64,000 bases of DNA from Candidatus Enterovibrio escicola (GTDB taxonomy: Bacteria > Pseudomonadota > Gammaproteobacteria > Enterobacterales > Vibrionaceae): the NCBI RefSeq assembly GCF_002464935.1, contig NZ_NBYY01000013.1:1-64000 (forward strand), given 5' to 3'. This document shows, one piece after another, positions 1-64,000 of this stretch. A program made the translations under genes and the position numbers. Each line of letters opens with the position of its first letter. Position 1 is the stretch's first letter. A model generated the notes under the pieces. It worked only from the letters and a program-made list of their open reading frames with translations, made no database searches and was not told the DNA's origin.

Positions 1-158
1 ATTGGAAGTGCCCTAACTGTGGCATTCAACATGACCGAGATATTAATGCAGCCTTGAATATTCAGCATCAAGGAATAATTGAAATAAAAGCGGCGGGACA
101 CGTCGTTACTGCTTGTGGAAGCTTGCGTAAATCTCGTCACGAACGAGTTGCGGCCTAA
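1..158 (+). CDS. tnpB: TnpB (IS200/IS605 OrfB) C-terminal end, cut by window edge
   Basis: The frame beginning at base 3 reads WKCPNCGIQHDRDINAALNI and continues to TAA at 156-158. A CPxCG zinc-ribbon half followed by HDRDxNAAxNI is the C-terminal signature of TnpB, where the aspartate of DRD belongs to the RuvC nuclease core. TnpB is the RNA-guided nuclease of IS200/IS605 elements. Only about 51 codons are visible, so whether the gene is intact cannot be judged. A hairpin typical of an element right end follows directly. Confidence 0.85.
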   Translation, partial: WKCPNCGIQHDRDINAALNIQHQGIIEIKAAGHVVTACGSLRKSRHERVAA

Positions 159-200
159 GAAACAAGAAGCCTCGCCCGATTAGGGCGAGGAGTAGTCACA
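159..200 (+). repeat. IS200/IS605 right-end hairpin; candidate 3' part of the omega RNA
   Basis: CCTCGCCC (170-177), a 5-base loop, then GGGCGAGG (183-190) form a perfect 8-bp stem just after the tnpB stop, followed by AGTAGTCAC. IS605-type elements end in subterminal hairpins recognised by TnpA, and the omega RNA of TnpB is transcribed from the 3' end of tnpB through the right end. Expression is inferred, not seen. Confidence 0.6.
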
Positions 201-484
201 TATAGTCCAATTGTCTCCAAGTTTTTACGAACTATCAGACATAATAAAACCTGAGCGAAAAAGGCCAATTTTTCGCCCGTCTCTGTTAGAGAGTTCAAGA
301 AATCGCACGACGGAAATTTGAAAACTCAAACCTGATTAAATTGTAAAAACCGCGAAAAGTCCAAAAGATTGTTGGTCTCAAGTGGTTTTTACTTTAATCT
401 TAGCTATGCAGGACTCCAAAAGTTTTACGGGTTGTGAAATTTCCGGTTTGGATTTCTAACCCATCTCTTGTATAGCGATAGCAT

Positions 485-516
485 AAAAAAAGCCTCGACA
501 CGTATGGGCTTTTTTT
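485..516. terminator. Bidirectional rho-independent-type terminator
   Basis: AAAAAAAGCC (485-494) is mirrored by GGGCTTTTTTT (506-516) around an 11-base loop, giving a stem with an A-tract on one side and a T-tract on the other. It could stop transcription from either side. Between the tnpB end hairpin (190) and here I see no gene, only a second small hairpin, GCGAAAAA...TTTTTCGC, at about 253-274. Confidence 0.6.
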
Positions 517-522
517 CCCAAC

Positions 523-597
523 ATAACCTCCCGCTTAACTCTAGGATGATCTGATCGTAGGAATTGCGGTTAGTTCAGATATTTAGGAAACAATGCC
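523..597 (-). mobile_element. IS5-family (IS903-like) left-end fragment
   Basis: The reverse complement begins GGCATTGTTTCC and continues with AATATCTGAACTAA-like sequence and a GGAGGTTA-like ribosome-site region. It matches the left ends of the full IS5-family copies at 28262 and 57076. Only the terminus and leader remain; no transposase is present. Confidence 0.75.
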
Positions 598-667
598 AAA
601 ACCTATAGATAAGTGTCTATAATCTTTTAGAACACGCCGAACGTCGCTAAAAGCACGTGTTAGAATA

Positions 668-1130
668 TTTTTTGTAGTTTTTTGCTTTTTATTTTTTCTT
701 TACCCGTCATACGAATGATATCTTCAACAGTATGATCTGTATATTGTTCTAACCATGCTTCATGAAATAGATGCATGTCTGCATAGAAAATATTTAAACC
801 GAATGGTAGATCAGTAAAAACAGATCAATTGAATTAGTTTCAAGATGCACTAAGTTATCCGCAGATGCTGTTACGTAGCTTTGTTGCGTTACTACCACAT
901 GATCACCTCTATGATTAGTGATCATACAATCAGCTTTAATAATAGCGGTTACTTTTCTTTTAATAAGCTTATAAACGTTCCACTTATAGAAGACAGGTGT
1001 AATGTAGTAATTTTGGATTGCTGCGTTCAATGGTGATTTCTTACTCCATTGATATATTTTGGAAGCCAGAAGTAAAATAGCTGTAAACGCAAATTTCAGT
1101 TTCTGTTTTAAAAGTTCATCTTTTACTTGT
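668..1130 (-). pseudogene. Unidentified degraded secreted-type protein
   Basis: Read on the minus strand, a hydrophobic start (about KLKFAFTAILLLAS) resembles a signal peptide. It leads into a 78-codon open stretch (1030 to 794) that shifts frame near 815 and continues as PFGLNIFYADMHLFHEAWLE, ending ...KSKKLQKIF and a stop at 668. The continuity across one frameshift suggests a real gene of about 150 residues that has decayed. I do not recognise the family. It lies just downstream of an IS1 scrap and a protease relic. Confidence 0.4.
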
Positions 1131-1142
1131 TACCTATGAAAG

Positions 1143-1184
1143 ACCAATTACTCATCTACTTCGCAGATAAGCACCACTTCCTGT
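1143..1184 (-). mobile_element. IS1-family insB scrap
   Basis: The reverse complement encodes VQEVVLICEVDEQ, the same peptide found in the IS1 relics at 32300 and 60440. It abuts the protease relic and probably marks the insertion or recombination point that removed the protease catalytic domain. Confidence 0.7.
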
Positions 1185-1575
1185 ACCATCACTGGTGAAG
1201 GTATATTTATTATTGAGAGGCAAAGTCCTTTGCCCTATACGATCTACACCCCAAGATACTGGATAGTCTTGAGTTAATTATTCTAAAGATACTTGGTCTA
1301 AGCTAACAAGCCCCTCAACCGTAATATAATTAACTTCGGCTTTTTTATTTTATTCTTCAGCATCTTCTGGCGTTAAGGTGGCAATAAATATTTTAAGGCA
1401 GAGGAATAAACATGACCTCGTTTATTTTTAGTTCTTGAGGTAGTAGTGCGAGATGTTTGAGCAGTCACATCAGCAATCAATCTGTCTGATACTTTTTGAA
1501 CTGATTTTCCAGCAGTAATACCAAGGCCTTTTCTTGTCTCTCCATTAGAAGAAAAAACTGACTTCTTGAGATCAA
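1183..1575 (-). pseudogene. Subtilisin-family (S8) serine protease, propeptide and start of catalytic domain only
   Basis: The minus strand reads KIFIATLTPEDAEE, stop, NKKAEVNYITVEGLVSLD, stop, then SWGVDRIGQRTLPLNNKYTF. The first parts match the inhibitor-I9 propeptide and the last is the start of the mature domain (WGLDRIDQRxLPLNxxY) of secreted alkaline serine proteases of vibrios. The Asp-His-Ser catalytic region is missing, replaced by an IS1 scrap. In-frame stops and truncation make it a dead gene. When intact it would be an exported protease. Confidence 0.75.
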
Positions 1576-1586
1576 CTATGTAACTA

Positions 1587-2066
1587 ACTTTAGCTGCGCA
1601 TAAGAAATGAACTAAATGCCCAAGTCGCGATTTGATCGTTTGAAATAACCTATTGACTGCACAAGGACTTGGGCATGAATGACTTAGACGTTGTTTTCGT
1701 CGATATCAACGCCTTCTGCCAGACTTTCCTCCCTTCATTGGAAAATACTTAATTTCTTCTAGTTTCAAACAAAGAAACAAGCCTTCTAGCCTATTAGTTA
1801 TCGAAGTGATAACGATAGTGATAGCTTTCCATTAATTGGGGGGGTATCGAGACTTCAAAACCTATTACATCCACTTTGTATGCCGCTATCTCACCAACGA
1901 ATTTCCTGAATTAGTTAGCTACACGAAAATGCTTAAGCTCATGCAAGGTGTTCTGGTTCAGCTTTGCTCTTACCTCACTCACCGCTAGGAATTGTCTTCG
2001 TTGATTTGTCCAAGCTACAGGTTTGTCATAACCTAGTCATTCTCAGACATCAGGTTTTTAAAAACA
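1587..2066 (+). mobile_element. IS982-family element, 5' half only
   Basis: It begins with GCTGCGCATAAGAAATGAAC and continues through the start of the transposase to the equivalent of LRHQVFK, then stops matching near 2066. It is homologous to the fuller IS982 copies at 13799 and 23651. The reading frame is broken and the catalytic second half is absent. Confidence 0.75.
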
Positions 2067-2244
2067 CTCCCATAAATCAAGAAGTACTGTTGTATTTCGA
2101 TGAGATAAAAATTAATTTGTGGATGTAAGTTTCCATGTTTTTAATGCTGAATATTTATACATTCTACGATCTTTTGGAATATCAATACTAAGAAAGCGCC
2201 CAAAATATCTTACTCTTTAGCAAGATAAATTTGACCAAGGTTGA

Positions 2245-2592
2245 ATTTACTTAATTACTTCTCAATGAGTTTCACATTAACGATTTTTAGCAAATCTACA
2301 ACAGGTTCATCCTTTAAAAATTCAGCACTATTTTTTATAAATTTCTCATTACATGAATAATATGTTAAATTAGAATTCAGTTTCTTCTGGCAGTGTTTAC
2401 ATTCATAAATAAAAGATTAGATTATCTTACCAGAATTGAGTATAGCTTCATCTTCTTCGAGAATTGTATTGTACACATGGTCAACAGCACTGTTACTTAT
2501 ATTAAATATTTGCTGCGTTTTATTTTCTAAAACTTAAAAAGTCACATCACTTAAGTAACCTGTACCAATATGTCTTCCTAGGTATGATATGT
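2245..2592 (-). pseudogene. Degraded protein with CxxC motif, unidentified
   Basis: On the minus strand a nearly continuous frame reads NDISYLGRHIGTGYLSDVTF, a stop, then ISNSAVDHVYNTILEEDEAI and later FIYECKHCQKKLNSN, ending VNVKLIEK with a stop. In-frame stops show decay. The CKHC pair suggests a metal-binding knuckle. I cannot name the family. It is divergent from the restriction-system relic, the place where a PvuII-type methylase would sit, but it does not resemble that methylase. Confidence 0.35.
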
Positions 2593-2597
2593 CATTT

Positions 2598-2790
2598 ACA
2601 AATGTATTGCGATCTGTGGAACGATTGCACCAAAATAACAACTTAACTCAAGAACAATTAACTAAAAATATTGGTTTATATGATCGTAAAATTAGTAGTC
2701 TTGAAACTATGGTTTAATGAACCCAGCTTAGACACCTTGTGTCGTATTGCTAATGCTTTTGAACTACACCCTCGAAAACTTTACGATTAA
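2598..2790 (+). pseudogene. XRE-type helix-turn-helix regulator (restriction controller-like), frameshifted
   Basis: The plus strand reads LTQEQLTKNIGLYDRKISSL, an XRE helix-turn-helix. After a frameshift at about 2718 it continues PSLDTLCRIANAFELHPRKL, the usual C-terminal half of this fold. The gene ends about 20 bases before the PvuII-like gene on the same strand, the order of controller (C) and endonuclease (R) genes in PvuII-type systems. The frameshift makes it non-functional. Confidence 0.65.
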
Positions 2791-2810
2791 CTTTTCTTTG
2801 ATACAAACAG

Positions 2811-3300
2811 ATGAACCCTATTTTTCCTAGTATACGGGATATGGAGCACATCGAGAAATACTAAGGGATTAAAGATATTTTCCAAGATAATGGAGGAAAG
2901 CTATTACAAGTTCTATTAGTTACTGGACTTAAAGATTTACCGAGATGATAGGGTAATGATACCATCTATATTCATCGAAACAAATATGAATTAAAGTCTC
3001 TAAACAGCGATTTAGTAATCTGATTTATTACAAACCATCATATGAACTCTAAGGTCACTAATAAATATTAATAGGTAGATTGGATTTGCGCTTTTTATAA
3101 AAAAATTTAATTACAAGAAATTTGGCTGTTGAAACCTAAAAATTTAGAGTTATATTACGACAAATTGGCACGTTGATGGTGGAAAAGGATATAAATAACC
3201 AAAAAATCTCATCTAAATATGTTAGTAAACATGGAAAGCTAATTTACAAGCAGACAAGAAATGAGAATCTGGAATTATTAGATATATTGAGATATATCTA
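2811..3300 (+). pseudogene. PvuII-like type II restriction endonuclease, degraded
   Basis: From ATG at 2811, pieces of the plus strand read GIKDIFQDNGGKLLQVLLVT, then GND...YELKS, NHHMNS, VDWIF, LLKPKNLELYYDK and YVSKHGKLIY. From memory these align in order along R.PvuII (about 157 residues), including the GND and ExK catalytic positions (D58, E68, K70 in PvuII). Several stops and frameshifts (around 2850, 2945 and 3020) kill it. PvuII cuts CAGCTG; the specificity of this ancestor is unknown. No intact methylase is recognised in the window. Confidence 0.8.
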
Positions 3301-3358
3301 AATTCTTACTTGTCATTAATTTCATTAAATACTTCCCACCTTACTAGACGATGGATAA

Positions 3359-3374
3359 TGTATTCAATAGGTTT
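3359..3374. repeat. IS1-type terminal motif TATTCAATAGGTT
   Basis: TGTATTCAATAGGTT here matches the outer ends of the IS1 relics at 31963 and 60276, whose other end reads TATTCAATAAGTTGA. Similar lone ends occur at 12508, 16988 and 18218. The stop codon of the adjacent glycosyltransferase lies inside this motif. Confidence 0.5.
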
Positions 3375-4290
3375 CCATATTTGATACTATCATAATAATT
3401 TTAATTAATCTGAGAACCCATTTTCTGCTAGAGAAAAATGTTGGGAAGAGTTTGAGAAATTTCAGGAACGCATCTTTATATTTTTTTTCTTTCAAAGATT
3501 TAACTAAAAAATCATAATCAGCTGTTCTTGCAAATCTTATTGTTGCTTCTTTGAATCCATATTTTAGGTATATAAATTCAGATACGTCCCTTCTTTCATT
3601 CAGAAATAAAACTGTTTCCATTGTACTCGACTCATGTTTTCTATACTTAACTAGAGGTTCATTAATATAAATGACCTCTCCTAGCATAGCGGCCTCCACT
3701 ACTAACAAGTAGTCATTCACATAAGGAAATTTTTCATTATATCTGAGTTTTTCTAGTACTTTTCGACGGAAACAAAGTGTTGGTGTAGGGACTAAGGCCT
3801 CCGATATGATTCGGTCTATTTTACAACTTGGTTTAAGTAATAAATTGAAATGATTTAATATCTTCTTGTTGCTATTATTGCTAAACCATTCCATATTTGA
3901 ATAACAAAATACTGAATTAGGATTATTTAGTAAATGTTCCACTTGCTTAGATACTTTGTTATGTATCATCAAATCATCACCCGCAAATGGAATAATAAAA
4001 TCTATATCAGAGTCCATCAGAACTCTCTGAATTAATTTATTAAAATTTCCTGCTATACCAATATTTTTTGTTTCTATAAAACTAAAAATATTTCTCTTAC
4101 CTGAATATGATTCAAGGAAATCTAATAAAACATTTCTAGTTTCATCCTGAGAAAAATCATCTGATATATATATGTCGATATTTCTATAATCCTGTTTTAA
4201 AACTGAATTAAGACATTCAATAATAAAACAGTCATGATTATATGTAGCAATTGCAACTGCAACTTTAGGTCTTTGTTTATTATCAGTCAT
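3364..4290 (-). CDS. Family 2 glycosyltransferase
   Basis: A 308-residue cytoplasmic GT-A fold enzyme that transfers a nucleotide-activated sugar. The N-terminus VAVAIATYNHDCFIIECLNS and the ISDDFSQDET segment (about residues 42-51) are typical of GT2 enzymes; PFAGDDL near residue 100 supplies the DXD-like metal and nucleotide site. It is the last gene of the polysaccharide operon and starts 2 bases after the ABC exporter. Its final codons (NMETY) and stop come from an IS1-type end, so the native C-terminus may have been trimmed. Donor and acceptor sugars are unknown. Confidence 0.85.
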   Translation of the reverse strand: MTDNKQRPKVAVAIATYNHDCFIIECLNSVLKQDYRNIDIYISDDFSQDETRNVLLDFLESYSGKRNIFSFIETKNIGIAGNFNKLIQRVLMDSDIDFIIPFAGDDLMIHNKVSKQVEHLLNNPNSVFCYSNMEWFSNNSNKKILNHFNLLLKPSCKIDRIISEALVPTPTLCFRRKVLEKLRYNEKFPYVNDYLLVVEAAMLGEVIYINEPLVKYRKHESSTMETVLFLNERRDVSEFIYLKYGFKEATIRFARTADYDFLVKSLKEKKYKDAFLKFLKLFPTFFSSRKWVLRLIKIIMIVSNMETY

Positions 4291-4292
4291 AA

Positions 4293-6074
4293 CTAAAATT
4301 TTGACAACATAACCATCTTGGAAAAATTAACATCCTTTGAGCAAAGCTCTTCAAACGTTCCAGTTGAAACTATTGTGCCATTCTTGAAGAATAATAATCT
4401 ATCTGAATATTTTAAGGTTGATAAACGATGAGCTACTATAATAATAGTTCTTGATCCTTTCAGAGACAAAATTACATTTGATATATCACTTTCGGTGGTT
4501 GCATCTAGTGAAGATGTTGCTTCATCAAGAATAATAATTCTACGATCAAAGTATAAAGCTCTTGCTATTGCTACACGTTGTTTTTGACCACCAGACAAGT
4601 TTTTTCCATTTTCTCCAAGTTGATAATCAAGCCCATGTTTATCTACCAGTTCATCTAGACCAGATTTCTTTACCGCCTTAATAACTCTTGATTTTATAAT
4701 TTCATTATTAGAAACACCAAATGCAATATTATTAATCAGTGATGAATTAAGGATAAAGGGTGCTTGGCTTACATAACTTACACTATTCCTGATATTCATG
4801 AAATCCATTGACGTATATTCTTTATCATCTATATAAATGGTACCCTTATCTTTCATAATTAATCCAGAAAGAACATCCACAAAGGTTGTCTTTCCAGCAC
4901 CTGATTTCCCTACAATACCTATAAATTCACCAGAGTTAATTTCAATATTAACATTGTTAATACCACCTTCCACTTTTTTTTTGTATTGAAACCCTACACA
5001 TTCGAAGCGAATACTACGCTTAAATTCTAATGTTTTATAATGCTTATCGGTCATATTACCTACAAGTTCAAATTCACTAAGTATAGTTTCCACTGAGTTG
5101 GTTGAGGATTTTATCTGTGAATAACAATATAAAACGCGATTTATCATTGGAGAAATTCTAATGGCGATAGCAGCAAGCATTGCAATACTAGCAATACCAT
5201 CTGCTGGGTTATTGGAGTTAATAATCACATAGGAAATAAACACAACAACCCCAAGCATAAGTATTGCTTCAGATAAATAAATTGGGATATATTGTACCAA
5301 CATATTATTTTTATCTAACTCGCTAACATCCATATTTAATTTATTATATCGTTCTAAGAATATATTTTCTTTACCTAGAATTTTTGTATCTTTCACTCCA
5401 GAAATAGCCATAGTCAAAACTTTTAGGTTCTCTTGATTAACAGTTACATAACGAACATTTATAGCGTTTGTAATTTTTCGAATAACTTTCATTTGTACTA
5501 CGATAAGAGAAATAACTAGGATTCCAGTAAAAATAGAAATTGTAGGAAATTTCAGCAATAAAACACTAATTAGAGCAAAACAAACAGCAGAGTTTGATAT
5601 TAGCATAATTATCTGAATTAGATAAGAATTAACAGCTCGACTTACGACACTGGTAAGGTTATTAATTATTGATGTAGAATCTTTCTTAAGATGAAATGTC
5701 ATAGGCGCACATATATAGTGACGCATGAGGTCGTGGCATATATTAGTTCGCCAATCACGAATTAAATTAAACTGGAAACTTTGCTGTATAAGCATGTATA
5801 TATTTTTTAGAATAAATGAGAAGCCCACACAGGATGAAATGAACACAAGAAATGACTTCGTAGAGGTAAAACCTAGGAAGTTATAGACCTGTGACATAAT
5901 ACCTCCGGCCTTAACAATAGTAGGATCCATTGCTACAGTAATTAGTGGATATAATAACGCAACACCAATAACCTCTAATGAGGCTGCAATAATAGATGAG
6001 AGGAGAACCAATAAAATTCTAAATTTATATTTCTTGCCATGCTTTTCGATAAATTTAAAGAATAATTTAAACAC
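4293..6074 (-). CDS. ABC transporter, fused permease and ATPase (MsbA/exporter type)
   Basis: 593 residues. About six membrane segments (between residues 17 and 310) are followed by a nucleotide-binding domain with Walker A GKSGAGKTT (389-397), signature LSGGQ (493-497) and Walker B IIILDE (513-518). It works as a homodimer in the inner membrane. Placed between two glycosyltransferases and overlapping the upstream one by 8 bases, it most likely flips a lipid-linked sugar or oligosaccharide; a PglK-like flippase role is plausible. No Wzx or Wzy polymerase is visible nearby. The frame is intact. Confidence 0.88.
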   Translation of the reverse strand: MFKLFFKFIEKHGKKYKFRILLVLLSSIIAASLEVIGVALLYPLITVAMDPTIVKAGGIMSQVYNFLGFTSTKSFLVFISSCVGFSFILKNIYMLIQQSFQFNLIRDWRTNICHDLMRHYICAPMTFHLKKDSTSIINNLTSVVSRAVNSYLIQIIMLISNSAVCFALISVLLLKFPTISIFTGILVISLIVVQMKVIRKITNAINVRYVTVNQENLKVLTMAISGVKDTKILGKENIFLERYNKLNMDVSELDKNNMLVQYIPIYLSEAILMLGVVVFISYVIINSNNPADGIASIAMLAAIAIRISPMINRVLYCYSQIKSSTNSVETILSEFELVGNMTDKHYKTLEFKRSIRFECVGFQYKKKVEGGINNVNIEINSGEFIGIVGKSGAGKTTFVDVLSGLIMKDKGTIYIDDKEYTSMDFMNIRNSVSYVSQAPFILNSSLINNIAFGVSNNEIIKSRVIKAVKKSGLDELVDKHGLDYQLGENGKNLSGGQKQRVAIARALYFDRRIIILDEATSSLDATTESDISNVILSLKGSRTIIIVAHRLSTLKYSDRLLFFKNGTIVSTGTFEELCSKDVNFSKMVMLSKF

Positions 6075-7446
6075 TCTGTTTTTCCATCACTTTTTTAATT
6101 GTTTTATAGTCAATACTAATACCCATAGATAGAGCAATTTTATACATGATTGCATGCATTGATCTCGGAGTAATTCTTGCTGTTCCTATAATCATTTTAA
6201 TATAGAAGGAATAGTAAGGTGAGAGAAAGTCATCACGTGTTAAATATATTTCATCTTTCTGTTCAGTGTTCTCACTATTAAGAAGTTTTATATTAGTGTA
6301 TTGCTCAATCTCAGCAAATCTATGCTTCCATCTACCATTTTCATTAATACACCTCTGACAAGATAAAATAAGCTCATTACGATAAATCTTATCTTTAAGT
6401 AGTTTTCTTGCTAGTGTATGGGCCTCTCCACATGATTTATACATTGGTATATCTACATATTTTTTTAGAAAACACTTTAGACCCTTATTGTAATTGGATA
6501 ATAAACATCCATTAGAGGCCATAATATCCATTACTCGCCATGGAAAAGCATTAACTGCTTGTGAATGAGAAACATTTAAGCATAGTCTACTACTATTATA
6601 AATATCTTGATTATGCTTCAAAGAATATTTCTGTTCTTGGATATAAGATAAAGCCAAACCAGGATAATATGCTGCAGTCCTAATCCAGCTATCAGTACCA
6701 TACAGGTCTAATCCAAACTCTGTCATTAGATTTAATGTAGTAATACGGTTCTGACAACTGCTTATGGAAGCAATATCTTGCGTATTCAAAATATTTGATA
6801 TTCTTTCTAGTCCTATTCCTTTTAAATATCCTCTTGGTTCAATATAGAAATTTTCAGATAAGAATTTAATTGCTTCTCTAGCCTTCCTAGAACCATTAGT
6901 CACCAATGTTTCATATAGTTTACTTGTTCCAATAAAGTTACTGCCTATAAAACTTATATTCGTTATTTTTGGTATTTTTTCAGCTATTACTGAAGTTCCT
7001 GATTTAATACAAAATATATTCTTTCTATTAACACCTATATTCACTAAATTTGGTGTATCATCTTCAGATAAACCAAAGTAAAGATATCTATTAGGATCTT
7101 TTATTAATCGATCCTTATCATTATAATATTCAAATGAATCAGCTTGCCATATTATTATGGGGCAATCGAATTCACTCTCTAGGAATGAAAGTTTAGAGTT
7201 ATTGAAACTGATAATTAATTCTGGATTGAAAGATTTTATTCTTTGCTTAAGTCGAACAACATCAATGATTTTAGATTCAACATTATTCCCATTCCAAGGT
7301 TTACATAAAAACTCAGCTGTATTACAAACCAGAACCTCATTGCTATGTTTGTTTAGATCTGAAATCAATCCTTCATAATAACTTGTAAGTTTGAACTCAT
7401 CCTCAATATATAGATGAGAGGAAAAACAAAGTAGTATTTTAGACAT
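6067..7446 (-). CDS. CgeB-like glycosyltransferase
   Basis: 459 residues. The C-terminal half (about residues 240-385) has the GT-B 'glycosyl transferases group 1' pattern seen in CgeB-like proteins: YYPGLALSYIQEQKYSLKHN, then SRLCLNVSHSQAVNAFPWRVMD, then ASNGCLLSNY. The N-terminal part begins with a short Rossmann-like strand (KILLCFSSH). It starts 14 bases after fdtB and overlaps the ABC transporter start, so it belongs to the same transcript. It probably adds a sugar made by the upstream genes; donor and linkage are unknown. Confidence 0.7.
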   Translation of the reverse strand: MSKILLCFSSHLYIEDEFKLTSYYEGLISDLNKHSNEVLVCNTAEFLCKPWNGNNVESKIIDVVRLKQRIKSFNPELIISFNNSKLSFLESEFDCPIIIWQADSFEYYNDKDRLIKDPNRYLYFGLSEDDTPNLVNIGVNRKNIFCIKSGTSVIAEKIPKITNISFIGSNFIGTSKLYETLVTNGSRKAREAIKFLSENFYIEPRGYLKGIGLERISNILNTQDIASISSCQNRITTLNLMTEFGLDLYGTDSWIRTAAYYPGLALSYIQEQKYSLKHNQDIYNSSRLCLNVSHSQAVNAFPWRVMDIMASNGCLLSNYNKGLKCFLKKYVDIPMYKSCGEAHTLARKLLKDKIYRNELILSCQRCINENGRWKHRFAEIEQYTNIKLLNSENTEQKDEIYLTRDDFLSPYYSFYIKMIIGTARITPRSMHAIMYKIALSMGISIDYKTIKKVMEKQSV

Positions 7447-7460
7447 AAAAGCGAGTCCAA

Positions 7461-8564
7461 TTAGATCGTGTAATTATTTATAGAACTTATGATAATATCT
7501 ACTTCTTCATCATTTAAGCTTGGGTTGATTGGCAAACTTAAGACTTCCTGATGTATTTTATCTGTAATAGGAAGTCGTATATTTCTATATTCTTCATAAG
7601 CCTGTTGTTTGTGTGGTGGAATTGGGTAATGAATTAAAGATGAAATACCAGTATTTGTTAAATATTCCTGAAAATGTTGTCTATTCTTACATCTTACTAC
7701 GAATAAGTGCCAAACATGGTTTTCATCTGAACATTTTTCAGGTAACCTCACAAGAGGGTTTTTAATCTTATCTAGATATTTTTTTGCTATTAGTTTTCTT
7801 ATCGCGGTATCTTTATCAAGATAGTTCAACTTAACCCTGAGCATAGCAGCTTGAATTTCATCTAACCTACTATTAACCCCTTTATAAATATTTTCATATT
7901 TCTTATAAGAACCATAATTTCCAAGAGATCTGACAATATCAGCAAGCTGTTTATCATTCGTAGTCACAGCTCCAGCATCACCTAATGCACCTAAATTCTT
8001 ACTAGGATAAAAGCTGAAACCAGAGGCATGACCAAAATTACCGGCCTTAACACCATTTATAGACGCACCATGAGATTGTGCACTATCTTCTAAAATTAAT
8101 AAATTGTATTTCTTCGCCAAAAGTGTAATTTCATTCATGGGACTAATTCTCCCATATAAGTGTACAGGAAGGATCACCTTTGTTTTTGTCGTAATTGATT
8201 TTTCAATCGTTTGTATATCTAGATTATAAGTACTGTCATTGGGCTCTACTAAAACTGGGGTAAGATCATTGTCTGTGATAGCAAATACGGAAGCAATATA
8301 AGTATTTGCTGACAGAATCACTTCATCGCCTGCTTTTATTTTCCCCATTTCCTTCCATGCACGTAAGACGATACTCAAGGCATCAAGGCCATTTGCCACA
8401 CCCACCGCATACTTAGTACCACAATAGGATGAAAATTCCACTTCAAAGCTATCTAGTTCACTACCTGCAATATATTGACCAGACTCTATGACTCTGTTGC
8501 AAGCCTCTTTCAGTTCTGTTTCGTACTGATTGTTGACCTTTTTTAAATCTAGAAAACTAATCAT
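7461..8564 (-). CDS. fdtB: dTDP-3-keto-6-deoxyhexose 3-aminotransferase (FdtB/QdtB type)
   Basis: 367 residues, DegT/DnrJ/EryC1/StrS family, PLP-dependent. The PLP lysine is K189 in [27 protein letters not shown] (about 158-167) holds the cofactor aspartate. It transfers an amino group to C3 of the keto-sugar made by FdtA, giving dTDP-3-amino-3,6-dideoxyhexose. Start codon overlaps the end of the fdtC relic (ATGATTAG). Sequence alone does not separate the galacto (Fuc3N) from the gluco (Qui3N) version; the fdt name is a best guess. Confidence 0.85.
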
Positions 8565-10079
8565 TATTCATTCTTAATATAATGTACAATTTTGTAGGAC
8601 TACCAATAATAACCGCATAAGCTGGAACAGCTTTCGTTACTACAGTACCTGACCATATCATACAAGTTTTCCCTAAAACTATTCCAAGAAAAATGGTGGT
8701 ATTCCACCTATTGATGCACCAAGATACACTTTCGTTATAGGATACCTATCAGGATAGACTGTAGATCTTGGATCTCTATCATTGGTGAATGTCACTGACG
8801 ATCTAACAAATACATTGTCTTCTAGAAAAATATGATTCCAGATATAAACTCCTGATTTTATGGCGAGATTATTACTAATAATAGCATCCATTTTCATCAG
8901 AGTGTATGAACATATATTGCAGTGATCTCCTATTTTGTACCTTTCATAGGTGTTGTTGATTAAATCAGGCCTATAATCTACTGATCCAAATCTTTTTTAC
9001 AGTCTTAATTTGTCCGCTGGCAAACAGGAATACCGAGTTTTATAACTTTGTTCATTGCTTTCATATTTGCCAGTGTTTTACCAACTTAAGCATTGTAATT
9101 ACGAAGAGTGAGTTTAGGGCTGAGTGACTGTTTATAGCGAAACAATACTGTCTCTGCTAATGAGCGTTTATGATAATCCCTGTCTTTTTTCTACTCCGAC
9201 AGGTGGTCTCCTTTTAAAGCCTTTATAGCTTAACTTCTAGGATGTTCTTCCTCCTAGTATCCCGTGTTGCTTAGAAGTGGAATAGTGGGTGTTATTCCTC
9301 AGTACGTGGTGACAGGCTCTTGTGTCATAGGCTCCATCAGCACTGATTTGCTGTATCTTTCGTCGTAATGAATTAAGCAATGTAGGTAAAACCTCCTTGT
9401 TCCCCACAAAAACTAGGCTAACTTCTGCAGGAATAACCTCATAAGTAGACATATCAATGGCAAGATGAAGTTTGCGCCAGATACGGCGCTTCGCCTTACC
9501 GCGTTTACGCGTTTTCTATCCATCTTAGACGTATACCTTTAGGCCTGTGATATCAATAATGACGTGGGCGATAGCTCCTCGACTAGGTAAACGGTACTTA
9601 ACTTCTACGGTCTTCGAACGCTTACTAATGCAGGTGTATGTAGAGGATTTGAGCGGGATATTCATCAATATAAAAACCTAATTTAGAAAACCTTCTAATC
9701 CACGAAGTAGGAGCTTGAGAATACCTTTTACCATCACTGCCGTGTTAATCGCGGTATCCGAAACTATAAATCTACGGCCACGAGGGCTGTGATGTTTTAG
9801 ACAAGGCAATGCCTTAGTGGTAGTGACGTCTATCTAGACAGTGATTGAGCCTCGGTTTGCTAATGCTTGATTATATTGTTTCCAGTTGCTGATCTTGTGC
9901 TTGGCCTTTCCCTTTTCCATCATCACCTCATGCTTAATTCGATGATGATCTGATCGTAGGAACTGTGATTAGTTTAGATATTGGGGGAACAACGCCTCTT
10001 TCATAATAACCGAAAATTACCAAACTATTGTGTTTTCGCTTATATCATTAGTTTTTACATCACTTAACGAATGAATCAT
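8558..10079 (-). pseudogene. fdtC: fdtC: hexapeptide-repeat sugar N-acetyltransferase interrupted by an IS5-family element
   Basis: From ATG at 10079 the minus strand reads [20 protein letters not shown], a stop where family members have Gln, then FSVIMK, where the IS5 copy (8949-9996) enters. Beyond it follow IGDHCNICSYTLMKMD, GVYIWNHIFLEDNVFV, TFTNDRDPRS, then a frameshift and VVTKAVPAYAVIIGSP. These are the left-handed beta-helix repeats and C-terminal cap of FdtC/QdtC-like acetyltransferases. The gene overlaps the end of fdtA and the start of fdtB. It would have acetylated the 3-amino sugar; IS, stop and frameshifts abolish it. Confidence 0.82.
8949..9996 (-). mobile_element. IS5-family (IS903-like) element, full length, degraded transposase
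   Basis: Ends are GGTGTTGTTGATTAAATCAG (left on the plus strand) and GGCGTTGTTCCC (reverse complement of the right). It is flanked by 9-bp target copies CCTTTCATA (8940-8948) and TCTTTCATA (9997-10005), one mismatch, as expected for the IS903 group. The transposase on the minus strand is broken by frameshifts; the best open piece (9452-9237) contains ISADGAYDTRACH with the second catalytic aspartate. It sits inside fdtC. Confidence 0.85.
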
Positions 10080-10479
10080 TCAATTCTACCTCTTTCAAGA
10101 AAATCAAATAATCTCGGATATAATCATCTTCATCATAGTATTCACTCGCTAAAACGAGCAAGATACATTCATCTGAAAATTCATGTATTTCCCTCCACAT
10201 CATGCTCTCAATAAATAGACCTTCCAATGGAGAGCATAACAGTACAGTATCTTTATGTTGACCATCATCAAGAATGAATTTACAACTTCCTTTTAAGCAA
10301 ATCGCGATTTGTTTTAATTTTTTATGTGCATGGAACCCTCTAGATACACCTTTCTCTGTATTAAATAAGTAATATGCACGTTTTATATCGAATGGAATAT
10401 TGTTATTACCTTCGATAGTGGCTAGATTTCCTCGTTCATCGCCTAAAGATTCAATTTTAATTATCTTAACTAGTGACAT
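10060..10479 (-). CDS. fdtA: dTDP-4-keto-6-deoxyglucose 3,4-ketoisomerase (FdtA/QdtA type)
   Basis: A 139-residue cupin. SRGFHAHKK (about residues 44-52) carries the active-site histidines; [12 protein letters not shown] is the cupin strand motif. It moves the keto group from C4 to C3 of the RmlB product. I place the start at ATG 10479 (MSLVKIIKI): the upstream ATG at 10515 would only add 12 residues overlapping rmlA and would encode the G-tract. The chosen start overlaps rmlA by 14 bases and is preceded by an 8-G run that may serve as ribosome site. Whether product is FdtA- or QdtA-type cannot be told. Confidence 0.85.
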
Positions 10480-11347
10480 GCCCCCCCCGGAACAATTCTT
10501 CGAGATATTTTCCATAGCTGTTCTTTTTATATTTACTCGAAGCTTTTAATAGCAAATCATCACTCATCCAGCCATTATGCCAAGCAATCTCTTCTAAGCA
10601 GGCAATCTTAAATCCTTGCCGTCGCTCTATCGTTTCTACAAATGTAGATGCTTCAAGTAAGCTTCCATAAGTACCTGAATCCAACCAAGCGAATCCTCGG
10701 CCAAGAAGTTCAACATTAAGTTTCCCCTTTTGAAGATACATCTGATTTAAACAAGTGATTTCTAATTCACCCCTAACAGATGGTGTGACTCTCTTCGCAT
10801 ATTCAACAACATTATTATCGTAGAAGTACAGCCCAGTAACCGCAAAATTAGATTTTGGAGTAACTGGTTTTTCTTCAATTGACACAACTTTGTGATTTTT
10901 ATCAAATTCTACCACGCCAAAACGCTCTGGATCTTTAACTTGATAACCAAATACAGTTGCACCAGATGGTCGATTAGCAGCACTAATTAATTTAGGTGAA
11001 AATCCCTGCCCCCAGAAAATATTGTCGCCTAATACCAAACAAACGCTGTCATCTCCAATGAATTCATCACCAATTAAGAATGCTTGTGCTAACCCATCTG
11101 GGTTTGGTTGTATTTTATACTGTAACTCAATTCCAAAATCCATTCCGTTACCCAGAAGTCGCTTAAAGCTTTCGATGTCCTCAGATGTTGTGATGATTAG
11201 TATTTCTTTAATACCAGCCAACATTAACGTAGAAATAGGATAGTAAATCATTGGCTTATCGTAGACAGGAAGCAACTGCTTGGATACACCGAGAGTAATT
11301 GGATAAAGACGAGAGCCAGATCCCCCTGCAAGAACAATACCTTTCAT
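10466..11347 (-). CDS. rmlA: Glucose-1-phosphate thymidylyltransferase
   Basis: 293 residues, the usual length. [18 protein letters not shown] is the nucleotide-binding G-x-G-x-R loop, followed by [29 protein letters not shown] carries the metal-binding aspartate. It makes dTDP-glucose from glucose-1-phosphate and dTTP, the entry point of the pathway. A GGAGAAG ribosome site precedes ATG 11347. The gene follows rmlB by 25 bases. Its last codons run through an 8-G homopolymer (10481-10488) shared with the fdtA leader, so slippage would change the C-terminal tail. Confidence 0.93.
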
Positions 11348-11372
11348 TATCTTTCTTCTCCTTCACCAAACA

Positions 11373-12416
11373 CTAAAGGTTATAAGAACCATCTAATACG
11401 CGGCTCCACCAGATCTTATTGTCTAAATACCATGTGATGGTCTTACTAATACCAGACTCAAACGTTTCTTCCGGTTTCCATCCCAATTCAGAATATATTT
11501 TTGTTGCATTTATTGCATACCGAGCATCATGGCCGAGGCGATCTTTTACATAGGTAATGAGATCTATATAGCGTGTGACACCATCAGGCCTATTTGGTGC
11601 TAAATCTTCTAAGAGCGTACATATGTACCTTACAACTTCAATATTTGCTTTCTCGCTATATCCTCCGATATTGTACGTTTCACCCCTCCTACCTTCGGTT
11701 AGGACTTTATACAGCGCCCGAGCATGGTCTTCCACAAAGAGCCAATCACGAATTTGCAAACCATCACCATACACAGGTAGTGGTTTACCAGCCAAAGCAT
11801 TCAGAATCATCAAAGGAATCAGTTTCTCTGGGAAATGATACGGACCATAGTTATTAGAGCAGTTTGTCACAATAATCGGTAATCCGTATGTACGTTGCCA
11901 TGCTCGAACTAAGTGGTCGCTCGATGCCTTAGAGGCTGAATAAGGACTGGATGGTTTGTAAGAGGTCTCTTCATTAAATAAATCCTGAGTACCGTCCAAA
12001 TCACCATAAACTTCATCTGTTGAGATATGATGAAATAGGAATGAACCTTTTAATTCATCATTTAACTTCATCCAATATGACCGTGTCGCTTCAAGCAATA
12101 TATAGGTGCCAACAATATTAGTTTCGATAAAGGTAGTTGGTTCATCAATAGAGCGATCTACATGTGATTCAGCAGCTAGGTGCATGACTGCATCAGGTTT
12201 GTGCTTAGAGAAAACTCGATCCAGTTCAATACGATTACAAATATCTACTTTCTCAAACGTATATCTTAAGTTTTGAGCAACATCCTTAAGAGAGTCTAGA
12301 TTCCCCGCATATGTCAATTTATCAACATTTACAACTTCATCATTAGTATTATTGATAATATTTCTAACAACAGCAGATCCAATGAAACCTGCTCCACCTG
12401 TAACTACTATTTTCAT
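11373..12416 (-). CDS. rmlB: dTDP-glucose 4,6-dehydratase
   Basis: 347 residues from ATG 12416 ([17 protein letters not shown]); an upstream TTG at 12437 is an unlikely start. The NAD-binding GGxGFIG is residues 7-13; [10 protein letters not shown] and the YSASK catalytic pair are present, as are [19 protein letters not shown] and [10 protein letters not shown]. It converts dTDP-glucose to dTDP-4-keto-6-deoxyglucose. It is the first gene of the operon; its upstream region is cut off by an IS5 copy beginning at 12557, so the original promoter may be lost. Confidence 0.93.
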
Positions 12417-12556
12417 TGTATTGCCTGCTTGCTGCAAATAATAAGGGTAATATACTTGCCAGTAAAGACTTTCAAATGGTGTTATCCCACCTAATATATT
12501 TTGAATATGTATTCAATAAGTTGAATGATTCGTCAGTATGTTTTGAAACCTAATTG

Positions 12557-13608
12557 GGCGTTGTTGATTAAATCAGGCCTATAACTCACTGATCCCAATA
12601 TTTATTACAGTCTTAATTTGTCTACTGGCAAACAGACATAATAGAGTCTTATAATTTTATTTAAGGCTTTCACATTTGCCAGAACTTTACCAACTTAAGC
12701 ATTGTAATCACAAAGAGTGAGTTTAGGGTTGAGCAACTCTGTATAGCGAAATATAGCTATTTCTGCTAATGAGTGTTTGTGATAATCCCTGTCCTTTTTT
12801 CACTCCGCCTGTTTGTCATCTTTTAACGCCTTTATAACTTCATTTCTAGGATGGCCTTTCTCCCAGTCCCCTGCATTGCTTCGAGGTTGAATACTGGGCG
12901 TTATTCCTTTGTTTTTCAGTCCGTGGTGAGACGCTCTTATGTCATAGGATCCATCAGAAATGACTTGCTGTATCTTTCATCTTAATGGGTTAAGCAATAT
13001 AGGTAAAACCTCATTATCACTCATAGAAAATAGGCTAACTTCTGCAGCAATAACCTCATGAGTAGATATATCAATGGCAAGATGGAGTTTGAGCCAGATA
13101 CGCTGCTTCTCCTTACCGTTTTAACGTGTTTTCCATTCACCTTTCACCGTATACCTTTAGGCTTGTGGCATCAATAACGACGTAGGAGACAGCTCCTCGA
13201 CTCGGTAAACGGTACCTAACTTTTACGGTCTTCGAACACTTACTAATGCAAGTGTATGTAGGGGATCTCGGTGGAACCTTCTTCAACGTAAAAACCGAAT
13301 TGATAAAGCCTTTTAATCCACGAAGTGGGAGCTTAAAAATATTTTTCACCATCAGTACCATTTCAATCAAGGTATCCGAAGATAGAAATCTTCGGTTACG
13401 ATGACCGTGATACTTTAGACAATGCCCTGCCTTAATGGCAGCTACGTCTATCCAAAAAGTGACTGAACCTTGGTTTATTAATGCTTGATTATATTGTTTC
13501 CAGTTGCTGATCTTGTACTTGGCCTTTGCCATTATCCCCTCCATTTTAACTCCATTATGATCTAATCGCAGGAATTGCGATGAGTTCAGATATTTGGGAA
13601 ACAACGGC
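12557..13608 (-). mobile_element. IS5-family (IS903-like) element, full length, degraded transposase
   Basis: The left end GGCGTTGTTGATTAAATCAG and a right end reading GTTGTTTCCCAAATATCTG in reverse complement bound it. Possible target copies ACCTAATTG and ACCCAGTTG (7 of 9 match) flank it. An open piece (13637-13137, minus) encodes KYKISNWKQYNQALINQG through VVIDATSLKVYGER (first catalytic Asp); the rest is frameshifted. It lies between rmlB and an IS982 copy. Confidence 0.82.
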
Positions 13609-13798
13609 ACCCAGTTGCCTACTACTACAAATATCATGTATCCTAACAGGATTTGTAATCCATAAAAGATTCATTTTCTAGACGGAAAGCAACTTATTGA
13701 TATACGACCACTCCTTTTCTAGGAGTGAGCCCCAAAAAAAAGATTTTATCATCAATTATCTTTTATGTAACAATGGTCACGTTGAGTTGATTTGGTTA

Positions 13799-14750
13799 AC
13801 GTAGATTACGTATGAGAAATGAACTAGATGCTAAAGTTGCGATCTAACTATTTAAAAAAGACTATTGACTGCATTAAGGACTTGGGCATGAAAATTCAGA
13901 CGCTGTTTTCGTCGATGTCTACGACTTCTACCTGACTTTCCTCCCTGCATGGAAAAAACACCTCATTTCTTCAGGTATCAAACAAAGAAATAAGCCTTCT
14001 CTCCTCTCCGTTAGAGAAGTGATAACTTTCGATCAATCGGGGTATCGAGACTTCAAAACCTATTCCATCCACTTTGTTTGTCGCTACCTCACCAACGAAT
14101 TTCCTGAATTAGTTAGCTACACGAAGATGCTCAAGTTCATGCAAGGTGTTCTGGTTCCTTTTTGCTCTTACCTCACTCACCGGCAGGCAAGGTCAATAGG
14201 AATTGCCTTTGTTGATTTATCCAAGCTATAGGTTGGTTATAACCACCGCATTCTCAGACATAAGGTTTTTAAAGGTACCGCGAAGCCAGGAAAAGGAACG
14301 ATGTGGTGGTTCTACGGTTTCAAATTACACCTCATTATCAATGACCAAGGTGGTATTATCTCAGTCAAAGTGACGACGGTTAACGTGGATGATAAAAAAC
14401 CTGTATTGGAAATGGTTGACGAGCTTTGGGGGTGTTTATACAGAGATAAAGGTTATATCTCTGGTTTATTGGAGCGGGGACTTGCAGACAAGGGAGTGAC
14501 ACTGATAACGGGTATGAAAAAAAATGAAACCCAAAGTGATGAAACTTTGGAAACACCTGATGCTCTGGAAACGATTTATTATTGAAACTGTTTTTAACCA
14601 ACTAAGAAATATCTCCTAAATCGAGCATTTACGACACCGTAGTTGTATCAGCTTTATGGTCAACTTTCAGGCAGGGCTCATCGCGTTTTCATTCAAACCA
14701 AAGAAGCCGAGTATTAAGATGACTCGGCTTGATAAGCAAGCGCTTAGGTT
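13799..14750 (+). mobile_element. IS982-family element, near full length, degraded
   Basis: Pieces of an IS982 transposase run in order along the plus strand: SGYRDFKTYSIHFVCRYLTN (14019 on), a stop after IAFVDLSKL, WWFYGFKLHLIINDQGGI, ELWGCLYRDKGYISG (second catalytic Asp), and a shifted frame holding FIIETVF, with the catalytic Glu. The right end reads TAAGCAAGCGCTTAGGTTAA. Stops and frameshifts show it cannot make transposase. Confidence 0.82.
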
Positions 14751-14755
14751 AATTT

Positions 14756-15455
14756 AGATTTTGGCCAGCAAGTTCTGGTTTACTAAAGAAGAACACGAAT
14801 GAACGTTTGAACAGACAAGCATTCATCTTGATGTTGGAATGCGGATCCAATTTCATTAGATTAATAAGATAGAGCTTTATATTACCAGAAATAAACCGCT
14901 ACAAAAATTGATGAGAATATTTTACTTAAGGATGTAGAGGAGTTTTTTGATGATTACCAGTGGGAGCGAGCAAACACCTTAATGTCACTCAATCTGCGAT
15001 TCACTATGCATTGAAGTGCTTCAGTATTACCTTTAAAAGGTTTGGTTTTACCCTAAAGCTTGTAAAGAAAAACGCCAAGACTTCAGCGAAAAAATAGATA
15101 AACATCAAGAAAAAGGTAAACTCATTATTTACTTATATGAAACTTGGTTTGCCAAGAGCATGCCTCAAACGCATGGTTACTCTGAAAAAGGAAGTCAATG
15201 CTATGGAGTTGATGATGGGCACTCGACAGGAAGAGTTAACACCATGGTGCTATCATCAATTATACATTTCTAATGCTTAGCTTAAGTAATTAGAAGCGTT
15301 AATGCAGAGGTATTTCACGCATGGATCGAACAAGATTTACTTCCAAAAGTTCCAGAGCAAACTATGATTGTGATGGATAATGCAAGTTTTCATAAGCGTA
15401 GAGACACACTGGAAGCAATTGAAGCGTGTGTTGTACTTTAGTCTGGCTGGCTCTT
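14756..15455 (+). mobile_element. IS630-family element, degraded
   Basis: The plus strand contains FHAWIEQDLLPKVPEQ, VIVMDNASFHKRRD and EAIEA, the DDE_3 core of IS630 transposases (MDNASFH holds the second Asp). The first catalytic region (about 15120-15200) is LIIYLYETWFAKSMPQTHGY-like. Stops and a break after EAIEACVVL end it near 15440. A homologous relic lies on the minus strand at 38761-39592. Confidence 0.75.
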
Positions 15456-15471
15456 CGCTAGATTGTACCTT

Positions 15472-16536
15472 TCACCTGACGGAGGGCACTAGCCTTTGAA
15501 TATTCAAGCTAAAATTCGTAAAACCAACCTCACTGAGTGATATTCGAACACGGCCAGCTGAAAGATCTATGTTTTGAAAACAGATACTCGAAGCATTGAT
15601 ACCAAGTAAATAATCATTTCTTACAATGATGGTGTTGCCTAAACCATCTAAAATAGCATTTAGACCCGCTGACAAAACATCAAGCTTGCTATCTGTGGCA
15701 TTGAGAATGCCAAATAAGGCGCAGATGGGGCTAGCATAGCTGGACTTTTTAATCGCATCTTCAATTTTATGAACAAGTTGAATAAGCCCTCTTCCACTTG
15801 GATCTTGAGAGCGGATATATTCATTAAAGAAAGCGCGGATCATCAAAATTGTGGCAGTCCCATTCTTTCCAGCTGATCCACTATCAAGCATGTAAAAAAC
15901 CATTGGACCCTCCATGAACCATGTATAATCCAGTACAATAGGATCTGAATCTACTGATTGTAATGCGTGGTAGGAAAGTCGCCAATCCCCTTGTTGTGAA
16001 TTAGTCTTTGGCATCAATCCCATAAGGAGATCTCGAGCACTCCTCTGGTTGTCTAAGAGGTCGTCTAAATGCCACCTAAGTTCATCCGTAAGCGGTTGTT
16101 CAACACGTTGAGACACTTTAAACCACTGTTGGGAGAAGTCAGTATCATTATGTAAACAATTATCTGATACTTCTAGTACTGAAAGGATGGCAGACTTCAC
16201 CTCTAAGATATCATCAATAGGTTTGATTAGAAAATCTTTTACTCCGTATCGTATAGTTTGTGCGATATCTGACATACACGCTGTTCCAGAAATAACAATA
16301 ACTGGAAGCATCGGATATTTTAGGCTAACTTCTTCAACAAATTCCAAACCTGTTATCACTGGCATAGATAAATCGCTGAGCAGTAAATCTGGCATTCTTT
16401 CTTCCAAGGACTTCAGTCCATCTAGACCAGTTTTCGCATCTCTAACAATACACCCCTCAAGACGAAGAAAACCTGCAATAATCTGGCTAAATATGGGATC
16501 ACTTTCAACAATGAGAACCTTTTTACCTTCTAACAT
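15472..16536 (-). CDS. rssB: RssB-type response regulator (RpoS proteolysis adaptor)
   Basis: 354 residues. An N-terminal receiver domain (about 5-125) has the phospho-acceptor D55 in LLLSDLSMP and K104 in FLIKPIDD. The C-terminal part (about 170-335) is a PP2C-like domain without the metal-binding aspartates, as in E. coli RssB; matching stretches include VISGTACMSDIAQTIRYGVK and LSAGLNAILDG. RssB delivers sigma-S to the ClpXP protease. A SpoIIE-like phosphatase regulator is the alternative, but the domain order and motifs favour RssB. It ends against an IS630 relic; the frame is open throughout. Confidence 0.8.
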   Translation of the reverse strand: MLEGKKVLIVESDPIFSQIIAGFLRLEGCIVRDAKTGLDGLKSLEERMPDLLLSDLSMPVITGLEFVEEVSLKYPMLPVIVISGTACMSDIAQTIRYGVKDFLIKPIDDILEVKSAILSVLEVSDNCLHNDTDFSQQWFKVSQRVEQPLTDELRWHLDDLLDNQRSARDLLMGLMPKTNSQQGDWRLSYHALQSVDSDPIVLDYTWFMEGPMVFYMLDSGSAGKNGTATILMIRAFFNEYIRSQDPSGRGLIQLVHKIEDAIKKSSYASPICALFGILNATDSKLDVLSAGLNAILDGLGNTIIVRNDYLLGINASSICFQNIDLSAGRVRISLSEVGFTNFSLNIQRLVPSVR

Positions 16537-17277
16537 AGTTTTGTTCTCCTAGGTATAATGATTGAGTTCTCATACTTTTCGTTATTGCCCATTTCGCGGA
16601 TATTTCATCGTAAATTCATCTCAAAAGCGAGATTCTTTACGCTGAATCCTGCCGGAGTTCATTGGGAACTACATTAATGTATCTCAATACAAAGACTTTA
16701 AGACTCTAGCCTTGAATTTATTCTTATATGATGCATATCATCGCTTACTATCCGTAAATCTATCCATTTCTAGGCAAATTTCCATAACAACATGCGAAAT
16801 TATAATTCGAACTACTTTCCATTAGGAATAAATATGGGCAAGATACACATCTGCACTTAGTACTTCTGCAAGTTCTTTATATAAACTAAACGATATAGCA
16901 TACCATTATTGAAATCTTGGCTGATCGTGGAGTGAGTACAACCAAGTGTTCTAATGATTTAGTTAAATGAATCACCCTCATCCAATCGGTTTTGTAGTCA
17001 ATAAGTTGAATGGTTCATCGGTATTACCTGTAACCCAGTTTTGGAGAGAGTATTACTGGTAAGCTTTACTTCAGTGATCAAATGATGAACACTCATGTGG
17101 ATACCCTAGACCAGACCCGTCAATACAATGGATGGTCTAGCACCAAATGAATCAGAAAGATTATTTTGGAAGAACTCTAAAACTGTGTCCAATGTTACTC
17201 GAGCGCATACAGAGTATCTATGGAAAAAAACGGGTAAACTTTGAGGATAACTAGTGTTCCATGGATTTTGATAAATT
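16537..17277. other. Intergenic region between rssB and the epimerase
   Basis: No gene is supported here. It should hold the rssB promoter (minus) and the epimerase promoter (plus). A lone IS1-type end (GTCAATAAGTTGAATGG) lies at about 16988, and a 59-bp stretch at 17050-17108 recurs at 20195-20252. Confidence 0.5.
17050..17108 (+). repeat. Dispersed repeat, copy 1 (second copy 20195-20252)
   Basis: GGTAAGCTTTACTTCAGTGA (17057 on) and the following ATGATGAACACTCATG are matched at most positions by GGTAGGCTTTACCTCAGTGA and ATAATGAAAATACATG at 20195-20252. It is not part of an IS family I recognise; the two copies lie on either side of the epimerase and IS256 region. Confidence 0.5.
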
Positions 17278-18195
17278 ATGAAAATTTTAGTAACAGGAGC
17301 TAATGGTTTCATCGGTCGACAAGTAGTGAATCAAAGCAATGAACTGATCCCTGCGCTACGTACTAAACATAAAGGACTCTTTGCAGATGCAGTCTACTAT
17401 GATGAACTTGGAACCCTGACCGATTGGTCTCATCTTCTTACTGGAATTGATGTTATAATTCATTTAGCTGGAGTTACTCATAATTCTCCTATCACCTTTG
17501 AAGAACTACAGAAAGTTAATATCAGAGCCACTATACATTTAGCCAAGGAAGCAGCTATTGCAGGAGTAAGGCGTTTTGTTTTTGTGAGTTCTATTGGTGT
17601 GAATGGAAATTCCAGCCTAGATATATCATTTACGCCAGATAGCATACCAAAGCCACATAACATATACTCTGAATTAAAATTAGCAACAGAAAAGGAATTA
17701 AGTGATACGTGTGTGGCTCTTGCGTTAGAGCTAGTAATTGTTAGACCTCCCCTTGTTTATGGTCCAAAGGCTCTAGGAAATTTTGCTTTATTGACTAAGT
17801 GGATTAAATATGTTGGTGTGCTCCCGTTTGGAAATGTGCATAATAAAAAAGATTTTATTTCAGTATTTAATTTAGCTGATTTTCTTCTTGTATGTGCACG
17901 TAGCTCACTTGCTTCAGGAAAAGTATTCCTACCTAGTGATTGTGATACTGTATCTATACGTGAATTTTCCAATGAAATTGCTTATGCTATGAGAAAAAGA
18001 ATCATTAATTTTTCGTTAAATCCTCGTTTACTTTCTTGTCTTTTAATCGCGGTGGGGAAGAAAAGCTTGTCTGATCAACTTTTACAGAGTTTGTCGTTAG
18101 ATCATCCACATGTATTAAGTGGTTTGGATTGGATTCCGCCATATACGTTACGAGTTTCATTAAGAATGACGTTTGATACCCCTACCTTTACATAA
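17278..18195 (+). CDS. NAD-dependent sugar-nucleotide epimerase (GalE/WbgZ-like SDR)
   Basis: 305 residues. Rossmann motif GANGFIG (7-13), FVSSIGVNG (about 102-110) and the YxxxK pair Y130/K134 mark an extended short-chain dehydrogenase; the closest type is the UDP-hexose 4-epimerase often found beside sugar-phosphate transferases in Vibrio O-antigen clusters. It would supply a precursor sugar for surface polysaccharide, in the cytoplasm. The partner sugar transferase that usually follows is absent; IS5, IS982 and IS256 relics come next. Substrate is not determined by the sequence. Confidence 0.8.
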   Translation: MKILVTGANGFIGRQVVNQSNELIPALRTKHKGLFADAVYYDELGTLTDWSHLLTGIDVIIHLAGVTHNSPITFEELQKVNIRATIHLAKEAAIAGVRRFVFVSSIGVNGNSSLDISFTPDSIPKPHNIYSELKLATEKELSDTCVALALELVIVRPPLVYGPKALGNFALLTKWIKYVGVLPFGNVHNKKDFISVFNLADFLLVCARSSLASGKVFLPSDCDTVSIREFSNEIAYAMRKRIINFSLNPRLLSCLLIAVGKKSLSDQLLQSLSLDHPHVLSGLDWIPPYTLRVSLRMTFDTPTFT

Positions 18196-18243
18196 CATAA
18201 TAACTTCTCGAGCTAGGTTATGTATTCAATAGGTTTATTGTGA

Positions 18244-18399
18244 GGAGTTGTTGATTAAAGCAGGCCAGTGACGCACTGATCCCAAGATTTTTTACAGTCT
18301 TAATTTGTCTGCTGGCGAATAAATATATCGAGTTTTATAACTTTGTTAATTGCCTCCACATTTACAGTTCTTCACCAACTTGAGCATTGTAATTAACCT
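18244..18399 (-). mobile_element. IS5-family right-end fragment, cut by IS982
   Basis: GGAGTTGTTGATTAAAGCAG begins the right terminus of an IS5-family copy (minus orientation). It runs to AGCATTGTAATT, where IS982 begins (AACCTTAGATCTGCATAAG). The IS982 junction is at the same IS5 position as at 24627 and 47290. The remainder of the IS5 copy is not adjacent. Confidence 0.75.
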
Positions 18400-18835
18400 T
18401 AGATCTGCATAAGCGCTTACTTATCAAGATAAGTCATCTTGATGCTCGGTTTCTTTAGTTGACATGAAGACGTGATAATCCCCACCAGCAAATTAACCAT
18501 AAAGCTGATACAGCTACGGTACTGAGAATGCTCAATTTGGGAGATATTTTTAGTTGGTTAAAAACGGTTTCAATAATAAACCGTTTCCGGAGCATCAGGC
18601 GGTCCTAAAGTTTCATTACTTAGGGTTTCATATTTTTTTGACACCAGTTATCAGTGTCACTCCCTTGTCTGCTAGTTCCCACTCCAATGGACCAGAGATA
18701 TAATCTTTGTCTCCATATAAACACCCCCAAAGTTCGTTAGCCGTTTTCGGCACAGGCTTCTTATCATCCACGTTAGCCGTCGTCACTTTGACTGAGATAA
18801 TGCCACCTTGGTCATTGATAATGAGGTGTAACCTG
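18400..18835 (-). mobile_element. IS982-family fragment (transposase C-terminal half)
   Basis: Minus-strand sequence encodes HLIINDQGGIISVKVTTANV, ELWGCLYGDKDYISG and the region with the catalytic Glu, then the terminus CTTATGCAGATCTAAGGTT. The N-terminal half is missing because an IS256 element begins at about 18836. Confidence 0.75.
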
Positions 18836-20140
18836 TTGATTGATCTCGTTAGATCAACAACCCACAAGGAATACACCACATGGATAATAATCATAACGTT
18901 ATCGAGCTTCATAAACTAGAAAACTTGCTTAATGAACTGCTGAAACAAGGCGCGCCGCAGTTGTTGACTTAAGTTATAGAATCCGAGGTTCAATCCTTGC
19001 TCGATAATTTTACATGACTTCAAGCTAATGGAAGGCAGGGAGTGGTTCGTAATGGCCATTTGCCTTAGCGGCACCTACAAACTGGATTCGGCGACATTAC
19101 CGTCAAAGTCTCAAAGGTTTGAGATAGAACAGGGAGCGGAATCAAGTTCAATAGCACATTAGTTACGCTCTATCTCAAGCGAACCAAAAACAGAGAAGAG
19201 CTTATCCCTCGGCTCTATCTGAGGGGGATCTCTACGGGCGATATACAGCCGCCTTGAAATCACTCTTAGGTAATCAAACCAAGGAGTTGTCCGCAAGCAG
19301 TGTTTCTCGACTCACGCAGCAGTGGGAAGCAGAATACGACCAGCTGTGTAAGCGAGACTTAAATAAACGGCGGTATGTCTACATTTTGGCCGATGTTATT
19401 TACTGCAAAGTCTGGATGGATGATAAGCTTTGCCCGCTTGTTGTCATCGGCGTGGATGACGTCAGCTGCAAGGAAATGCTAGTCGTTGTCGATGGGTACA
19501 GGGAATCAGAGGTCAGTTGGCTTGAAGTTCTGGCATCGCTAACGTACCAAGGTATCAGTTTTGCTTCTGAACTCGCCGTTAATGATGGTGCTTTCGGTTT
19601 TTGGAATGCAGTAACAAAGCATCGGCCAACGACGCGTCATCAGTGCTGCTGGGTACATAAAATGGGCAATGTATTAAATAAAGTCCCAAAGTATGTTCAA
19701 CCAAGAATGAAAAAAAGGCTTCACGCTATCTAGATAGCGGAGACACAACAAAAGGCACAAAAAGCCTTCGGCCAGTTCTAAACACGATATGGTGCTAAAT
19801 ATCTCAAAGCAGCGGAGTGCCTGACCAAAGATAAACTAGGTATGCTGGTATTTTACGATTTCCACGCCGAGTATTGGATACATATTCGAACGACAAACTC
19901 TATTGAATCAATGTTTGCAACGGTGAGGCTAGGAACAAACAAAACCAAGAATTGTGGAAGCCGAAAAACGACATTGGCAATGGCCTGCAAACTGATGCGA
20001 ACCGATGAGGTTAACTGGCGGAGTCTGTGAGGTTTTAAATTACTTGCGGATCTCATCAAAGTGTGAAATTCAGAGATGGCATTCGTGAAATAAACGTAAA
20101 TCATCAGGATACTAATCTGGAAGCTGTACACCTGATTTGA
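18836..20140 (+). mobile_element. IS256-family element, degraded transposase
   Basis: From ATG 18880 a broken frame runs through LLNELLKQGAPQLLT, VVRNGHLP, then an open 159-codon stretch (19254-19733) with RRYVYILADVIYCKVWMDD (first Asp), LVVIGVDD and WLEVLASLTYQGIS...ELAVNDGAFGFW (second Asp), and finally TTNSIESMFATVRLGTNKTK (catalytic Glu). This order is typical of IS256 transposases. Stops at about 18970, 19733 and 20027 disable it. It is inserted into an IS982 fragment. Confidence 0.85.
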
Positions 20141-20194
20141 CCATAGCTCTGAAGCAGAAGGGTTGTATGTTTGATTCTATATTGTTAGAGCTGG

Positions 20195-20252
20195 TAGTAT
20201 TGGTAGGCTTTACCTCAGTGATAAAATAATGAAAATACATGGGGATGCCCTA
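20195..20252 (+). repeat. Dispersed repeat, copy 2
   Basis: Counterpart of the stretch at 17050-17108, with point differences. The surrounding 20141-21294 contains no gene I can support: short broken frames, this repeat, and the terminator at 21016. Confidence 0.5.
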
Positions 20253-21015
20253 CAAATAAAAATAATTTACACCGTGCAGTTTCTAACACATTTCAAGAGA
20301 TTATTTATCTTCTAAATCAAACGCATGTTTTCCTTAAAAAAGGAGATGTGAGATCCTAGAAGATTACATCATGTATGCTAACCACTTCCTAGATAGGACA
20401 GAGCTCAAAACCATCGGAGGAGTGATGAATTACCGATTAACAAAAGACGGACAAAAATTTATTCAGTCGAGATATCAAATTAGTTTTACAGACTAGATTT
20501 AAGGCGCTAGGTAAAAATCAAGCACATCATGTTTTCATGATGACCTTTGTACTACCTTTATTTTACAGATAGCAGGAATCAGGAGTCGTTTTTTTTTGAG
20601 TAAAACTGAGTTTAGATTAGGCTAAAGTTTACCTGCTTATGGATTTGTTGTTCATAGGAACTATGTTCTGTTAAACTATGACAATACTGGTTTTCTTGCT
20701 CAATGTCCGTTCTTCCGATTTAAATTCGGCACTGTGCTGGTTTCAGTTTATTCATGATCCACTTCAAGTGGTTATTTTAGTGCTTAATGAAATGTGAACT
20801 TTCAGTAGTACAGATCATGGTACACCGTCTAGCATATAGAATATACCGTTCGACTTTTTGGGGTTCTTGTACACAGCAAGTGGTGATTGTGCGGTGTTAC
20901 TTTCTAACAATCATTTCTGATCTCAGACTGAATGGGTGTATGTGATGATAAAATCAGGTACAGCATACCTGTAACGATCAAGCTAAGTCTTCCTTTTGTA
21001 TACGTTTAACATAAA

Positions 21016-21052
21016 AAGCAACAAGCTTTTTAGACCCGTTGCTTCTTTTTAT
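21016..21052 (+). terminator. Rho-independent terminator
   Basis: AAGCAAC (21016-21022) pairs with GTTGCTT (21038-21044) and is followed by CTTTTTAT. The gene it once served, somewhere in the decayed 20.2-21.0 kb stretch, is no longer recognisable. Confidence 0.6.
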
Positions 21053-21294
21053 AATCTCGTGAACATGAATTTGACTCGTACACGGTTTCAGGTTGTGTAA
21101 AACTAAATCCTAGTTGTTGGAGTGAGTTTACGTTGTGTTCACATTACCCATCCATTTGCGATTTTTACTCTTGAATAAACCGAGAAGGTTAGATCTTTAA
21201 ATATTGATTTGCATTATTACAACACAAATCAATGCTAGGTAATCCAAACAGGATTAGTTACGATTATGGTTAATAGCAGTCGCTGGAAATACTA

Positions 21295-23151
21295 ATGAAA
21301 AAACTTTTTAAGATTCTAGGCAGCGTATTGAAGACGTGTTGGAAAATTTTGAGTTTCACTCGTCAGCTACTATTAAATTTGCTTTTTATCGGAGTTATCG
21401 TTGCTATTCACTTCGCTCTAACTGCGAAGGATACCCCCGTATCTGGATCAAAAGAACAACTAAAACGCGTACTTTTTATGGATCTATCAGGTTCTATTGT
21501 TGAAAAACGCCGTCATCTAGATCCCTTTGATCTAGTTACTAAAAACTTAATGAATCGTTCTGTTGGTATGGAAACCGTGTTATTTGATGTTGTTGAGAAA
21601 ATCAGGGCAGCGGCTCAGGACGATAATATCAATGGTATGGTATTAAGCCTTTCTGATATGTCAGAAGTTAGTCTGACCAAATTGCGTTACATGGCAAAAG
21701 CCATTAATGAATTCAAGAAAACTAGCAAGCCTGTTATCGCGATCGGGGATCACTACAACCAAAGTCAGTACTATTTATCTAGCTACGCCGATGAAATATT
21801 CATGGCGCCAGACGGAGCTGTGTTGTTACGTGGTTACGGTACCTACAACCTTTATTTCAAAAAGTTACTTAAGAATTTGGATATCACCACCCACGTTTTT
21901 CGAGTAGGCATCTATAAGTCCTTTGTTGAACCTTATACTCGTACTGAAATGTCCCAAGAAGCCCGTGAAGCTAATGCTGTATGGTTAAACCAACTTTGGA
22001 GTGCGTTCGTTGGTGATGTTGCAAATAATCGTGGCATTGCCGCTGAAACACTCTCTCAGGATTCGGAAGTCCTACTAGATATGCTAAAAGTAGCGAAAGG
22101 GGATTTCGCCAAGTTATCGCAAAATCTCGGTCTTGTCGATGAATTATTAACTAGACAACAAATACGTACCAAGCTTGCTGACATGTTCGGCAGCGATGGT
22201 GAAGATAGTTTTAATTATGTCAGTATTTATGACTACAATATAACGGAGCTTAAACCACCTAAAGCAGATCAAATTGCAGTCGTTGTGGCCAGTGGTGTCA
22301 TAATTAACGGTTATGAAACAGAAGGGACTGTTGGTGGTGACACTACGGCTGCTTTGTTACGCGAATCCCGTTTGGACGATGCTATTAAAACCGTTATACT
22401 TCGTGTTGATAGTACTGGCGGAAGTGCTTTCGCTTCAGAAGTTATCCGCAACGAAGTGGAAGCCCTAAAAGAAGCTGGTAAGCCAGTGGTGGTATCCATG
22501 TCTGGTGTTGCTGCATCAGGTGGCTATTGGATTGCCACTAGTGCGACCCAAATTTTGGCTCAACCCATCACTATTACGGGTTCTATTGGTATCTTTGGCA
22601 TCCTTACTACCTTTGAAGATGCACTCGCAAAATATGGTGTTTATAGCGATGGTGTTGGTACAACGATGCTTTCAGGAGTTGGTGTGACCCGTGCACTTCC
22701 TGAGGAAGTCAGTAAAAGTATGCAAATGGGTATAGAAAATGGTTACCAACGCTTCATTGAGCTGGTGGCGCGCCAACGTAATTTGTCCATTGATAATATG
22801 GATCATGTCGCGCAAGGTCGTATATGGACAGGGTATGATGCGATGAAACTAGGTTTGGTTGATCAAATGGGTGATTTTGATGATGCGGTTGTGGTTGCGG
22901 CCAAACTTGCTAACATTGATGACTATTCACTGAACTGGATAGAAGAACCACTCCAACCAGCACAGCAGTTTATTTATGATATGATCAGTCAAGCAATTGT
23001 GACTATCGGCGTTAATATGAAGTTTGAAATTTTGTCAGTAGTCAAACAGTTTTTTGATTCAACCTTTGTCGAGATAAATAACTTTAATAACCTAAATGAT
23101 CCTAATGGACGCTACACAATGTGTCCAAATTGCAGTTATTATGAAAACTAG
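21295..23151 (+). CDS. sppA: Signal peptide peptidase SppA, 67K type (protease IV)
   Basis: 618 residues, the full length of the double-domain SppA. A single N-terminal membrane anchor lies at about 23-43; the body is periplasmic. The catalytic lysine is K208 (RVGIYKSFVEPYTR) in the first domain and the nucleophile S408 (SGVAASGGYW) in the second, one residue off E. coli K209/S409. It degrades cleaved signal peptides as a membrane-bound homotetramer. The start has GGAA 8 bases upstream. An ansA remnant follows, the usual Vibrio neighbour. Confidence 0.95.
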   Translation: MKKLFKILGSVLKTCWKILSFTRQLLLNLLFIGVIVAIHFALTAKDTPVSGSKEQLKRVLFMDLSGSIVEKRRHLDPFDLVTKNLMNRSVGMETVLFDVVEKIRAAAQDDNINGMVLSLSDMSEVSLTKLRYMAKAINEFKKTSKPVIAIGDHYNQSQYYLSSYADEIFMAPDGAVLLRGYGTYNLYFKKLLKNLDITTHVFRVGIYKSFVEPYTRTEMSQEAREANAVWLNQLWSAFVGDVANNRGIAAETLSQDSEVLLDMLKVAKGDFAKLSQNLGLVDELLTRQQIRTKLADMFGSDGEDSFNYVSIYDYNITELKPPKADQIAVVVASGVIINGYETEGTVGGDTTAALLRESRLDDAIKTVILRVDSTGGSAFASEVIRNEVEALKEAGKPVVVSMSGVAASGGYWIATSATQILAQPITITGSIGIFGILTTFEDALAKYGVYSDGVGTTMLSGVGVTRALPEEVSKSMQMGIENGYQRFIELVARQRNLSIDNMDHVAQGRIWTGYDAMKLGLVDQMGDFDDAVVVAAKLANIDDYSLNWIEEPLQPAQQFIYDMISQAIVTIGVNMKFEILSVVKQFFDSTFVEINNFNNLNDPNGRYTMCPNCSYYEN

Positions 23152-23235
23152 AAACTTCTCAGAAATCTGTTGGTTTTTTATGGAAAGGATACGTATCCTA
23201 CGACCTAAACTTTGGTATAAATTTAATTTGTGAAA

Positions 23236-23392
23236 ATGGAAAGAAAACACATTATATCGCCTATACTGGAGGTGCAATTGGGATGTTGAGGTCAGAACAA
23301 AATTACATTTCTGTTTCTGGTTTTATGCAACGACACCTTAAACAAGGATTGGAATTCCATCGTCTAGAAATGCCAGAATTTACGATTAGTGA
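23236..23392 (+). pseudogene. ansA: ansA: cytoplasmic L-asparaginase I, 5' stub
   Basis: ATG 23236 starts MERKHI and, after a frameshift, continues THYIAYTGGAIGMLRSEQ, the N-terminus of type I asparaginase with its TGGTIG active-site loop (here TGGAIG). FMQRHLKQG and EFHRLEMPEFTI follow. Homology stops at about 23392, where a palindrome made of IS5 ends begins. Only about 50 of some 335 residues remain. ansA normally follows sppA in vibrios, which supports the call. Confidence 0.82.
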
Positions 23393-23394
23393 GG

Positions 23395-23445
23395 GTGTTG
23401 TTGATTAAAGCAATTCGTTATAGACCGTGATTTAATCAACAACAC
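23395..23445. repeat. Palindrome of two IS5-family right ends
   Basis: GTGTTGTTGATTAAA (23395-23409) and TTTAATCAACAACAC (23431-23445) are perfect 15-bp inverted copies around a 21-base centre. Each arm equals the right terminus of the local IS5-family element. It marks the break in ansA. The sequence from 23446 to 23650 shows no gene. Confidence 0.75.
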
Positions 23446-23650
23446 GGTTTTAAACCTCAAATAATATTTGGTTGGAAGAGTGAACAGGGCTGGGTATACC
23501 CCTAGCTATACCCTTTCATAAGCAAAGTGTATTAAATGGTTATGATCTGATGTTTAAAGCGACACTGCGTGCTAAGCGAAAAGCCACCGATGGATACTAT
23601 TCATATTTTTATCCAGTAAAACATATGTGGTGAACTCTCTCATTAAGTTA

Positions 23651-24627
23651 ACCTGAGCTGCGCATAAGAAATGAACTAAATGCCAAAGTCGTGATCTGAG
23701 CGTTTGAAAAAAAATATCGACTGTATAAGGACTTGGGTATGAATAACTTAGACGCTGTTTTCGTTGATGTCGCTGACTTCTGCCAGATTTTCCTCCTTGC
23801 ATGGGAAAGACACCTCATTTATTCCGGTGTCACACAAAGAAACAAGCCTTGTCGCCTCTTAGTTAGCTAAGTGACGACGATAGTTAGAGCTTTCCCTCAA
23901 TAGGGATGTGGACACTTCAAAACCTATTACATCCACTTTGTGTGCTGCTACCTCACCAATGAATTTCCTGAATTAGTCAGCTACACGCGACTGCTCAAGT
24001 TCATGTAAGGAGTTTTGGTTCCTCTTTGTTCTTACCTCACTCACCGTCAGGCAATGCCAACATGGATTGCCTTCGTTGATTCGTCTAAGCTACAGGTTTG
24101 TCACAACCTATACATTCTCAGATATCATATTTTTGAAGGTACCGCGAAGCGAGAAAAAGGAATGATGGGGTGGTTCTACGCTTTCAAATTATACCTTATT
24201 ATCAATGACTAATGTGGTATTATCTCAGTAAAAGTGACGAGGGATAACGTGGCTGATAGAAATTTTGTATCGGAAAGGGTTGACGAGCTTTGGGGGTGTA
24301 TATATGGAGATAAAGGTTATATCTCTGGTTCATTGGAGAGGGAACTCACAGACAAGGGAGTGACACTGATAACGGGTATGAAAAAGGACATGAAACTCAA
24401 AGTAATGAAACTTTAGAACCGCCTGATGCTCCGGAAACGATTTATTATTGAAACCGTTGTTGACCAACTAAAAAATATATCCCAAATCTAGAATTCTCGG
24501 CACAGTAGTTGTATCAGCTTTAATGGGAAATTTGCTGGCTGGGCTTATCGCGTATTCATTTCAACCAAAGAAGCCGAGCATCAAGATGACTAGGTTTGAT
24601 AAGAAAGATCTTATGAAGATCTGAGGT
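23651..24627 (+). mobile_element. IS982-family element, full length, degraded
   Basis: Terminal repeats ACCTGAGCTGCGCATAAG and, in reverse complement at the right, ACCTCAGATCTTCATAAG bound a 977-bp element. Transposase pieces include MNNLDAVFVDVADFCQ-like (frameshifted), YLTNEFPELVSYTRLLKFM, WIAFVDSSKLQVCHNL (first Asp) and LWGCIYGDKGYISGS (second Asp), then FIIETVVDQL (Glu). Several stops inactivate it. It abuts an IS5 copy at that element's internal AATTA site. Confidence 0.83.
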
Positions 24628-25525
24628 TAATTATGAAGAGTAAGTTTAGTACTGAGCAACTGTTTATAGCGAAATATTGCTATATCTACTAATGAGCATT
24701 GTGAGACTCCTGTTCTTTTACTACTCCGCCAGTTTGTCTTCTTTTAACGCTTTTATAGCTTCATTTCTAGGATGCCATTCCTCCTAGTACCCCGCGTTGC
24801 TTCGAGGTGGAATACTGGGCGTTATTCCTTTGTTTTTTAGTACGTGCTGACATGCTCTTGTGTCATAGTCTCCATCAGCACCGATTTGCTATATCTTGCG
24901 TTGTAATGGGTTAATCAATGTAAGTAAAACCTCATTATCTCTCACAGAAACTAGGCTCACTTTTACAGCAATAACCTCATGAGTAGACAGATTAATGGCA
25001 AAATTAAGTTTGCGCCTAGAGACGCTACTTTTCTTTACCGTGTTTTCCGTTTACCTTAGCCGTATACCTTTAGGTCTGTGGCATCAATAACAACGTGGTC
25101 GACAGATCTTCGATTCTGACAACGGTACTTAACTTCTACGGTTTTAGAGTGCTTACTAATACAAGTGTATGTAGGGGATTTCAGTGGGACATTCATTAAC
25201 GTAAGAACCGAATTGAGAAATCCTTCTAATCAACCAAGTGGAAGCTTGAAAATACCTTTCACCATCAGTGCCGTTTCAATCGCGGTATCCGAAAAGATAA
25301 ACCCTCGGCCACGATGTCCGTGATGCTTTAGACAAGGCCATGCCTTAATGGCAGCGTCATCTATCTAAAAAGTGACTGAGCCACGGTTTACTAATGCTTG
25401 ATTATATTGTTTCCAGTTGTTGATTTTGTGGTGGTTTTCCCTTTCCCATCATCACCTCCCGCTTAACTCTATGATGAACTAATCGTAGGAATAATGATTA
25501 GTTCAGATATTTGGGAAACAATACC
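24628..25525 (-). mobile_element. IS5-family element missing its right end (replaced by IS982)
   Basis: Minus-strand IS5-family sequence starts abruptly at TTAATTATGAAGAGTAAGTT and runs to the left terminus GGTATTGTTTCCCAAATATC (reverse complement, ending 25525). All transposase frames are broken. The right 150 bp or so are absent on the IS982 side. Confidence 0.78.
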
Positions 25526-25756
25526 ATTAACAGATGAACGCAAATGTTTTGATCTGTTAATATCTTGTATTTGCTTGCTCGCTTACGATTATTCACCGAT
25601 ATTTCTTGAGAAGTAGCAGGGCAATAAGCCCCCTTATTAAGGTACCTTTTCAGTTCTCTGTAAAGTAATAAACGATAGTATTTGATTGTCTTTTGCAATA
25701 TCTGAGATTGAAATTTCCCGTTCCAAAATGACTGTGATTTGGTATCTTCTGCCCAT
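25526..25756 (-). pseudogene. IS30-family transposase N-terminal fragment
   Basis: ATG 25756 reads MGRRYQITVILEREISISDI, the helix-turn-helix start of IS30 transposases. After a frameshift it continues LYRELKRYLNKGAYCPATSQ and EISVNNRKRASKYKIL. It is cut at 25525 by the IS5-family copy. A middle piece of an IS30 transposase occurs separately at 46240-46512. Confidence 0.65.
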
Positions 25757-25858
25757 GGTCTGTTACTGATAATTCATAGTAGTATTCTCTATTTTTTTGA
25801 GAACATAGCATCCAACTAAGTTGGATTCCTCGTCTATGATAGACCGTAGATGTTGCAG

Positions 25859-27298
25859 TTATTCTCTAAATTTATGGGAAACAAGTGACTCTACGTATAG
25901 ATAAACAGATTCTAAAATCTGGTTCTTCTTCCTATCGTTCCGATATAGGTATGTGAGTTCTTCAAGTTTCTTCCTATAACTAGGAAGATGAGTTTCAAAA
26001 TAATACATACGATGAATTTGCCATTGTTTTTGTTCTGAATTTGTTAGAGTGGAGGGGAAATTACGTGCACGGTAGCGGAACAACAGGGGTTCGATTCGTT
26101 CGTCTGCTGCTTTAATATCCAATGCCGATAAACCTTCAGGTTTGGTTTGACGAATAATATCCATGGTTAAGCGATCTGACGGTGAGAAAAATCCTGAGTA
26201 GAGTGCGAAATCCACATCTCGTGAAGTTTTATACTCAGGTTTATCTATATAAAGTGCCGTACATTTTTCACTAATATTTACCTTTTCTTTCAATTTGTTA
26301 AGATTTTTTAGGCATTGTTGACGGTCGATACCAAGTCTTCCTGCATTTTCAGGATGGAGGTTTCTAGCTTCTGCTAATACTGGACATTTGTTGATATAAA
26401 TAAGATTAAGAGGAATGGGCAACTCGTTAGGTGTGAGGTCAGTATGCCGAGTATATAAACGTTTTCTCAGCGATTTTATATCAAGTTCAAATAATGGCGA
26501 AAGATCTTGACCAAGATCAACGGCAATCACAGCATTTTTGTTTATAGGATGCCAAGCGACAGGCACAATCCAACTAGTATTTCCACGATCTGTGCCGAAT
26601 ATGCTAGAGACATGCACCAAGGGTTTCATTGATACCACGTCAATGAGTGGTATCAGTTTGTTTTTGTGACGATGCGTATAGAGGTAATTGAATAGACGTG
26701 GCTGTGCTTTCCTGAGTTTTTTTGCCAATTCAATTGTTGCGAACACATCAGCCATTGCATCATGGGCGTGGCTGTGTTCAATGTCGTTGGCAACGGAAAG
26801 GTGTTCTAGTTTAAAACTGATAAAGCCTTGGGCATTGTTAGGCCAGATAATTCCTTCGGGACGCAGCGCATAACATGCACGCATTGCATCTAGCAAATCC
26901 CACCGTGAATTACCGTTTTGCCAGCTCCACGTATAGGGATCAAAGAAATTACGATACAGAGTATAACGGGTCACTTCATCATCAAATTGGATATTATTAT
27001 AACCTATAGCACAGGTGCGAGGAACTGACAATTGTTCATGGATCTTTGCGATGAATTCTGGTTCAGACAACCCTTTACTTACTGCGGTTTGCGGTGTGAT
27101 GCCCGTGATCAGACAAGCTTCTGGTTGTGGTAAGTAATCATTCGGTGGCTGACAGTAAATCAACAACGGTTTACCAATTATGCTGAAGTATTGATCGGTT
27201 CTAACGCCCGCAAACTGGCAAGGTCTGTCTAAAGGAGGGCTAATACCGAAGGTTTCATAATCGAAAAAGTAGAATGTAGGTTGTTCGATGTTTTTCAT
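25859..27298 (-). CDS. sbcB: Exodeoxyribonuclease I
   Basis: 479 residues, normal length. The DEDD exonuclease motif I is D13/E15 in YFFDYETFGISP; AIGYNNIQFDDEVTRY (motif II) and HSHAHDAMADVFATIELA (motif III, with the catalytic His/Asp) follow; the SH3-like and helical C-terminal domains fill the rest. It degrades single-stranded DNA 3' to 5' and acts in recombination and mismatch repair. The frame is intact. It stands alone between an IS30 scrap and an integrase relic transcribed divergently. Confidence 0.95.
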   Translation of the reverse strand: MKNIEQPTFYFFDYETFGISPPLDRPCQFAGVRTDQYFSIIGKPLLIYCQPPNDYLPQPEACLITGITPQTAVSKGLSEPEFIAKIHEQLSVPRTCAIGYNNIQFDDEVTRYTLYRNFFDPYTWSWQNGNSRWDLLDAMRACYALRPEGIIWPNNAQGFISFKLEHLSVANDIEHSHAHDAMADVFATIELAKKLRKAQPRLFNYLYTHRHKNKLIPLIDVVSMKPLVHVSSIFGTDRGNTSWIVPVAWHPINKNAVIAVDLGQDLSPLFELDIKSLRKRLYTRHTDLTPNELPIPLNLIYINKCPVLAEARNLHPENAGRLGIDRQQCLKNLNKLKEKVNISEKCTALYIDKPEYKTSRDVDFALYSGFFSPSDRLTMDIIRQTKPEGLSALDIKAADERIEPLLFRYRARNFPSTLTNSEQKQWQIHRMYYFETHLPSYRKKLEELTYLYRNDRKKNQILESVYLYVESLVSHKFRE

Positions 27299-27480
27299 GA
27301 TTGTGGCTTAATGTCCAAGGATTGTTTTTTTAACCATTAAAATCAGTCGATTATAAGTTATTTTTGTGCTAGATTTTTAGTTATAGTTAACTGTTGTTAG
27401 ACGTTTTATATGTTTACTTGCGTCTAAATATGTGTCCATTTTCAGCAAGTGCTGCGTCTTGGTTTTACAAGGAAGTTGAA

Positions 27481-29531
27481 TTGAGCATAACAAATAAGCA
27501 ACTAAAAGCCATCGTGAAGCAGACCAATTACGCTGGTCCAGCAGAGTTAAATTATGGAGATGGGCTGATTGCAAAGATATCCCAAAACACCAACATTACC
27601 TTTCAATATCGATGCCGTTTCAATGGTAAAAACAAACGAATACATATAGGCAAGTATCCGATAATAACTCTTAAGAAAGCAAGGCATATCCATAAAAAGA
27701 TGCTTTTTTTGAAAAACAAAGTGCGGAACCCTAAAACAGCAAATGCTGCATTCTCCACAATCTATTCATGTTTAAATTTCTGTAAATCTAAATTCATTAT
27801 CAATGGCTCTGAACTAGAAAAGATTAGACAGCAAGATATTGGTTTACCTTTTGTGTCGGGGATCTCGTATTAGCACTGCTTGAACTTGCCAACGTGTGAA
27901 TAGCGATTGAACGAAGTGAAAGCCGATATGTCTACTAAACACCTTCATCATTATGACAATGATGTGGGGGTAATCTGTTGTCTGAATTCAGGCCCGCAAG
28001 GCGAGATCATTTTGATATGGCGAATGATATTCGAACTGTCCCTCTTGAGCTTAGCAAGAGGGGTAACATGATTTGCAGACCTATTTCCAAAAGCATAAAA
28101 TCCAGACTTGAACGGTTAATGAATATTTATGATGATTATCTGTTTCCTAGTTTGTCACTTTAAAAGCCATTATCATTTCAGTTGTGAACCGATATATATG
28201 ACGTTTACGAGATTCGATGACGCTTCATCACTGGCGAACACATGATTTTAGATGCAGCATAGGCGTTGTTTCCAAAATATCTAAATTAATCGCAATTTCT
28301 ACGATCAGACCATCATGGAGTTAAGCGGGAGGTGATGATGGGAAAAGGCAAGCACAAAATCAGCAACTGGAAACAATATAATTAAGCATTAGTAAACCGT
28401 GGCTCAGTCACTTTTTAGATAGATGACGCTGCCATTAAGGCATGGCATTGTCTAAAGCATCACGGACATCGTGGCCGAGGGTTTATCTTTTCGGATACCG
28501 CGATTGAAACGGCATGATGGTAAAAGGTATTTTCAAGCTCCCACTTGGTGGATTAGAAGGATTTCTCAATTCGGTTCTTACGTTAATGAATGTCCCGCTG
28601 AAATCCCCTACATAGACTTGCATTAGTAAGCGCTCTAAAACCGTAGAAGTTAAGTACCATTGTCAGAATCGAAGAGCTGTCGACCACGTTGTTATTGATG
28701 CCACAGACCTAAAGGTATACGGCTAAGGTGAATGGAAAACGTGTAAACACGGTAAGGAGAAGCGGTGTCTCTGGCGCAAACTTCATCTCGCAGTTGATAT
28801 GTTTACGCATGAGGTTATCGCCGCCGAAGTTAGCTTAGTGTCGGTGAGTGACAATGAGGTTTTACCTAAATTGCTTAACCCATTACGACGAAGGATAGAG
28901 CAAGTCAGTGTGACGGAGCTTATGACACAAGAGCATGTCACCACGTGCTAAAGAATAAAGGAATAAAACCCACTATTCCACCTCGAAGCAACGTGGGTTA
29001 CTAGGAAGAAGGACATCCTAGAAATGAAGCGGTAAAGGCATTGACAGATGACAAACTGGCGGAGTGAAAAAAGGACAGGAGTTATCACAAAAGGTCATTA
29101 GTAGAGACAGCAATGTTTCACTATAAGCAGTTGCTCAGTTCTAAACGCACCCTTCGTGATTACAATGCTCAAGTTGGTGAGGCTTTGGTAAATGTGCAGG
29201 TAATGAACAAAGTCATAAGACTCGGTATACCTGTTCGCTAGCAAATAAATTAAGACTGTAAAGAAGATCTGGATCAGTGCGTTATAGGCCTGATTTAATC
29301 AACAACGCCTACAGCATATCAATGATCTGTTTAGAGCTTAGGACAATGCCGCACGTAACAGAAAAGATGCTGTGCCATGAATTGATTGGTGTGTTGTCGG
29401 TTTATAACAAACCTTATTGGCTTAAGGCACAGAAAGAATCATACGATCAGTTTGATGATGCGTTGTTTGCGCAAGTGCAGACAGAATTAGAGTATGAAAA
29501 GACACAGGCTCGTGTGTATTTTGTTTTATGA
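27481..29531 (+). pseudogene. P4-type tyrosine integrase, split by IS5 and internally deleted
   Basis: From TTG 27481 the plus strand reads the arm-binding (DUF4102) domain: ELNYGDGLIAKI, FQYRCRFNGKNKRIHIGKYP. After a deletion it continues YSCLNFCKSKFIINGSELEK, then frameshifted catalytic-domain pieces including RRDHFDMANDIRTVPLELSK (27978-28163). IS5 interrupts at 28262-29309. Beyond it the C-terminus MPHVTEKMLCHELIGVLSVY holds the catalytic tyrosine of GVLSVYNKPY. It would have integrated a genomic island or satellite; no tRNA target is recognised nearby. A related relic is at 34768-35275. Confidence 0.75.
28262..29309 (+). mobile_element. IS5-family (IS903-like) element, full length, degraded transposase
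   Basis: Ends GGCGTTGTTTCCAAAATATC and, at the right, GATTTAATCAACAACGCC. Target copies TGCAGCATA (28253-28261) and TACAGCATA (29310-29318) match at 8 of 9. The transposase reading starts MGKGKHKISNWKQYN at about 28338, but contains many stops. The YREK motif survives as YHKRSLVETAMFHYK near the end. It splits an integrase gene. Confidence 0.87.
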
Positions 29532-29560
29532 ATTAGTTCAGATAGTTGAGAAACAACGCC
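29530..29560 (-). mobile_element. IS5-family left-end scrap
   Basis: GAATTAGTTCAGATAGTTGA followed by GAAACAACGCC is the reverse complement of the IS5 left terminus. It sits immediately after the integrase stop codon and has no element attached. Confidence 0.65.
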
Positions 29561-29744
29561 TAATAAACTAGTTTAAGGAGGAAGAGAAAGAAACAGGGAG
29601 AAAGTGTGATTACTCACTGCCCTTGATCTGGCGATGCTTCTTATTTCGCTAGCCGCAACTTGATAGTGTCAAGATTTACCAATGTTGCCGTAAACCCGTG
29701 CCCGATGAGGGCGCGGATATAAGGCGTAAAGTTTGAAGAACTTT

Positions 29745-29890
29745 AATCTGGTGTTGATTGATTTTCCACATAAGCCCTTAATGTTTCGATTGTAGCACCG
29801 CTAACAGCACAGGCAAAGTAAGAGTATGACCACAAAGAAGAGATTTCTCTTTGTCTTTTTTTACCTAGGGATTTCCTCCCAGAAACTATA
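29745..29890 (-). pseudogene. tnpA: IS200/IS605 TnpA C-terminal fragment
   Basis: The minus strand reads SLWSYSYFACAVSGATIETL then RAYVENQHQ, the C-terminal helix of Y1 transposases with the catalytic tyrosine (YVENQ). The matching N-terminal half lies at 31129-31440 on the same strand, separated by an IS91 relic. No gene is recognised from 29891 to about 30060. Confidence 0.7.
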
Positions 29891-30059
29891 TGTGGTGGGG
29901 CTTAAGGCATGTCCCTTTCTGTGATACACTTAGCATGATTTAACAGATAAAAGGCATGAATAAATTTTAAGGATATCAAATCGAAGCTGCTTCGCTTTAA
30001 ACGTATTTTCACTACGAATTAGGCCATATTCGTATCTAGTCATCCCCGCTATGATACCG

Positions 30060-31047
30060 CTTATTAGCTTTTTCAGAAATCGCGAAGATGCTGAAGTGTG
30101 GAAGATCAGCAAATGGCTTTACCAATTACCTTAATGCTAGGTTTGTGGTCAAGGGTAACATAAAGTTAACTTTAATTGTAAGGGGGAAAGCTTATCCGCA
30201 ATGTGGAAAGCGTTATGTACGGGAGAGTATGGTCAAAATAGGCTTCCACCTGTTTCCTAGAGTGACCTATCAGCAAGTTGTCTTAACATTGCCTGAGTAA
30301 CTTCGTATTCCTTTCCATAGTAACTCCAATTAGAAGCATTTGTATTCTGGGTTTATGGTCTTGGCGGAGCCTGCTTATCAGAGTTGATTCAAGCGCACTT
30401 TAAGACCGATGCGTGTGAAATCGACGTCATTGTTTTCATCCATACTCATAGTCGTAATGGCAACTATAATTTTTATTTACATGTAATACTGACTGAAAGT
30501 GCATTCTTTCCTTCAAACTAGGATTGGAAAGGGTTTTAGCATTTATCGTTATCTCAACTGCGATTACTTTAGCAAAAATACTTACTTAAGTTAATGGAGA
30601 TTGAGTTTCCGGCGCGTCAATATATGATAAGAACCTTATGGGATAATTATCCTGATGGTTTCTATGCCCATCTTGGCAATGGTCGTAAAAATAAAGTCCC
30701 AAGAAAAAGCTACCGAGGGTTAATACGATACTTAACCAACTATTTGTCATCTCTGCCGATAGGCTTATCTAGAATAGTTGGGTATGACGATCATCAAGTC
30801 AGGTATTACTATCAATCACATCAAGCGCAGTTAAAAACGTATGAGACAGTGGATGCTCAGGTATTTGTTGGCAGGCAGGTTCAGCAAATTCTTCCTAAAG
30901 AATTTCAACGAGTGGAATATTATGTCCTTCAAGCGACAACGAGCTTGAAGAAGTGGTATGAAGTAATAGCTAGGGTAGCAGGAGACTTCGTGGATTCAAT
31001 GATGAGCTACACCAAACGTATCAGCTATTGTAGAGCTAGCAGGTCAT
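30060..31047 (+). mobile_element. IS91-family element, transposase pseudogene
   Basis: Plus-strand pieces in order: YPQCGKRYVRESMVKIGFHL (zinc-finger region), HTHSRNGNYNFYLHVILT (degraded HUH region), then a 151-codon open stretch (30594-31049) reading DGFYAHLGNGR, GLIRYLTNYLSSLPIGLSRI, YYYQSHQAQLKTYETV and VEYYVLQATT. This follows the order of IS91 Y2 rolling-circle transposases. Stops and frameshifts before 30594 disable it. It appears to have landed inside an IS605-type tnpA. Confidence 0.75.
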
Positions 31048-31128
31048 AATCCCTGAAAATGTGTGTTTTGTGGGAGAGGGATGGAGTTGGTTCGGTTTTC
31101 CCACTAAAAGCATGGTGTATTTTTCGAT

Positions 31129-31440
31129 TTATTTGCTTCCTATGTGATTAATTGATATGGTTTTTGTTCTAAGATGCGTGTTTTTCATCCTCAACATACG
31201 AGAAGACACTGCTTTTAGGTTATTTACCATTATACTGATAGATAGCTGTGGAGGATATGCTATCAACAAGTGAACATGATCTTGTTCACCATCTATTTCT
31301 AGAAATTTAAACTTAAGTTTCACACAAGCAGACTCAAACTCCTCTCGCAATTGCTCTATCATCACACCCGTGAGTATTCTGCATCTGTACTTCGTCGTAA
31401 AGTCCAAATGGACAACTAGCTTGCTAACACTGTGTAGTTA
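31129..31440 (-). pseudogene. tnpA: IS200/IS605 TnpA N-terminal half
   Basis: The minus strand reads VSKLVVHLDFTTKYRCRILTG (in two parts) and FLEIDGEQDHVHLLIAYPPQ; DHVHLL is the HUH metal-binding motif of Y1 transposases. The frame ends early at 31129 without the catalytic tyrosine. The missing C-terminus is at 29745-29890, beyond the IS91 relic. tnpB starts divergently at 31541, the arrangement of IS605/IS608 elements. Confidence 0.8.
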
Positions 31441-31540
31441 CCTAAGGTAACCTTGCTAGTAATTCCTTATTAGGCACACTCACTTTACAATATCCATGTA
31501 AGATTGTTAACTTATGTACATAATACAGATGAACATTTAA

Positions 31541-31800
31541 ATGTTAAGAGCAACTAAGTACGTATTTATCCAGCACCTAGTTAAGCTGAGTTTTTAATCG
31601 CTTAGTTGGGTGCTGTGCGTTTTGCGTATAAACGAAGTTTTGGATCTAAAGTCGCACCTGTATCGCAAGCATGGTATCACCTTAAATCAGAAGAAAAACA
31701 TAAAACCACTGCTTGAAGCAATACATTCAATTGCTTTACAGCAATCTGTAATCAATCTTCACCAAAGGCTTTTATGATTTTTTAGGGATTTATATACTTT
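31541..31800 (+). pseudogene. tnpB: IS605-type TnpB N-terminal fragment
   Basis: ATG 31541 reads MLRATKYVFIQHLVKL, a stop, then DLKSHLYRKHGITLNQKKNI and SIALQQSVINLHQ, the start and first helices of TnpB. Homology ends near 31800. A hairpin (AGCACCTAGTTAAGC/GCTTAGTTGGGTGCT, 31574-31616) lies within it. 31801-31962 contains no gene. Confidence 0.65.
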
Positions 31801-31962
31801 ACTCCAACTAAAACTTTATAAAATATTTATTTTCTTTAATTTTGTAAAACGTAATCGTTAATTTTCCGCTTGTTATAGATTCATATTTTTCAAGTTTACC
31901 TTTTACCTTTTACCCTTTATCTATTTTCCAAAATAGATGTTTAGGTTATATTTTTTGGTATG

Positions 31963-32695
31963 TATGCAATAGGTTCTTTTCGTGTGAAATGTCTGTTTCT
32001 GTAGGGTGATCATTATAATTACGGTTGACGTTAAATGTCGTTTTTGCCCGCGAACAAAAACGGTTAAAAAACATGGTATCGGCCTTGGTGGACACCAAGG
32101 CTATCGTTGCCGAACCTTTCCGCTTGAATATACATATAGGGCTTATCAGACGGGGATAAAAGAGCAATTTGTTGAACTTGCTATGAATAATTTGGGTATT
32201 AGTGACTCATAGAGAATGCTACACATCAGCATTAATGCGTTTATTCGAGCTTAAAAAACTTACACCACACTGTGTAACCACATTTCCTCTTGATGTACAG
32301 GAAGTGGTGCTTATCTGCGAAGTAGATAAGCAATGGTCTTTCGTAGATAAGAAAAATACGCGTGTTAGCTTTGGTATACTTGGGAGCCTCGATTGAGAAA
32401 AATCATTGCTCCCGCATTCTGGTGTAGTGGAAGAAAGATATTCAATTTGTTTTTCAATCGGTTATCCATGTTCAATGTTTCATCTTGGTGCACGGACGGT
32501 TTCAATGCGTACGATATCCTTCCCGAGAATAAACACATTGTTGGCAAACTCTTATACAAAACGCATTGAGAGGGCAAATTTAACCATCAGTACGCGCTTA
32601 AAACGATTCAAACGGAAAACGATTGGATACTCAAAATCAACGGAAATGCACGACAAAGTAATCGGTACATTCATTGAACGGGAGTATTACTTTTA
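31963..32695 (+). mobile_element. IS1-family element, degraded, right end lost
   Basis: Starts at the TATGCAATAGGTT end. InsA reads VDVKCRFCPRTKTVKKHGIG, with the zinc-ribbon cysteines, and LEYTYRAYQTGIKEQFVELA. InsB continues PLDVQEVVLICEVDKQWSFV, ERANLTISTRLKRFKRKTIG and ends STEMHDKVIGTFIEREYYF at 32696. More than the single programmed frameshift of IS1 is present, so the transposase is dead. The last 20 bp of the element are replaced by IS982. Confidence 0.85.
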
Positions 32696-33672
32696 ACCTC
32701 AGATCTGCATAAGGACTTTCTTATCAAATCTAGTCATCTTTTATGCTAGGCTTCTTTGGTTGAAATGAATACGCGATAAGTCTCGCTAGCAAGTTGGCCA
32801 TAAAAGTGACAGACTTACGGTGTTAAGAATTTTTGATTTAGGATATGTTTTTTAGTTAGTTAAAAACGACGGTTTTAATAATAAATCGTTTCCGTAGCAT
32901 CAGACGGTTCCAAAGTTTCATCACTTTGGGTTTCATGTTTTTTATACCCGCTATCAGTGTTACTCACTTGTCTGCAAGTCCCTGTTCCAATGGACCAGAG
33001 ATATAACCTTTATCTCCGTATAAACACCCCCAAAGAACGTCAACCATTTCCGATACAGGCTTTCTATCATCCACGTTAATCGTCGTCATTTTGATCGAGA
33101 TAATAGCCACCTTGATCATTGACAATAAGGTATAATTTAAAACTGTAAAACCACTTCATCGTGCCTTTTCCACGCTTCGCGGTACTTTAAAAAACTGATG
33201 TCTGAAAATGTAGTGTTTATGACAAACTTGTAGCGTGGACGAATCAACGAAGGCAATCCATGTCGGCCTTGCCTGACGGTGAGTAAGTTAAGAACAAAGC
33301 GGAACCAAAACATATTGCATGAGCTTGAATATTCGCGTGTAGCTGACTAAGTTAGGAAATTCGTTGGTGAGGTAGCGACAAACAAAATGGATGTAATAGG
33401 TTTTGAATTCTCGATACCCAGATTGATGGAAAGCTATCACTATCGTCATCACTTAGCTAACTGAGAGGTGACCAGGATTATTTTTTGTTTGATACCGGAA
33501 GAAATGAGATATTTTTCCCATGCATGGAGGAAAGTTTAGGAGAAGTCGTCGACATCAATGAAAATAACGTCTAAGTTATTCATACTCAAGCTTCTTATGC
33601 AATCGATAATTTTTTCAAACGATCAGATCTCCGACTTTGGCATTTAGTTTATTTCTTATGCGTAGCTCAGGT
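32696..33672 (-). mobile_element. IS982-family element, full length, degraded
   Basis: Ends ACCTCAGATCTGCATAAG (left) and, reversed, ACCTGAGCTACGCATAAG (right), 977 bp. Transposase pieces on the minus strand include NDQGGYYLDQNDDD-like and LWGCLYGDKGYISGPLEQ with numerous stops. It separates an IS1 relic from a dead metallopeptidase and probably truncated the latter. Confidence 0.82.
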
Positions 33673-34600
33673 TATCTAGAGATTTAGCACCAGAAGGGTG
33701 TGCCTTACTTTGCGTAATTTAATCTGAAAAATGTGTTATCAGATCGGCACGAAACTTTTCCTAAAGTGCAAAAAAATCTTTACCAAAAGTGTATCGAACG
33801 CTGTAGTTTAAGAAAAAACTTGGAATTAAACAGCCACTGTAATCGGTTAAAAAGTGCTGGAGCGCTTCTTCACCATATATTTTGGCTAAATAATCAATGA
33901 AATACGCACCGTAGAGATAATCACTACCACGGGGTAAACGGTTCTTGATCACCCCACTTAATTTAGGTCAGCTAATTGACCTCTCGCCACTTCCATACGC
34001 ATTTGCATAGCAAGGTGACTATCGTGTAAGCGACCAGGGTCTTGTTTATTTTGACCTTCTATATAAACCACCAACCATTTCACTAACATGGATTGAATCA
34101 TAACATGCGGGAATAATAGTGTTTGGTGGCCAAAAATACCATGTTCTTCGGTTACCGCACGGTCATTGAACTCCATATGAATAATGTGTGTGTATTCATG
34201 GCGTATCAGCGTCTGCAACCCTTCATCGTTCCCTTCCGAGACATTTATATTGCTAGGAACATGTAACATTAGAAGAATTTGAGCAGAAGGTAGCGACGTT
34301 GTCTAACTATTGTAATAGTCGTAATCACGCTCCCAGCGTGAGGTGAGTTTTATCCGCTGGCCTCCGTGAGAACTGACTGGTGAGATCTTAATTCACTTTT
34401 TCTGCAAGGTCTAAAGAATGTGCAGCGTATTACACCAATTCACCACGAAAGAACACGATAAAATATTGCGATTGTTGCATCATCCATTACTGATCATCTT
34501 GGTTCAAAGAAACTGACTTCTCAGTTAATACTGTAGGTGTATACATACGCAAATACATCATTAAACCCATAACGGATAAAAGTATAAATTTCTCTGACAT
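33673..34600 (-). pseudogene. Secreted zinc metallopeptidase (peptidase-MA with PD40 type), truncated
   Basis: From ATG 34600 the minus strand reads MSEKFILLSVMGLMMYLRMY (signal-like), then broken frames to an open stretch (34269-33958) with TLIRHEYTHIIHMEF, an HEYTH zinc motif, and GHQTLLFPHVMIQSMLVKW. It continues RGSDYLYGAYFIDYLAKIYG and SVRYTFGKDFFAL. This matches envelope proteins with a peptidase-MA domain followed by TolB-like propeller repeats. The propeller is gone; the IS982 end marks the break. The usual HExxH is HEYTH with a downstream Glu replaced (LVKWLVVY where family members have IEGLA). Confidence 0.62.
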
Positions 34601-34647
34601 TTTTTTCTAAAAAAACGAATTTTATATTTTAAATTGCCAAGTGTTGT

Positions 34648-34757
34648 TTCCAAAATATCTGAACTAATCTCCATGTTTAAGATCAGATTATAACTCCCAG
34701 TTTAACTTTATGATGATCTGATCTTAAATATGGAGATTAGTTCAGATATTTTGGAAA
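34648..34757. repeat. Large palindrome of two IS5-family left ends
   Basis: TTTCCAAAATATCTGAACTA (34648 on) is mirrored by TAGTTCAGATATTTTGGAAA ending at 34757; the arms are about 45 bp each with few mismatches and a centre of about 20 bp. Each arm equals the left terminus of the local IS5 element. It lies at the edge of an integrase relic. Confidence 0.78.
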
Positions 34758-34767
34758 AAATAGCAAA

Positions 34768-35275
34768 CATATCCATAAAATAATGCTTGAGCTTCAAAGA
34801 TGAAAGACATAACCAAAAAAGCGCATTAACAGGTGAAACTTCTCTATCATGCTTAATGATTCGCTGAATTTTTGGTTTGAGAATAAGGTCATTCATGTTA
34901 AGGAAGCACCTCGAGTGTTATACCAGTCCTTCGCAAATAACTACTTATATCCCACGTTTTCTGATGTTGATGTCGAAAGAGTTATAGCAAGAGAATGGAT
35001 ACAGTGGTTTAATGTGATTACAGACAAACAAAAGCAACTAATCTAGCATTTTTAAAAATCCTAGTGTGTTTTATTTTTGTACATCGAAGTTCTTGATAGA
35101 GGGTTTTTACCTAAAAAAGATTAGGCAGCAGGATGTTAGTATTTCTTGAATAGCTGGTGATTGTGTATTAGGTTTTCCAAACCTTGGTAGAGTGCTGATT
35201 GCGATTAAATATCTCAAAGTAGGTACCTCGGTCAAATATCTTCATCTTATGACCATGATGTGAATCCTGCATTCA
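34768..35275 (+). pseudogene. Second P4-type integrase relic (central domain)
   Basis: Pieces on the plus strand match the integrase at 27481: HIHK-ML near 34775, then an open stretch (34849-35046) NFWFENKVIHVKEAPRVLYQ and VDVERVIAREWIQWFNVIT (SAM-like core-binding domain), then KKIRQQDVSIS, a stop and AGDCVLGFPNLGRVLIAIKY. The catalytic residues are missing. KIRQQDIG and following residues are shared with the first relic, which lacks this central part, so the two are diverged homologues. Confidence 0.6.
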
Positions 35276-36073
35276 AGTTTTAAGTGAGACACTTTCCCAG
35301 CAAACTGCTAATACCTTTTCTTTCGAAAAAGAACGGCGGGTTGATTTTTTCTTCAAAACTTGAAGATGCAGGTTTCAGAGAGTTTTACTGATATCCTGAT
35401 CGAGGTATCCAATTTGTAGGTGTAATTAACTCGATCAAAAAGGGATAACCTCGTGCATTGCGTCAGTCAACCTCCTTCATGGAGAGCAGCAGTGCGCCTA
35501 TTTCGTCGTTAAATCCTCGTGAAATAGATTGATTATCTCTATGAAAATTTGCCTCGCATTGAAGGCACTGATGACTTTGTCAATCTAGCGTCTACAAGTT
35601 GATTGGGTATACATAAAAAGATTCGGTTGGTAACCATTTTATCAATTTCCATTGACCTGCTAAATAAAAAACATCATCTCCCCATTATTTGATACCGTCA
35701 ATGTTGATCCCTATCACTGTATCGTTGGAGACAGTTACGTATAATAAAATTATGAAATACTACAAATGATTTCATCTATACAGTATATTAAATCGCGTTT
35801 CTTCTGGAAATAATCCCACCACTTTAATCAATCTAACACAAGGGTTATTGACTGTTTAAAGAATCGCTGCATTTTAACAAAAAGCTTTATTTGCACAGTG
35901 AGTTTCTAGGGTGATTTGCCTCAAATAATAGAAGTTAAATTTATAATTTTTCTCTTATTTTTAAGAAAAAGTGCACAAGCATAAAAATGCTTTAGACTCA
36001 GCAACAGTTCACCTATACTTTATTATAAAACCCCAAGAATCCTCGTCTGTTTCATAAAAATAGAGTCATAAAC
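35276..36073. other. Decayed region upstream of nhaB
   Basis: AAAACTTGAAGATGCAGGTTTCAG at 35353-35376 is one end of the MITE-like repeat found in fadD at 58457. From 35400 to about 35605 a coding-like stretch reads RGIQFVGVINSIKKG, stop, then SSSAPISSLNPREID and, shifted, DYLYENLPRIEGTDD; I cannot name it. No fadR, the common divergent neighbour of nhaB, is recognisable. 35610-36073 holds only AT-rich sequence, presumably with the nhaB promoter. Confidence 0.45.
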
Positions 36074-37645
36074 ATGACCATTACGTTACGGAATGCATTT
36101 ATCAAGAACTTTCTCGGTAAAGCACCCAACTGGTACAAATCTGCGATTATCTTATTTTTGATTATTAATCCAATTTTGTTTGCAAATGACCCATTTATAG
36201 CAGGTTGGTTACTTGTTATAGAGTTTATCTTTACGTTAGCCATGGCTCTAAAGTGCTATCCTCTTCAACCTGGTGGTCTTCTGGCGATTGAGGCGGTTGC
36301 TATCGGGATGACCGACGCAGGTACTGTTAAAAATGAACTTGTTGCAAACTTCGAAGTACTGCTACTACTTATTTTCATGGTAGCGGGCATTTACTTTATG
36401 AAACAGTTACTCCTGTTTATTTTTACCAAAATACTACTGGGTATTCGCTCAAAAGAATTGCTTGCGCTTGCGTTTTGTTCCATGTCAGCATTTCTCTCAG
36501 CCTTTCTAGATGCACTCACCGTCATCGCAGTTGTAATCAGTGTAGCGGTCGGGTTTTACTCAATTTATCACCGCGTAGCCTCTTGCAACACCATAAGCGA
36601 CGACAACATGTTAGATGACAACCTCCACGATGAACTTAATCGCGATGATCTAGAACAATACCGTTCTTTTCTTCGAAGCTTGATGATGCACGCAGGGGTG
36701 GGTACTGCACTGGGTGGCGTAATAACCATGGTGGGTGAACCGCAAAACCTAATTATTGCAAAAACAGTGAACTGGGAATTTGCCGAATTCTTTATTCGGA
36801 TGTTGCCCGTTGGCCTGCCTGTTCTTATCTGCAGCTTAGCCACTTGTGTTCTCGTTGAAAAATTTTGTTTGTTTGATTACGGGAGCAAATTGCCGGAAAC
36901 CGTCCGCCAGATCCTTTTTGAGTTCAACACTTCAGAGTGTGCGAAACGTACTAATTACGATGTTGCTAAACTGATCGTTCAAGCACTGATTGCTATATGG
37001 CTTATTTTAGCACTTGCTCTACACCTTGCGGCAGTAGGTCTGATTGGTTTGACAGTCATTATCCTTGTTACTTCGTTTACGGGTGTCGTTGATGAGCACA
37101 AAATTGGTAAAGCATTTCAAGAGGCCTTACCATTTACAGCATTACTTGTTGTTTTCTTCGCTATAGTTGCAGTAATTATTGACCAACAACTGTTTACCCC
37201 TGTGATCAACGCTGCTCTGAAATTGGGAGGTGGTTCACAGTTAACCATGTTTTATATTGCCAACGGTTTACTCTCCATGGTTTCTGATAACGTATTTGTC
37301 GGCTCGATTTACATTCATGAGGTGAAGGATGCATTGACAGATGGTTTAATTTCACTAGAGCAGTTTGAACTGCTTGCAGTCGCAATCAACACTGGCACTA
37401 ACCTACCATCGGTTGCAACACCTAACGGTCAAGCGGCATTCTTGTTCTTACTTACGTCAACGCTTGCACCATTATTGCGATTATCTTATGGAAAAATGGT
37501 TTATATGGCGCTGCCATATACCATAGTGATGGGTTTAATTGGGTTGGTGAGCATTGAGTTTTTACTTATACCAATGAACGATGTGTTCTATAATATGGGT
37601 TGGCTCACCTTGGTTGATGTAGTCATCCTAGATACAATAACCTGA
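36074..37645 (+). CDS. nhaB: Na+/H+ antiporter NhaB
   Basis: 523 residues, the normal NhaB length, with about 12 membrane segments. The N-terminus ([20 protein letters not shown]) and the conserved stretches [20 protein letters not shown] (about 136-155), [17 protein letters not shown] and [14 protein letters not shown] are those of the family. It exports Na+ in exchange for H+ at the inner membrane, important for a marine cell. dsbB follows 85 bases downstream, the Vibrio order. The frame is intact. Confidence 0.95.
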
Positions 37646-37730
37646 AGATATTAGTTTTTATTTAGAAATACTATGAATCACGAAATGCTACAAGTGTAAC
37701 ACTTTGTCTTTTAAAATGGTTTTGTTATAG

Positions 37731-38273
37731 ATGTTGTCCTTCTTAAACAAAAAGAAAACATCGAGAATACGAGGTGCATGGTTCCTCCTCACATTATCGG
37801 CAGTAGGATTTGAGATTTGTGCTCTATACTTTCAGTATGTGATGAGTCTGGCACCTTGTGTTCTGTGTATTTATGAACGTGTAGCTATGCTAGGCATCGT
37901 TTCGTTCGGGCTTGTCGGTTTTCTAGCACTAGGTAATGAGCCATTACGATGGTTGAGCTTAATTGGATGGGGCGTATCTTCAGGTTGGGGACTCAAATTA
38001 GCTATCGAGCATGTTAGTTATCAATTCCATGATTCAAATGACCTGTTCGGCGTAACCTGCGATATCTTTGTCTACTTTCCGTCTTGGGCACCATTTAATA
38101 AATGGATACCTTGGATGCTCGAGGCAAGTGGGGAGTGCAGTAAAGTAGTGTGGAAATTCCTTAACCTATCGATGCCAGAATGGCTGGTTATTATTTTTTC
38201 AGTAATGCTGCTAGCGTTAGCTATCGTTGTATTATCACAGTTCTTTGGTAAACATGAACGAAAGTTGTTTTAA
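37731..38273 (+). CDS. dsbB: Disulfide bond formation protein DsbB
   Basis: 180 residues, four membrane helices. All four working cysteines are present: C43/C46 in APCVLCIYER and C110/C136 in GVTCDIF and ASGECSK. DsbB re-oxidises DsbA in the periplasm and passes electrons to quinones. It follows nhaB on the same strand. Downstream (38274-38499) there is no gene, only AT-rich sequence before an IS982 arm. Confidence 0.95.
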   Translation: MLSFLNKKKTSRIRGAWFLLTLSAVGFEICALYFQYVMSLAPCVLCIYERVAMLGIVSFGLVGFLALGNEPLRWLSLIGWGVSSGWGLKLAIEHVSYQFHDSNDLFGVTCDIFVYFPSWAPFNKWIPWMLEASGECSKVVWKFLNLSMPEWLVIIFSVMLLALAIVVLSQFFGKHERKLF

Positions 38274-38499
38274 AAGATATAAATGATTTAAATCATACAG
38301 AACATTAAGTAATCGTATGAATAAAGTTTCCTCCATGTAGGCAATGAGTCATTGCAAATAATCCGATATCTCTTTATTGTAACTCCTATTTCTATTCCGT
38401 CATCCATGCTTATATTGGCTCTTCAAATTTCTGTCTTAATACCTGCATCATTCTTTGTTTTATGGAATGCAGCCACTGCTCCACAATATTGTTTAAATA

Positions 38500-38755
38500 A
38501 CCTAAGTTGCGCATAAAAAATGAACTAAATATCCAAGTCACGATCTGATTCGTTTAAAAAAACTATTGACTGCATAAGGACTCAGGCATTGAATAACTTA
38601 GACACTGTTTTCGTCAAAATCGCCGATTTCTGCCAGAATTTTCTCTCTGCATGGGGACAAATACCTAATTTATTCCGGTATCAAACAAAGAAATAAGCCT
38701 TCTCGCCTCTCAGTTAGAGTAGCGAAGTTATGATGATAGTGATATAGCTAGATCA
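38500..38755 (+). repeat. IS982 5' fragment, left arm of a large inverted repeat
   Basis: ACCTAAGTTGCGCATAAAAA through about 38755 is the first 250 bp of an IS982 element. It shares private variants (TCGTCAAAATCGCCGATTTC, GGGGACAAATACC) with the inverted arm at 39593-39837 that other IS982 copies lack. Confidence 0.8.
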
Positions 38756-38760
38756 AAATA

Positions 38761-39592
38761 AAGTGGCATAATCCACATGCTGATAAAACAGCACGTCAAT
38801 GGAGCAGCGCTCTTTCCTTCTTAACTAGACTTTACCTCTGCCAACTTATGTTCTATTGGGTTAAGATCTGGACTGTAAGGATGAAGTGACTCTAAAGTAC
38901 AACCACGAGCTTCAATTGCTTCCCGCGCGTCGATACGGTTATGAAAACTTGCATTATACATAACGATCACAGCTTGTTCTGGAACTTTTGGAAGTAAATC
39001 TTGTTTGATCCATACGTGAAATACCTCCGAATTGACGCTTCTAATTACTAATTTAATCATTGGAAAAGTATGATTGATGATAGCACTAATGGTGTTAATT
39101 TTTCCTTTCGACTGTCAATCATGAACTCGATAGCAGCGACTTACTTTTTCAGAGTAAAGATGCGTTCGAGGCATACTCTGGGTAAACCCATTTTCATTTA
39201 AGTAGATGAGGGGTCTACCTTCTTCTTGATGTTTTTCTATTCTTTCTCTGAAGTTTTGGCATTTTTATTACAAGCTTTAGGGTAAAATAGAGTTTTTTAA
39301 TGTGATATTGAGGCGCTTTAATGCATAGTTAATTGTAGGTTGAGTAACATTCAGATGTTGTGCTTGCGACCACTGGTCATCATCAAGAAACTCCTCTACA
39401 TCCTTAAGATCCTTAAGTGAAATATTCTCATCAATTTTTGTATCGGGTTTATTTCAGGTAATACAAGGCTATTTTATTAGCCCAACGGAATAAGATTCTC
39501 ATTCCAACATCAAAATTAACGCTTGTTTGTTCAAACATTAATTCGTATTCTTCCTTGTAAGCCAGTCGTGCACTGTGCCACATAATAATTAT
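38761..39592 (-). mobile_element. IS630-family element, degraded, between inverted IS982 arms
   Basis: Minus-strand pieces: NVGMRILFRW-like N-terminus, TKIDENISLKDLKDVEEFLD near 39400, EEGRPLIYLNENGFTQSMPR (first Asp lost), and an open 79-codon stretch (39060-38821) NSEVFHVWIKQDLLPKVPEQ, VMYNASFHNRIDAREA, SPDLNPIEHKLAEVKS. It is homologous to the relic at 14756. Frameshifts disable it; the usual MDNASFH is MYNASFH, so the second catalytic Asp is lost. Confidence 0.78.
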
Positions 39593-39837
39593 TTAGCTAT
39601 TACTATCGTCATAACTTCGCTAACTGAGAGGCGAGAAGGCTTATTTCTTTGTTTGATACCGGAATAAATTAGGTATTTGTCCCCATGCAGAGAGAAAATT
39701 CTGGCAGAAATCGGCGATTTTGACGAAAACAGTGTCTAAGTTATTCAATGCCTGAGTCCTTATGCAGTCAATAGTTTTTTTAAACGATCAGATCGTGACT
39801 TTGCATTTAGTTTATTTCTTATACATAGCTCAGACTT
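39593..39837 (-). repeat. IS982 5' fragment, right arm of the inverted repeat
   Basis: Reverse complement of the arm at 38500-38755, nearly identical including private variants. The 39838-39988 stretch between it and sypE shows no gene. Confidence 0.8.
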
Positions 39838-39988
39838 AGTTAACTATTGATAATCCATGGAAACATTTCTTGTCTCTTTGGAGAAAAGAGCATGCCACTT
39901 TCGCTAGTTGGCTTTTTCTATGTTAGACCCTCAGTGTTGTAGCTATTATCTGAAATAGAGGGAATTTTGGTACAAATAAGATTTAATA

Positions 39989-41575
39989 TCACTTAGTGGT
40001 TTCTGGTTGTAATAATACTAGCGTTGCATCGTCACGGTTATTGTTACTGTAATGATCAAATATGTGCATCACGCTTTCAGCGGCTTCGTTCAGCGGTATA
40101 GATAAGGTGTTGTATAGTGTGTTAGTTACGTGTGTTTCCAGTTGCTTTCTTGCTTTTTTGTTTTCAGCTGCTTCAAACAAACCGTCAGTATAAAGGACGA
40201 GCCGCTCATTGTAATCAAGATATGAGGTTAAACTCTTGTAAGTTGCACCTGACACCACACCAGGAAGAATACCGCCTACGTCCAACTTTTGAATACCACT
40301 GGGGGAGATCTTAAATGGTGCGGGGTGTCCGGCCGTCGCTATTTCACATTTTCCGCCTGCAGACAATGTGATTGAACAGCAGGTAAGGATTACTTGCGAT
40401 AGTAAACCGTCTTCTAATGCACTGTCAGATAATTGCCTCAATAAGGTGGGGCAGGGATCTCTTTTATTGCTGTCAATGTGATACATCAGTCCTCTCAAAT
40501 AGCCGACGAAGGCATACGAGAAAAACTTAGCAGTAACATCATGACCCATTACATCGACAATATTAAGCATAATGTAATTGTCACTGTTGTTTCTATCTTG
40601 GTTATTATTATAACTGTTGATATGGGTACTATAATCGTGGTGGAGTACAAGATCTCCTCCGCCTATGCCCGTATTGCGGCTAATAACAGTCATTTCCCAA
40701 CCGTGCGCTTTTCGTGGCAAGGAAGGCATGAGCGAGTCGCTGATTCGTTTATTTACTCTGTTCGTCAATTGGTTATGAATTTGATTAGAACGCTTTAATA
40801 TGCGTCTACTGGTTTGCAGGAGTGTAAATTTACTCACGGGTTTTATCATGTAGTCATCAATGCCTAAACTTAGAGCATTATTACGTGTTTCTGAATTGTC
40901 GTCATCGGTAAGAAAAATAAAGGGTATCAGCAACATATAGCTATGCCTGTGTAGTGCTTTTTTTAAGCTCAAACCATCCATATGTGGCATGCGAATGTCT
41001 GAAATAACTAGGTCAACGTCTTTCTGCAATAATATACATAATGCAGTTTCACCATTTTCGGCTTCAATCACGTGATATTCTTCAGAAAGGTAAGCGCTAT
41101 AGAGTCTTAGTTGGCAAAGATCATCATCGACAATTAAAATACAGGGTTTGGTTGTTGTTTCTTTTAGGTACCATTTGAGCGAAAGGCGATGGAATCTACT
41201 TTCCTTTTGAATCTTGTATTCCATGTCGTCGCTTAAACTGTGGATGAGGGCAAGACCTCGTCCGCCTTCATTTTGATTGAAGAAATCTAGCGATCGAACT
41301 CGGTCTGGTAGAGTTGGATTCCAGCGTTGTCCGTCATCATTGAGATGCAACTGCCAACATCCATCGTTGTACTCTATGTTTACTTGGATAAATGTAGGTC
41401 GTGGACAGGCGTGATTCACCAAGTTTGAAGCAGCCTCGGCGAAACAGAGTAGGATCTTGTTGGAAAGGTGGGTAGTTATACTCCGATTCCCTAAAATTTT
41501 TTCAATCTCTTTGCGAGTGTGAGTGACCTCTTTTAAAGAGGCGGGTTTACACTCGAGGTTGACTATAGACGTCAT
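39989..41575 (-). CDS. sypE: SypE: kinase/receiver/phosphatase regulator of SypA
   Basis: 528 residues with the rare order RsbW-like serine kinase (1-135; N51 in CFAEAASNLVNHA), receiver (145-260; phospho-acceptor D193 in VISDIRMP, K246 in MIKPVS) and PP2C/SpoIIE phosphatase (285-525; D341 in NIVDVMGHD, D464 in LYTDGLFE, D516). In V. fischeri SypE controls biofilm by phosphorylating or dephosphorylating the STAS protein SypA, and its key residues N52 and D192 line up here within one position. It is the last syp gene present, 2 bases after sypD; sypF and later genes do not follow. Confidence 0.88.
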   Translation of the reverse strand: MTSIVNLECKPASLKEVTHTRKEIEKILGNRSITTHLSNKILLCFAEAASNLVNHACPRPTFIQVNIEYNDGCWQLHLNDDGQRWNPTLPDRVRSLDFFNQNEGGRGLALIHSLSDDMEYKIQKESRFHRLSLKWYLKETTTKPCILIVDDDLCQLRLYSAYLSEEYHVIEAENGETALCILLQKDVDLVISDIRMPHMDGLSLKKALHRHSYMLLIPFIFLTDDDNSETRNNALSLGIDDYMIKPVSKFTLLQTSRRILKRSNQIHNQLTNRVNKRISDSLMPSLPRKAHGWEMTVISRNTGIGGGDLVLHHDYSTHINSYNNNQDRNNSDNYIMLNIVDVMGHDVTAKFFSYAFVGYLRGLMYHIDSNKRDPCPTLLRQLSDSALEDGLLSQVILTCCSITLSAGGKCEIATAGHPAPFKISPSGIQKLDVGGILPGVVSGATYKSLTSYLDYNERLVLYTDGLFEAAENKKARKQLETHVTNTLYNTLSIPLNEAAESVMHIFDHYSNNNRDDATLVLLQPETTK

Positions 41576-41577
41576 AG

Positions 41578-42288
41578 TTAAATTTCCAATGACAGAAGAT
41601 GACTCTCAATAATAAATTTTTTTAGCTTTGCTGCCAGTTTCGGGAAACGTTTCTTCAAACATTCTATTTCTCTCAATATTTCTACTTTCAAGGATGGATT
41701 GTTTTTGTCGTTGATAATACAGCCTAGTAAGTGTGCGCCTGAACTGTCGAGCTTTTTAATCGATTCTGACACCATAGCTTCAGTGGTATGCCCCGCCATA
41801 ACCACTAGGATTGTACCATCAACCGCAGCAGCTACTCGTTCTGGTGGGATATTATTGGCGTTTAATCTGGAGATGGGTGATGTGTCGAAAAGGATCAAGT
41901 CATATTCTTTGCTCCATTCTACGATATAGCTTTCTAGTACGCTTGGGCGACGAAGTTCCATAAGGGTTTCACGCTTGGAAGGGGCAATTATACCTGTAAA
42001 AACAACATTTTCACCGCTGATTCCGACCAGTTCTGGACTTGGAAATAAACGGTTTTCATTGACTGAAATACTCATACCTTGACTTTCAAGGCAAGGGTGG
42101 TAGAGATTAAGATCGACCACCAAGGTAGATTGGCCAGCAAGTAGAGCGCGTTGTGCTATGGCGATGGTTAAGGAGGTCACACCTTCACCAGAATCTGTTG
42201 CTACAAATACCAATGTTTTGTAGTTATTACGGATGATTTGGAAATAAATTCGCTCTATTTCTAGGTTCAATGGAGGGATATTCATCAT
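41578..42288 (-). CDS. sypD: SypD: CpsD/Wzz-type polysaccharide ATPase, Walker lysine missing
   Basis: 236 residues of the BY-kinase/ParA-like fold. The Walker A position reads SGEGVTSLT (33-41), with Val37 where a Lys is expected (GEGKS/T). VVDLNLYHP and LILFDTSPIS mark Walker A' and B. No tyrosine-rich tail is seen. In syp clusters SypD is thought to act with the export machinery at the inner membrane. It overlaps sypC by 4 bases and precedes sypE by 2. The missing Lys suggests it binds or hydrolyses ATP poorly, or acts as a partner only. Confidence 0.82.
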   Translation of the reverse strand: MMNIPPLNLEIERIYFQIIRNNYKTLVFVATDSGEGVTSLTIAIAQRALLAGQSTLVVDLNLYHPCLESQGMSISVNENRLFPSPELVGISGENVVFTGIIAPSKRETLMELRRPSVLESYIVEWSKEYDLILFDTSPISRLNANNIPPERVAAAVDGTILVVMAGHTTEAMVSESIKKLDSSGAHLLGCIINDKNNPSLKVEILREIECLKKRFPKLAAKLKKFIIESHLLSLEI

Positions 42289-44387
42289 AACACGCCTATC
42301 AATGCTGCAATACCTGCAAGCTGGAAGATATCGGTAATACTTTGTCGGATCTTCTGCGCGGTACTCTCTTCTTTGCTTGGGATGTAGATGGTATCACCCG
42401 ATCGTAGTACGGGGAGATCTTGGAGCTGCGCAGTGCGGCTAAATTCTGAAAGATTAAATATACGTGCTTGCTTGTTGCAGCAGGATATGTTGATGACCGT
42501 AATTTTCTCGATATATGCATTATCGTTTGGACCTCCAGCCTCCGCGAGCAAGTCCAGAATGGTCATATGGTCATCAAAGGTATATCGACCAGGTCGGTTT
42601 ATCGCACCGAGTACACGAATAGTTTCCTCTTTAGGTCGATCTAGCCAATTTCGATTCTTTTCAGGGATATAAATAGTATCTCCTATTTGCACGTCAGGTA
42701 AAATGCTAGAATCACCGGTTTCAAAAAATAACGCTAAGTTTAGTTTGCTGACACGTGCATGTTTACCATCTAAATGGGTAATACGGATATTGTGTAAATC
42801 AGCATTTTCCGTAGGGCCATTAGCGGCGGAAAGAATATCGAGAAAGTGCATTTTTTCAGTGAAACGGTAGCGACCAGGGACACCAACTTGGCCAAATACA
42901 TAAATGGAACTGTTAGAACTTTGGTGAATCCATCCTGATTTATTGCCAGAAGGGTCATCGGGTAAATTATTCACACGTATGATAGATCCTGCACGAACTA
43001 AAGGCAGCTCGGAATCTGGACGACCTTCCTTAATAAAGTTGTCTAGGTTAAATGTATAGGCTTTTGATTGATTGATGCTGATTGGTGTGACGATTTCAAT
43101 CTTACTGGTATCAGCCTGGCTACTTGGTCCACCTACATGTGCGAGTAAATCTAACAATGACATTTCGTCAGACCACTCGATTCGTCCTGGCCTTATGACT
43201 TCTCCTATTACACGTACGGCACGTTCTGGTGTGACTTTTAACCACGATTTTTCATTCATATCTAGCTTTTCAGGAATGAATATTGCATCACCCGCTTCGA
43301 TTTTGGGTAGACTACCTACCATTTTTCCTTCGGTGAACAGGGTCAAGTCAAATCGTACTGTGCTGCCATCTGGTTTGATCACCCGAATTTGGCGACTTTC
43401 AGCAAATCTGGTAGGGCCACCAGCATTAGCAAGAATGTCGATGAATGTCGCCCCATTTTTACCTTCATACGCTCCTGGTTTTGCCACTTCACCCATAATA
43501 TATACTGTATTTGAGCCGGTTTTTATTTCTTCTTCTTGCTTCGGTACGAAGATGGTAGAACCTTCAACAATATTGGGTAAAAGAGATTCATCTCCACTGT
43601 CTAGGTATTGCTTGAGATTGAGAATTTGGGGTTTATTTTGGGAAATTACACGAATTTGTGATATGGCAGCGTACCTAGTGACACCACCAGCCCGCATAAG
43701 CCAATCTACGAGATTATTGTCTTTTTTTGCGGTGAAACTTCCTGGACGTATGACTTCTCCAAATACCTTTATGGCTTTTTTATCTTCAGCGGCATCACCT
43801 GAATCAGCAAGTTTTGCTGGGTCAAAATCCTGCTCAACATTACCAATTTTAGGAGATGCTGGAACAAAAAGGGTATCCAATGATACTAACTGAGGAAGAA
43901 AACTAGCATCACCCGTATCGAGAAATTTTTTATAGTTGAAGGTAATTATTTCACCGTCTCTATGAAGCTGAAATCGGTTGAGTTGTGCTCCTAGACGTAA
44001 GCCTCCAGCTGCATACAGTGCCATTTGAATGGATGCATTCTTTCGTAAGGTAAATTCACCAGGATCTTTAACGTACCCTTGAATGGTGATAAGTAACTGG
44101 CGCTTACTGACGAACACTTGCAAAGAAGATAAATCCCGGAAAATGGAACTTAGGGTTCGTTTCACAGTTTCAGATAACTGGGTTTCAGTCATGTTAGATG
44201 CTTGTACTATACCTACTTCAGGTAGTGTAAGTCTCCCTTGACGGTCAACTTGGAATTCTTTATTTAAAGTCAGTTCACCTGGTAACATAATGGCGATCTG
44301 ATCACCAACTTGTATACGGTATTCCTCGGACCCTGCATCGAATACGTAGAGTAGCATTAGGATAAAAAGGATGAATGATCGGGTCAT
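42285..44387 (-). CDS. sypC: SypC: multi-SLBB polysaccharide export protein
   Basis: 700 residues. A signal peptide (MTRSFILFILMLLYVFDAGS) is followed by a Poly_export domain (YRIQVGDQIAIMLPGELTLN) and six SLBB-type repeats, each beginning like VxGEVxxPGxF/Y: about residues 110, 206, 300, 394, 498 and 593. It ends in a hydrophobic segment (ITDIFQLAGIAALIGVL). Proteins of this kind form the outer-membrane and periplasmic exit of capsule or exopolysaccharide; this one is longer than Wza because of the extra repeats. It overlaps sypB and sypD by 4 bases each. Confidence 0.87.
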   Translation of the reverse strand: MTRSFILFILMLLYVFDAGSEEYRIQVGDQIAIMLPGELTLNKEFQVDRQGRLTLPEVGIVQASNMTETQLSETVKRTLSSIFRDLSSLQVFVSKRQLLITIQGYVKDPGEFTLRKNASIQMALYAAGGLRLGAQLNRFQLHRDGEIITFNYKKFLDTGDASFLPQLVSLDTLFVPASPKIGNVEQDFDPAKLADSGDAAEDKKAIKVFGEVIRPGSFTAKKDNNLVDWLMRAGGVTRYAAISQIRVISQNKPQILNLKQYLDSGDESLLPNIVEGSTIFVPKQEEEIKTGSNTVYIMGEVAKPGAYEGKNGATFIDILANAGGPTRFAESRQIRVIKPDGSTVRFDLTLFTEGKMVGSLPKIEAGDAIFIPEKLDMNEKSWLKVTPERAVRVIGEVIRPGRIEWSDEMSLLDLLAHVGGPSSQADTSKIEIVTPISINQSKAYTFNLDNFIKEGRPDSELPLVRAGSIIRVNNLPDDPSGNKSGWIHQSSNSSIYVFGQVGVPGRYRFTEKMHFLDILSAANGPTENADLHNIRITHLDGKHARVSKLNLALFFETGDSSILPDVQIGDTIYIPEKNRNWLDRPKEETIRVLGAINRPGRYTFDDHMTILDLLAEAGGPNDNAYIEKITVINISCCNKQARIFNLSEFSRTAQLQDLPVLRSGDTIYIPSKEESTAQKIRQSITDIFQLAGIAALIGVL

Positions 44388-45196
44388 TGCTTGCCTTTTT
44401 TTACGATTTTATCGTGCGTGTCGGTTTTTATTAATTCAATAGATACACGTCGATTGGTTAGTCTAATATGAGGATAACTACCTTCCAATAATGGATCGCT
44501 GGAGCCAACTGCGGTTACGGATAAACGCGAAGGGGTGATGCCAAAAATTTGTAAATAGCGTTTCACTTGATTTGCACGTGCCAGTGAGAGCTCTTGGTTG
44601 AACTTTATACTACCGATAATATCAGCATGGCCTGTTATATGCAGATTGTACTGGGTCAAGTCATGCAGCAATGTTGCAGCTTCCGCCAGTCGGTTCATAT
44701 ATTTGGGGTTAACGGCGTATGAGTTGAACGCGAATTGGTTGTCTGTGTTTAACAATCCATAAATTTTCACTGCCAAGTCAGCTGTTGATTGGTAGTCAAC
44801 AACCTCCAGTGAAATACAAACGCTGCTGCCTTGGATTGCATCAAGTTGTTTTTCGAGTCGCTCAAGTGTTGTACGTTGAATGATGAGGTCGTTGGCTGCA
44901 TCAAGGTTTAATCCACCTTGTAGTTCACGAACGATGCGATCTTGCATACGTTTTGCGAGGATAACCATGGCTGGAAAACAGCGTTCTGCGCCTTCCAACA
45001 CCAGAATATCTAGATGATGGGCAGCTAATTTCCACTCAAAACGTAAGCCATGTTTAGGTTCTAATGGTTCACTCGGCATCACTGGTGAAAGGGAAGAGTA
45101 TTGATACTCAGCCATACCACCTTCCCCATGATCTGGAAAGAAAGAACAACCTGAAATGAGGATAGCATAGAGTATGAGAGTTAGTATGTTTTTCAT
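44384..45196 (-). CDS. sypB: SypB: OmpA-domain lipoprotein
   Basis: 270 residues. A lipoprotein signal with lipobox LISGC (Cys17) is followed by a mostly helical middle and a C-terminal OmpA-like peptidoglycan-binding domain (about 150-262: NLHITGHADIIGS, ELSLARANQVKRYL, RLSVTAVGSSDPL). It should sit in the outer membrane facing the wall, supporting polysaccharide export. It lies between sypA and sypC, as in V. fischeri. Start ATG 45196 has a GAGGAAAAG ribosome site. Confidence 0.85.
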   Translation of the reverse strand: MKNILTLILYAILISGCSFFPDHGEGGMAEYQYSSLSPVMPSEPLEPKHGLRFEWKLAAHHLDILVLEGAERCFPAMVILAKRMQDRIVRELQGGLNLDAANDLIIQRTTLERLEKQLDAIQGSSVCISLEVVDYQSTADLAVKIYGLLNTDNQFAFNSYAVNPKYMNRLAEAATLLHDLTQYNLHITGHADIIGSIKFNQELSLARANQVKRYLQIFGITPSRLSVTAVGSSDPLLEGSYPHIRLTNRRVSIELIKTDTHDKIVKKGKQ

Positions 45197-45308
45197 GCTT
45201 TTCCTCTTTCTGTATAATCGGACTTATAGAGTAAGTGTGACTAATCTTCTTACGAGGAGTTTATTATTTAGTTGTAACTTAAGGATACTTAGTCAACTTA
45301 GTGTCTAA

Positions 45309-45635
45309 CTAGCTGTCTCTTGATGCCACTTCAACGGGAATTGCACTATTAATACGTAGCAGCTGAATGATCTCCATGGGTTGACCGTGCACTTGAACCA
45401 ACGAAAGCGTATAATCCTTTGCTTTCAAGCGTTTAAATAAAAAGACTATGGCACCAATGCCAGAGCTATCTAGGAAATTTACATTGCTTAGATTAAGGGT
45501 AACGTCGGTGATATGTTCCTCATTCACCACTGCGTCAAGTTCAGGTTGTATTTCACTGCAGCCATGTGCATCCATGTCACCATGGATTACAAGCATGAGT
45601 GTGTTATCAGGCTGTTGAATATGTTCAATTTGCAT
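45309..45635 (-). CDS. sypA: SypA: STAS-domain anti-sigma-antagonist-like regulator
   Basis: 108 residues, a single STAS domain. NVNFLDSSGIGAIVFLF carries the phosphorylatable serine in DSSG (56-59), matching S56 of V. fischeri SypA within one position. SypA promotes polysaccharide production when unphosphorylated and is the target of SypE, which is encoded four genes downstream. A GAGGAGAG ribosome site precedes ATG 45635, and a sigma-54 promoter lies at 45672-45687. Confidence 0.88.
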   Translation of the reverse strand: MQIEHIQQPDNTLMLVIHGDMDAHGCSEIQPELDAVVNEEHITDVTLNLSNVNFLDSSGIGAIVFLFKRLKAKDYTLSLVQVHGQPMEIIQLLRINSAIPVEVASRDS

Positions 45636-45671
45636 GAGTTCAACTCTCCTCTATATTGACGGATATAAGCA

Positions 45672-45687
45672 AGCAAAAATCATACCA
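45672..45687 (-). promoter_or_regulatory. Sigma-54 (-24/-12) promoter of sypA
   Basis: On the minus strand TGGTATGATTTTTGCT has the GG and GC pairs separated by exactly 10 bases, as in TGGCACG-N4-TTGCA, and lies about 37 bases before the sypA start. In V. fischeri the sypA promoter is sigma-54 dependent and activated by SypG. The stretch 45688-46239 contains no supported gene. Confidence 0.7.
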
Positions 45688-46239
45688 TTCGTGTTTTATT
45701 TATTAAATATCAATTAGTTAATATATCTTTAGAGTTTGTTATGTGTGTGACTTTGCAGTCTGACAATGATTTTGGGAAATGGAGACTGTTATAGCTAGTA
45801 CTACACCCGATTTCATGCACGATGGAGTACGTCTTTAACTAAACGATTTGCTTTGATTCTAAGCTGGGTTTTGGGATATCAAGTACCTTGAGTCTGATTA
45901 TTTCATACATAGGGTATTGAGTGCCTACGCTTCGGGGAAATATTACGAATATTTTATTTTCAAATGGTTATTTCCATATATCAGGTGAAATATACAGGTG
46001 TTATATCTTCAGATGCGATCAAATACTCTAAAAAAATATCGTTAGGAGAACGATACCAAAAACTCACTCTACCACGTGTTCCGAGTATATGTTATATTTT
46101 GGTAAGATCTTCATTACTGACTTCATTAAAATTAGTTCCTTTGGGTGAAGATCTTCTTATCAGAACATTGGTATGTTTATCCAGCTTCCGATCACTTGAC
46201 TGATAATATCTTGCAAAATAGAAATAAGCCTCTGTAATT

Positions 46240-46512
46240 TCAGCAACCTCCTTTATAACAGGTGAATGTTATCCCGTTGTTTGACGTGAGGTTTTTGAAG
46301 TCATGAGAGGTGGAATTCACAATATCAATAAACGTCTTCACCACTGTATCCGCCTGCTTAGTGGGCATCTTTCTGATGTAACAGAGTTCATTGACTTTAT
46401 CCATCACAGTAAGTAGAAAAGATTTGAGCCAAGTCTCGAGGACAGTGTCAATATCGAAATGATAAAACTCGGTCTTTTCGTTTGTAATATCAAACCATTT
46501 CTTAATGCCCAT
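46240..46512 (-). pseudogene. IS30-family transposase middle fragment
   Basis: A 90-codon piece reads IDTVLETWLKSFLLTVMDKV, NELCYIRKMPTKQADTVVKT and LTSNNGITF, corresponding to the DDE core of IS30 transposases (usually DTVxGxxxxxxLLTxVDxxxxxxxxxK and LTSDNGxEF). The second catalytic Asp is replaced (TSNNG) and both ends are missing. It may derive from the same IS30 type as the N-terminal piece at 25526. Confidence 0.55.
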
Positions 46513-46556
46513 ATTATTTTTTCACCTAGGAATTTCCTTCCAGCAACTATATGTGA

Positions 46557-47290
46557 TGGGGCTTAAGGCATTGCATTGTCTAAAGCATCATGGTCATTGT
46601 AGCCGTGGGTTTATATTTTAGGATACTGCGATTAAAACGGCATTGATGATGAAAGGTATTTTTAAGCTCCTACTTCATGGATTAAAAGGCTTTCTCAATT
46701 CGGTTTTTACATTGATGAATGTCCCGCCGAAATCCCCTATATACATCTGCATTAGTAAGCGTTCTAAGACCGTAAAAATTAAATACCGTTTAACGAGTCG
46801 ATGAACTATCACCCACGTCGTTATTGATGCCACAGGCCTAAAAGTATACGGTGAAGGTTAATGGAAGACGCGTAAACAGGGTAAGGATAAGTGGCGTATC
46901 TGGAGTAAACTTCATCTTGCCGTTGATGTGTCTACTCATGAGGTTATTGCTGCAGAAGTTAGCCTAGTTTTTGTGGGTGATAATGAGATTTTACCTATAG
47001 TTCTTAACTCATTAAGACGAAAGATACATCAAGTCAATGCTGATGGAGTCTATGACATAAGAGCGTGTCACCACACACTGAAAAGAAAGGAATAACGGCC
47101 AGTATTCTACCTCGAAGCAACGCGGAGTACTGGGAGGAATGGCATCCTAGAAATGAAGTTTTGAAGGTGTTGAAAGAGGACAAACAGGTGGAGTAGAAAA
47201 GGACAGGATATATCACAAACATGCATAAGCAGAGATAGCAATGTTTAGCTATAAACAGTTGCTCAGATCTAAACTCACTCTTCATAATTA
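46557..47290 (+). mobile_element. IS5-family element, first part (5' end missing)
   Basis: IS5 transposase sequence begins abruptly at AAGGCATTGCATTGTCTAAA and runs (frameshifted) through VVIDATGLKVYGEG and NADGVYDIRACHH to CACTCTTCATAATTA at 47290, where IS982 is inserted. The upstream 46512-46566 stretch matches 29865-29910. Confidence 0.78.
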
Positions 47291-48141
47291 ACCTGAGATC
47301 TGCATAAGCGCTTGCTTATCAAATCTAGTCATCCTGATGTTCGGCTTCTGTGGTTGAAATGAATACGCTATGAGCCCACCAGCAAGTTGACTATAAAGCT
47401 GGTACAATTACGGTGCCGAAAATGCTCGATTTGGGATATGTTTTTTAGTTGGTTAAGAACGGTTTCAATAATAAATCGTTTCTAGAGCATCAGGTGGTCC
47501 TAAAATCTCATCACTTTTGGTTTCATATTATTTTTCATACCCGTGATCAGTTTAACTCCCTTGTCTATAAGTTTCCGCTCCAATGAACCAGAGATATAAC
47601 CTTTATCTCAGTAGTAAATACCGCATCGTTCCTTTACTGCGCTTCGCGGTACCTTTAAAAATCTGATGTCTAAGAATGCGTAGGTTGTGATAAACCTGTA
47701 GCTTGGACGAATCAACGAAGGAAATCCCTGTCTGCTTTACCTGACGGTCAGTGAGATAATAAAAAAGCGGAATCAGAACACCTTGTATGAGCTGGAGCAT
47801 TTTCGTGTAGCTGACTAATTCAGGAAATTCGTTGGTGAGGTAGCGGCAAACAAACTGGATGTAATAGGTTTTGAAGTTTCGAGAGCAATATTGATGGAAA
47901 GCTATCACTATTGTTAATCACTTCGCTAACTGAGAGGCAAAAAGGGTTGTTTCTTTATTTGACACCGGAAGAAATTCGGTATTTTTTCCATGCAGTGAGG
48001 AAAGCCTAGCAGAAGTCGTCGACATTGACAAAAATAGCATTTCAGTTATTCATGCCAAACTCCTTATGCAATTTATAGTTTTTTTCAAACGATCAGATCA
48101 CGACTTGGGCATTTAGTTCATTTCTTATGCGTAGTTCAGGT
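47291..48141 (-). mobile_element. IS982-family element inserted in IS5, internally deleted
   Basis: Ends ACCTGAGATCTGCATAAG and, reversed, ACCTGAACTACGCATAAG. The 851-bp length is shorter than the 977-bp copies because of an internal deletion near 47615. An open piece (47908-47603, minus) reads YLTNEFPELVSYTKMLQLIQ and ISFVDSSKLQVYHNLRIL. Flanking TAATTA on both sides is the likely target duplication. Confidence 0.82.
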
Positions 48142-48294
48142 TAATTATAATGCTCAAGTTAGAGAAGCGCTGGAAAATGTGAAAGTAATGAAGAAAGTTA
48201 TAAGACTCGGTATGCATATTTGCCAGCAAACAAACTAGGACTGTAAAAAATATTGAGCTCAGTGCGTTATAGGTCTGATTTAATCAACAACGCC
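48142..48294 (+). mobile_element. IS5-family element, second part (right end)
   Basis: Continues the IS5 copy interrupted at 47290: TATAATGCTCAAGTTAGAGA through GATTTAATCAACAACGCC. Together with 46557-47290 it shows one IS5 carrying one IS982. 48295-48476 holds the rhlE promoter region and no gene. Confidence 0.8.
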
Positions 48295-48476
48295 AGTTGA
48301 TTGGGTATAGTGTCAGATCTTCCACTTGTGCTTATTATAGGATAAACTTACTAAGAGATAGCTAAGTTGTTTAAAGTATTAGGCCTCGAAAGCTGGTGAG
48401 ATTTCATAAGTCTTCCATGTGTTCATGTTTATATTCCTGCCTGAGATACCAAATTTTATAAGAGAGAATTGAATTT

Positions 48477-49892
48477 ATGGGTTTTACCGCGTTAGGTCTG
48501 TCAGCTCCAATCCTCAGAGCAATTCAAGAACAAGGTTATGTTACACCGTTACCTATCCAGCTACAGGCTATTCCTGCTGTTCTTGAAGGACATGATGTTA
48601 TGGCTGTAGCCCAAACTGGAACGGGGAAAACTGCTGGTTTTACGCTGCCTATTTTAGAATGTCTGAGAGCTGGTTCACTTGTAAAGAACAACCATATTCG
48701 TGTTCTAATCCTAGCACCAACGCGTGAACTTGCTGCGCAAATCAATGAAAATGTTATTAAGTACAGTCGATATTTGCGTGTGAGCACATTCGTTGTTTTT
48801 GGTGGTGTGAAAATTAATCCACAAAAAATGCGACTACGCCAAGGCAGTGATATCTTGGTGGCGACTCCAGGTCGTTTGATAGATCTTTACAACCAAAACG
48901 CCGTGAAGTTCTCTCAGTTGGAAGTATTGGTACTTGATGAAGCTGATCGTATGTTAGATATGGGCTTCATTCTCGATATTCGTAGGATACTTAATATGTT
49001 ACCTAAACAACGTCAGAACTTGCTGTTTTCTGCAACCTTCTCGGATGAGATTCGAGAGTTGGCTAAAGGCTTGGTGAACGAACCTGTTGAGATTTCAGTA
49101 ACACCAGTGAATTCGACAGCTACAACCGTAGAACAATGTATTTATCCGGTTGATAAGGGTAAAAAAGCGTTCATGTTGGTAAGGTTAATCAAAGATGGTA
49201 ACTGGCGGAAAGTGCTTGTATTCAGTCGTACCAAACATGGTGCAAATAAGCTTGCACACTACCTAAACGACCAAGGCATTGCCGCTGCTTCCATCCATGG
49301 TAATAAAAGCCAAGGTGCACGTACTAGAGCATTGGCTGATTTTAAGTCTGGTCAAGTGCGTGTTCTAGTAGCTACTGACATCGCAGCTCGTGGCATTGAT
49401 ATTCCACAGTTACCACAAGTTGTTAATTTCGATTTGCCAAGTGTATCTGAGGATTATGTTCACCGTATCGGCCGTACTGGTCGTGCGGGTGAATCTGGTA
49501 AAGCTATATCATTGGTGTGTGCTGACGAAGCCATCTACCTCTTTAGTATTGAACGTTTGATTAAACAAGTACTACCACGTATTGAGTTGGTGAATTTCAC
49601 ACTAAGTGCTCAGTTACCTGAATTAAAGCTGGATACAACTCCGATTAAGGCTAGAAGACCAACGAAATCTAAACTAGGTTCTTCAGATAAAACTCGTTCT
49701 TGTGAAAACGCACACAAACACAAGTCTATAGGTATAAACCAACGTAATTTAGGGTCCAAAAGAAAAAAAAGTATAGCAAGTGGTTCACGTCAAGGTGGTA
49801 ATCACTTAGGTGCTGAGGGTCAAAATATTAGCGGGTCTGGCAAAGCAGTACAAAGACATAGAGTACGAACGGTGAACAAAAGTATAGTGTAG
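48477..49892 (+). CDS. rhlE: DEAD-box RNA helicase, RhlE type
   Basis: 471 residues. Motif Q and [14 protein letters not shown] at the start, motif I AQTGTGKT (45-52), [13 protein letters not shown] (154-157), SAT in LLFSATF, and [13 protein letters not shown] in the second RecA domain are complete. The basic, Ser/Lys-rich tail from about 395 is typical of RhlE. It unwinds short RNA duplexes in ribosome assembly or RNA decay. GAGAGAATTGAATTT precedes ATG 48477. It stands alone between IS relics. Confidence 0.92.
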
Positions 49893-49984
49893 GAAAACTA
49901 ACTTTCAGTGCTGATAATAGGTATTCAGCGGGTACTGATGCTTGAAAACGAGCGGTGCTTTTGTGCGGTGTAGTGTCTGATCCT

Positions 49985-50172
49985 TTTCTTTACGTACTAT
50001 CTAAAAAGGTGTTGTGTATAGAGTTTGCTAATAATGTGTGTATCCTCAGGAAAGATATCGTACACACGGAAACAGTCCGTGTACAAAAATACAACATTGA
50101 ATATGGATAACTGATTGGAAGATAAATTGAATATTTTTCTTTCATGATAACCAAATGCGTGAGCAATAACAT
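49985..50172 (-). mobile_element. IS1-family insB fragment
   Basis: The strand opposite to rhlE has EKYSIYLPISYPYSM and FCTRTVSVCTISFLRIHTLL, the same peptide (in an equivalent off-frame) as in the IS1 relic at 32406-32560. No complete insertion sequence is present. The surrounding 49893-50258 has no gene. Confidence 0.55.
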
Positions 50173-50258
50173 TCCAAAATTCTTAATAATATTAAGAAAA
50201 TCAATTAGATAGGATAAACATGTAACATGTCAAAAAAAACGTGTAACAGCCCAATATT

Positions 50259-51152
50259 TTAACATTTAGCTGTAGCTAAATAACCCTCCAGTAAAGTTAC
50301 GGCGTCTGCTAAATGATTGATATTCAGATGAGCGTAACGTTTAACCATGGTAGGCGTTGAGTGACTCAGCCAGAGCATCATTTTTAACTCGGGTGTGTTA
50401 TTCATAGCTAGACGTGTTACACATGTATGACGCATTACGTGTGGTATAAATTCAGGGTCATCTTTGTAGCCTAGAGCCATTCGCATCTGCTTCCAGTTTC
50501 TGTAGTTCCCCAGTTCTACATCCGGTATCTATCGCAACGATGACAAAATCCGTGATTAAGGCTCTCTTATTCACTTAGAACCAGTGAACAATTATGTGCT
50601 CTTCCTCTAAAGCAAAAAACCGTGTGCGCTCCTTATCTATTTTACACCAAGGAAACACTGGGATATACGGACAGTGTTCTGGCGATACACAGTGTTTAAG
50701 AACGACAGGGAGTTTGCTAAGACTCTTATTAATCGTACTTCTAGCACACCCTAAAATATCCAGTTGATAATCTGCGTAGGTGCATAATTTTACAGCGGTT
50801 ATTTATGAGGGTGCTATATGCCAACCAAAAAAGTCTAATATTTCCCCGCTCGCTTCCTGCTCGACTTCCGGTCCTTCTGTATGTCCGGATTCCATGTGCG
50901 CATACACGCTCGTTGATAATCTGCTCCCAGCGTACCTGCTTTTTCTGAACTCGTAGACGCTCTCACAGCAGCTTTGACGGGAGACTCAAGTGAGACAGCT
51001 AGCAAACGCAACGATTTTTTAACAGCATCCCCGTGGGTCTTGCTACTTACTTGTTTGCGCTTCCCTTCTACTTTAATGCCTGCTTGGTAGGATGTACCTC
51101 GCATACGTACACGAATGTTATAAATCTTCTCTTGTTGTTCTAATGTGTTCAC
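50259..51152 (-). pseudogene. Phage tyrosine integrase, frameshifted
   Basis: The minus strand starts MNTLEQQEKIYNIRVRMRGT and KVEGKRKQVSSKTHGDAVKK (arm-binding part), then TLGADYQRACMRTWNPDIQK. Broken frames in the middle read RTRFFALEEEHI and DTGCRTGELQKLE (with the catalytic Arg). The open end (50486-50259) has HVMRHTCVTRLAMNN, the HxxR motif, and STPTMVKRYAHLNINHLADA with the catalytic Tyr. It is the integration gene of the T7-like prophage relic that continues to 56073, on the same strand. Confidence 0.8.
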
Positions 51153-51283
51153 TTTTACCTCATCTATATTTATTTATCTCTTGTTTAGTCATTCATTTTT
51201 ACAGGCTCTTTTGTCGTGAGGAACACATGTCATACTACAATATGATAGGTAAAAAGACCATCAATCCTTACATGCACTTGGAA

Positions 51284-51655
51284 CTAGGAGAGCCCCTTTA
51301 GAGTAAAAGCCTCTTGGAAAACAGGACGTATTGTGTCTGCTAAATCCTCCCCTTTTTTAGTTAATTCTAGATACTTAGAGATATAATCATTGTGACCATA
51401 AACAACTTGGCATAAACCATAACCGTCTTCTACGTCATTTGTCAGTCGTTTACAGTGTCTACTCGCCGACGAGGGTATAATGGCGAGAAGATCCTTAATA
51501 TATTTTGGGTTAACTGTATGCTGTGGATTGTTTACGACTTCAACGAAGATAATCATTTGCAGGATGTGCATTTCATGATTGACTTCTTTGCGGAAGGCTT
51601 CTATTTGTTTACGAAAACGTACACCCGAGACACCGAAAGGTGTAACTTGCTTCAT
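51284..51655 (-). CDS. Winged-helix (MarR-like) phage regulator
   Basis: 123 residues, frame intact. NHEMHILQMIIFVEVVNN, SASRHCKRLTND and YLELTKKGEDLADTI follow the helix-turn-helix and wing pattern of MarR-like regulators. GAGGTTACTGA precedes ATG 51655. It lies between the prophage integrase and terminase relics and could be a lysogeny or integration regulator; that is inference. It may be one of the few undamaged prophage genes. Confidence 0.55.
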   Translation of the reverse strand: MKQVTPFGVSGVRFRKQIEAFRKEVNHEMHILQMIIFVEVVNNPQHTVNPKYIKDLLAIIPSSASRHCKRLTNDVEDGYGLCQVVYGHNDYISKYLELTKKGEDLADTIRPVFQEAFTLKGLS

Positions 51656-52144
51656 TTCAGTAACCTCATAATATTTATTTTGAGTTTATAGCGGTGCATA
51701 GTGAATATTACAAATACCACAACAAACTGGTTACTACAGACTGTAGATGGTGAAAAAGCATTGTGCATAAAATGGCCTTAACTGTTGTGTTGTGAGCAGA
51801 ACCACAAAAAATTAGTAGTGTTTTAACGCTAAAAACTTAAAGAGACCCCAGCAGTAAAATTTTAATCTACTCATCAGCCACTACTGCTCACCTTCGACTC
51901 TCTGAGTGCAAGCAGTGGTTTCTTTTACATACTAAATTGTTAAAGAGCGGGGAGCGCGTTGTGTGCTTCGCGTCTCTAATTAGTCATAAGCAGTCTCTAA
52001 ACAACCCCTAACTAAAGGTGCATGATTCAACCTCATCGCGTAGCTAGCATACGTAGCTCTGTTGTTTATTTTATAGGTACGCCGTTTTTGATAACACCAC
52101 GCTGTTTATTTAAAAAGCTTTAGTCATTAATTCTTAATTATGTA

Positions 52145-52594
52145 GTGAGACAAGTCATCCTGTTTACACTGTGCAGTGTGGCATATCAGTTAGCAAGCTT
52201 TTATTTGCTTTATTTTAGTATTCACTCTTATTCCGTAGGTATCTTGTTGTTTCATATATATAAAAATATATTTAAGGAGCCACAGCAAACTATAATTGAC
52301 ACCCTAATAGAAAAATACGAAGAGGGAGATCGCCCCAAAAAGTTGTTTATTCTAGGCACCTTGGGTTTTGCTCTGTGTGTCTCTGCAGGTATTTATGGAG
52401 GTAATACTGGAAGAAAAAAGCAGACTCATATAGGCACGCGTGAGAGCGAAAAAATCTGGGCAAACAGGCGTGACAAAATTGGGAATCTTAATCCCAGCAG
52501 TTGCTACATGTATTTCCTATTAAATACCTTTAACATCAATATGTTATGCAGTTATTTGGCAGGTTGCGTGTGGTTCTCATGTGGAAACGTGTAA
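52145..52594 (+). CDS. Hypothetical ORF with one or two membrane segments
   Basis: A 149-codon GTG-started frame, opposite in strand to the prophage genes. It has hydrophobic stretches near the start (VILFTLCSVAYQLASFYLLY) and near 78-95 (LFILGTLGFALCVSAGIYGG) and a charged middle. I recognise no family. It may be a small membrane protein of the prophage or a chance frame. 51656-52144 contains no other gene; a hairpin followed by T-rich sequence lies near 51893-51925. Confidence 0.25.
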   Translation: MRQVILFTLCSVAYQLASFYLLYFSIHSYSVGILLFHIYKNIFKEPQQTIIDTLIEKYEEGDRPKKLFILGTLGFALCVSAGIYGGNTGRKKQTHIGTRESEKIWANRRDKIGNLNPSSCYMYFLLNTFNINMLCSYLAGCVWFSCGNV

Positions 52595-52789
52595 CTAAGA
52601 ACGTAAATGAGAGTACGCCTTCTCCATGAGAATTTTTTTAGAATCAAAAGCTTATGGAATCCTCTGGTGAGCCGGCTACCCCACGGGGAGAATCCTGCGA
52701 CCGTTATCTGTAAAAAGACCTCACAGATTTTTTTGAAGTAAAATGTTTGGGACTCACAGTGACGTGAAGTTGCTCCTCAACTGAGTCAG

Positions 52790-54045
52790 TTTCTACTTAG
52801 ATTCTGGTAACTGCCTGCATACGCAATGAAATCATCCAACTCTTTATCTAAAAGCTCTGTGCGAGCTGCATCTTCTATCGCATGTTCATCTATTTAGCGC
52901 GTCCAGTAATTCACGGCTATTGCTAGACAATTCAGCCTGTCGTCATGTTTCAAAGCTCCTTTATCCATCGTTACACTCGCCATTTGGTAAAAGAGAGAGT
53001 AAGATAATTCCGCAGCTATATTCTGCGCGTCTCTTTCGATAAGCTTGTAGTCAACCAATAACTTATGCTGCATCATGACGGGTTTTAGCGTATTAATAAT
53101 ACGGCGTTCTTTCTGGACGTGGTGCCTTACCTCTTCGATAGAGCAAGGGTAAATACGGTTAACGAAAGGTCGTAATAATTATCCGAACATACCGTCATCG
53201 AAATTAGACTCGTAGACAATCTTATTTGCCTTATGCGTCTTCGCTGCCTCTGTGATTTTCGTTAAGTTCTGCAGGGCGTAGCCTTCCGGCAGACCCTCAG
53301 ATTCCACTAGGAAGATATAACCATTAAGGAAGTAGGTAACATTATAAGCCATTCTATCCTTACCGCGTCCTGAAGGGTCTATACTCAGTAAGCGTACTGT
53401 GATCGCGCTCACAGACTCGTCCTAGAACAAGGGGTGATAGTAGTGGTCACTAGCCAAGCCTAGCACCTGTAGCTCTGTGATGCGTTTAACAGGGTCATTG
53501 CACCAATCGTAGGACGTAGGGGCTTTCTCTCGCGCAATGTTTGACACGATTAAATCGCAAAGTTTCAGCGGGTAGTTATCTGCATCACTGAGAGCTGTGT
53601 CAAGCATGAACTGCAAGGCAAAACCACCTTTGCCGTAAGACCTACGTCGCTCCTTTAAATCCGCATCTGTGAAACGAGAGGGGTCTATGCTATACCCAAT
53701 CAGGGCTGCTCCTTCTGCTCTACTTTTTATTAAGGGAGAAAACCGTGACTTGCTGTCAAAGACATAGGCATCTCGTTGTTTTGCTGTGGGATATAAGGCA
53801 GGCAAAATTCGCACTTCATAACCACGCTCCGCGATGATGTTATACACTGATATTTCAGTCTGTTGCGTCCCTAGATAGATGATACGAGAACCTTTAAGTG
53901 GCTTCAAAATAGCATCCAACTCCTTCACGATTTCCAAGAGCTTATCCCGTGCATATTAGGTGGCTGAGTTATTTAGCACCTCGATATGATCCGCAATTAT
54001 AAAATCTGCACGGGAGCCTGTTAGTTGCCCGTAATACCTACGGCC
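52790..54045 (-). pseudogene. T7-like large terminase (gp19/DNA maturase B), broken in three or more pieces
   Basis: In order on the minus strand: GQLTGSRADFIIADHIEVLN, a stop, AILKPLKGSRIIYLGTQQTE, GFALQFMLDTALSDADNYPL, a stop, LLSIDPSGRGKDRMAYNVTY and VYESNFDDGMFG, a stop, then LSYSLFYQMASVTMDKGALK and HDDRLNCLAIAVNYW. These match T7 gp19 from about the middle of its ATPase domain to the end, including IADD-like (Walker B), the nuclease aspartate of IDPSGRGKD and HDDRLDALA. The ATPase Walker A region is missing because the gene is fused to the portal remnant. Confidence 0.87.
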
Positions 54046-54059
54046 TTAACCGATGGCGA

Positions 54060-54627
54060 CTAGTCGGCGAGTGCTAACGCAAGCGCAACGTCCTCTGGCA
54101 AACGTTCCCTTTCTATCTCTTCACAGACAATAATCCGTAAGAGTCTTCCCGTGCTGTTCCGTTGTACAACATACTTATCCAAGCGATATAAACGTGAGTA
54201 GTCTTTGCCGACGAAAAGTAAGCTATTGCCGATAATGAGCAGCTGCTTCATACCCCTCGAAGAGGGCTGCTAGCAACCCCCACTGTTCAATAGACCGCCA
54301 AACTAGCTTTTCAGTTTGTGCTAGTGTTATGTCGAGTTGACCTTTGCCCTCAGTATTAACACCAAAGTTGTGTGAGTGTTTTGGATCAATCGTGATGCGC
54401 ATGAAGGTTCGGTTGGGAGGGAAGAATACTAACAGTAGCTTGGCAGCCAATTGCTTAATAGCTCGAACACCAAAACCGTCGTGAGGAAACTTGAAGTTTG
54501 TTGTGTTGTTTTCTACTGCCTTCGGCAGTAATGAGGGAATTGTCAAGTTTGCGCATAGACGATCGCGTGACAAGTAGGGTTTCCACTCAGCACTTAATCT
54601 TAAAAATAGATTGGCTATATTGTCTAT
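54060..54627 (-). pseudogene. T7-like head-tail connector (portal, gp8), N-terminal part
   Basis: The minus strand reads LFLRLSAEWKPYLSRDRLCA, NLTIPSLLPK, GFGVRAIKQLAAKLLLVFFP and WGLLAALFEGYEAA, then, shifted, LIIGNSLLFVGK, YRLDKYVVQRNSTGRLL and LPEDVALALA. This follows T7 gp8 residues 15 to about 195. The terminase relic begins about 15 bases later. Scaffold, capsid, tail and internal-core genes that lie between gp8 and gp19 in T7 are absent, so a large deletion joined the two. Confidence 0.85.
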
Positions 54628-54629
54628 TT

Positions 54630-54830
54630 TTATCCCTTATTGTTAAGTCCAGATGATGTGTTCGCCTTGTTAATCTTAAGGTCTGGCTGAAAAGAACCCG
54701 CCCCACGACATTGTACCGCTAGTATTTGTTGCTTGTTCTTCTTAGAGACTCCCGAAAGTTCTACATCAGTGACAGGTACTGTAAGTACTAGGAAGACGGG
54801 TTGGGGTATTGGCTTATGGCCTCCGCACAT
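54630..54830 (-). CDS. Small phage virion-type protein with MCGG start
   Basis: From ATG 54830, 66 residues: MCGGHKPIPQPVFLVLTVPV and then a Lys/Gly/Asn-rich tail. Short proteins beginning MCxG/MCGG-xKP lie just before the portal gene in T7-like phages (gp6.7/gp7.3 type virion proteins), the same place as here. The frame is open. Function is inferred from position and start motif only. Confidence 0.4.
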   Translation of the reverse strand: MCGGHKPIPQPVFLVLTVPVTDVELSGVSKKNKQQILAVQCRGAGSFQPDLKINKANTSSGLNNKG

Positions 54831-55020
54831 TGGCAAACTCCTCATCATCAGCGAGTGTTTCCTCACGATCTTCTTCATTAACCTTAATCATTTCCAACTG
54901 TGCTATGATTTCTGGTAAGCTAAGCTTGAAGCTGATTTTGCGTTCACTATCTCGCATACCAATAGTAATGTTATTATTTCGTGTAAGTGCTGTGATTAAC
55001 ATGTCCAGTGTCGTGTGCAT
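54814..55020 (-). CDS. Small acidic phage protein, unidentified
   Basis: 68 residues (MHTTLDMLITALTRNNNITI to EEFANVRRP), overlapping the next small gene by 17 bases. GAGGAGATAGCAC precedes the ATG, a good ribosome site. It occupies the position of gp6.5-like genes between exonuclease and portal in T7-like phages. No family recognised. Confidence 0.45.
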   Translation of the reverse strand: MHTTLDMLITALTRNNNITIGMRDSERKISFKLSLPEIIAQLEMIKVNEEDREETLADDEEFANVRRP

Positions 55021-55045
55021 GTGCTATCTCCTCTCGTTGTATTGT

Positions 55046-55713
55046 TAGATTCCCATTTTATCCTCCTTCAAGACACCGAAGTCATGTGTGAGTGGATCGA
55101 ATGTAACAACGCCCTCGCAATATTCCCCGTACCTTAAAACTCTGGATATCATACCACTTTGGTAGATAAATTCTTTTTCGTGCCCAGCTTTAGTGAAGTA
55201 CCAGATAAGTTGCTTTAAGCGCGAAGCTGTTGCTGCCTTTGCATGTTTAACTTCGGTATCCCCTCAGCGCTTTCCAGATTTGATAGTGTGCACACACGCT
55301 TCCCAAGCGAAAGGCTCTTCTTCGAGAAGGGCTGTCGCGGTTACCTATACCGATGCACCCGCTATAACCCTCTGTTGTGTCTCCTGAGAGACACTGCTTA
55401 AAAAAACATTTTTTCACCGTTACGCTCAGCTTGAAAGTGGGATAAAATCTGTTTCTGGATTGAAATCCTACACCGGCATTTGATGTAAGTCTTTATCTTC
55501 ATTTATAATAATTTTTCGCCAGTCTGGATAAGACTCAGGGTCTGTCTCTGAAATGCCTAGGACATCGTCAGCTTCTATCCCTTCTATTAACAAACTCTCA
55601 TAATTGTCGATTATGTACTTGCGGGCGACTCCCAATGCAAGAGGACGTATGATTTTGCTTCTATTCGCTTTGTATGATGGAAAAATATCTTTTCGCCAAT
55701 TCGTCATGCCCGT
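55046..55713 (-). pseudogene. T7-like 5'-3' exonuclease (gp6), truncated and frameshifted
   Basis: The minus strand has NWRKDIFPSYKANRSK, IEGIEADDVLGI (FEN-type acidic motif), INEDKDLHQMP, then in shifted frames LSGDTTEGYSGCIGIG and KAGHEKEFIYQSGMISRVLR with FDPLT at the end. These match T7 gp6 from about residue 60 to the C-terminus. The N-terminus is missing: the frame is fused at about 55713 to the start of the phage RNA polymerase. Confidence 0.82.
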
Positions 55714-56073
55714 CAAGCATGCTATAAGTTTTGTTGCCTTAATTTGCTCCTTTTATACAAAGACCTCATGCACTACGTGCGGTTTACCTCGTTTTGGCGC
55801 TGTGTGATAGGCGGTGAGAGCTTCTGCGAACTTATCGATGCTTTTGCCTATTAAAAGTGAGCCATAAGCTGTATTTGATTCCTTTCCCTTGCTGGCTTCT
55901 GTAGTCAGTTCATTCATGAGTTGTGTGTAGTGTTCTTCGCGTTGCGTGTACTCACTGTCGATTTATCGGATATAAAGTTTGCGAGGAGCTGTCATGTTTA
56001 GTTTCAAGTCTTCGGGAGTTGGACGGATGAAACTTATAGTTGTTTCAGATGTGCGAATGCCTACGAGAGTCAT
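55714..56073 (-). pseudogene. T7-like single-subunit RNA polymerase, N-terminal stub
   Basis: From ATG 56073 the minus strand reads MTLVGIRTSETTISFIRPTP, a stop, REEHYTQLMNELTTEASKGK, SNTAYGSLLIGKSIDKFAEA, HTAPKRGKPHVVHEVFV, a stop, KEQIKATKLIACLTG. The helical stretch with RGK(R)P and the ATKLIAxLT end resembles the N-terminal domain of T7 RNA polymerase (RGKRPTAFQFLQEIKPEAVAY region). Then it runs into exonuclease sequence. The catalytic part is deleted. The match is weak enough that another early protein is possible. Confidence 0.5.
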
Positions 56074-57075
56074 TGTATAGATTCCTTTTTGTTATTTTTT
56101 GGATTTAAATCATTGGAAGTGGAGCTGGGAGTGAGACTTACAGTGACTTGCAGTTCTATTTATTATCTTCTCCTTTTCTTCTGTTTTTCCCCTTATCTTC
56201 CTTCACCTTCGTTTACTTATCTATAAATAAATATCTTGATTTCTAACACACGTTCTCCAGAAATATGAAGCACTAAAAGTATTAATAACGATAAATGAGA
56301 GCGTTCTCCCTGAGACTACCTTGTAAGTGTTTCTATCCCTTAATAAGAACTTCCTGCTATAAAAACGTGTGCTTTATCAACAATTGAGAGTGTAATATGT
56401 AATATAACATTGCAGTCAGTACTGCATGCCAACACACAAAAAAACCAAGATTGGCAACTAGGGCTAATATATTACTACTTTAATTTTAATAACTTATAAA
56501 TGAATTGCCTATCTTCTCTAAAATGCACTCCCCACTAAGATAAGTTGAGTCTTCAGAATAAGTTTCTTCAATCGAAGCTTCCAAGTATATTTGAGCCTGC
56601 ACTGGTTATTTTAGTTACCTATTAAAAACCAGTGTTTATCTCCTTTGCAGAGAAGCACCACTTCATGTACATGAAAAGGGAATGTGATTACATAGTGTGG
56701 TGTATGTTTTTTAGGATCTAACTGCATTAATATTGATGTATAATCCTCGAGATGAGTCGAGGATACCCACATTATTCATAGCAAGTTAAACTTGCTGTTT
56801 TTTATCCTCGCTTGAAAAGCCGTGTATGTATATTCAAGCTGAAAGGTTTAGAAACATGATTGGTAACAAGAGCATTATTTTTAACCGTTCTTGTCTGCAG
56901 ATAAAAACGACATTCAATGTCAATTGAAACCATAATGATCACCATTTAAAAGTATGGCATGTTAGATAAATAAAAATCTATTGAAGACATGACCAAGATG
57001 ACCGTACATCAATACAACTTTTCCTATACAACATTAATGTGACTCATTTTGAATGAAAAATTTCCGTATGTAATA
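56074..57075. other. Gene-free stretch upstream of prophage relic
   Basis: No coding gene is supported. 56636-56720 is an IS1 insB scrap (minus; GTACATGAAGTGGTGCTTCT in reverse complement). An 8-bp-stem hairpin lies at 56743-56764 and a terminator at 56780. The right boundary of the prophage is expected in this region, but I cannot define an attachment site. Confidence 0.5.
56780..56803 (+). terminator. Rho-independent terminator
   Basis: AGCAAGTTAAACTTGCT forms an 7-8 bp stem with a tight loop and is followed by GTTTTTT. A TATAAT box at 56739-56744 lies upstream, leaving room only for a very short transcript. Confidence 0.6.
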
Positions 57076-58102
57076 GGTATTGTTTCCCAAATATCTGAAC
57101 TAATCTCAATACCTTCAATCAGATTATCATGGAGTTAAGCGGGAGGTGATGATGGGAAAAACCAAGCACAAGATCAGCAACTGTAAACAATATAATCAAG
57201 CATTAATAAACCGAATCTCAGTCACTTCTGGGATAAATTCCGCCGCCATTAAGGCCGTGTATTGTCTAAAGCATCATGGTCATAGTGGCCGTGGGTTTAT
57301 TATTTTCGGATACTACGATCGAAACGGTATTGATGGTGAAAGGTATTTTCAAACTCCTACTTCGTGGATTAGAAGGCTTCCTAAATTTGGTTCTTACGTT
57401 GATGGATTTCCCGCTGAGATCCCCTACATATACTTGCATTAGTAAGCGTTCGAAGAACGTAGAAGTTAAGTACCTTTTTCCGAGTCGAAGGAGCTGTCGC
57501 CCACGTCGTTATTGATGCGACAGGCCTAAAGGTCTACGGAGAAGGTGAATGGAAAACACGTAAATACGGTAAGGAGAAGCGACATATTTGGCGCAAATTC
57601 TATCTTGCCGTTGATGTGTTTACTCATGAGGTTATTGCTGCAGCGGTTAGCCTAGTTTTTGTGAATGATAATGAGTTTTATCTACATTGCTTAATCTATT
57701 ACGACGAAAGATACAGCAAGTCAGTGCTGATGGAGTTTATAATACAAGAGCATGTCACCACGTACGGAAAAATATAGGAATAACGTTCAGTATTCCACCT
57801 TGAAGCAACATGGAGTACTGGGAAGAATGACATCCTAAAAATGAAGCTGTAAAGGTATTGAAAAAGGACAGGGTTTATCACAAATGCTTATTAGCAGAGA
57901 CAGCAATGTTTCGCTATAAACAGTTACTAAGTCCTAAACTCACTCTTCATAATTACAATGCTCAAGTTGTTGAAACGATGGTAAATATGAAAGCGATGAA
58001 CAAAGTTATAAAACTCGATATGCCTGTTTGCCTGCAGACAAATTAAAACTGTAAAACAGATTGAGATCAGTGCGTTATAGGCCTGATTTAATCAACAACG
58101 CC
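57076..58102 (+). mobile_element. IS5-family (IS903-like) element with perfect 9-bp target duplication
   Basis: Ends GGTATTGTTTCCCAAATATC and GATTTAATCAACAACGCC; TATGTAATA occurs at 57067-57075 and again at 58103-58111. The transposase begins MGKTKHKISNCKQYNQALIN (57149) but is frameshifted at about 57330, 57500 and 57680. In the last part (57858-58046) YHKCLLAETAMFRYK has Cys in place of the Arg of the YREK motif. It truncates fadD. The perfect duplication suggests it is among the younger insertions. Confidence 0.88.
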
Positions 58103-58111
58103 TATGTAATA

Positions 58112-58960
58112 TGTAAAATTGTTCATGACTGGTGATGATGTGATGTTCTTGCAATACATTGGTGGTACCACCAGTATCTAAAAATGCGCAGTACTTACTC
58201 ATCGAAATATGCGGATAGATGTCAATGAGGCTAAATCTACCTACTACTCTACTATTTTTGATGGGAGGGAGTTGCAGAGAAAAGGATTACCAATCCTAGC
58301 AAGGCTACTTGCCGCGATCTCAAGCGTAGAAAATAGTTTCGACCGATGATGTACGGAAGTGAGTTGACTATATCGTCTAATTTGATAAAGGTAGTGTATT
58401 GCACATTGTCAACCTTAAGAAGGGGATTATTTTATTCTCTGCTTTTAACGTATATACCAAAATAACTTGAAGATGTACGATTTCAGAGGTCATCAGTGTG
58501 TTCAGTTCGAGGTAAATCCTTATATGAATAATCACTCCATTTCACTGGAATTTAACAACAAAAGTGGCATATCCATACCTTCCTGTAGGGCGAGATCAAT
58601 GACGCCACGCTCGGTGTTCTTCCTTTTTTATGGAACTGACTGTGCCTACAAATGGATGCTTTGATTATGACATCAGTAAATCTAGCTGAAACCTCCATCT
58701 TCAAGTTATTTTGGTATATATGAATGGAATTGAAAGTATATTTCCATTGTATGGTCATTAGATAACCTCCCAAAATATCAATCGGAGTTGTGGCTATTTG
58801 TGTTGTTAAAGATGACCTAGGTATGATATGTGAAGAGTTACCTGCTCATTCCTGTCAACTATTGACTGTTTATAAAGTGCATAAAATTGTTGAATTTTAT
58901 GAAAAACTTCTAAAACCAGACGTTGTTAGAATTATTCTTCAAGTATTACGTGAAGGGTAA
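58112..58960 (+). pseudogene. fadD: fadD: long-chain acyl-CoA synthetase, heavily degraded
   Basis: Plus-strand pieces: MFLQYIGGTTSI, a stop, LTHRNM, FDGREL; after a deletion FDKGSVLHIVNLKKGIILFS and AFNVY; then, beyond a 258-bp insert, VVAICVVKDD, LLTVYKVHKIVEFYEKLLKP and VLREG with TAA at 58958. These are the ATP-binding (TGGTTG), gate and C-terminal adenylation motifs (GYKVPK) of FadD in order. The N-terminal third was removed at the IS5 copy; about 200 residues in the middle are deleted. fadD upstream of rnd is the Vibrio/E. coli order. Confidence 0.85.
58457..58714. repeat. MITE-like element inserted in fadD
   Basis: A 258-bp insert bounded by inverted repeats CCAAAATAACTTGAAGATG (left) and CATCTTCAAGTTATTTTGG (right), flanked by TATATA on both sides (58451-58456, 58715-58720). 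Removing it and one TATATA restores the FNVYxNxIE frame of FadD. It encodes no transposase. One end-like copy lies at 35353. I recall similar TTGAAGATGCAGG-type ends in intergenic repeats of vibrios. Confidence 0.78.
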
Positions 58961-59124
58961 AAAGCAAAAGTAACGGACTCGAAATGAGTAGGAAGTTATG
59001 TATGTCCCGTCTGAATAGCACGTACATTGAATACCATCTGGTTTTAGCAAAAAATTTTATTTGCATCCTGACGAACAAAATTGGGTATGCCCATTAAGTT
59101 ATAAAATAATGACTGGAAGATATT

Positions 59125-60249
59125 GTGTATTTTGAAATCGTAACTAAATTATCCCAACTGGAACATGTTTGCCAACAGGCAAGAAAGATGCCTGTTGTTA
59201 TGTTAGATACTGAATTTGTCCGTATTCGTACCTTGTACCCAAAACTTGGTTTAATCCAGATATTTGATGGTAAAACGCTGTCTCTGATTGATCCAATAGA
59301 ACTCTATGACTTATCTCCATTGTGGGAACTCCTAGCGGATGAGTCAGTGGTTAAAGTACTGCATGCTTGCAGTGAAGATCTTGAAGTGTTTCACCACTAT
59401 GCGGGTATGATGCCTATACCAATGGTTGATACGCAGATCATGGCCGCTTTTCTTGGTCATAATCTTTCAATGGGCTTTGCATCGTTGGTAAACCAATATT
59501 TGAAGGTTTCGCTCGATAAAGGGGAATCTCGCACACATTGGACTGAAAGACCACTAAGTTTAAAACAGCTTGAATATGCAGCCGCGGATGTTTACTATCT
59601 GCTCCCTCTTTATAATTTACTTGCTGAGCGAGTGAAACAAGCCGGCTGGGAAGAGGCTGTTCAGCAAGAATGTGCACTGTTGATGATCAAACGCAGTAAA
59701 ACACCTGATCTTGACAATGCATATTTGAATATTAAGAACGCGTGGAAATTGAAACCAAAACAGCTTGCTGTATTGCAAAAACTGGCAAGCTGGCGGTTTA
59801 AAGAGGCGCATCGTCGAGATTTAGCGTTGAACTTTGTTGTTAAAGAACTGCATCTTTGGAAGATGGCGAGTTTAAATATCCGCTCATTAGAAAAAATGGC
59901 CGATGAAGGTTTCGACAGATTTGAGATTGAACGTCATGGTAAGCGATTACTGCTATTGGTTGAAGAAGTTGAGAGATTACCAAAAACATGCCATCCGGAA
60001 GTGGTTGAGAGATTAGTGGATCTACCTAATTACAAGCAGACGATTAAGAAAATTAAAGAGCAAACCAATGCAGTTGCAGAAACGCTTGGCGTAGTGCCTG
60101 AATTCATCGGTTCAAAAAAGCAAATCCACCAATTGCTAAAATGGGCTTGGATTCACGATCGAAATCCGGAAAATATTCCAGATTTATTGTCAGGTTGGCG
60201 TAACGCCTTCATTGGGGACAAGATGTTAGCTTTATTGGGAGATATTTGA
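59125..60249 (+). CDS. rnd: Ribonuclease D
   Basis: 374 residues from GTG 59125, preceded by TGGAAGATATT. The DEDD motifs are D28/E30 (MLDTEFVR), D85 (ACSEDLEVF) and Y151/D155 (YAAADVYYLL); an HRDC domain follows at about 210-290. It trims the 3' ends of tRNAs and other small RNAs. The frame is intact. fadD relic lies upstream and an IS1 relic begins 26 bases after the stop. Confidence 0.94.
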   Translation: MYFEIVTKLSQLEHVCQQARKMPVVMLDTEFVRIRTLYPKLGLIQIFDGKTLSLIDPIELYDLSPLWELLADESVVKVLHACSEDLEVFHHYAGMMPIPMVDTQIMAAFLGHNLSMGFASLVNQYLKVSLDKGESRTHWTERPLSLKQLEYAAADVYYLLPLYNLLAERVKQAGWEEAVQQECALLMIKRSKTPDLDNAYLNIKNAWKLKPKQLAVLQKLASWRFKEAHRRDLALNFVVKELHLWKMASLNIRSLEKMADEGFDRFEIERHGKRLLLLVEEVERLPKTCHPEVVERLVDLPNYKQTIKKIKEQTNAVAETLGVVPEFIGSKKQIHQLLKWAWIHDRNPENIPDLLSGWRNAFIGDKMLALLGDI

Positions 60250-60275
60250 TTAAGTCGGTCATCTGGCCTTTCGTA

Positions 60276-60846
60276 TATTCAATAGGTTAGTCTTCGTATA
60301 ACACGCCTATTCTCGAATGCTGATCAATATAGCTATAATTACTAAATCTTCCAGCTCCTTTTGATTGTTACAAATCAACATTCATGTTGATATCTTAGTT
60401 TTAAAGAACTTACACTACGTTGTGTAACCACATTTTCTCTTGATGTACAAAAAGTGGTACCTATCTGTGAAGTAGATGAGCAATGGTCTTTCGTGGGTAA
60501 CAATATAACCCTCGCTGGCTCTGGTATGCTTGAGAGCCTCGATCGAAGAAAATTATTGCTCATGCATTCGTGGAAGAAAAGCATTCAATTTATTCTTCCA
60601 GCGGTTATCCATATTAAAAATTACATTTTAGTGTACGGCAGGTTTCAATGTGTGCGATAACCTTCCCCATAGTAAACAACATTAATTGGCAAGCTCTATA
60701 TTCAATACATTTAAGAGAGAAAATTTAATTCTCCGTACACGATTGAAACGATTACATACTCAAAATCGATAGAAATACACAACAAAGTGATGAGTATATT
60801 CATTGTACCTGAGTATTACCTTTTAAACATAATCAACTTATTGAAT
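60276..60846 (+). mobile_element. IS1-family element with both ends, internally deleted
   Basis: Ends TATTCAATAGGTTAG (left) and TATTCAATAAGTTGATT (reverse complement of right). The insA part is deleted; insB reads PLDVQKVVPICEVDEQWSFV and then degrades to YSKSIEIHNKVMSIFI-like. At 571 bp it is shorter than the usual 770 or so. It separates rnd from the min operon. Confidence 0.8.
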
Positions 60847-60896
60847 ATATGATCCACGATAACACATCGTGAAAGGCAGTGGTTATTAGTTGCACG

Positions 60897-61160
60897 TTAC
60901 TTATATGCGTCAGGCAACGTGACGTTCAGTTCAAGTACCGATATATCGTCATCACGTTGCTCAAGTACTACAGAAACTTGCTCTGGGGATATATCCACGT
61001 ACTTGCGGATCACATTGAGAAGATCCTGTCTTAGCAAGGGTAAATACGACGGCTCATCACTACCTGCCTGCCGACGTTCAGCTACAATGATTTGTAATCG
61101 TTCCTTTGCTAAAGATGCAGATGTCTTTTTGCTAGGACGGAAAAACTCTAACAATGCCAT
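60897..61160 (-). CDS. minE: Cell division topological factor MinE
   Basis: 87 residues, normal length. The N-terminal [20 protein letters not shown] (membrane- and MinD-binding helix) and the C-terminal dimer part with [20 protein letters not shown] are intact. It stimulates MinD ATPase and drives its pole-to-pole oscillation. Last gene of minC-minD-minE, 3 bases after minD. Confidence 0.95.
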
Positions 61161-61163
61161 TGT

Positions 61164-61976
61164 CTATCCTCCAAACAGGCGTTTTAGAAATCCTTTTCTC
61201 TCTTCTTCAAGAAATCGGAATGGACATTCTTCACCAAGAAGGCGACGAATTGCATCAGCATATGCTTGCCCAGCATCGGACTCTTCGTCCAAGATAATAG
61301 GTTCACCCTTGTTTGATGCATGTAGTACGGAAGGACTCTCTGGAATAACGCTTAGGAGCGGTATACGAAGGATTTCTTCAACGTCAGCCACACTTAGCAT
61401 TTCACCGTGAGTAACACGAGAAGGATTATAACGTGTCAAGAGAAGGTGTGTCTTCATAGGTGTATTGCCGTTCTCAGCGCGGTGAGATTTGGAATCTAAT
61501 ATACCTAAAATACGGTCTGAGTCACGCACAGAAGAGACTTCTGGGTTTGTCGTAATGATGGCTTCATCGGCAAAATACAAAGCCATCAGTGCGCCAGTTT
61601 CAATACCAGCAGGGGAATCACAAATAATGAACTCGAAGTCCATGGTTTTGAGATCATCCAGTACACGATTTACACCTTCTTTGGTCAATGCATCTTTATC
61701 ACGTGTTTGCGACGCGGGCAGAATGTAAAGGTTATCAATACGTTTGTCTTTAATCAGTGCTTGGTGAAGGCTGGCTTCACCATTAATGACGTTGACAAAG
61801 TCATAAACAACGCGACGTTCACAACCCATAATCAGGTCAAGGTTTCGTAGGCCGATATCAAAATCAATCACGGCAGTTTTCTTACCAGCTTGTGCAAGAC
61901 CAGTTGCAATCGCAGCGCTCGATGTGGTTTTTCCGACTCCACCTTTGCCAGAAGTTATAACGATAATTCTTGTCAT
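61164..61976 (-). CDS. minD: Septum site-determining ATPase MinD
   Basis: 270 residues. Deviant Walker A GKGGVGKTT (10-18), switch regions VIDFDIGLRNLD and ICDSPAGIETGAL, and the C-terminal amphipathic membrane helix (ERKGFLKRLFGG) are all present. It recruits MinC to the membrane and is displaced by MinE. Spaced 19 bases after minC. Confidence 0.96.
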   Translation of the reverse strand: MTRIIVITSGKGGVGKTTSSAAIATGLAQAGKKTAVIDFDIGLRNLDLIMGCERRVVYDFVNVINGEASLHQALIKDKRIDNLYILPASQTRDKDALTKEGVNRVLDDLKTMDFEFIICDSPAGIETGALMALYFADEAIITTNPEVSSVRDSDRILGILDSKSHRAENGNTPMKTHLLLTRYNPSRVTHGEMLSVADVEEILRIPLLSVIPESPSVLHASNKGEPIILDEESDAGQAYADAIRRLLGEECPFRFLEEERKGFLKRLFGG

Positions 61977-61995
61977 TCCTCAATCCTTTGGATAG

Positions 61996-62658
61996 TTAGA
62001 GTGTGAGGTGTTTAATGTCTAATGCATTATTTAGAAGTGAAATTCTTACTGATTTTGCTGCATATATATCTGGAATGGTTTCACTGAGCCAATATGTCCC
62101 AGCGATAGAAAGTAGTTCAGATTGCAAGTTCAGGCAGAAAATATGGGTGTCCCTTCGTCCGTTGGCACCCGCGATAGCGCGACCACGAAGTACACCATAA
62201 ATGTGAATACTTCCATCTGCGATAACTTCAGCACCCGCACTTACATGATTCAAGATAACCAAGTCTGCATTCTTAGCATAAACTTGCTGGCCTGATCGGA
62301 TTGGAGTGGTTATTATTTTCGTATGGGTTTGAATAGGATCGTTAACACGATTTTGATTTGCTGGGCTCATGATGGCTAAGCCGGCTTCTTTTGCGGCCTT
62401 GCGAATATCATTTTGCTTACATCCAGTTATTCCTACAACGAGCACACCGGTTTGAGCAATGATAGTTTTTAACATGCTAAAGTCGGGTTTTTTATGTAAA
62501 CGCGAAATATCGATCACAACGGGTGCACTATCGAAAAATGCAGGGGCTTGGTTAATCTTTTCAGACAACGTGCGCATGGCGCCAAGAAGATCATCGTCGA
62601 ATAAATGAAGCACCGATAGTGTAAAGGAACTGCCTTTGAGTTCAGCATTTCTTATCAT
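61996..62658 (-). CDS. minC: Septum site-determining inhibitor MinC
   Basis: 220 residues. The N-terminal domain starts ELKGSSFTLSVLHLFDDDLL; the C-terminal beta-helix with AEVIADGSIHIYGVLRGRAI and GANGRRDTHIFCLNLQSELL binds MinD. It blocks FtsZ assembly away from midcell. First gene of the operon; the 372-base gap to ycgL (62659-63030) must hold the two divergent promoters and contains no gene. Confidence 0.95.
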   Translation of the reverse strand: MIRNAELKGSSFTLSVLHLFDDDLLGAMRTLSEKINQAPAFFDSAPVVIDISRLHKKPDFSMLKTIIAQTGVLVVGITGCKQNDIRKAAKEAGLAIMSPANQNRVNDPIQTHTKIITTPIRSGQQVYAKNADLVILNHVSAGAEVIADGSIHIYGVLRGRAIAGANGRRDTHIFCLNLQSELLSIAGTYWLSETIPDIYAAKSVRISLLNNALDIKHLTL

Positions 62659-63030
62659 TGTGAGTTGTCCAACTGGGAACGGCTTATGTGAGCGTAGTTA
62701 ACCACTGCTAATGTTATCATCTGGAAAAAATAGCATAGCAGTAGAATTTATTTAAATTGCGTCACGATGTTTATAAATACTAGTGTTTTCTGAGTATTAT
62801 AATTAATACGATATCCGAAGCTTCTAAATAATAAAGTAGCATATATATATTATATGACATCTTTGAACATAATATATTCTTGAAAACGTAGGGGCAAGAG
62901 TCAACATAGATTATGGTAATTTTATTGCAAATTTAGTGACGTTCCTCAAATTATATTGCTCCAATTTATTATTGAAATAATCAAAGTATTATGATGACGA
63001 ACCTATAGGTATGACGAGAAGAGGTATGAT

Positions 63031-63297
63031 ATGGAGTGCGCGATTCATAAGAGTAGTACAAAAGCTTTGACCTATCTTTATATTAAGCGAAAGGATGATT
63101 TTTCAGATGTCCCTATACAATTATTAACAACTTTCGGAAATCCTATCTTCGTCATGATGCTAGATGTAGGAAAGAGAGTAAGATTGGGGAGGGTCGATAT
63201 TGAGAAAGTACGTAGAAGTCTAAAAACCGATGGATTCTTCCTGCAACTTCCTCTCCCGACAGATACGAGGAACTACATATTAAGGTATGAATCTTAA
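63031..63297 (+). CDS. ycgL: YcgL-domain protein
   Basis: 88 residues. CAIHKSSTKALTYLYIKRKD, FGNPIFVMMLDVGKRVRLGR and LKTDGFFLQLPLP match the YcgL family found beside minC in gamma-proteobacteria. Biochemical function is unknown. Start ATG 63031 has GAGAAGAGG upstream. The next gene starts 32 bases later on the same strand. Confidence 0.88.
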   Translation: MECAIHKSSTKALTYLYIKRKDDFSDVPIQLLTTFGNPIFVMMLDVGKRVRLGRVDIEKVRRSLKTDGFFLQLPLPTDTRNYILRYES

Positions 63298-63328
63298 AGT
63301 ATAACACACTAAACTATAAAGGATTTCT

Positions 63329-64000
63329 ATGCGTATAGGATTAATAGGCATTATCACTGGGATTGTATGGACTGTTTCTACGCCTGTGATGGCAGAAAAG
63401 CCAAGTTTCAAAGGTTACGTCGCCAGTCTTAAGCAAGAGGGAATTAATAAAGGCATTGATATTTCTTTAATTGACAAGGCTTTTAATGGGATTCGTCATC
63501 GAGAAAAAGCAGTAAAAGCTGACCGTAATCAACCTGAAATGCGACTGACACTTAATGAATATATTTCTCTTGCGGTACCTGATTGGAAAGTTAAAAAAGC
63601 GCGACGTCTTTACGCTGAACATTATAATGGTCTCAAACGTATTGGAGATCATTATGGTGTACAACCGCGTTTTTTAGTTTCCCTTTGGGGAATAGAAAGT
63701 AACTTTGGTGCTTTAATCGGTAATTATGATGTTCTCGAGGCGTTAACCACTTTAGCGTATGATGGGCGTCGTGAAGATTTTTTTAGAGCGGAAATATTTT
63801 CTGCTTTAACCATTCTTCAGCAAGGACATATTGATGTGCGCGCGATGAAAGGTTCTTGGGCAGGTGCTATGGGGCAATGCCAATTTCTGCCCAGCTCGTT
63901 TTTGTCTTTTGCAGCAGATGGAAATAATGATGGTAAAAAAGATATTTGGAATTCTGAGCTAGATGTTTTTGCGTCTTCGGCCAACTATTTAAATAACGTA
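63329..64000 (+). CDS. Lytic murein transglycosylase (MltB-like), cut by window end
   Basis: ATG 63329 has AAAGGAT upstream. The first 224 codons are open to the window end. A signal peptide (about 1-22, TPVMA/EK) precedes an SLT_2/MltB-type domain with the catalytic Glu123 in SLWGIESNFG; ALTTLAYDGRREDFFRAEIF and SWAGAMGQCQFLPSSFLSFA are standard family stretches. It cleaves the glycan strand of peptidoglycan in the periplasm, giving 1,6-anhydro products. No lipobox, so a soluble form. ycgL followed by this gene is the usual Vibrio order. Confidence 0.9.
   Translation, partial: MRIGLIGIITGIVWTVSTPVMAEKPSFKGYVASLKQEGINKGIDISLIDKAFNGIRHREKAVKADRNQPEMRLTLNEYISLAVPDWKVKKARRLYAEHYNGLKRIGDHYGVQPRFLVSLWGIESNFGALIGNYDVLEALTTLAYDGRREDFFRAEIFSALTILQQGHIDVRAMKGSWAGAMGQCQFLPSSFLSFAADGNNDGKKDIWNSELDVFASSANYLNNV

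Follow-up and report, generated by a model that had tools for sequence, protein, structure and literature searches.

Candidatus Enterovibrio escacola probably keeps sypA-E as the first block of a dispersed syp gene set with a trimmed SypF

The window analyzed here (64,000 nucleotides, positions 1 to 64,000 of contig C31 of the Candidatus Enterovibrio escacola assembly) carries the genes sypA to sypE. These are likely the leading block of a syp set that is complete in other respects but was broken up by rearrangement among transposon debris; the set would still be under selection and would be controlled by SypG with sigma-54, by way of a phosphotransfer hub that has been trimmed. E. escacola is a luminous bacterium of the anglerfish light organ, with a reduced genome rich in IS elements. 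As judged from the genomes of E. escacola and E. luxaltus, the pathway for the symbiosis polysaccharide appears to be retained almost whole in two genome-reducing symbionts, its sensor having been trimmed. Such trimming is consistent with laboratory evidence that the HPt domain of SypF can suffice, as this domain alone is described in the accessible text of PMC11841056 to restore pellicles in a V. fischeri ΔsypF mutant. That both symbionts retain syp genes is already known from the accessible part of PMC6773444 (2019). If the V. fischeri pathway is taken as a guide, some other hybrid kinase would phosphorylate the REC-HPt portion that remains of SypF, this portion would hand the phosphate to SypG, and SypG with sigma-54 would switch on the scattered syp promoters; SypE would set SypA via serine phosphorylation, by which polysaccharide output would be allowed or stopped. 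SypF, with its own sensing and kinase parts gone, would survive as a phosphotransfer piece.

The five genes were found as intact open frames on the minus strand (39989-45635) in the order A-B-C-D-E. The gene sypA (45309-45635, 108 aa) encodes a STAS-domain regulator (Pfam STAS), whose phosphorylation serine S57, within a DSSG motif, aligned to S56 of V. (Aliivibrio) fischeri (L043, strain emors.2.1). It is followed by sypB (44384-45196, 270 aa), for an OmpA-domain protein (Pfam OmpA), and sypC (42285-44387, 700 aa), for a polysaccharide export protein with SLBB repeats (Pfam Poly_export and SLBB). Assignment of sypD (41578-42288, 236 aa) was based on its position and on 74% identity to E. norvegicus SypD; no Pfam match was detected for SypD in the search of the five window proteins, and we take it to be a CpsD/CapB-like ATPase. 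The gene sypE (39989-41575, 528 aa) encodes a serine kinase, receiver and PP2C phosphatase (Pfam HATPase_c_2, REC and SpoIIE), in which N51 aligned to V. fischeri N52 and D193 to D192, and both phosphatase aspartates, D464 and D515, were retained. The V. fischeri SypE aspartates are presumably numbered D192, D443 and D495 and were checked by alignment alone; the reference residues SypE N52 and SypA S56 are those given in the accessible text of PMC3610818. By these open frames, domains and aligned residues, the original prediction that sypABCDE are intact, with the SypA DSSG site and SypE N51 and D193, was borne out. A wide search for SypE gave matches in 150 of 150 genomes, many of them, among the matches listed, to the receiver domain only, and this tally was not used.

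Gene order in the block is identical to that of E. norvegicus, with amino acid identities of 80, 69, 80, 74 and 63% for SypA, B, C, D and E, respectively. Beyond sypA, a DEAD-box helicase gene, which we take to be rhlE, matches the upstream flank of the E. norvegicus locus in the same orientation, and thus the sypA-E block probably sits at its original place.

A properly spaced sigma-54 promoter had likewise been predicted before sypA, and this prediction held. The sequence TGGTATGATTTTTGCT (45672-45687, minus strand) is an exact match to the -24/-12 pattern TGGYAYN5TTGCW, lies 51 bp before sypA on the matching strand and is the only exact match in the window. Since chance alone predicts 0.33 exact matches over the two strands, and one or more turned up in 29 of 100 shuffles, the existence of the match is not significant; its placement before sypA is what counts. 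In E. luxaltus, E. norvegicus and E. baiacu, sypA is preceded at 50-52 bp by inexact matches (9/12, scored without a shuffle control). A predicted SypG-enhancer-like site, TTGTCAGACTGCAA (45753-45766, minus strand), lies upstream of sypA and agrees with 10 of the 11 positions of the enhancer motif used for scoring, as quoted in PMC10162802. Like sites were predicted in all four Enterovibrio sypA promoters compared; their distance upstream of the -24 element is 77-79 bp in E. escacola, E. norvegicus and E. baiacu, as against 108 bp in E. luxaltus. Within the window the TTGTCAGACTGCAA pattern occurs once (0.10 expected), but it is partly circular, having been derived from the sites compared here. 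The syp locus of V. fischeri has several SypG promoters. Before sypH and sypI, sigma-54 matches of 10-11/12 were detected in E. escacola and E. luxaltus (10 and 9 in E. norvegicus), and before sypP the scores were 9, 10 and 10 of 12 in E. escacola, E. luxaltus and E. norvegicus, respectively, all without a shuffle control. No good sigma-54 match was found upstream of sypM in these three genomes (at most 8/12). For sypG, which is separated from the sypA promoter, a promoter of its own was not found, with sigma-70 matches at 8 vs. 7.0 expected.

The set had also been thought to end at sypE, without its activator. This was correct insofar as sypF does not directly follow sypE: positions 38274-39988 hold transposon debris, with a DDE_3 transposase fragment (38821-39060) and an inverted pair that is 91% alike (38513-38776 and 39568-39822). 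By contrast, when the genomes of E. escacola (2,645,619 bp) and E. luxaltus were searched with the DNA of the E. norvegicus syp locus, and the frames then aligned, sypG to sypR were found elsewhere in the E. escacola assembly and only sypF proved degraded; a sigma-54 gene (one Sigma54_AID match, open frame of 508 aa) is also present. The syp genes do not form a single contiguous locus and are spread over three contigs, with C37 holding the sypF remnant, sypG, an inverted epimerase gene, sypH, I, J and K and three L-region frames, and C26 holding sypM, N and O, a GH123-like gene, and sypP, Q and R. The SypG of C37 (476 aa, open, 82% identical to that of E. norvegicus and in syp gene order) retains by alignment the receiver Asp, Walker A and GAFTGA, as befits the activator of a complete syp system. 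The polysaccharide genes sypH-R are all represented, the L-region being that of other Enterovibrio. With frame starts set mechanically, open near-full-length counterparts were found for 21 of the 22 E. norvegicus frames, the exception being sypF; over aligned codons, sypG, sypH-K, the L-region and sypM-R are 58-82% identical in amino acids to those of E. norvegicus. In the second L-region frame, both symbionts fall short of the E. norvegicus length (173 and 177 aa vs. 255 aa). The GC content of the three blocks is 41.6, 40.7 and 41.5% vs. 49.5% in E. norvegicus sypA-E, and therefore these do not stem from a contaminating free-living relative similar to E. norvegicus. Contamination as the source of C37 and C26 was excluded by this GC content, by divergence from both E. 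norvegicus and E. luxaltus, and by IS debris common to the window. A loss of the sypH-R synthesis genes in both symbionts, with sypA-E and sypG alone retained, was also considered and was excluded by the finding of sypH-R in both genomes.

No full-length SypF hybrid kinase is encoded at the E. escacola sypF remnant. Its sensor and kinase portion is decayed to frame-broken pieces (6 stops in 92 codons of the kinase remnant) beside REC-HPt, which forms one open frame of 276 codons. In E. luxaltus the REC is broken too (6 stops in 140 codons), and an open HPt frame of 150 codons is left. With remnants read in one frame and open frames stop-free by definition, simple tests of this contrast gave 0.0002 for E. 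escacola and 0.012 for E. luxaltus, values that serve as a rough, post hoc control. The HPt His was retained by alignment in both species. No clear ribosome-binding site was found before the ATG of the E. escacola REC-HPt or of the E. luxaltus HPt, and REC-HPt may be a pseudogene of recent origin whose decay is not yet complete. The debris upstream of the E. escacola remnant includes a phage terminase fragment (Terminase_6C, L136:4526-4933).

E. luxaltus CC26 (L112, L139 and L140) is, like E. escacola, a reduced anglerfish symbiont with a near-complete but dispersed syp set, a trimmed SypF and a retained SypE. Its blocks are at 171-180 kb (A-G), 509-516 kb (H-L) and 918-927 kb (M-R) of one 1.6 Mb contig, such that its breaks fall at G/H and L/M, whereas in E. 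escacola the break is at E/F and L/M lie on contig ends. Open counterparts were found in E. luxaltus for 20 of the 22 E. norvegicus frames, the exceptions being sypF, of which HPt alone survives, and the epimerase gene, for which no match was seen when the E. luxaltus genome was searched with DNA of the E. norvegicus locus. E. norvegicus (L114-L115) and E. baiacu (L116-L117) have the same genes as E. escacola, including the Enterovibrio-specific ones, but differ in having a contiguous locus, a full-length SypF (1023 and 1017 aa, respectively) and higher GC. V. fischeri shares the A-E order, the domains, the SypA, SypE, SypF HPt and SypG residues and the sigma-54 match before sypA. Unlike V. 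fischeri, E. escacola has its syp genes in separated blocks and SypF as REC-HPt; it also has a different L-region and extra epimerase and GH123-like genes, and these it has in common with other Enterovibrio.

These findings bear on a published account. According to the accessible text of PMC6773444, BLAST recovers neither sypF nor sypG from any of the E. escacola genomes, with MJ02 as reference, and their loss could widen the range of hosts open to E. escacola; MJ02 is the Candidatus Enterovibrio escacola from Melanocetus johnsonii, as given in the accessible text of PMC6020299. If the activator were truly lost, as this account implies, sypA-E would persist by inertia or in another role. This we regard as very improbable, as C37 of an assembly matching MJ02 carries sypG as an open frame in the gene order of syp. 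Read from that assembly, the published absence of sypG is contradicted, and for sypF a REC-HPt remnant exists; the host-range suggestion rests on an absence that is not seen for sypG in the assembly matching its own reference. No later work revisiting the absence of sypF and sypG was recognized from titles and abstract openings among the matches listed, with subscription literature mostly outside the search; in the accessible text of PMC12195369, anglerfish are mentioned once and Enterovibrio not at all. A different concern is that the scatter of the genes and the sypE/sypF break are artefacts of short-read assembly of a repeat-rich genome, the locus being really contiguous. The assembly is a draft of 39 contigs, and the L-region block ends and the sypM block starts each about 1.25 kb from a contig end. 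Furthermore, a sequence of 314 bp recurs, inverted and at 99.4% identity, at the ends of C37 and C26 (L136:19848-20000 with L137:1-161; L138:16895-17208), other window copies of this end sequence being about 80-87% alike. Because of this shared end, C37 and C26 may adjoin in E. escacola, which would bring L next to M. The E/F break, however, is internal to C31 (157,231 bp), and the sypE flank has no near-identical repeat among the window, the C37 and C26 stretches and the E. norvegicus and E. luxaltus loci, the best being 91%. E. luxaltus is likewise split, with three blocks on a single contig and L and M about 400 kb apart. We therefore find an assembly artefact unlikely.

Also quite unlikely, in our judgment, is that the syp genes are decaying at present, their open frames reflecting short time and not selection. 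The broken sypF and the scattered blocks would fit such decay, as would the 974 pseudogenes reported for this genome in the accessible text of PMC6020299. Against it, both deeply diverged symbionts keep all syp genes but sypF open, while the neighbouring parts of sypF have meanwhile filled with stops. Synonymous differences between E. escacola and E. luxaltus were found to be 0.73-0.85 per site for all syp frames compared except one L-region frame (0.64). Because the frames are open in two symbionts so deeply diverged, lasting selection is argued, in agreement with the original prediction that intact frames imply continued selection; in the one sister genome inspected for stop codons, E. luxaltus, sypA-E are open. 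The dN/dS ratio of sypA-E, proposed earlier as a measure, was computed together with that of the other syp genes between E. escacola, E. luxaltus and E. norvegicus by the Nei-Gojobori method, with a custom script. By this approach, dS was infinite or above 1.4 in every syp comparison, and dN was 0.11-0.34, partly above that of the housekeeping genes hemA, prfA, prmC, clpS and clpA (0.05-0.25). With dS saturated, the ratio is uninformative beyond 'constrained'.

For the preferred reading of a retained set with a trimmed SypF, the source of phosphate was sought among HisKA-type kinases, the only type searched. The matches numbered 8 in E. escacola, 5 in E. luxaltus, 43 in E. norvegicus and 2 in Photodesmus blepharus, and the loci of 7, 4, 1 and 1 of these, respectively, were retrieved. 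Both anglerfish symbionts were found to encode an HK-REC hybrid kinase of 610 aa that lacks HPt (L172:1156-2988; L173:434-2263), 68% identical between the two and with no equivalog over cut-off in NCBIfam or Pfam, which is a candidate phosphate donor for the SypF HPt. A tentative and rather doubtful extension is that both symbionts rewired syp control, SypF sensing being lost to leave a bare phosphotransfer hub with SypE kept, such that the polysaccharide would answer a different sensor, perhaps the 610-aa hybrid. In E. escacola, the E/F break would also remove sypG from transcription with sypA, such that the activator would no longer be tied to the promoter that it serves, and the kinase would have been lost to different depths in each species.

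In 10 of 12 other Enterovibrio/Grimontia loci (L032-L035, L037-L042, L098 and L102), SypF is in one frame of 1003-1070 aa, the exceptions being L038, with SypF split, and L041, with several broken frames. Among 80 named loci, 28 have SypE. HPt-only SypF together with SypE is a rare pairing, detected in two of these 28 (E. luxaltus L036 and the Aliivibrio MAG L048), and three of the 28 have an HPt frame of 201-300 aa. HPt-only SypF was found in 30 of the 52 loci without SypE in the fetched stretch, P. blepharus (L092) included, and in 30 of 78 named loci when the symbionts E. luxaltus and P. blepharus were left out. The HPt-only forms of free-living Vibrio and P. blepharus are similar to that of the anglerfish symbionts in having a phosphotransfer domain beside sypG, but differ in that sypE was not seen in the fetched stretch for 30 of the 32 loci, out of 80, in which SypF is HPt-only. 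The accessible text of PMC4517449 reports sypE to be absent from V. vulnificus and V. parahaemolyticus.

The P. blepharus locus (L092:8785-22040; 1.1 Mb genome) is contiguous, with sypA-D, a 145-aa HPt-only SypF, sypG-K, a 461-aa frame at the place of sypL, and sypM, which is cut by the locus end; no sypE lies between sypD and sypG. Of its two genome-wide HisKA matches, one belongs to a hybrid of 732 aa that has a PDC sensor. The idea that its HPt-only SypF is convergent with the anglerfish symbionts was weakened, as the HPt-only form without sypE is common in Vibrio (30/80), and for this reason the P. blepharus form is probably inherited. Its HPt was matched in 16 of 21 surrounding genomes, several times in frames below 200 aa.

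In V. fischeri, sypL lies between sypK and sypM. At this place E. norvegicus has three frames, one with DUF4114 (L115:1346-3886), with counterparts in E. escacola and E. luxaltus, and no SypL was recognized by Pfam in this L-region. Between sypO and sypP, Enterovibrio loci have a gene of 794-800 aa (L115:7811-10195; L138:10031-12433), for which the E. norvegicus copy gave no GH123 match and the E. escacola copy a weak, below-cut-off match to the GH123 catalytic domain.
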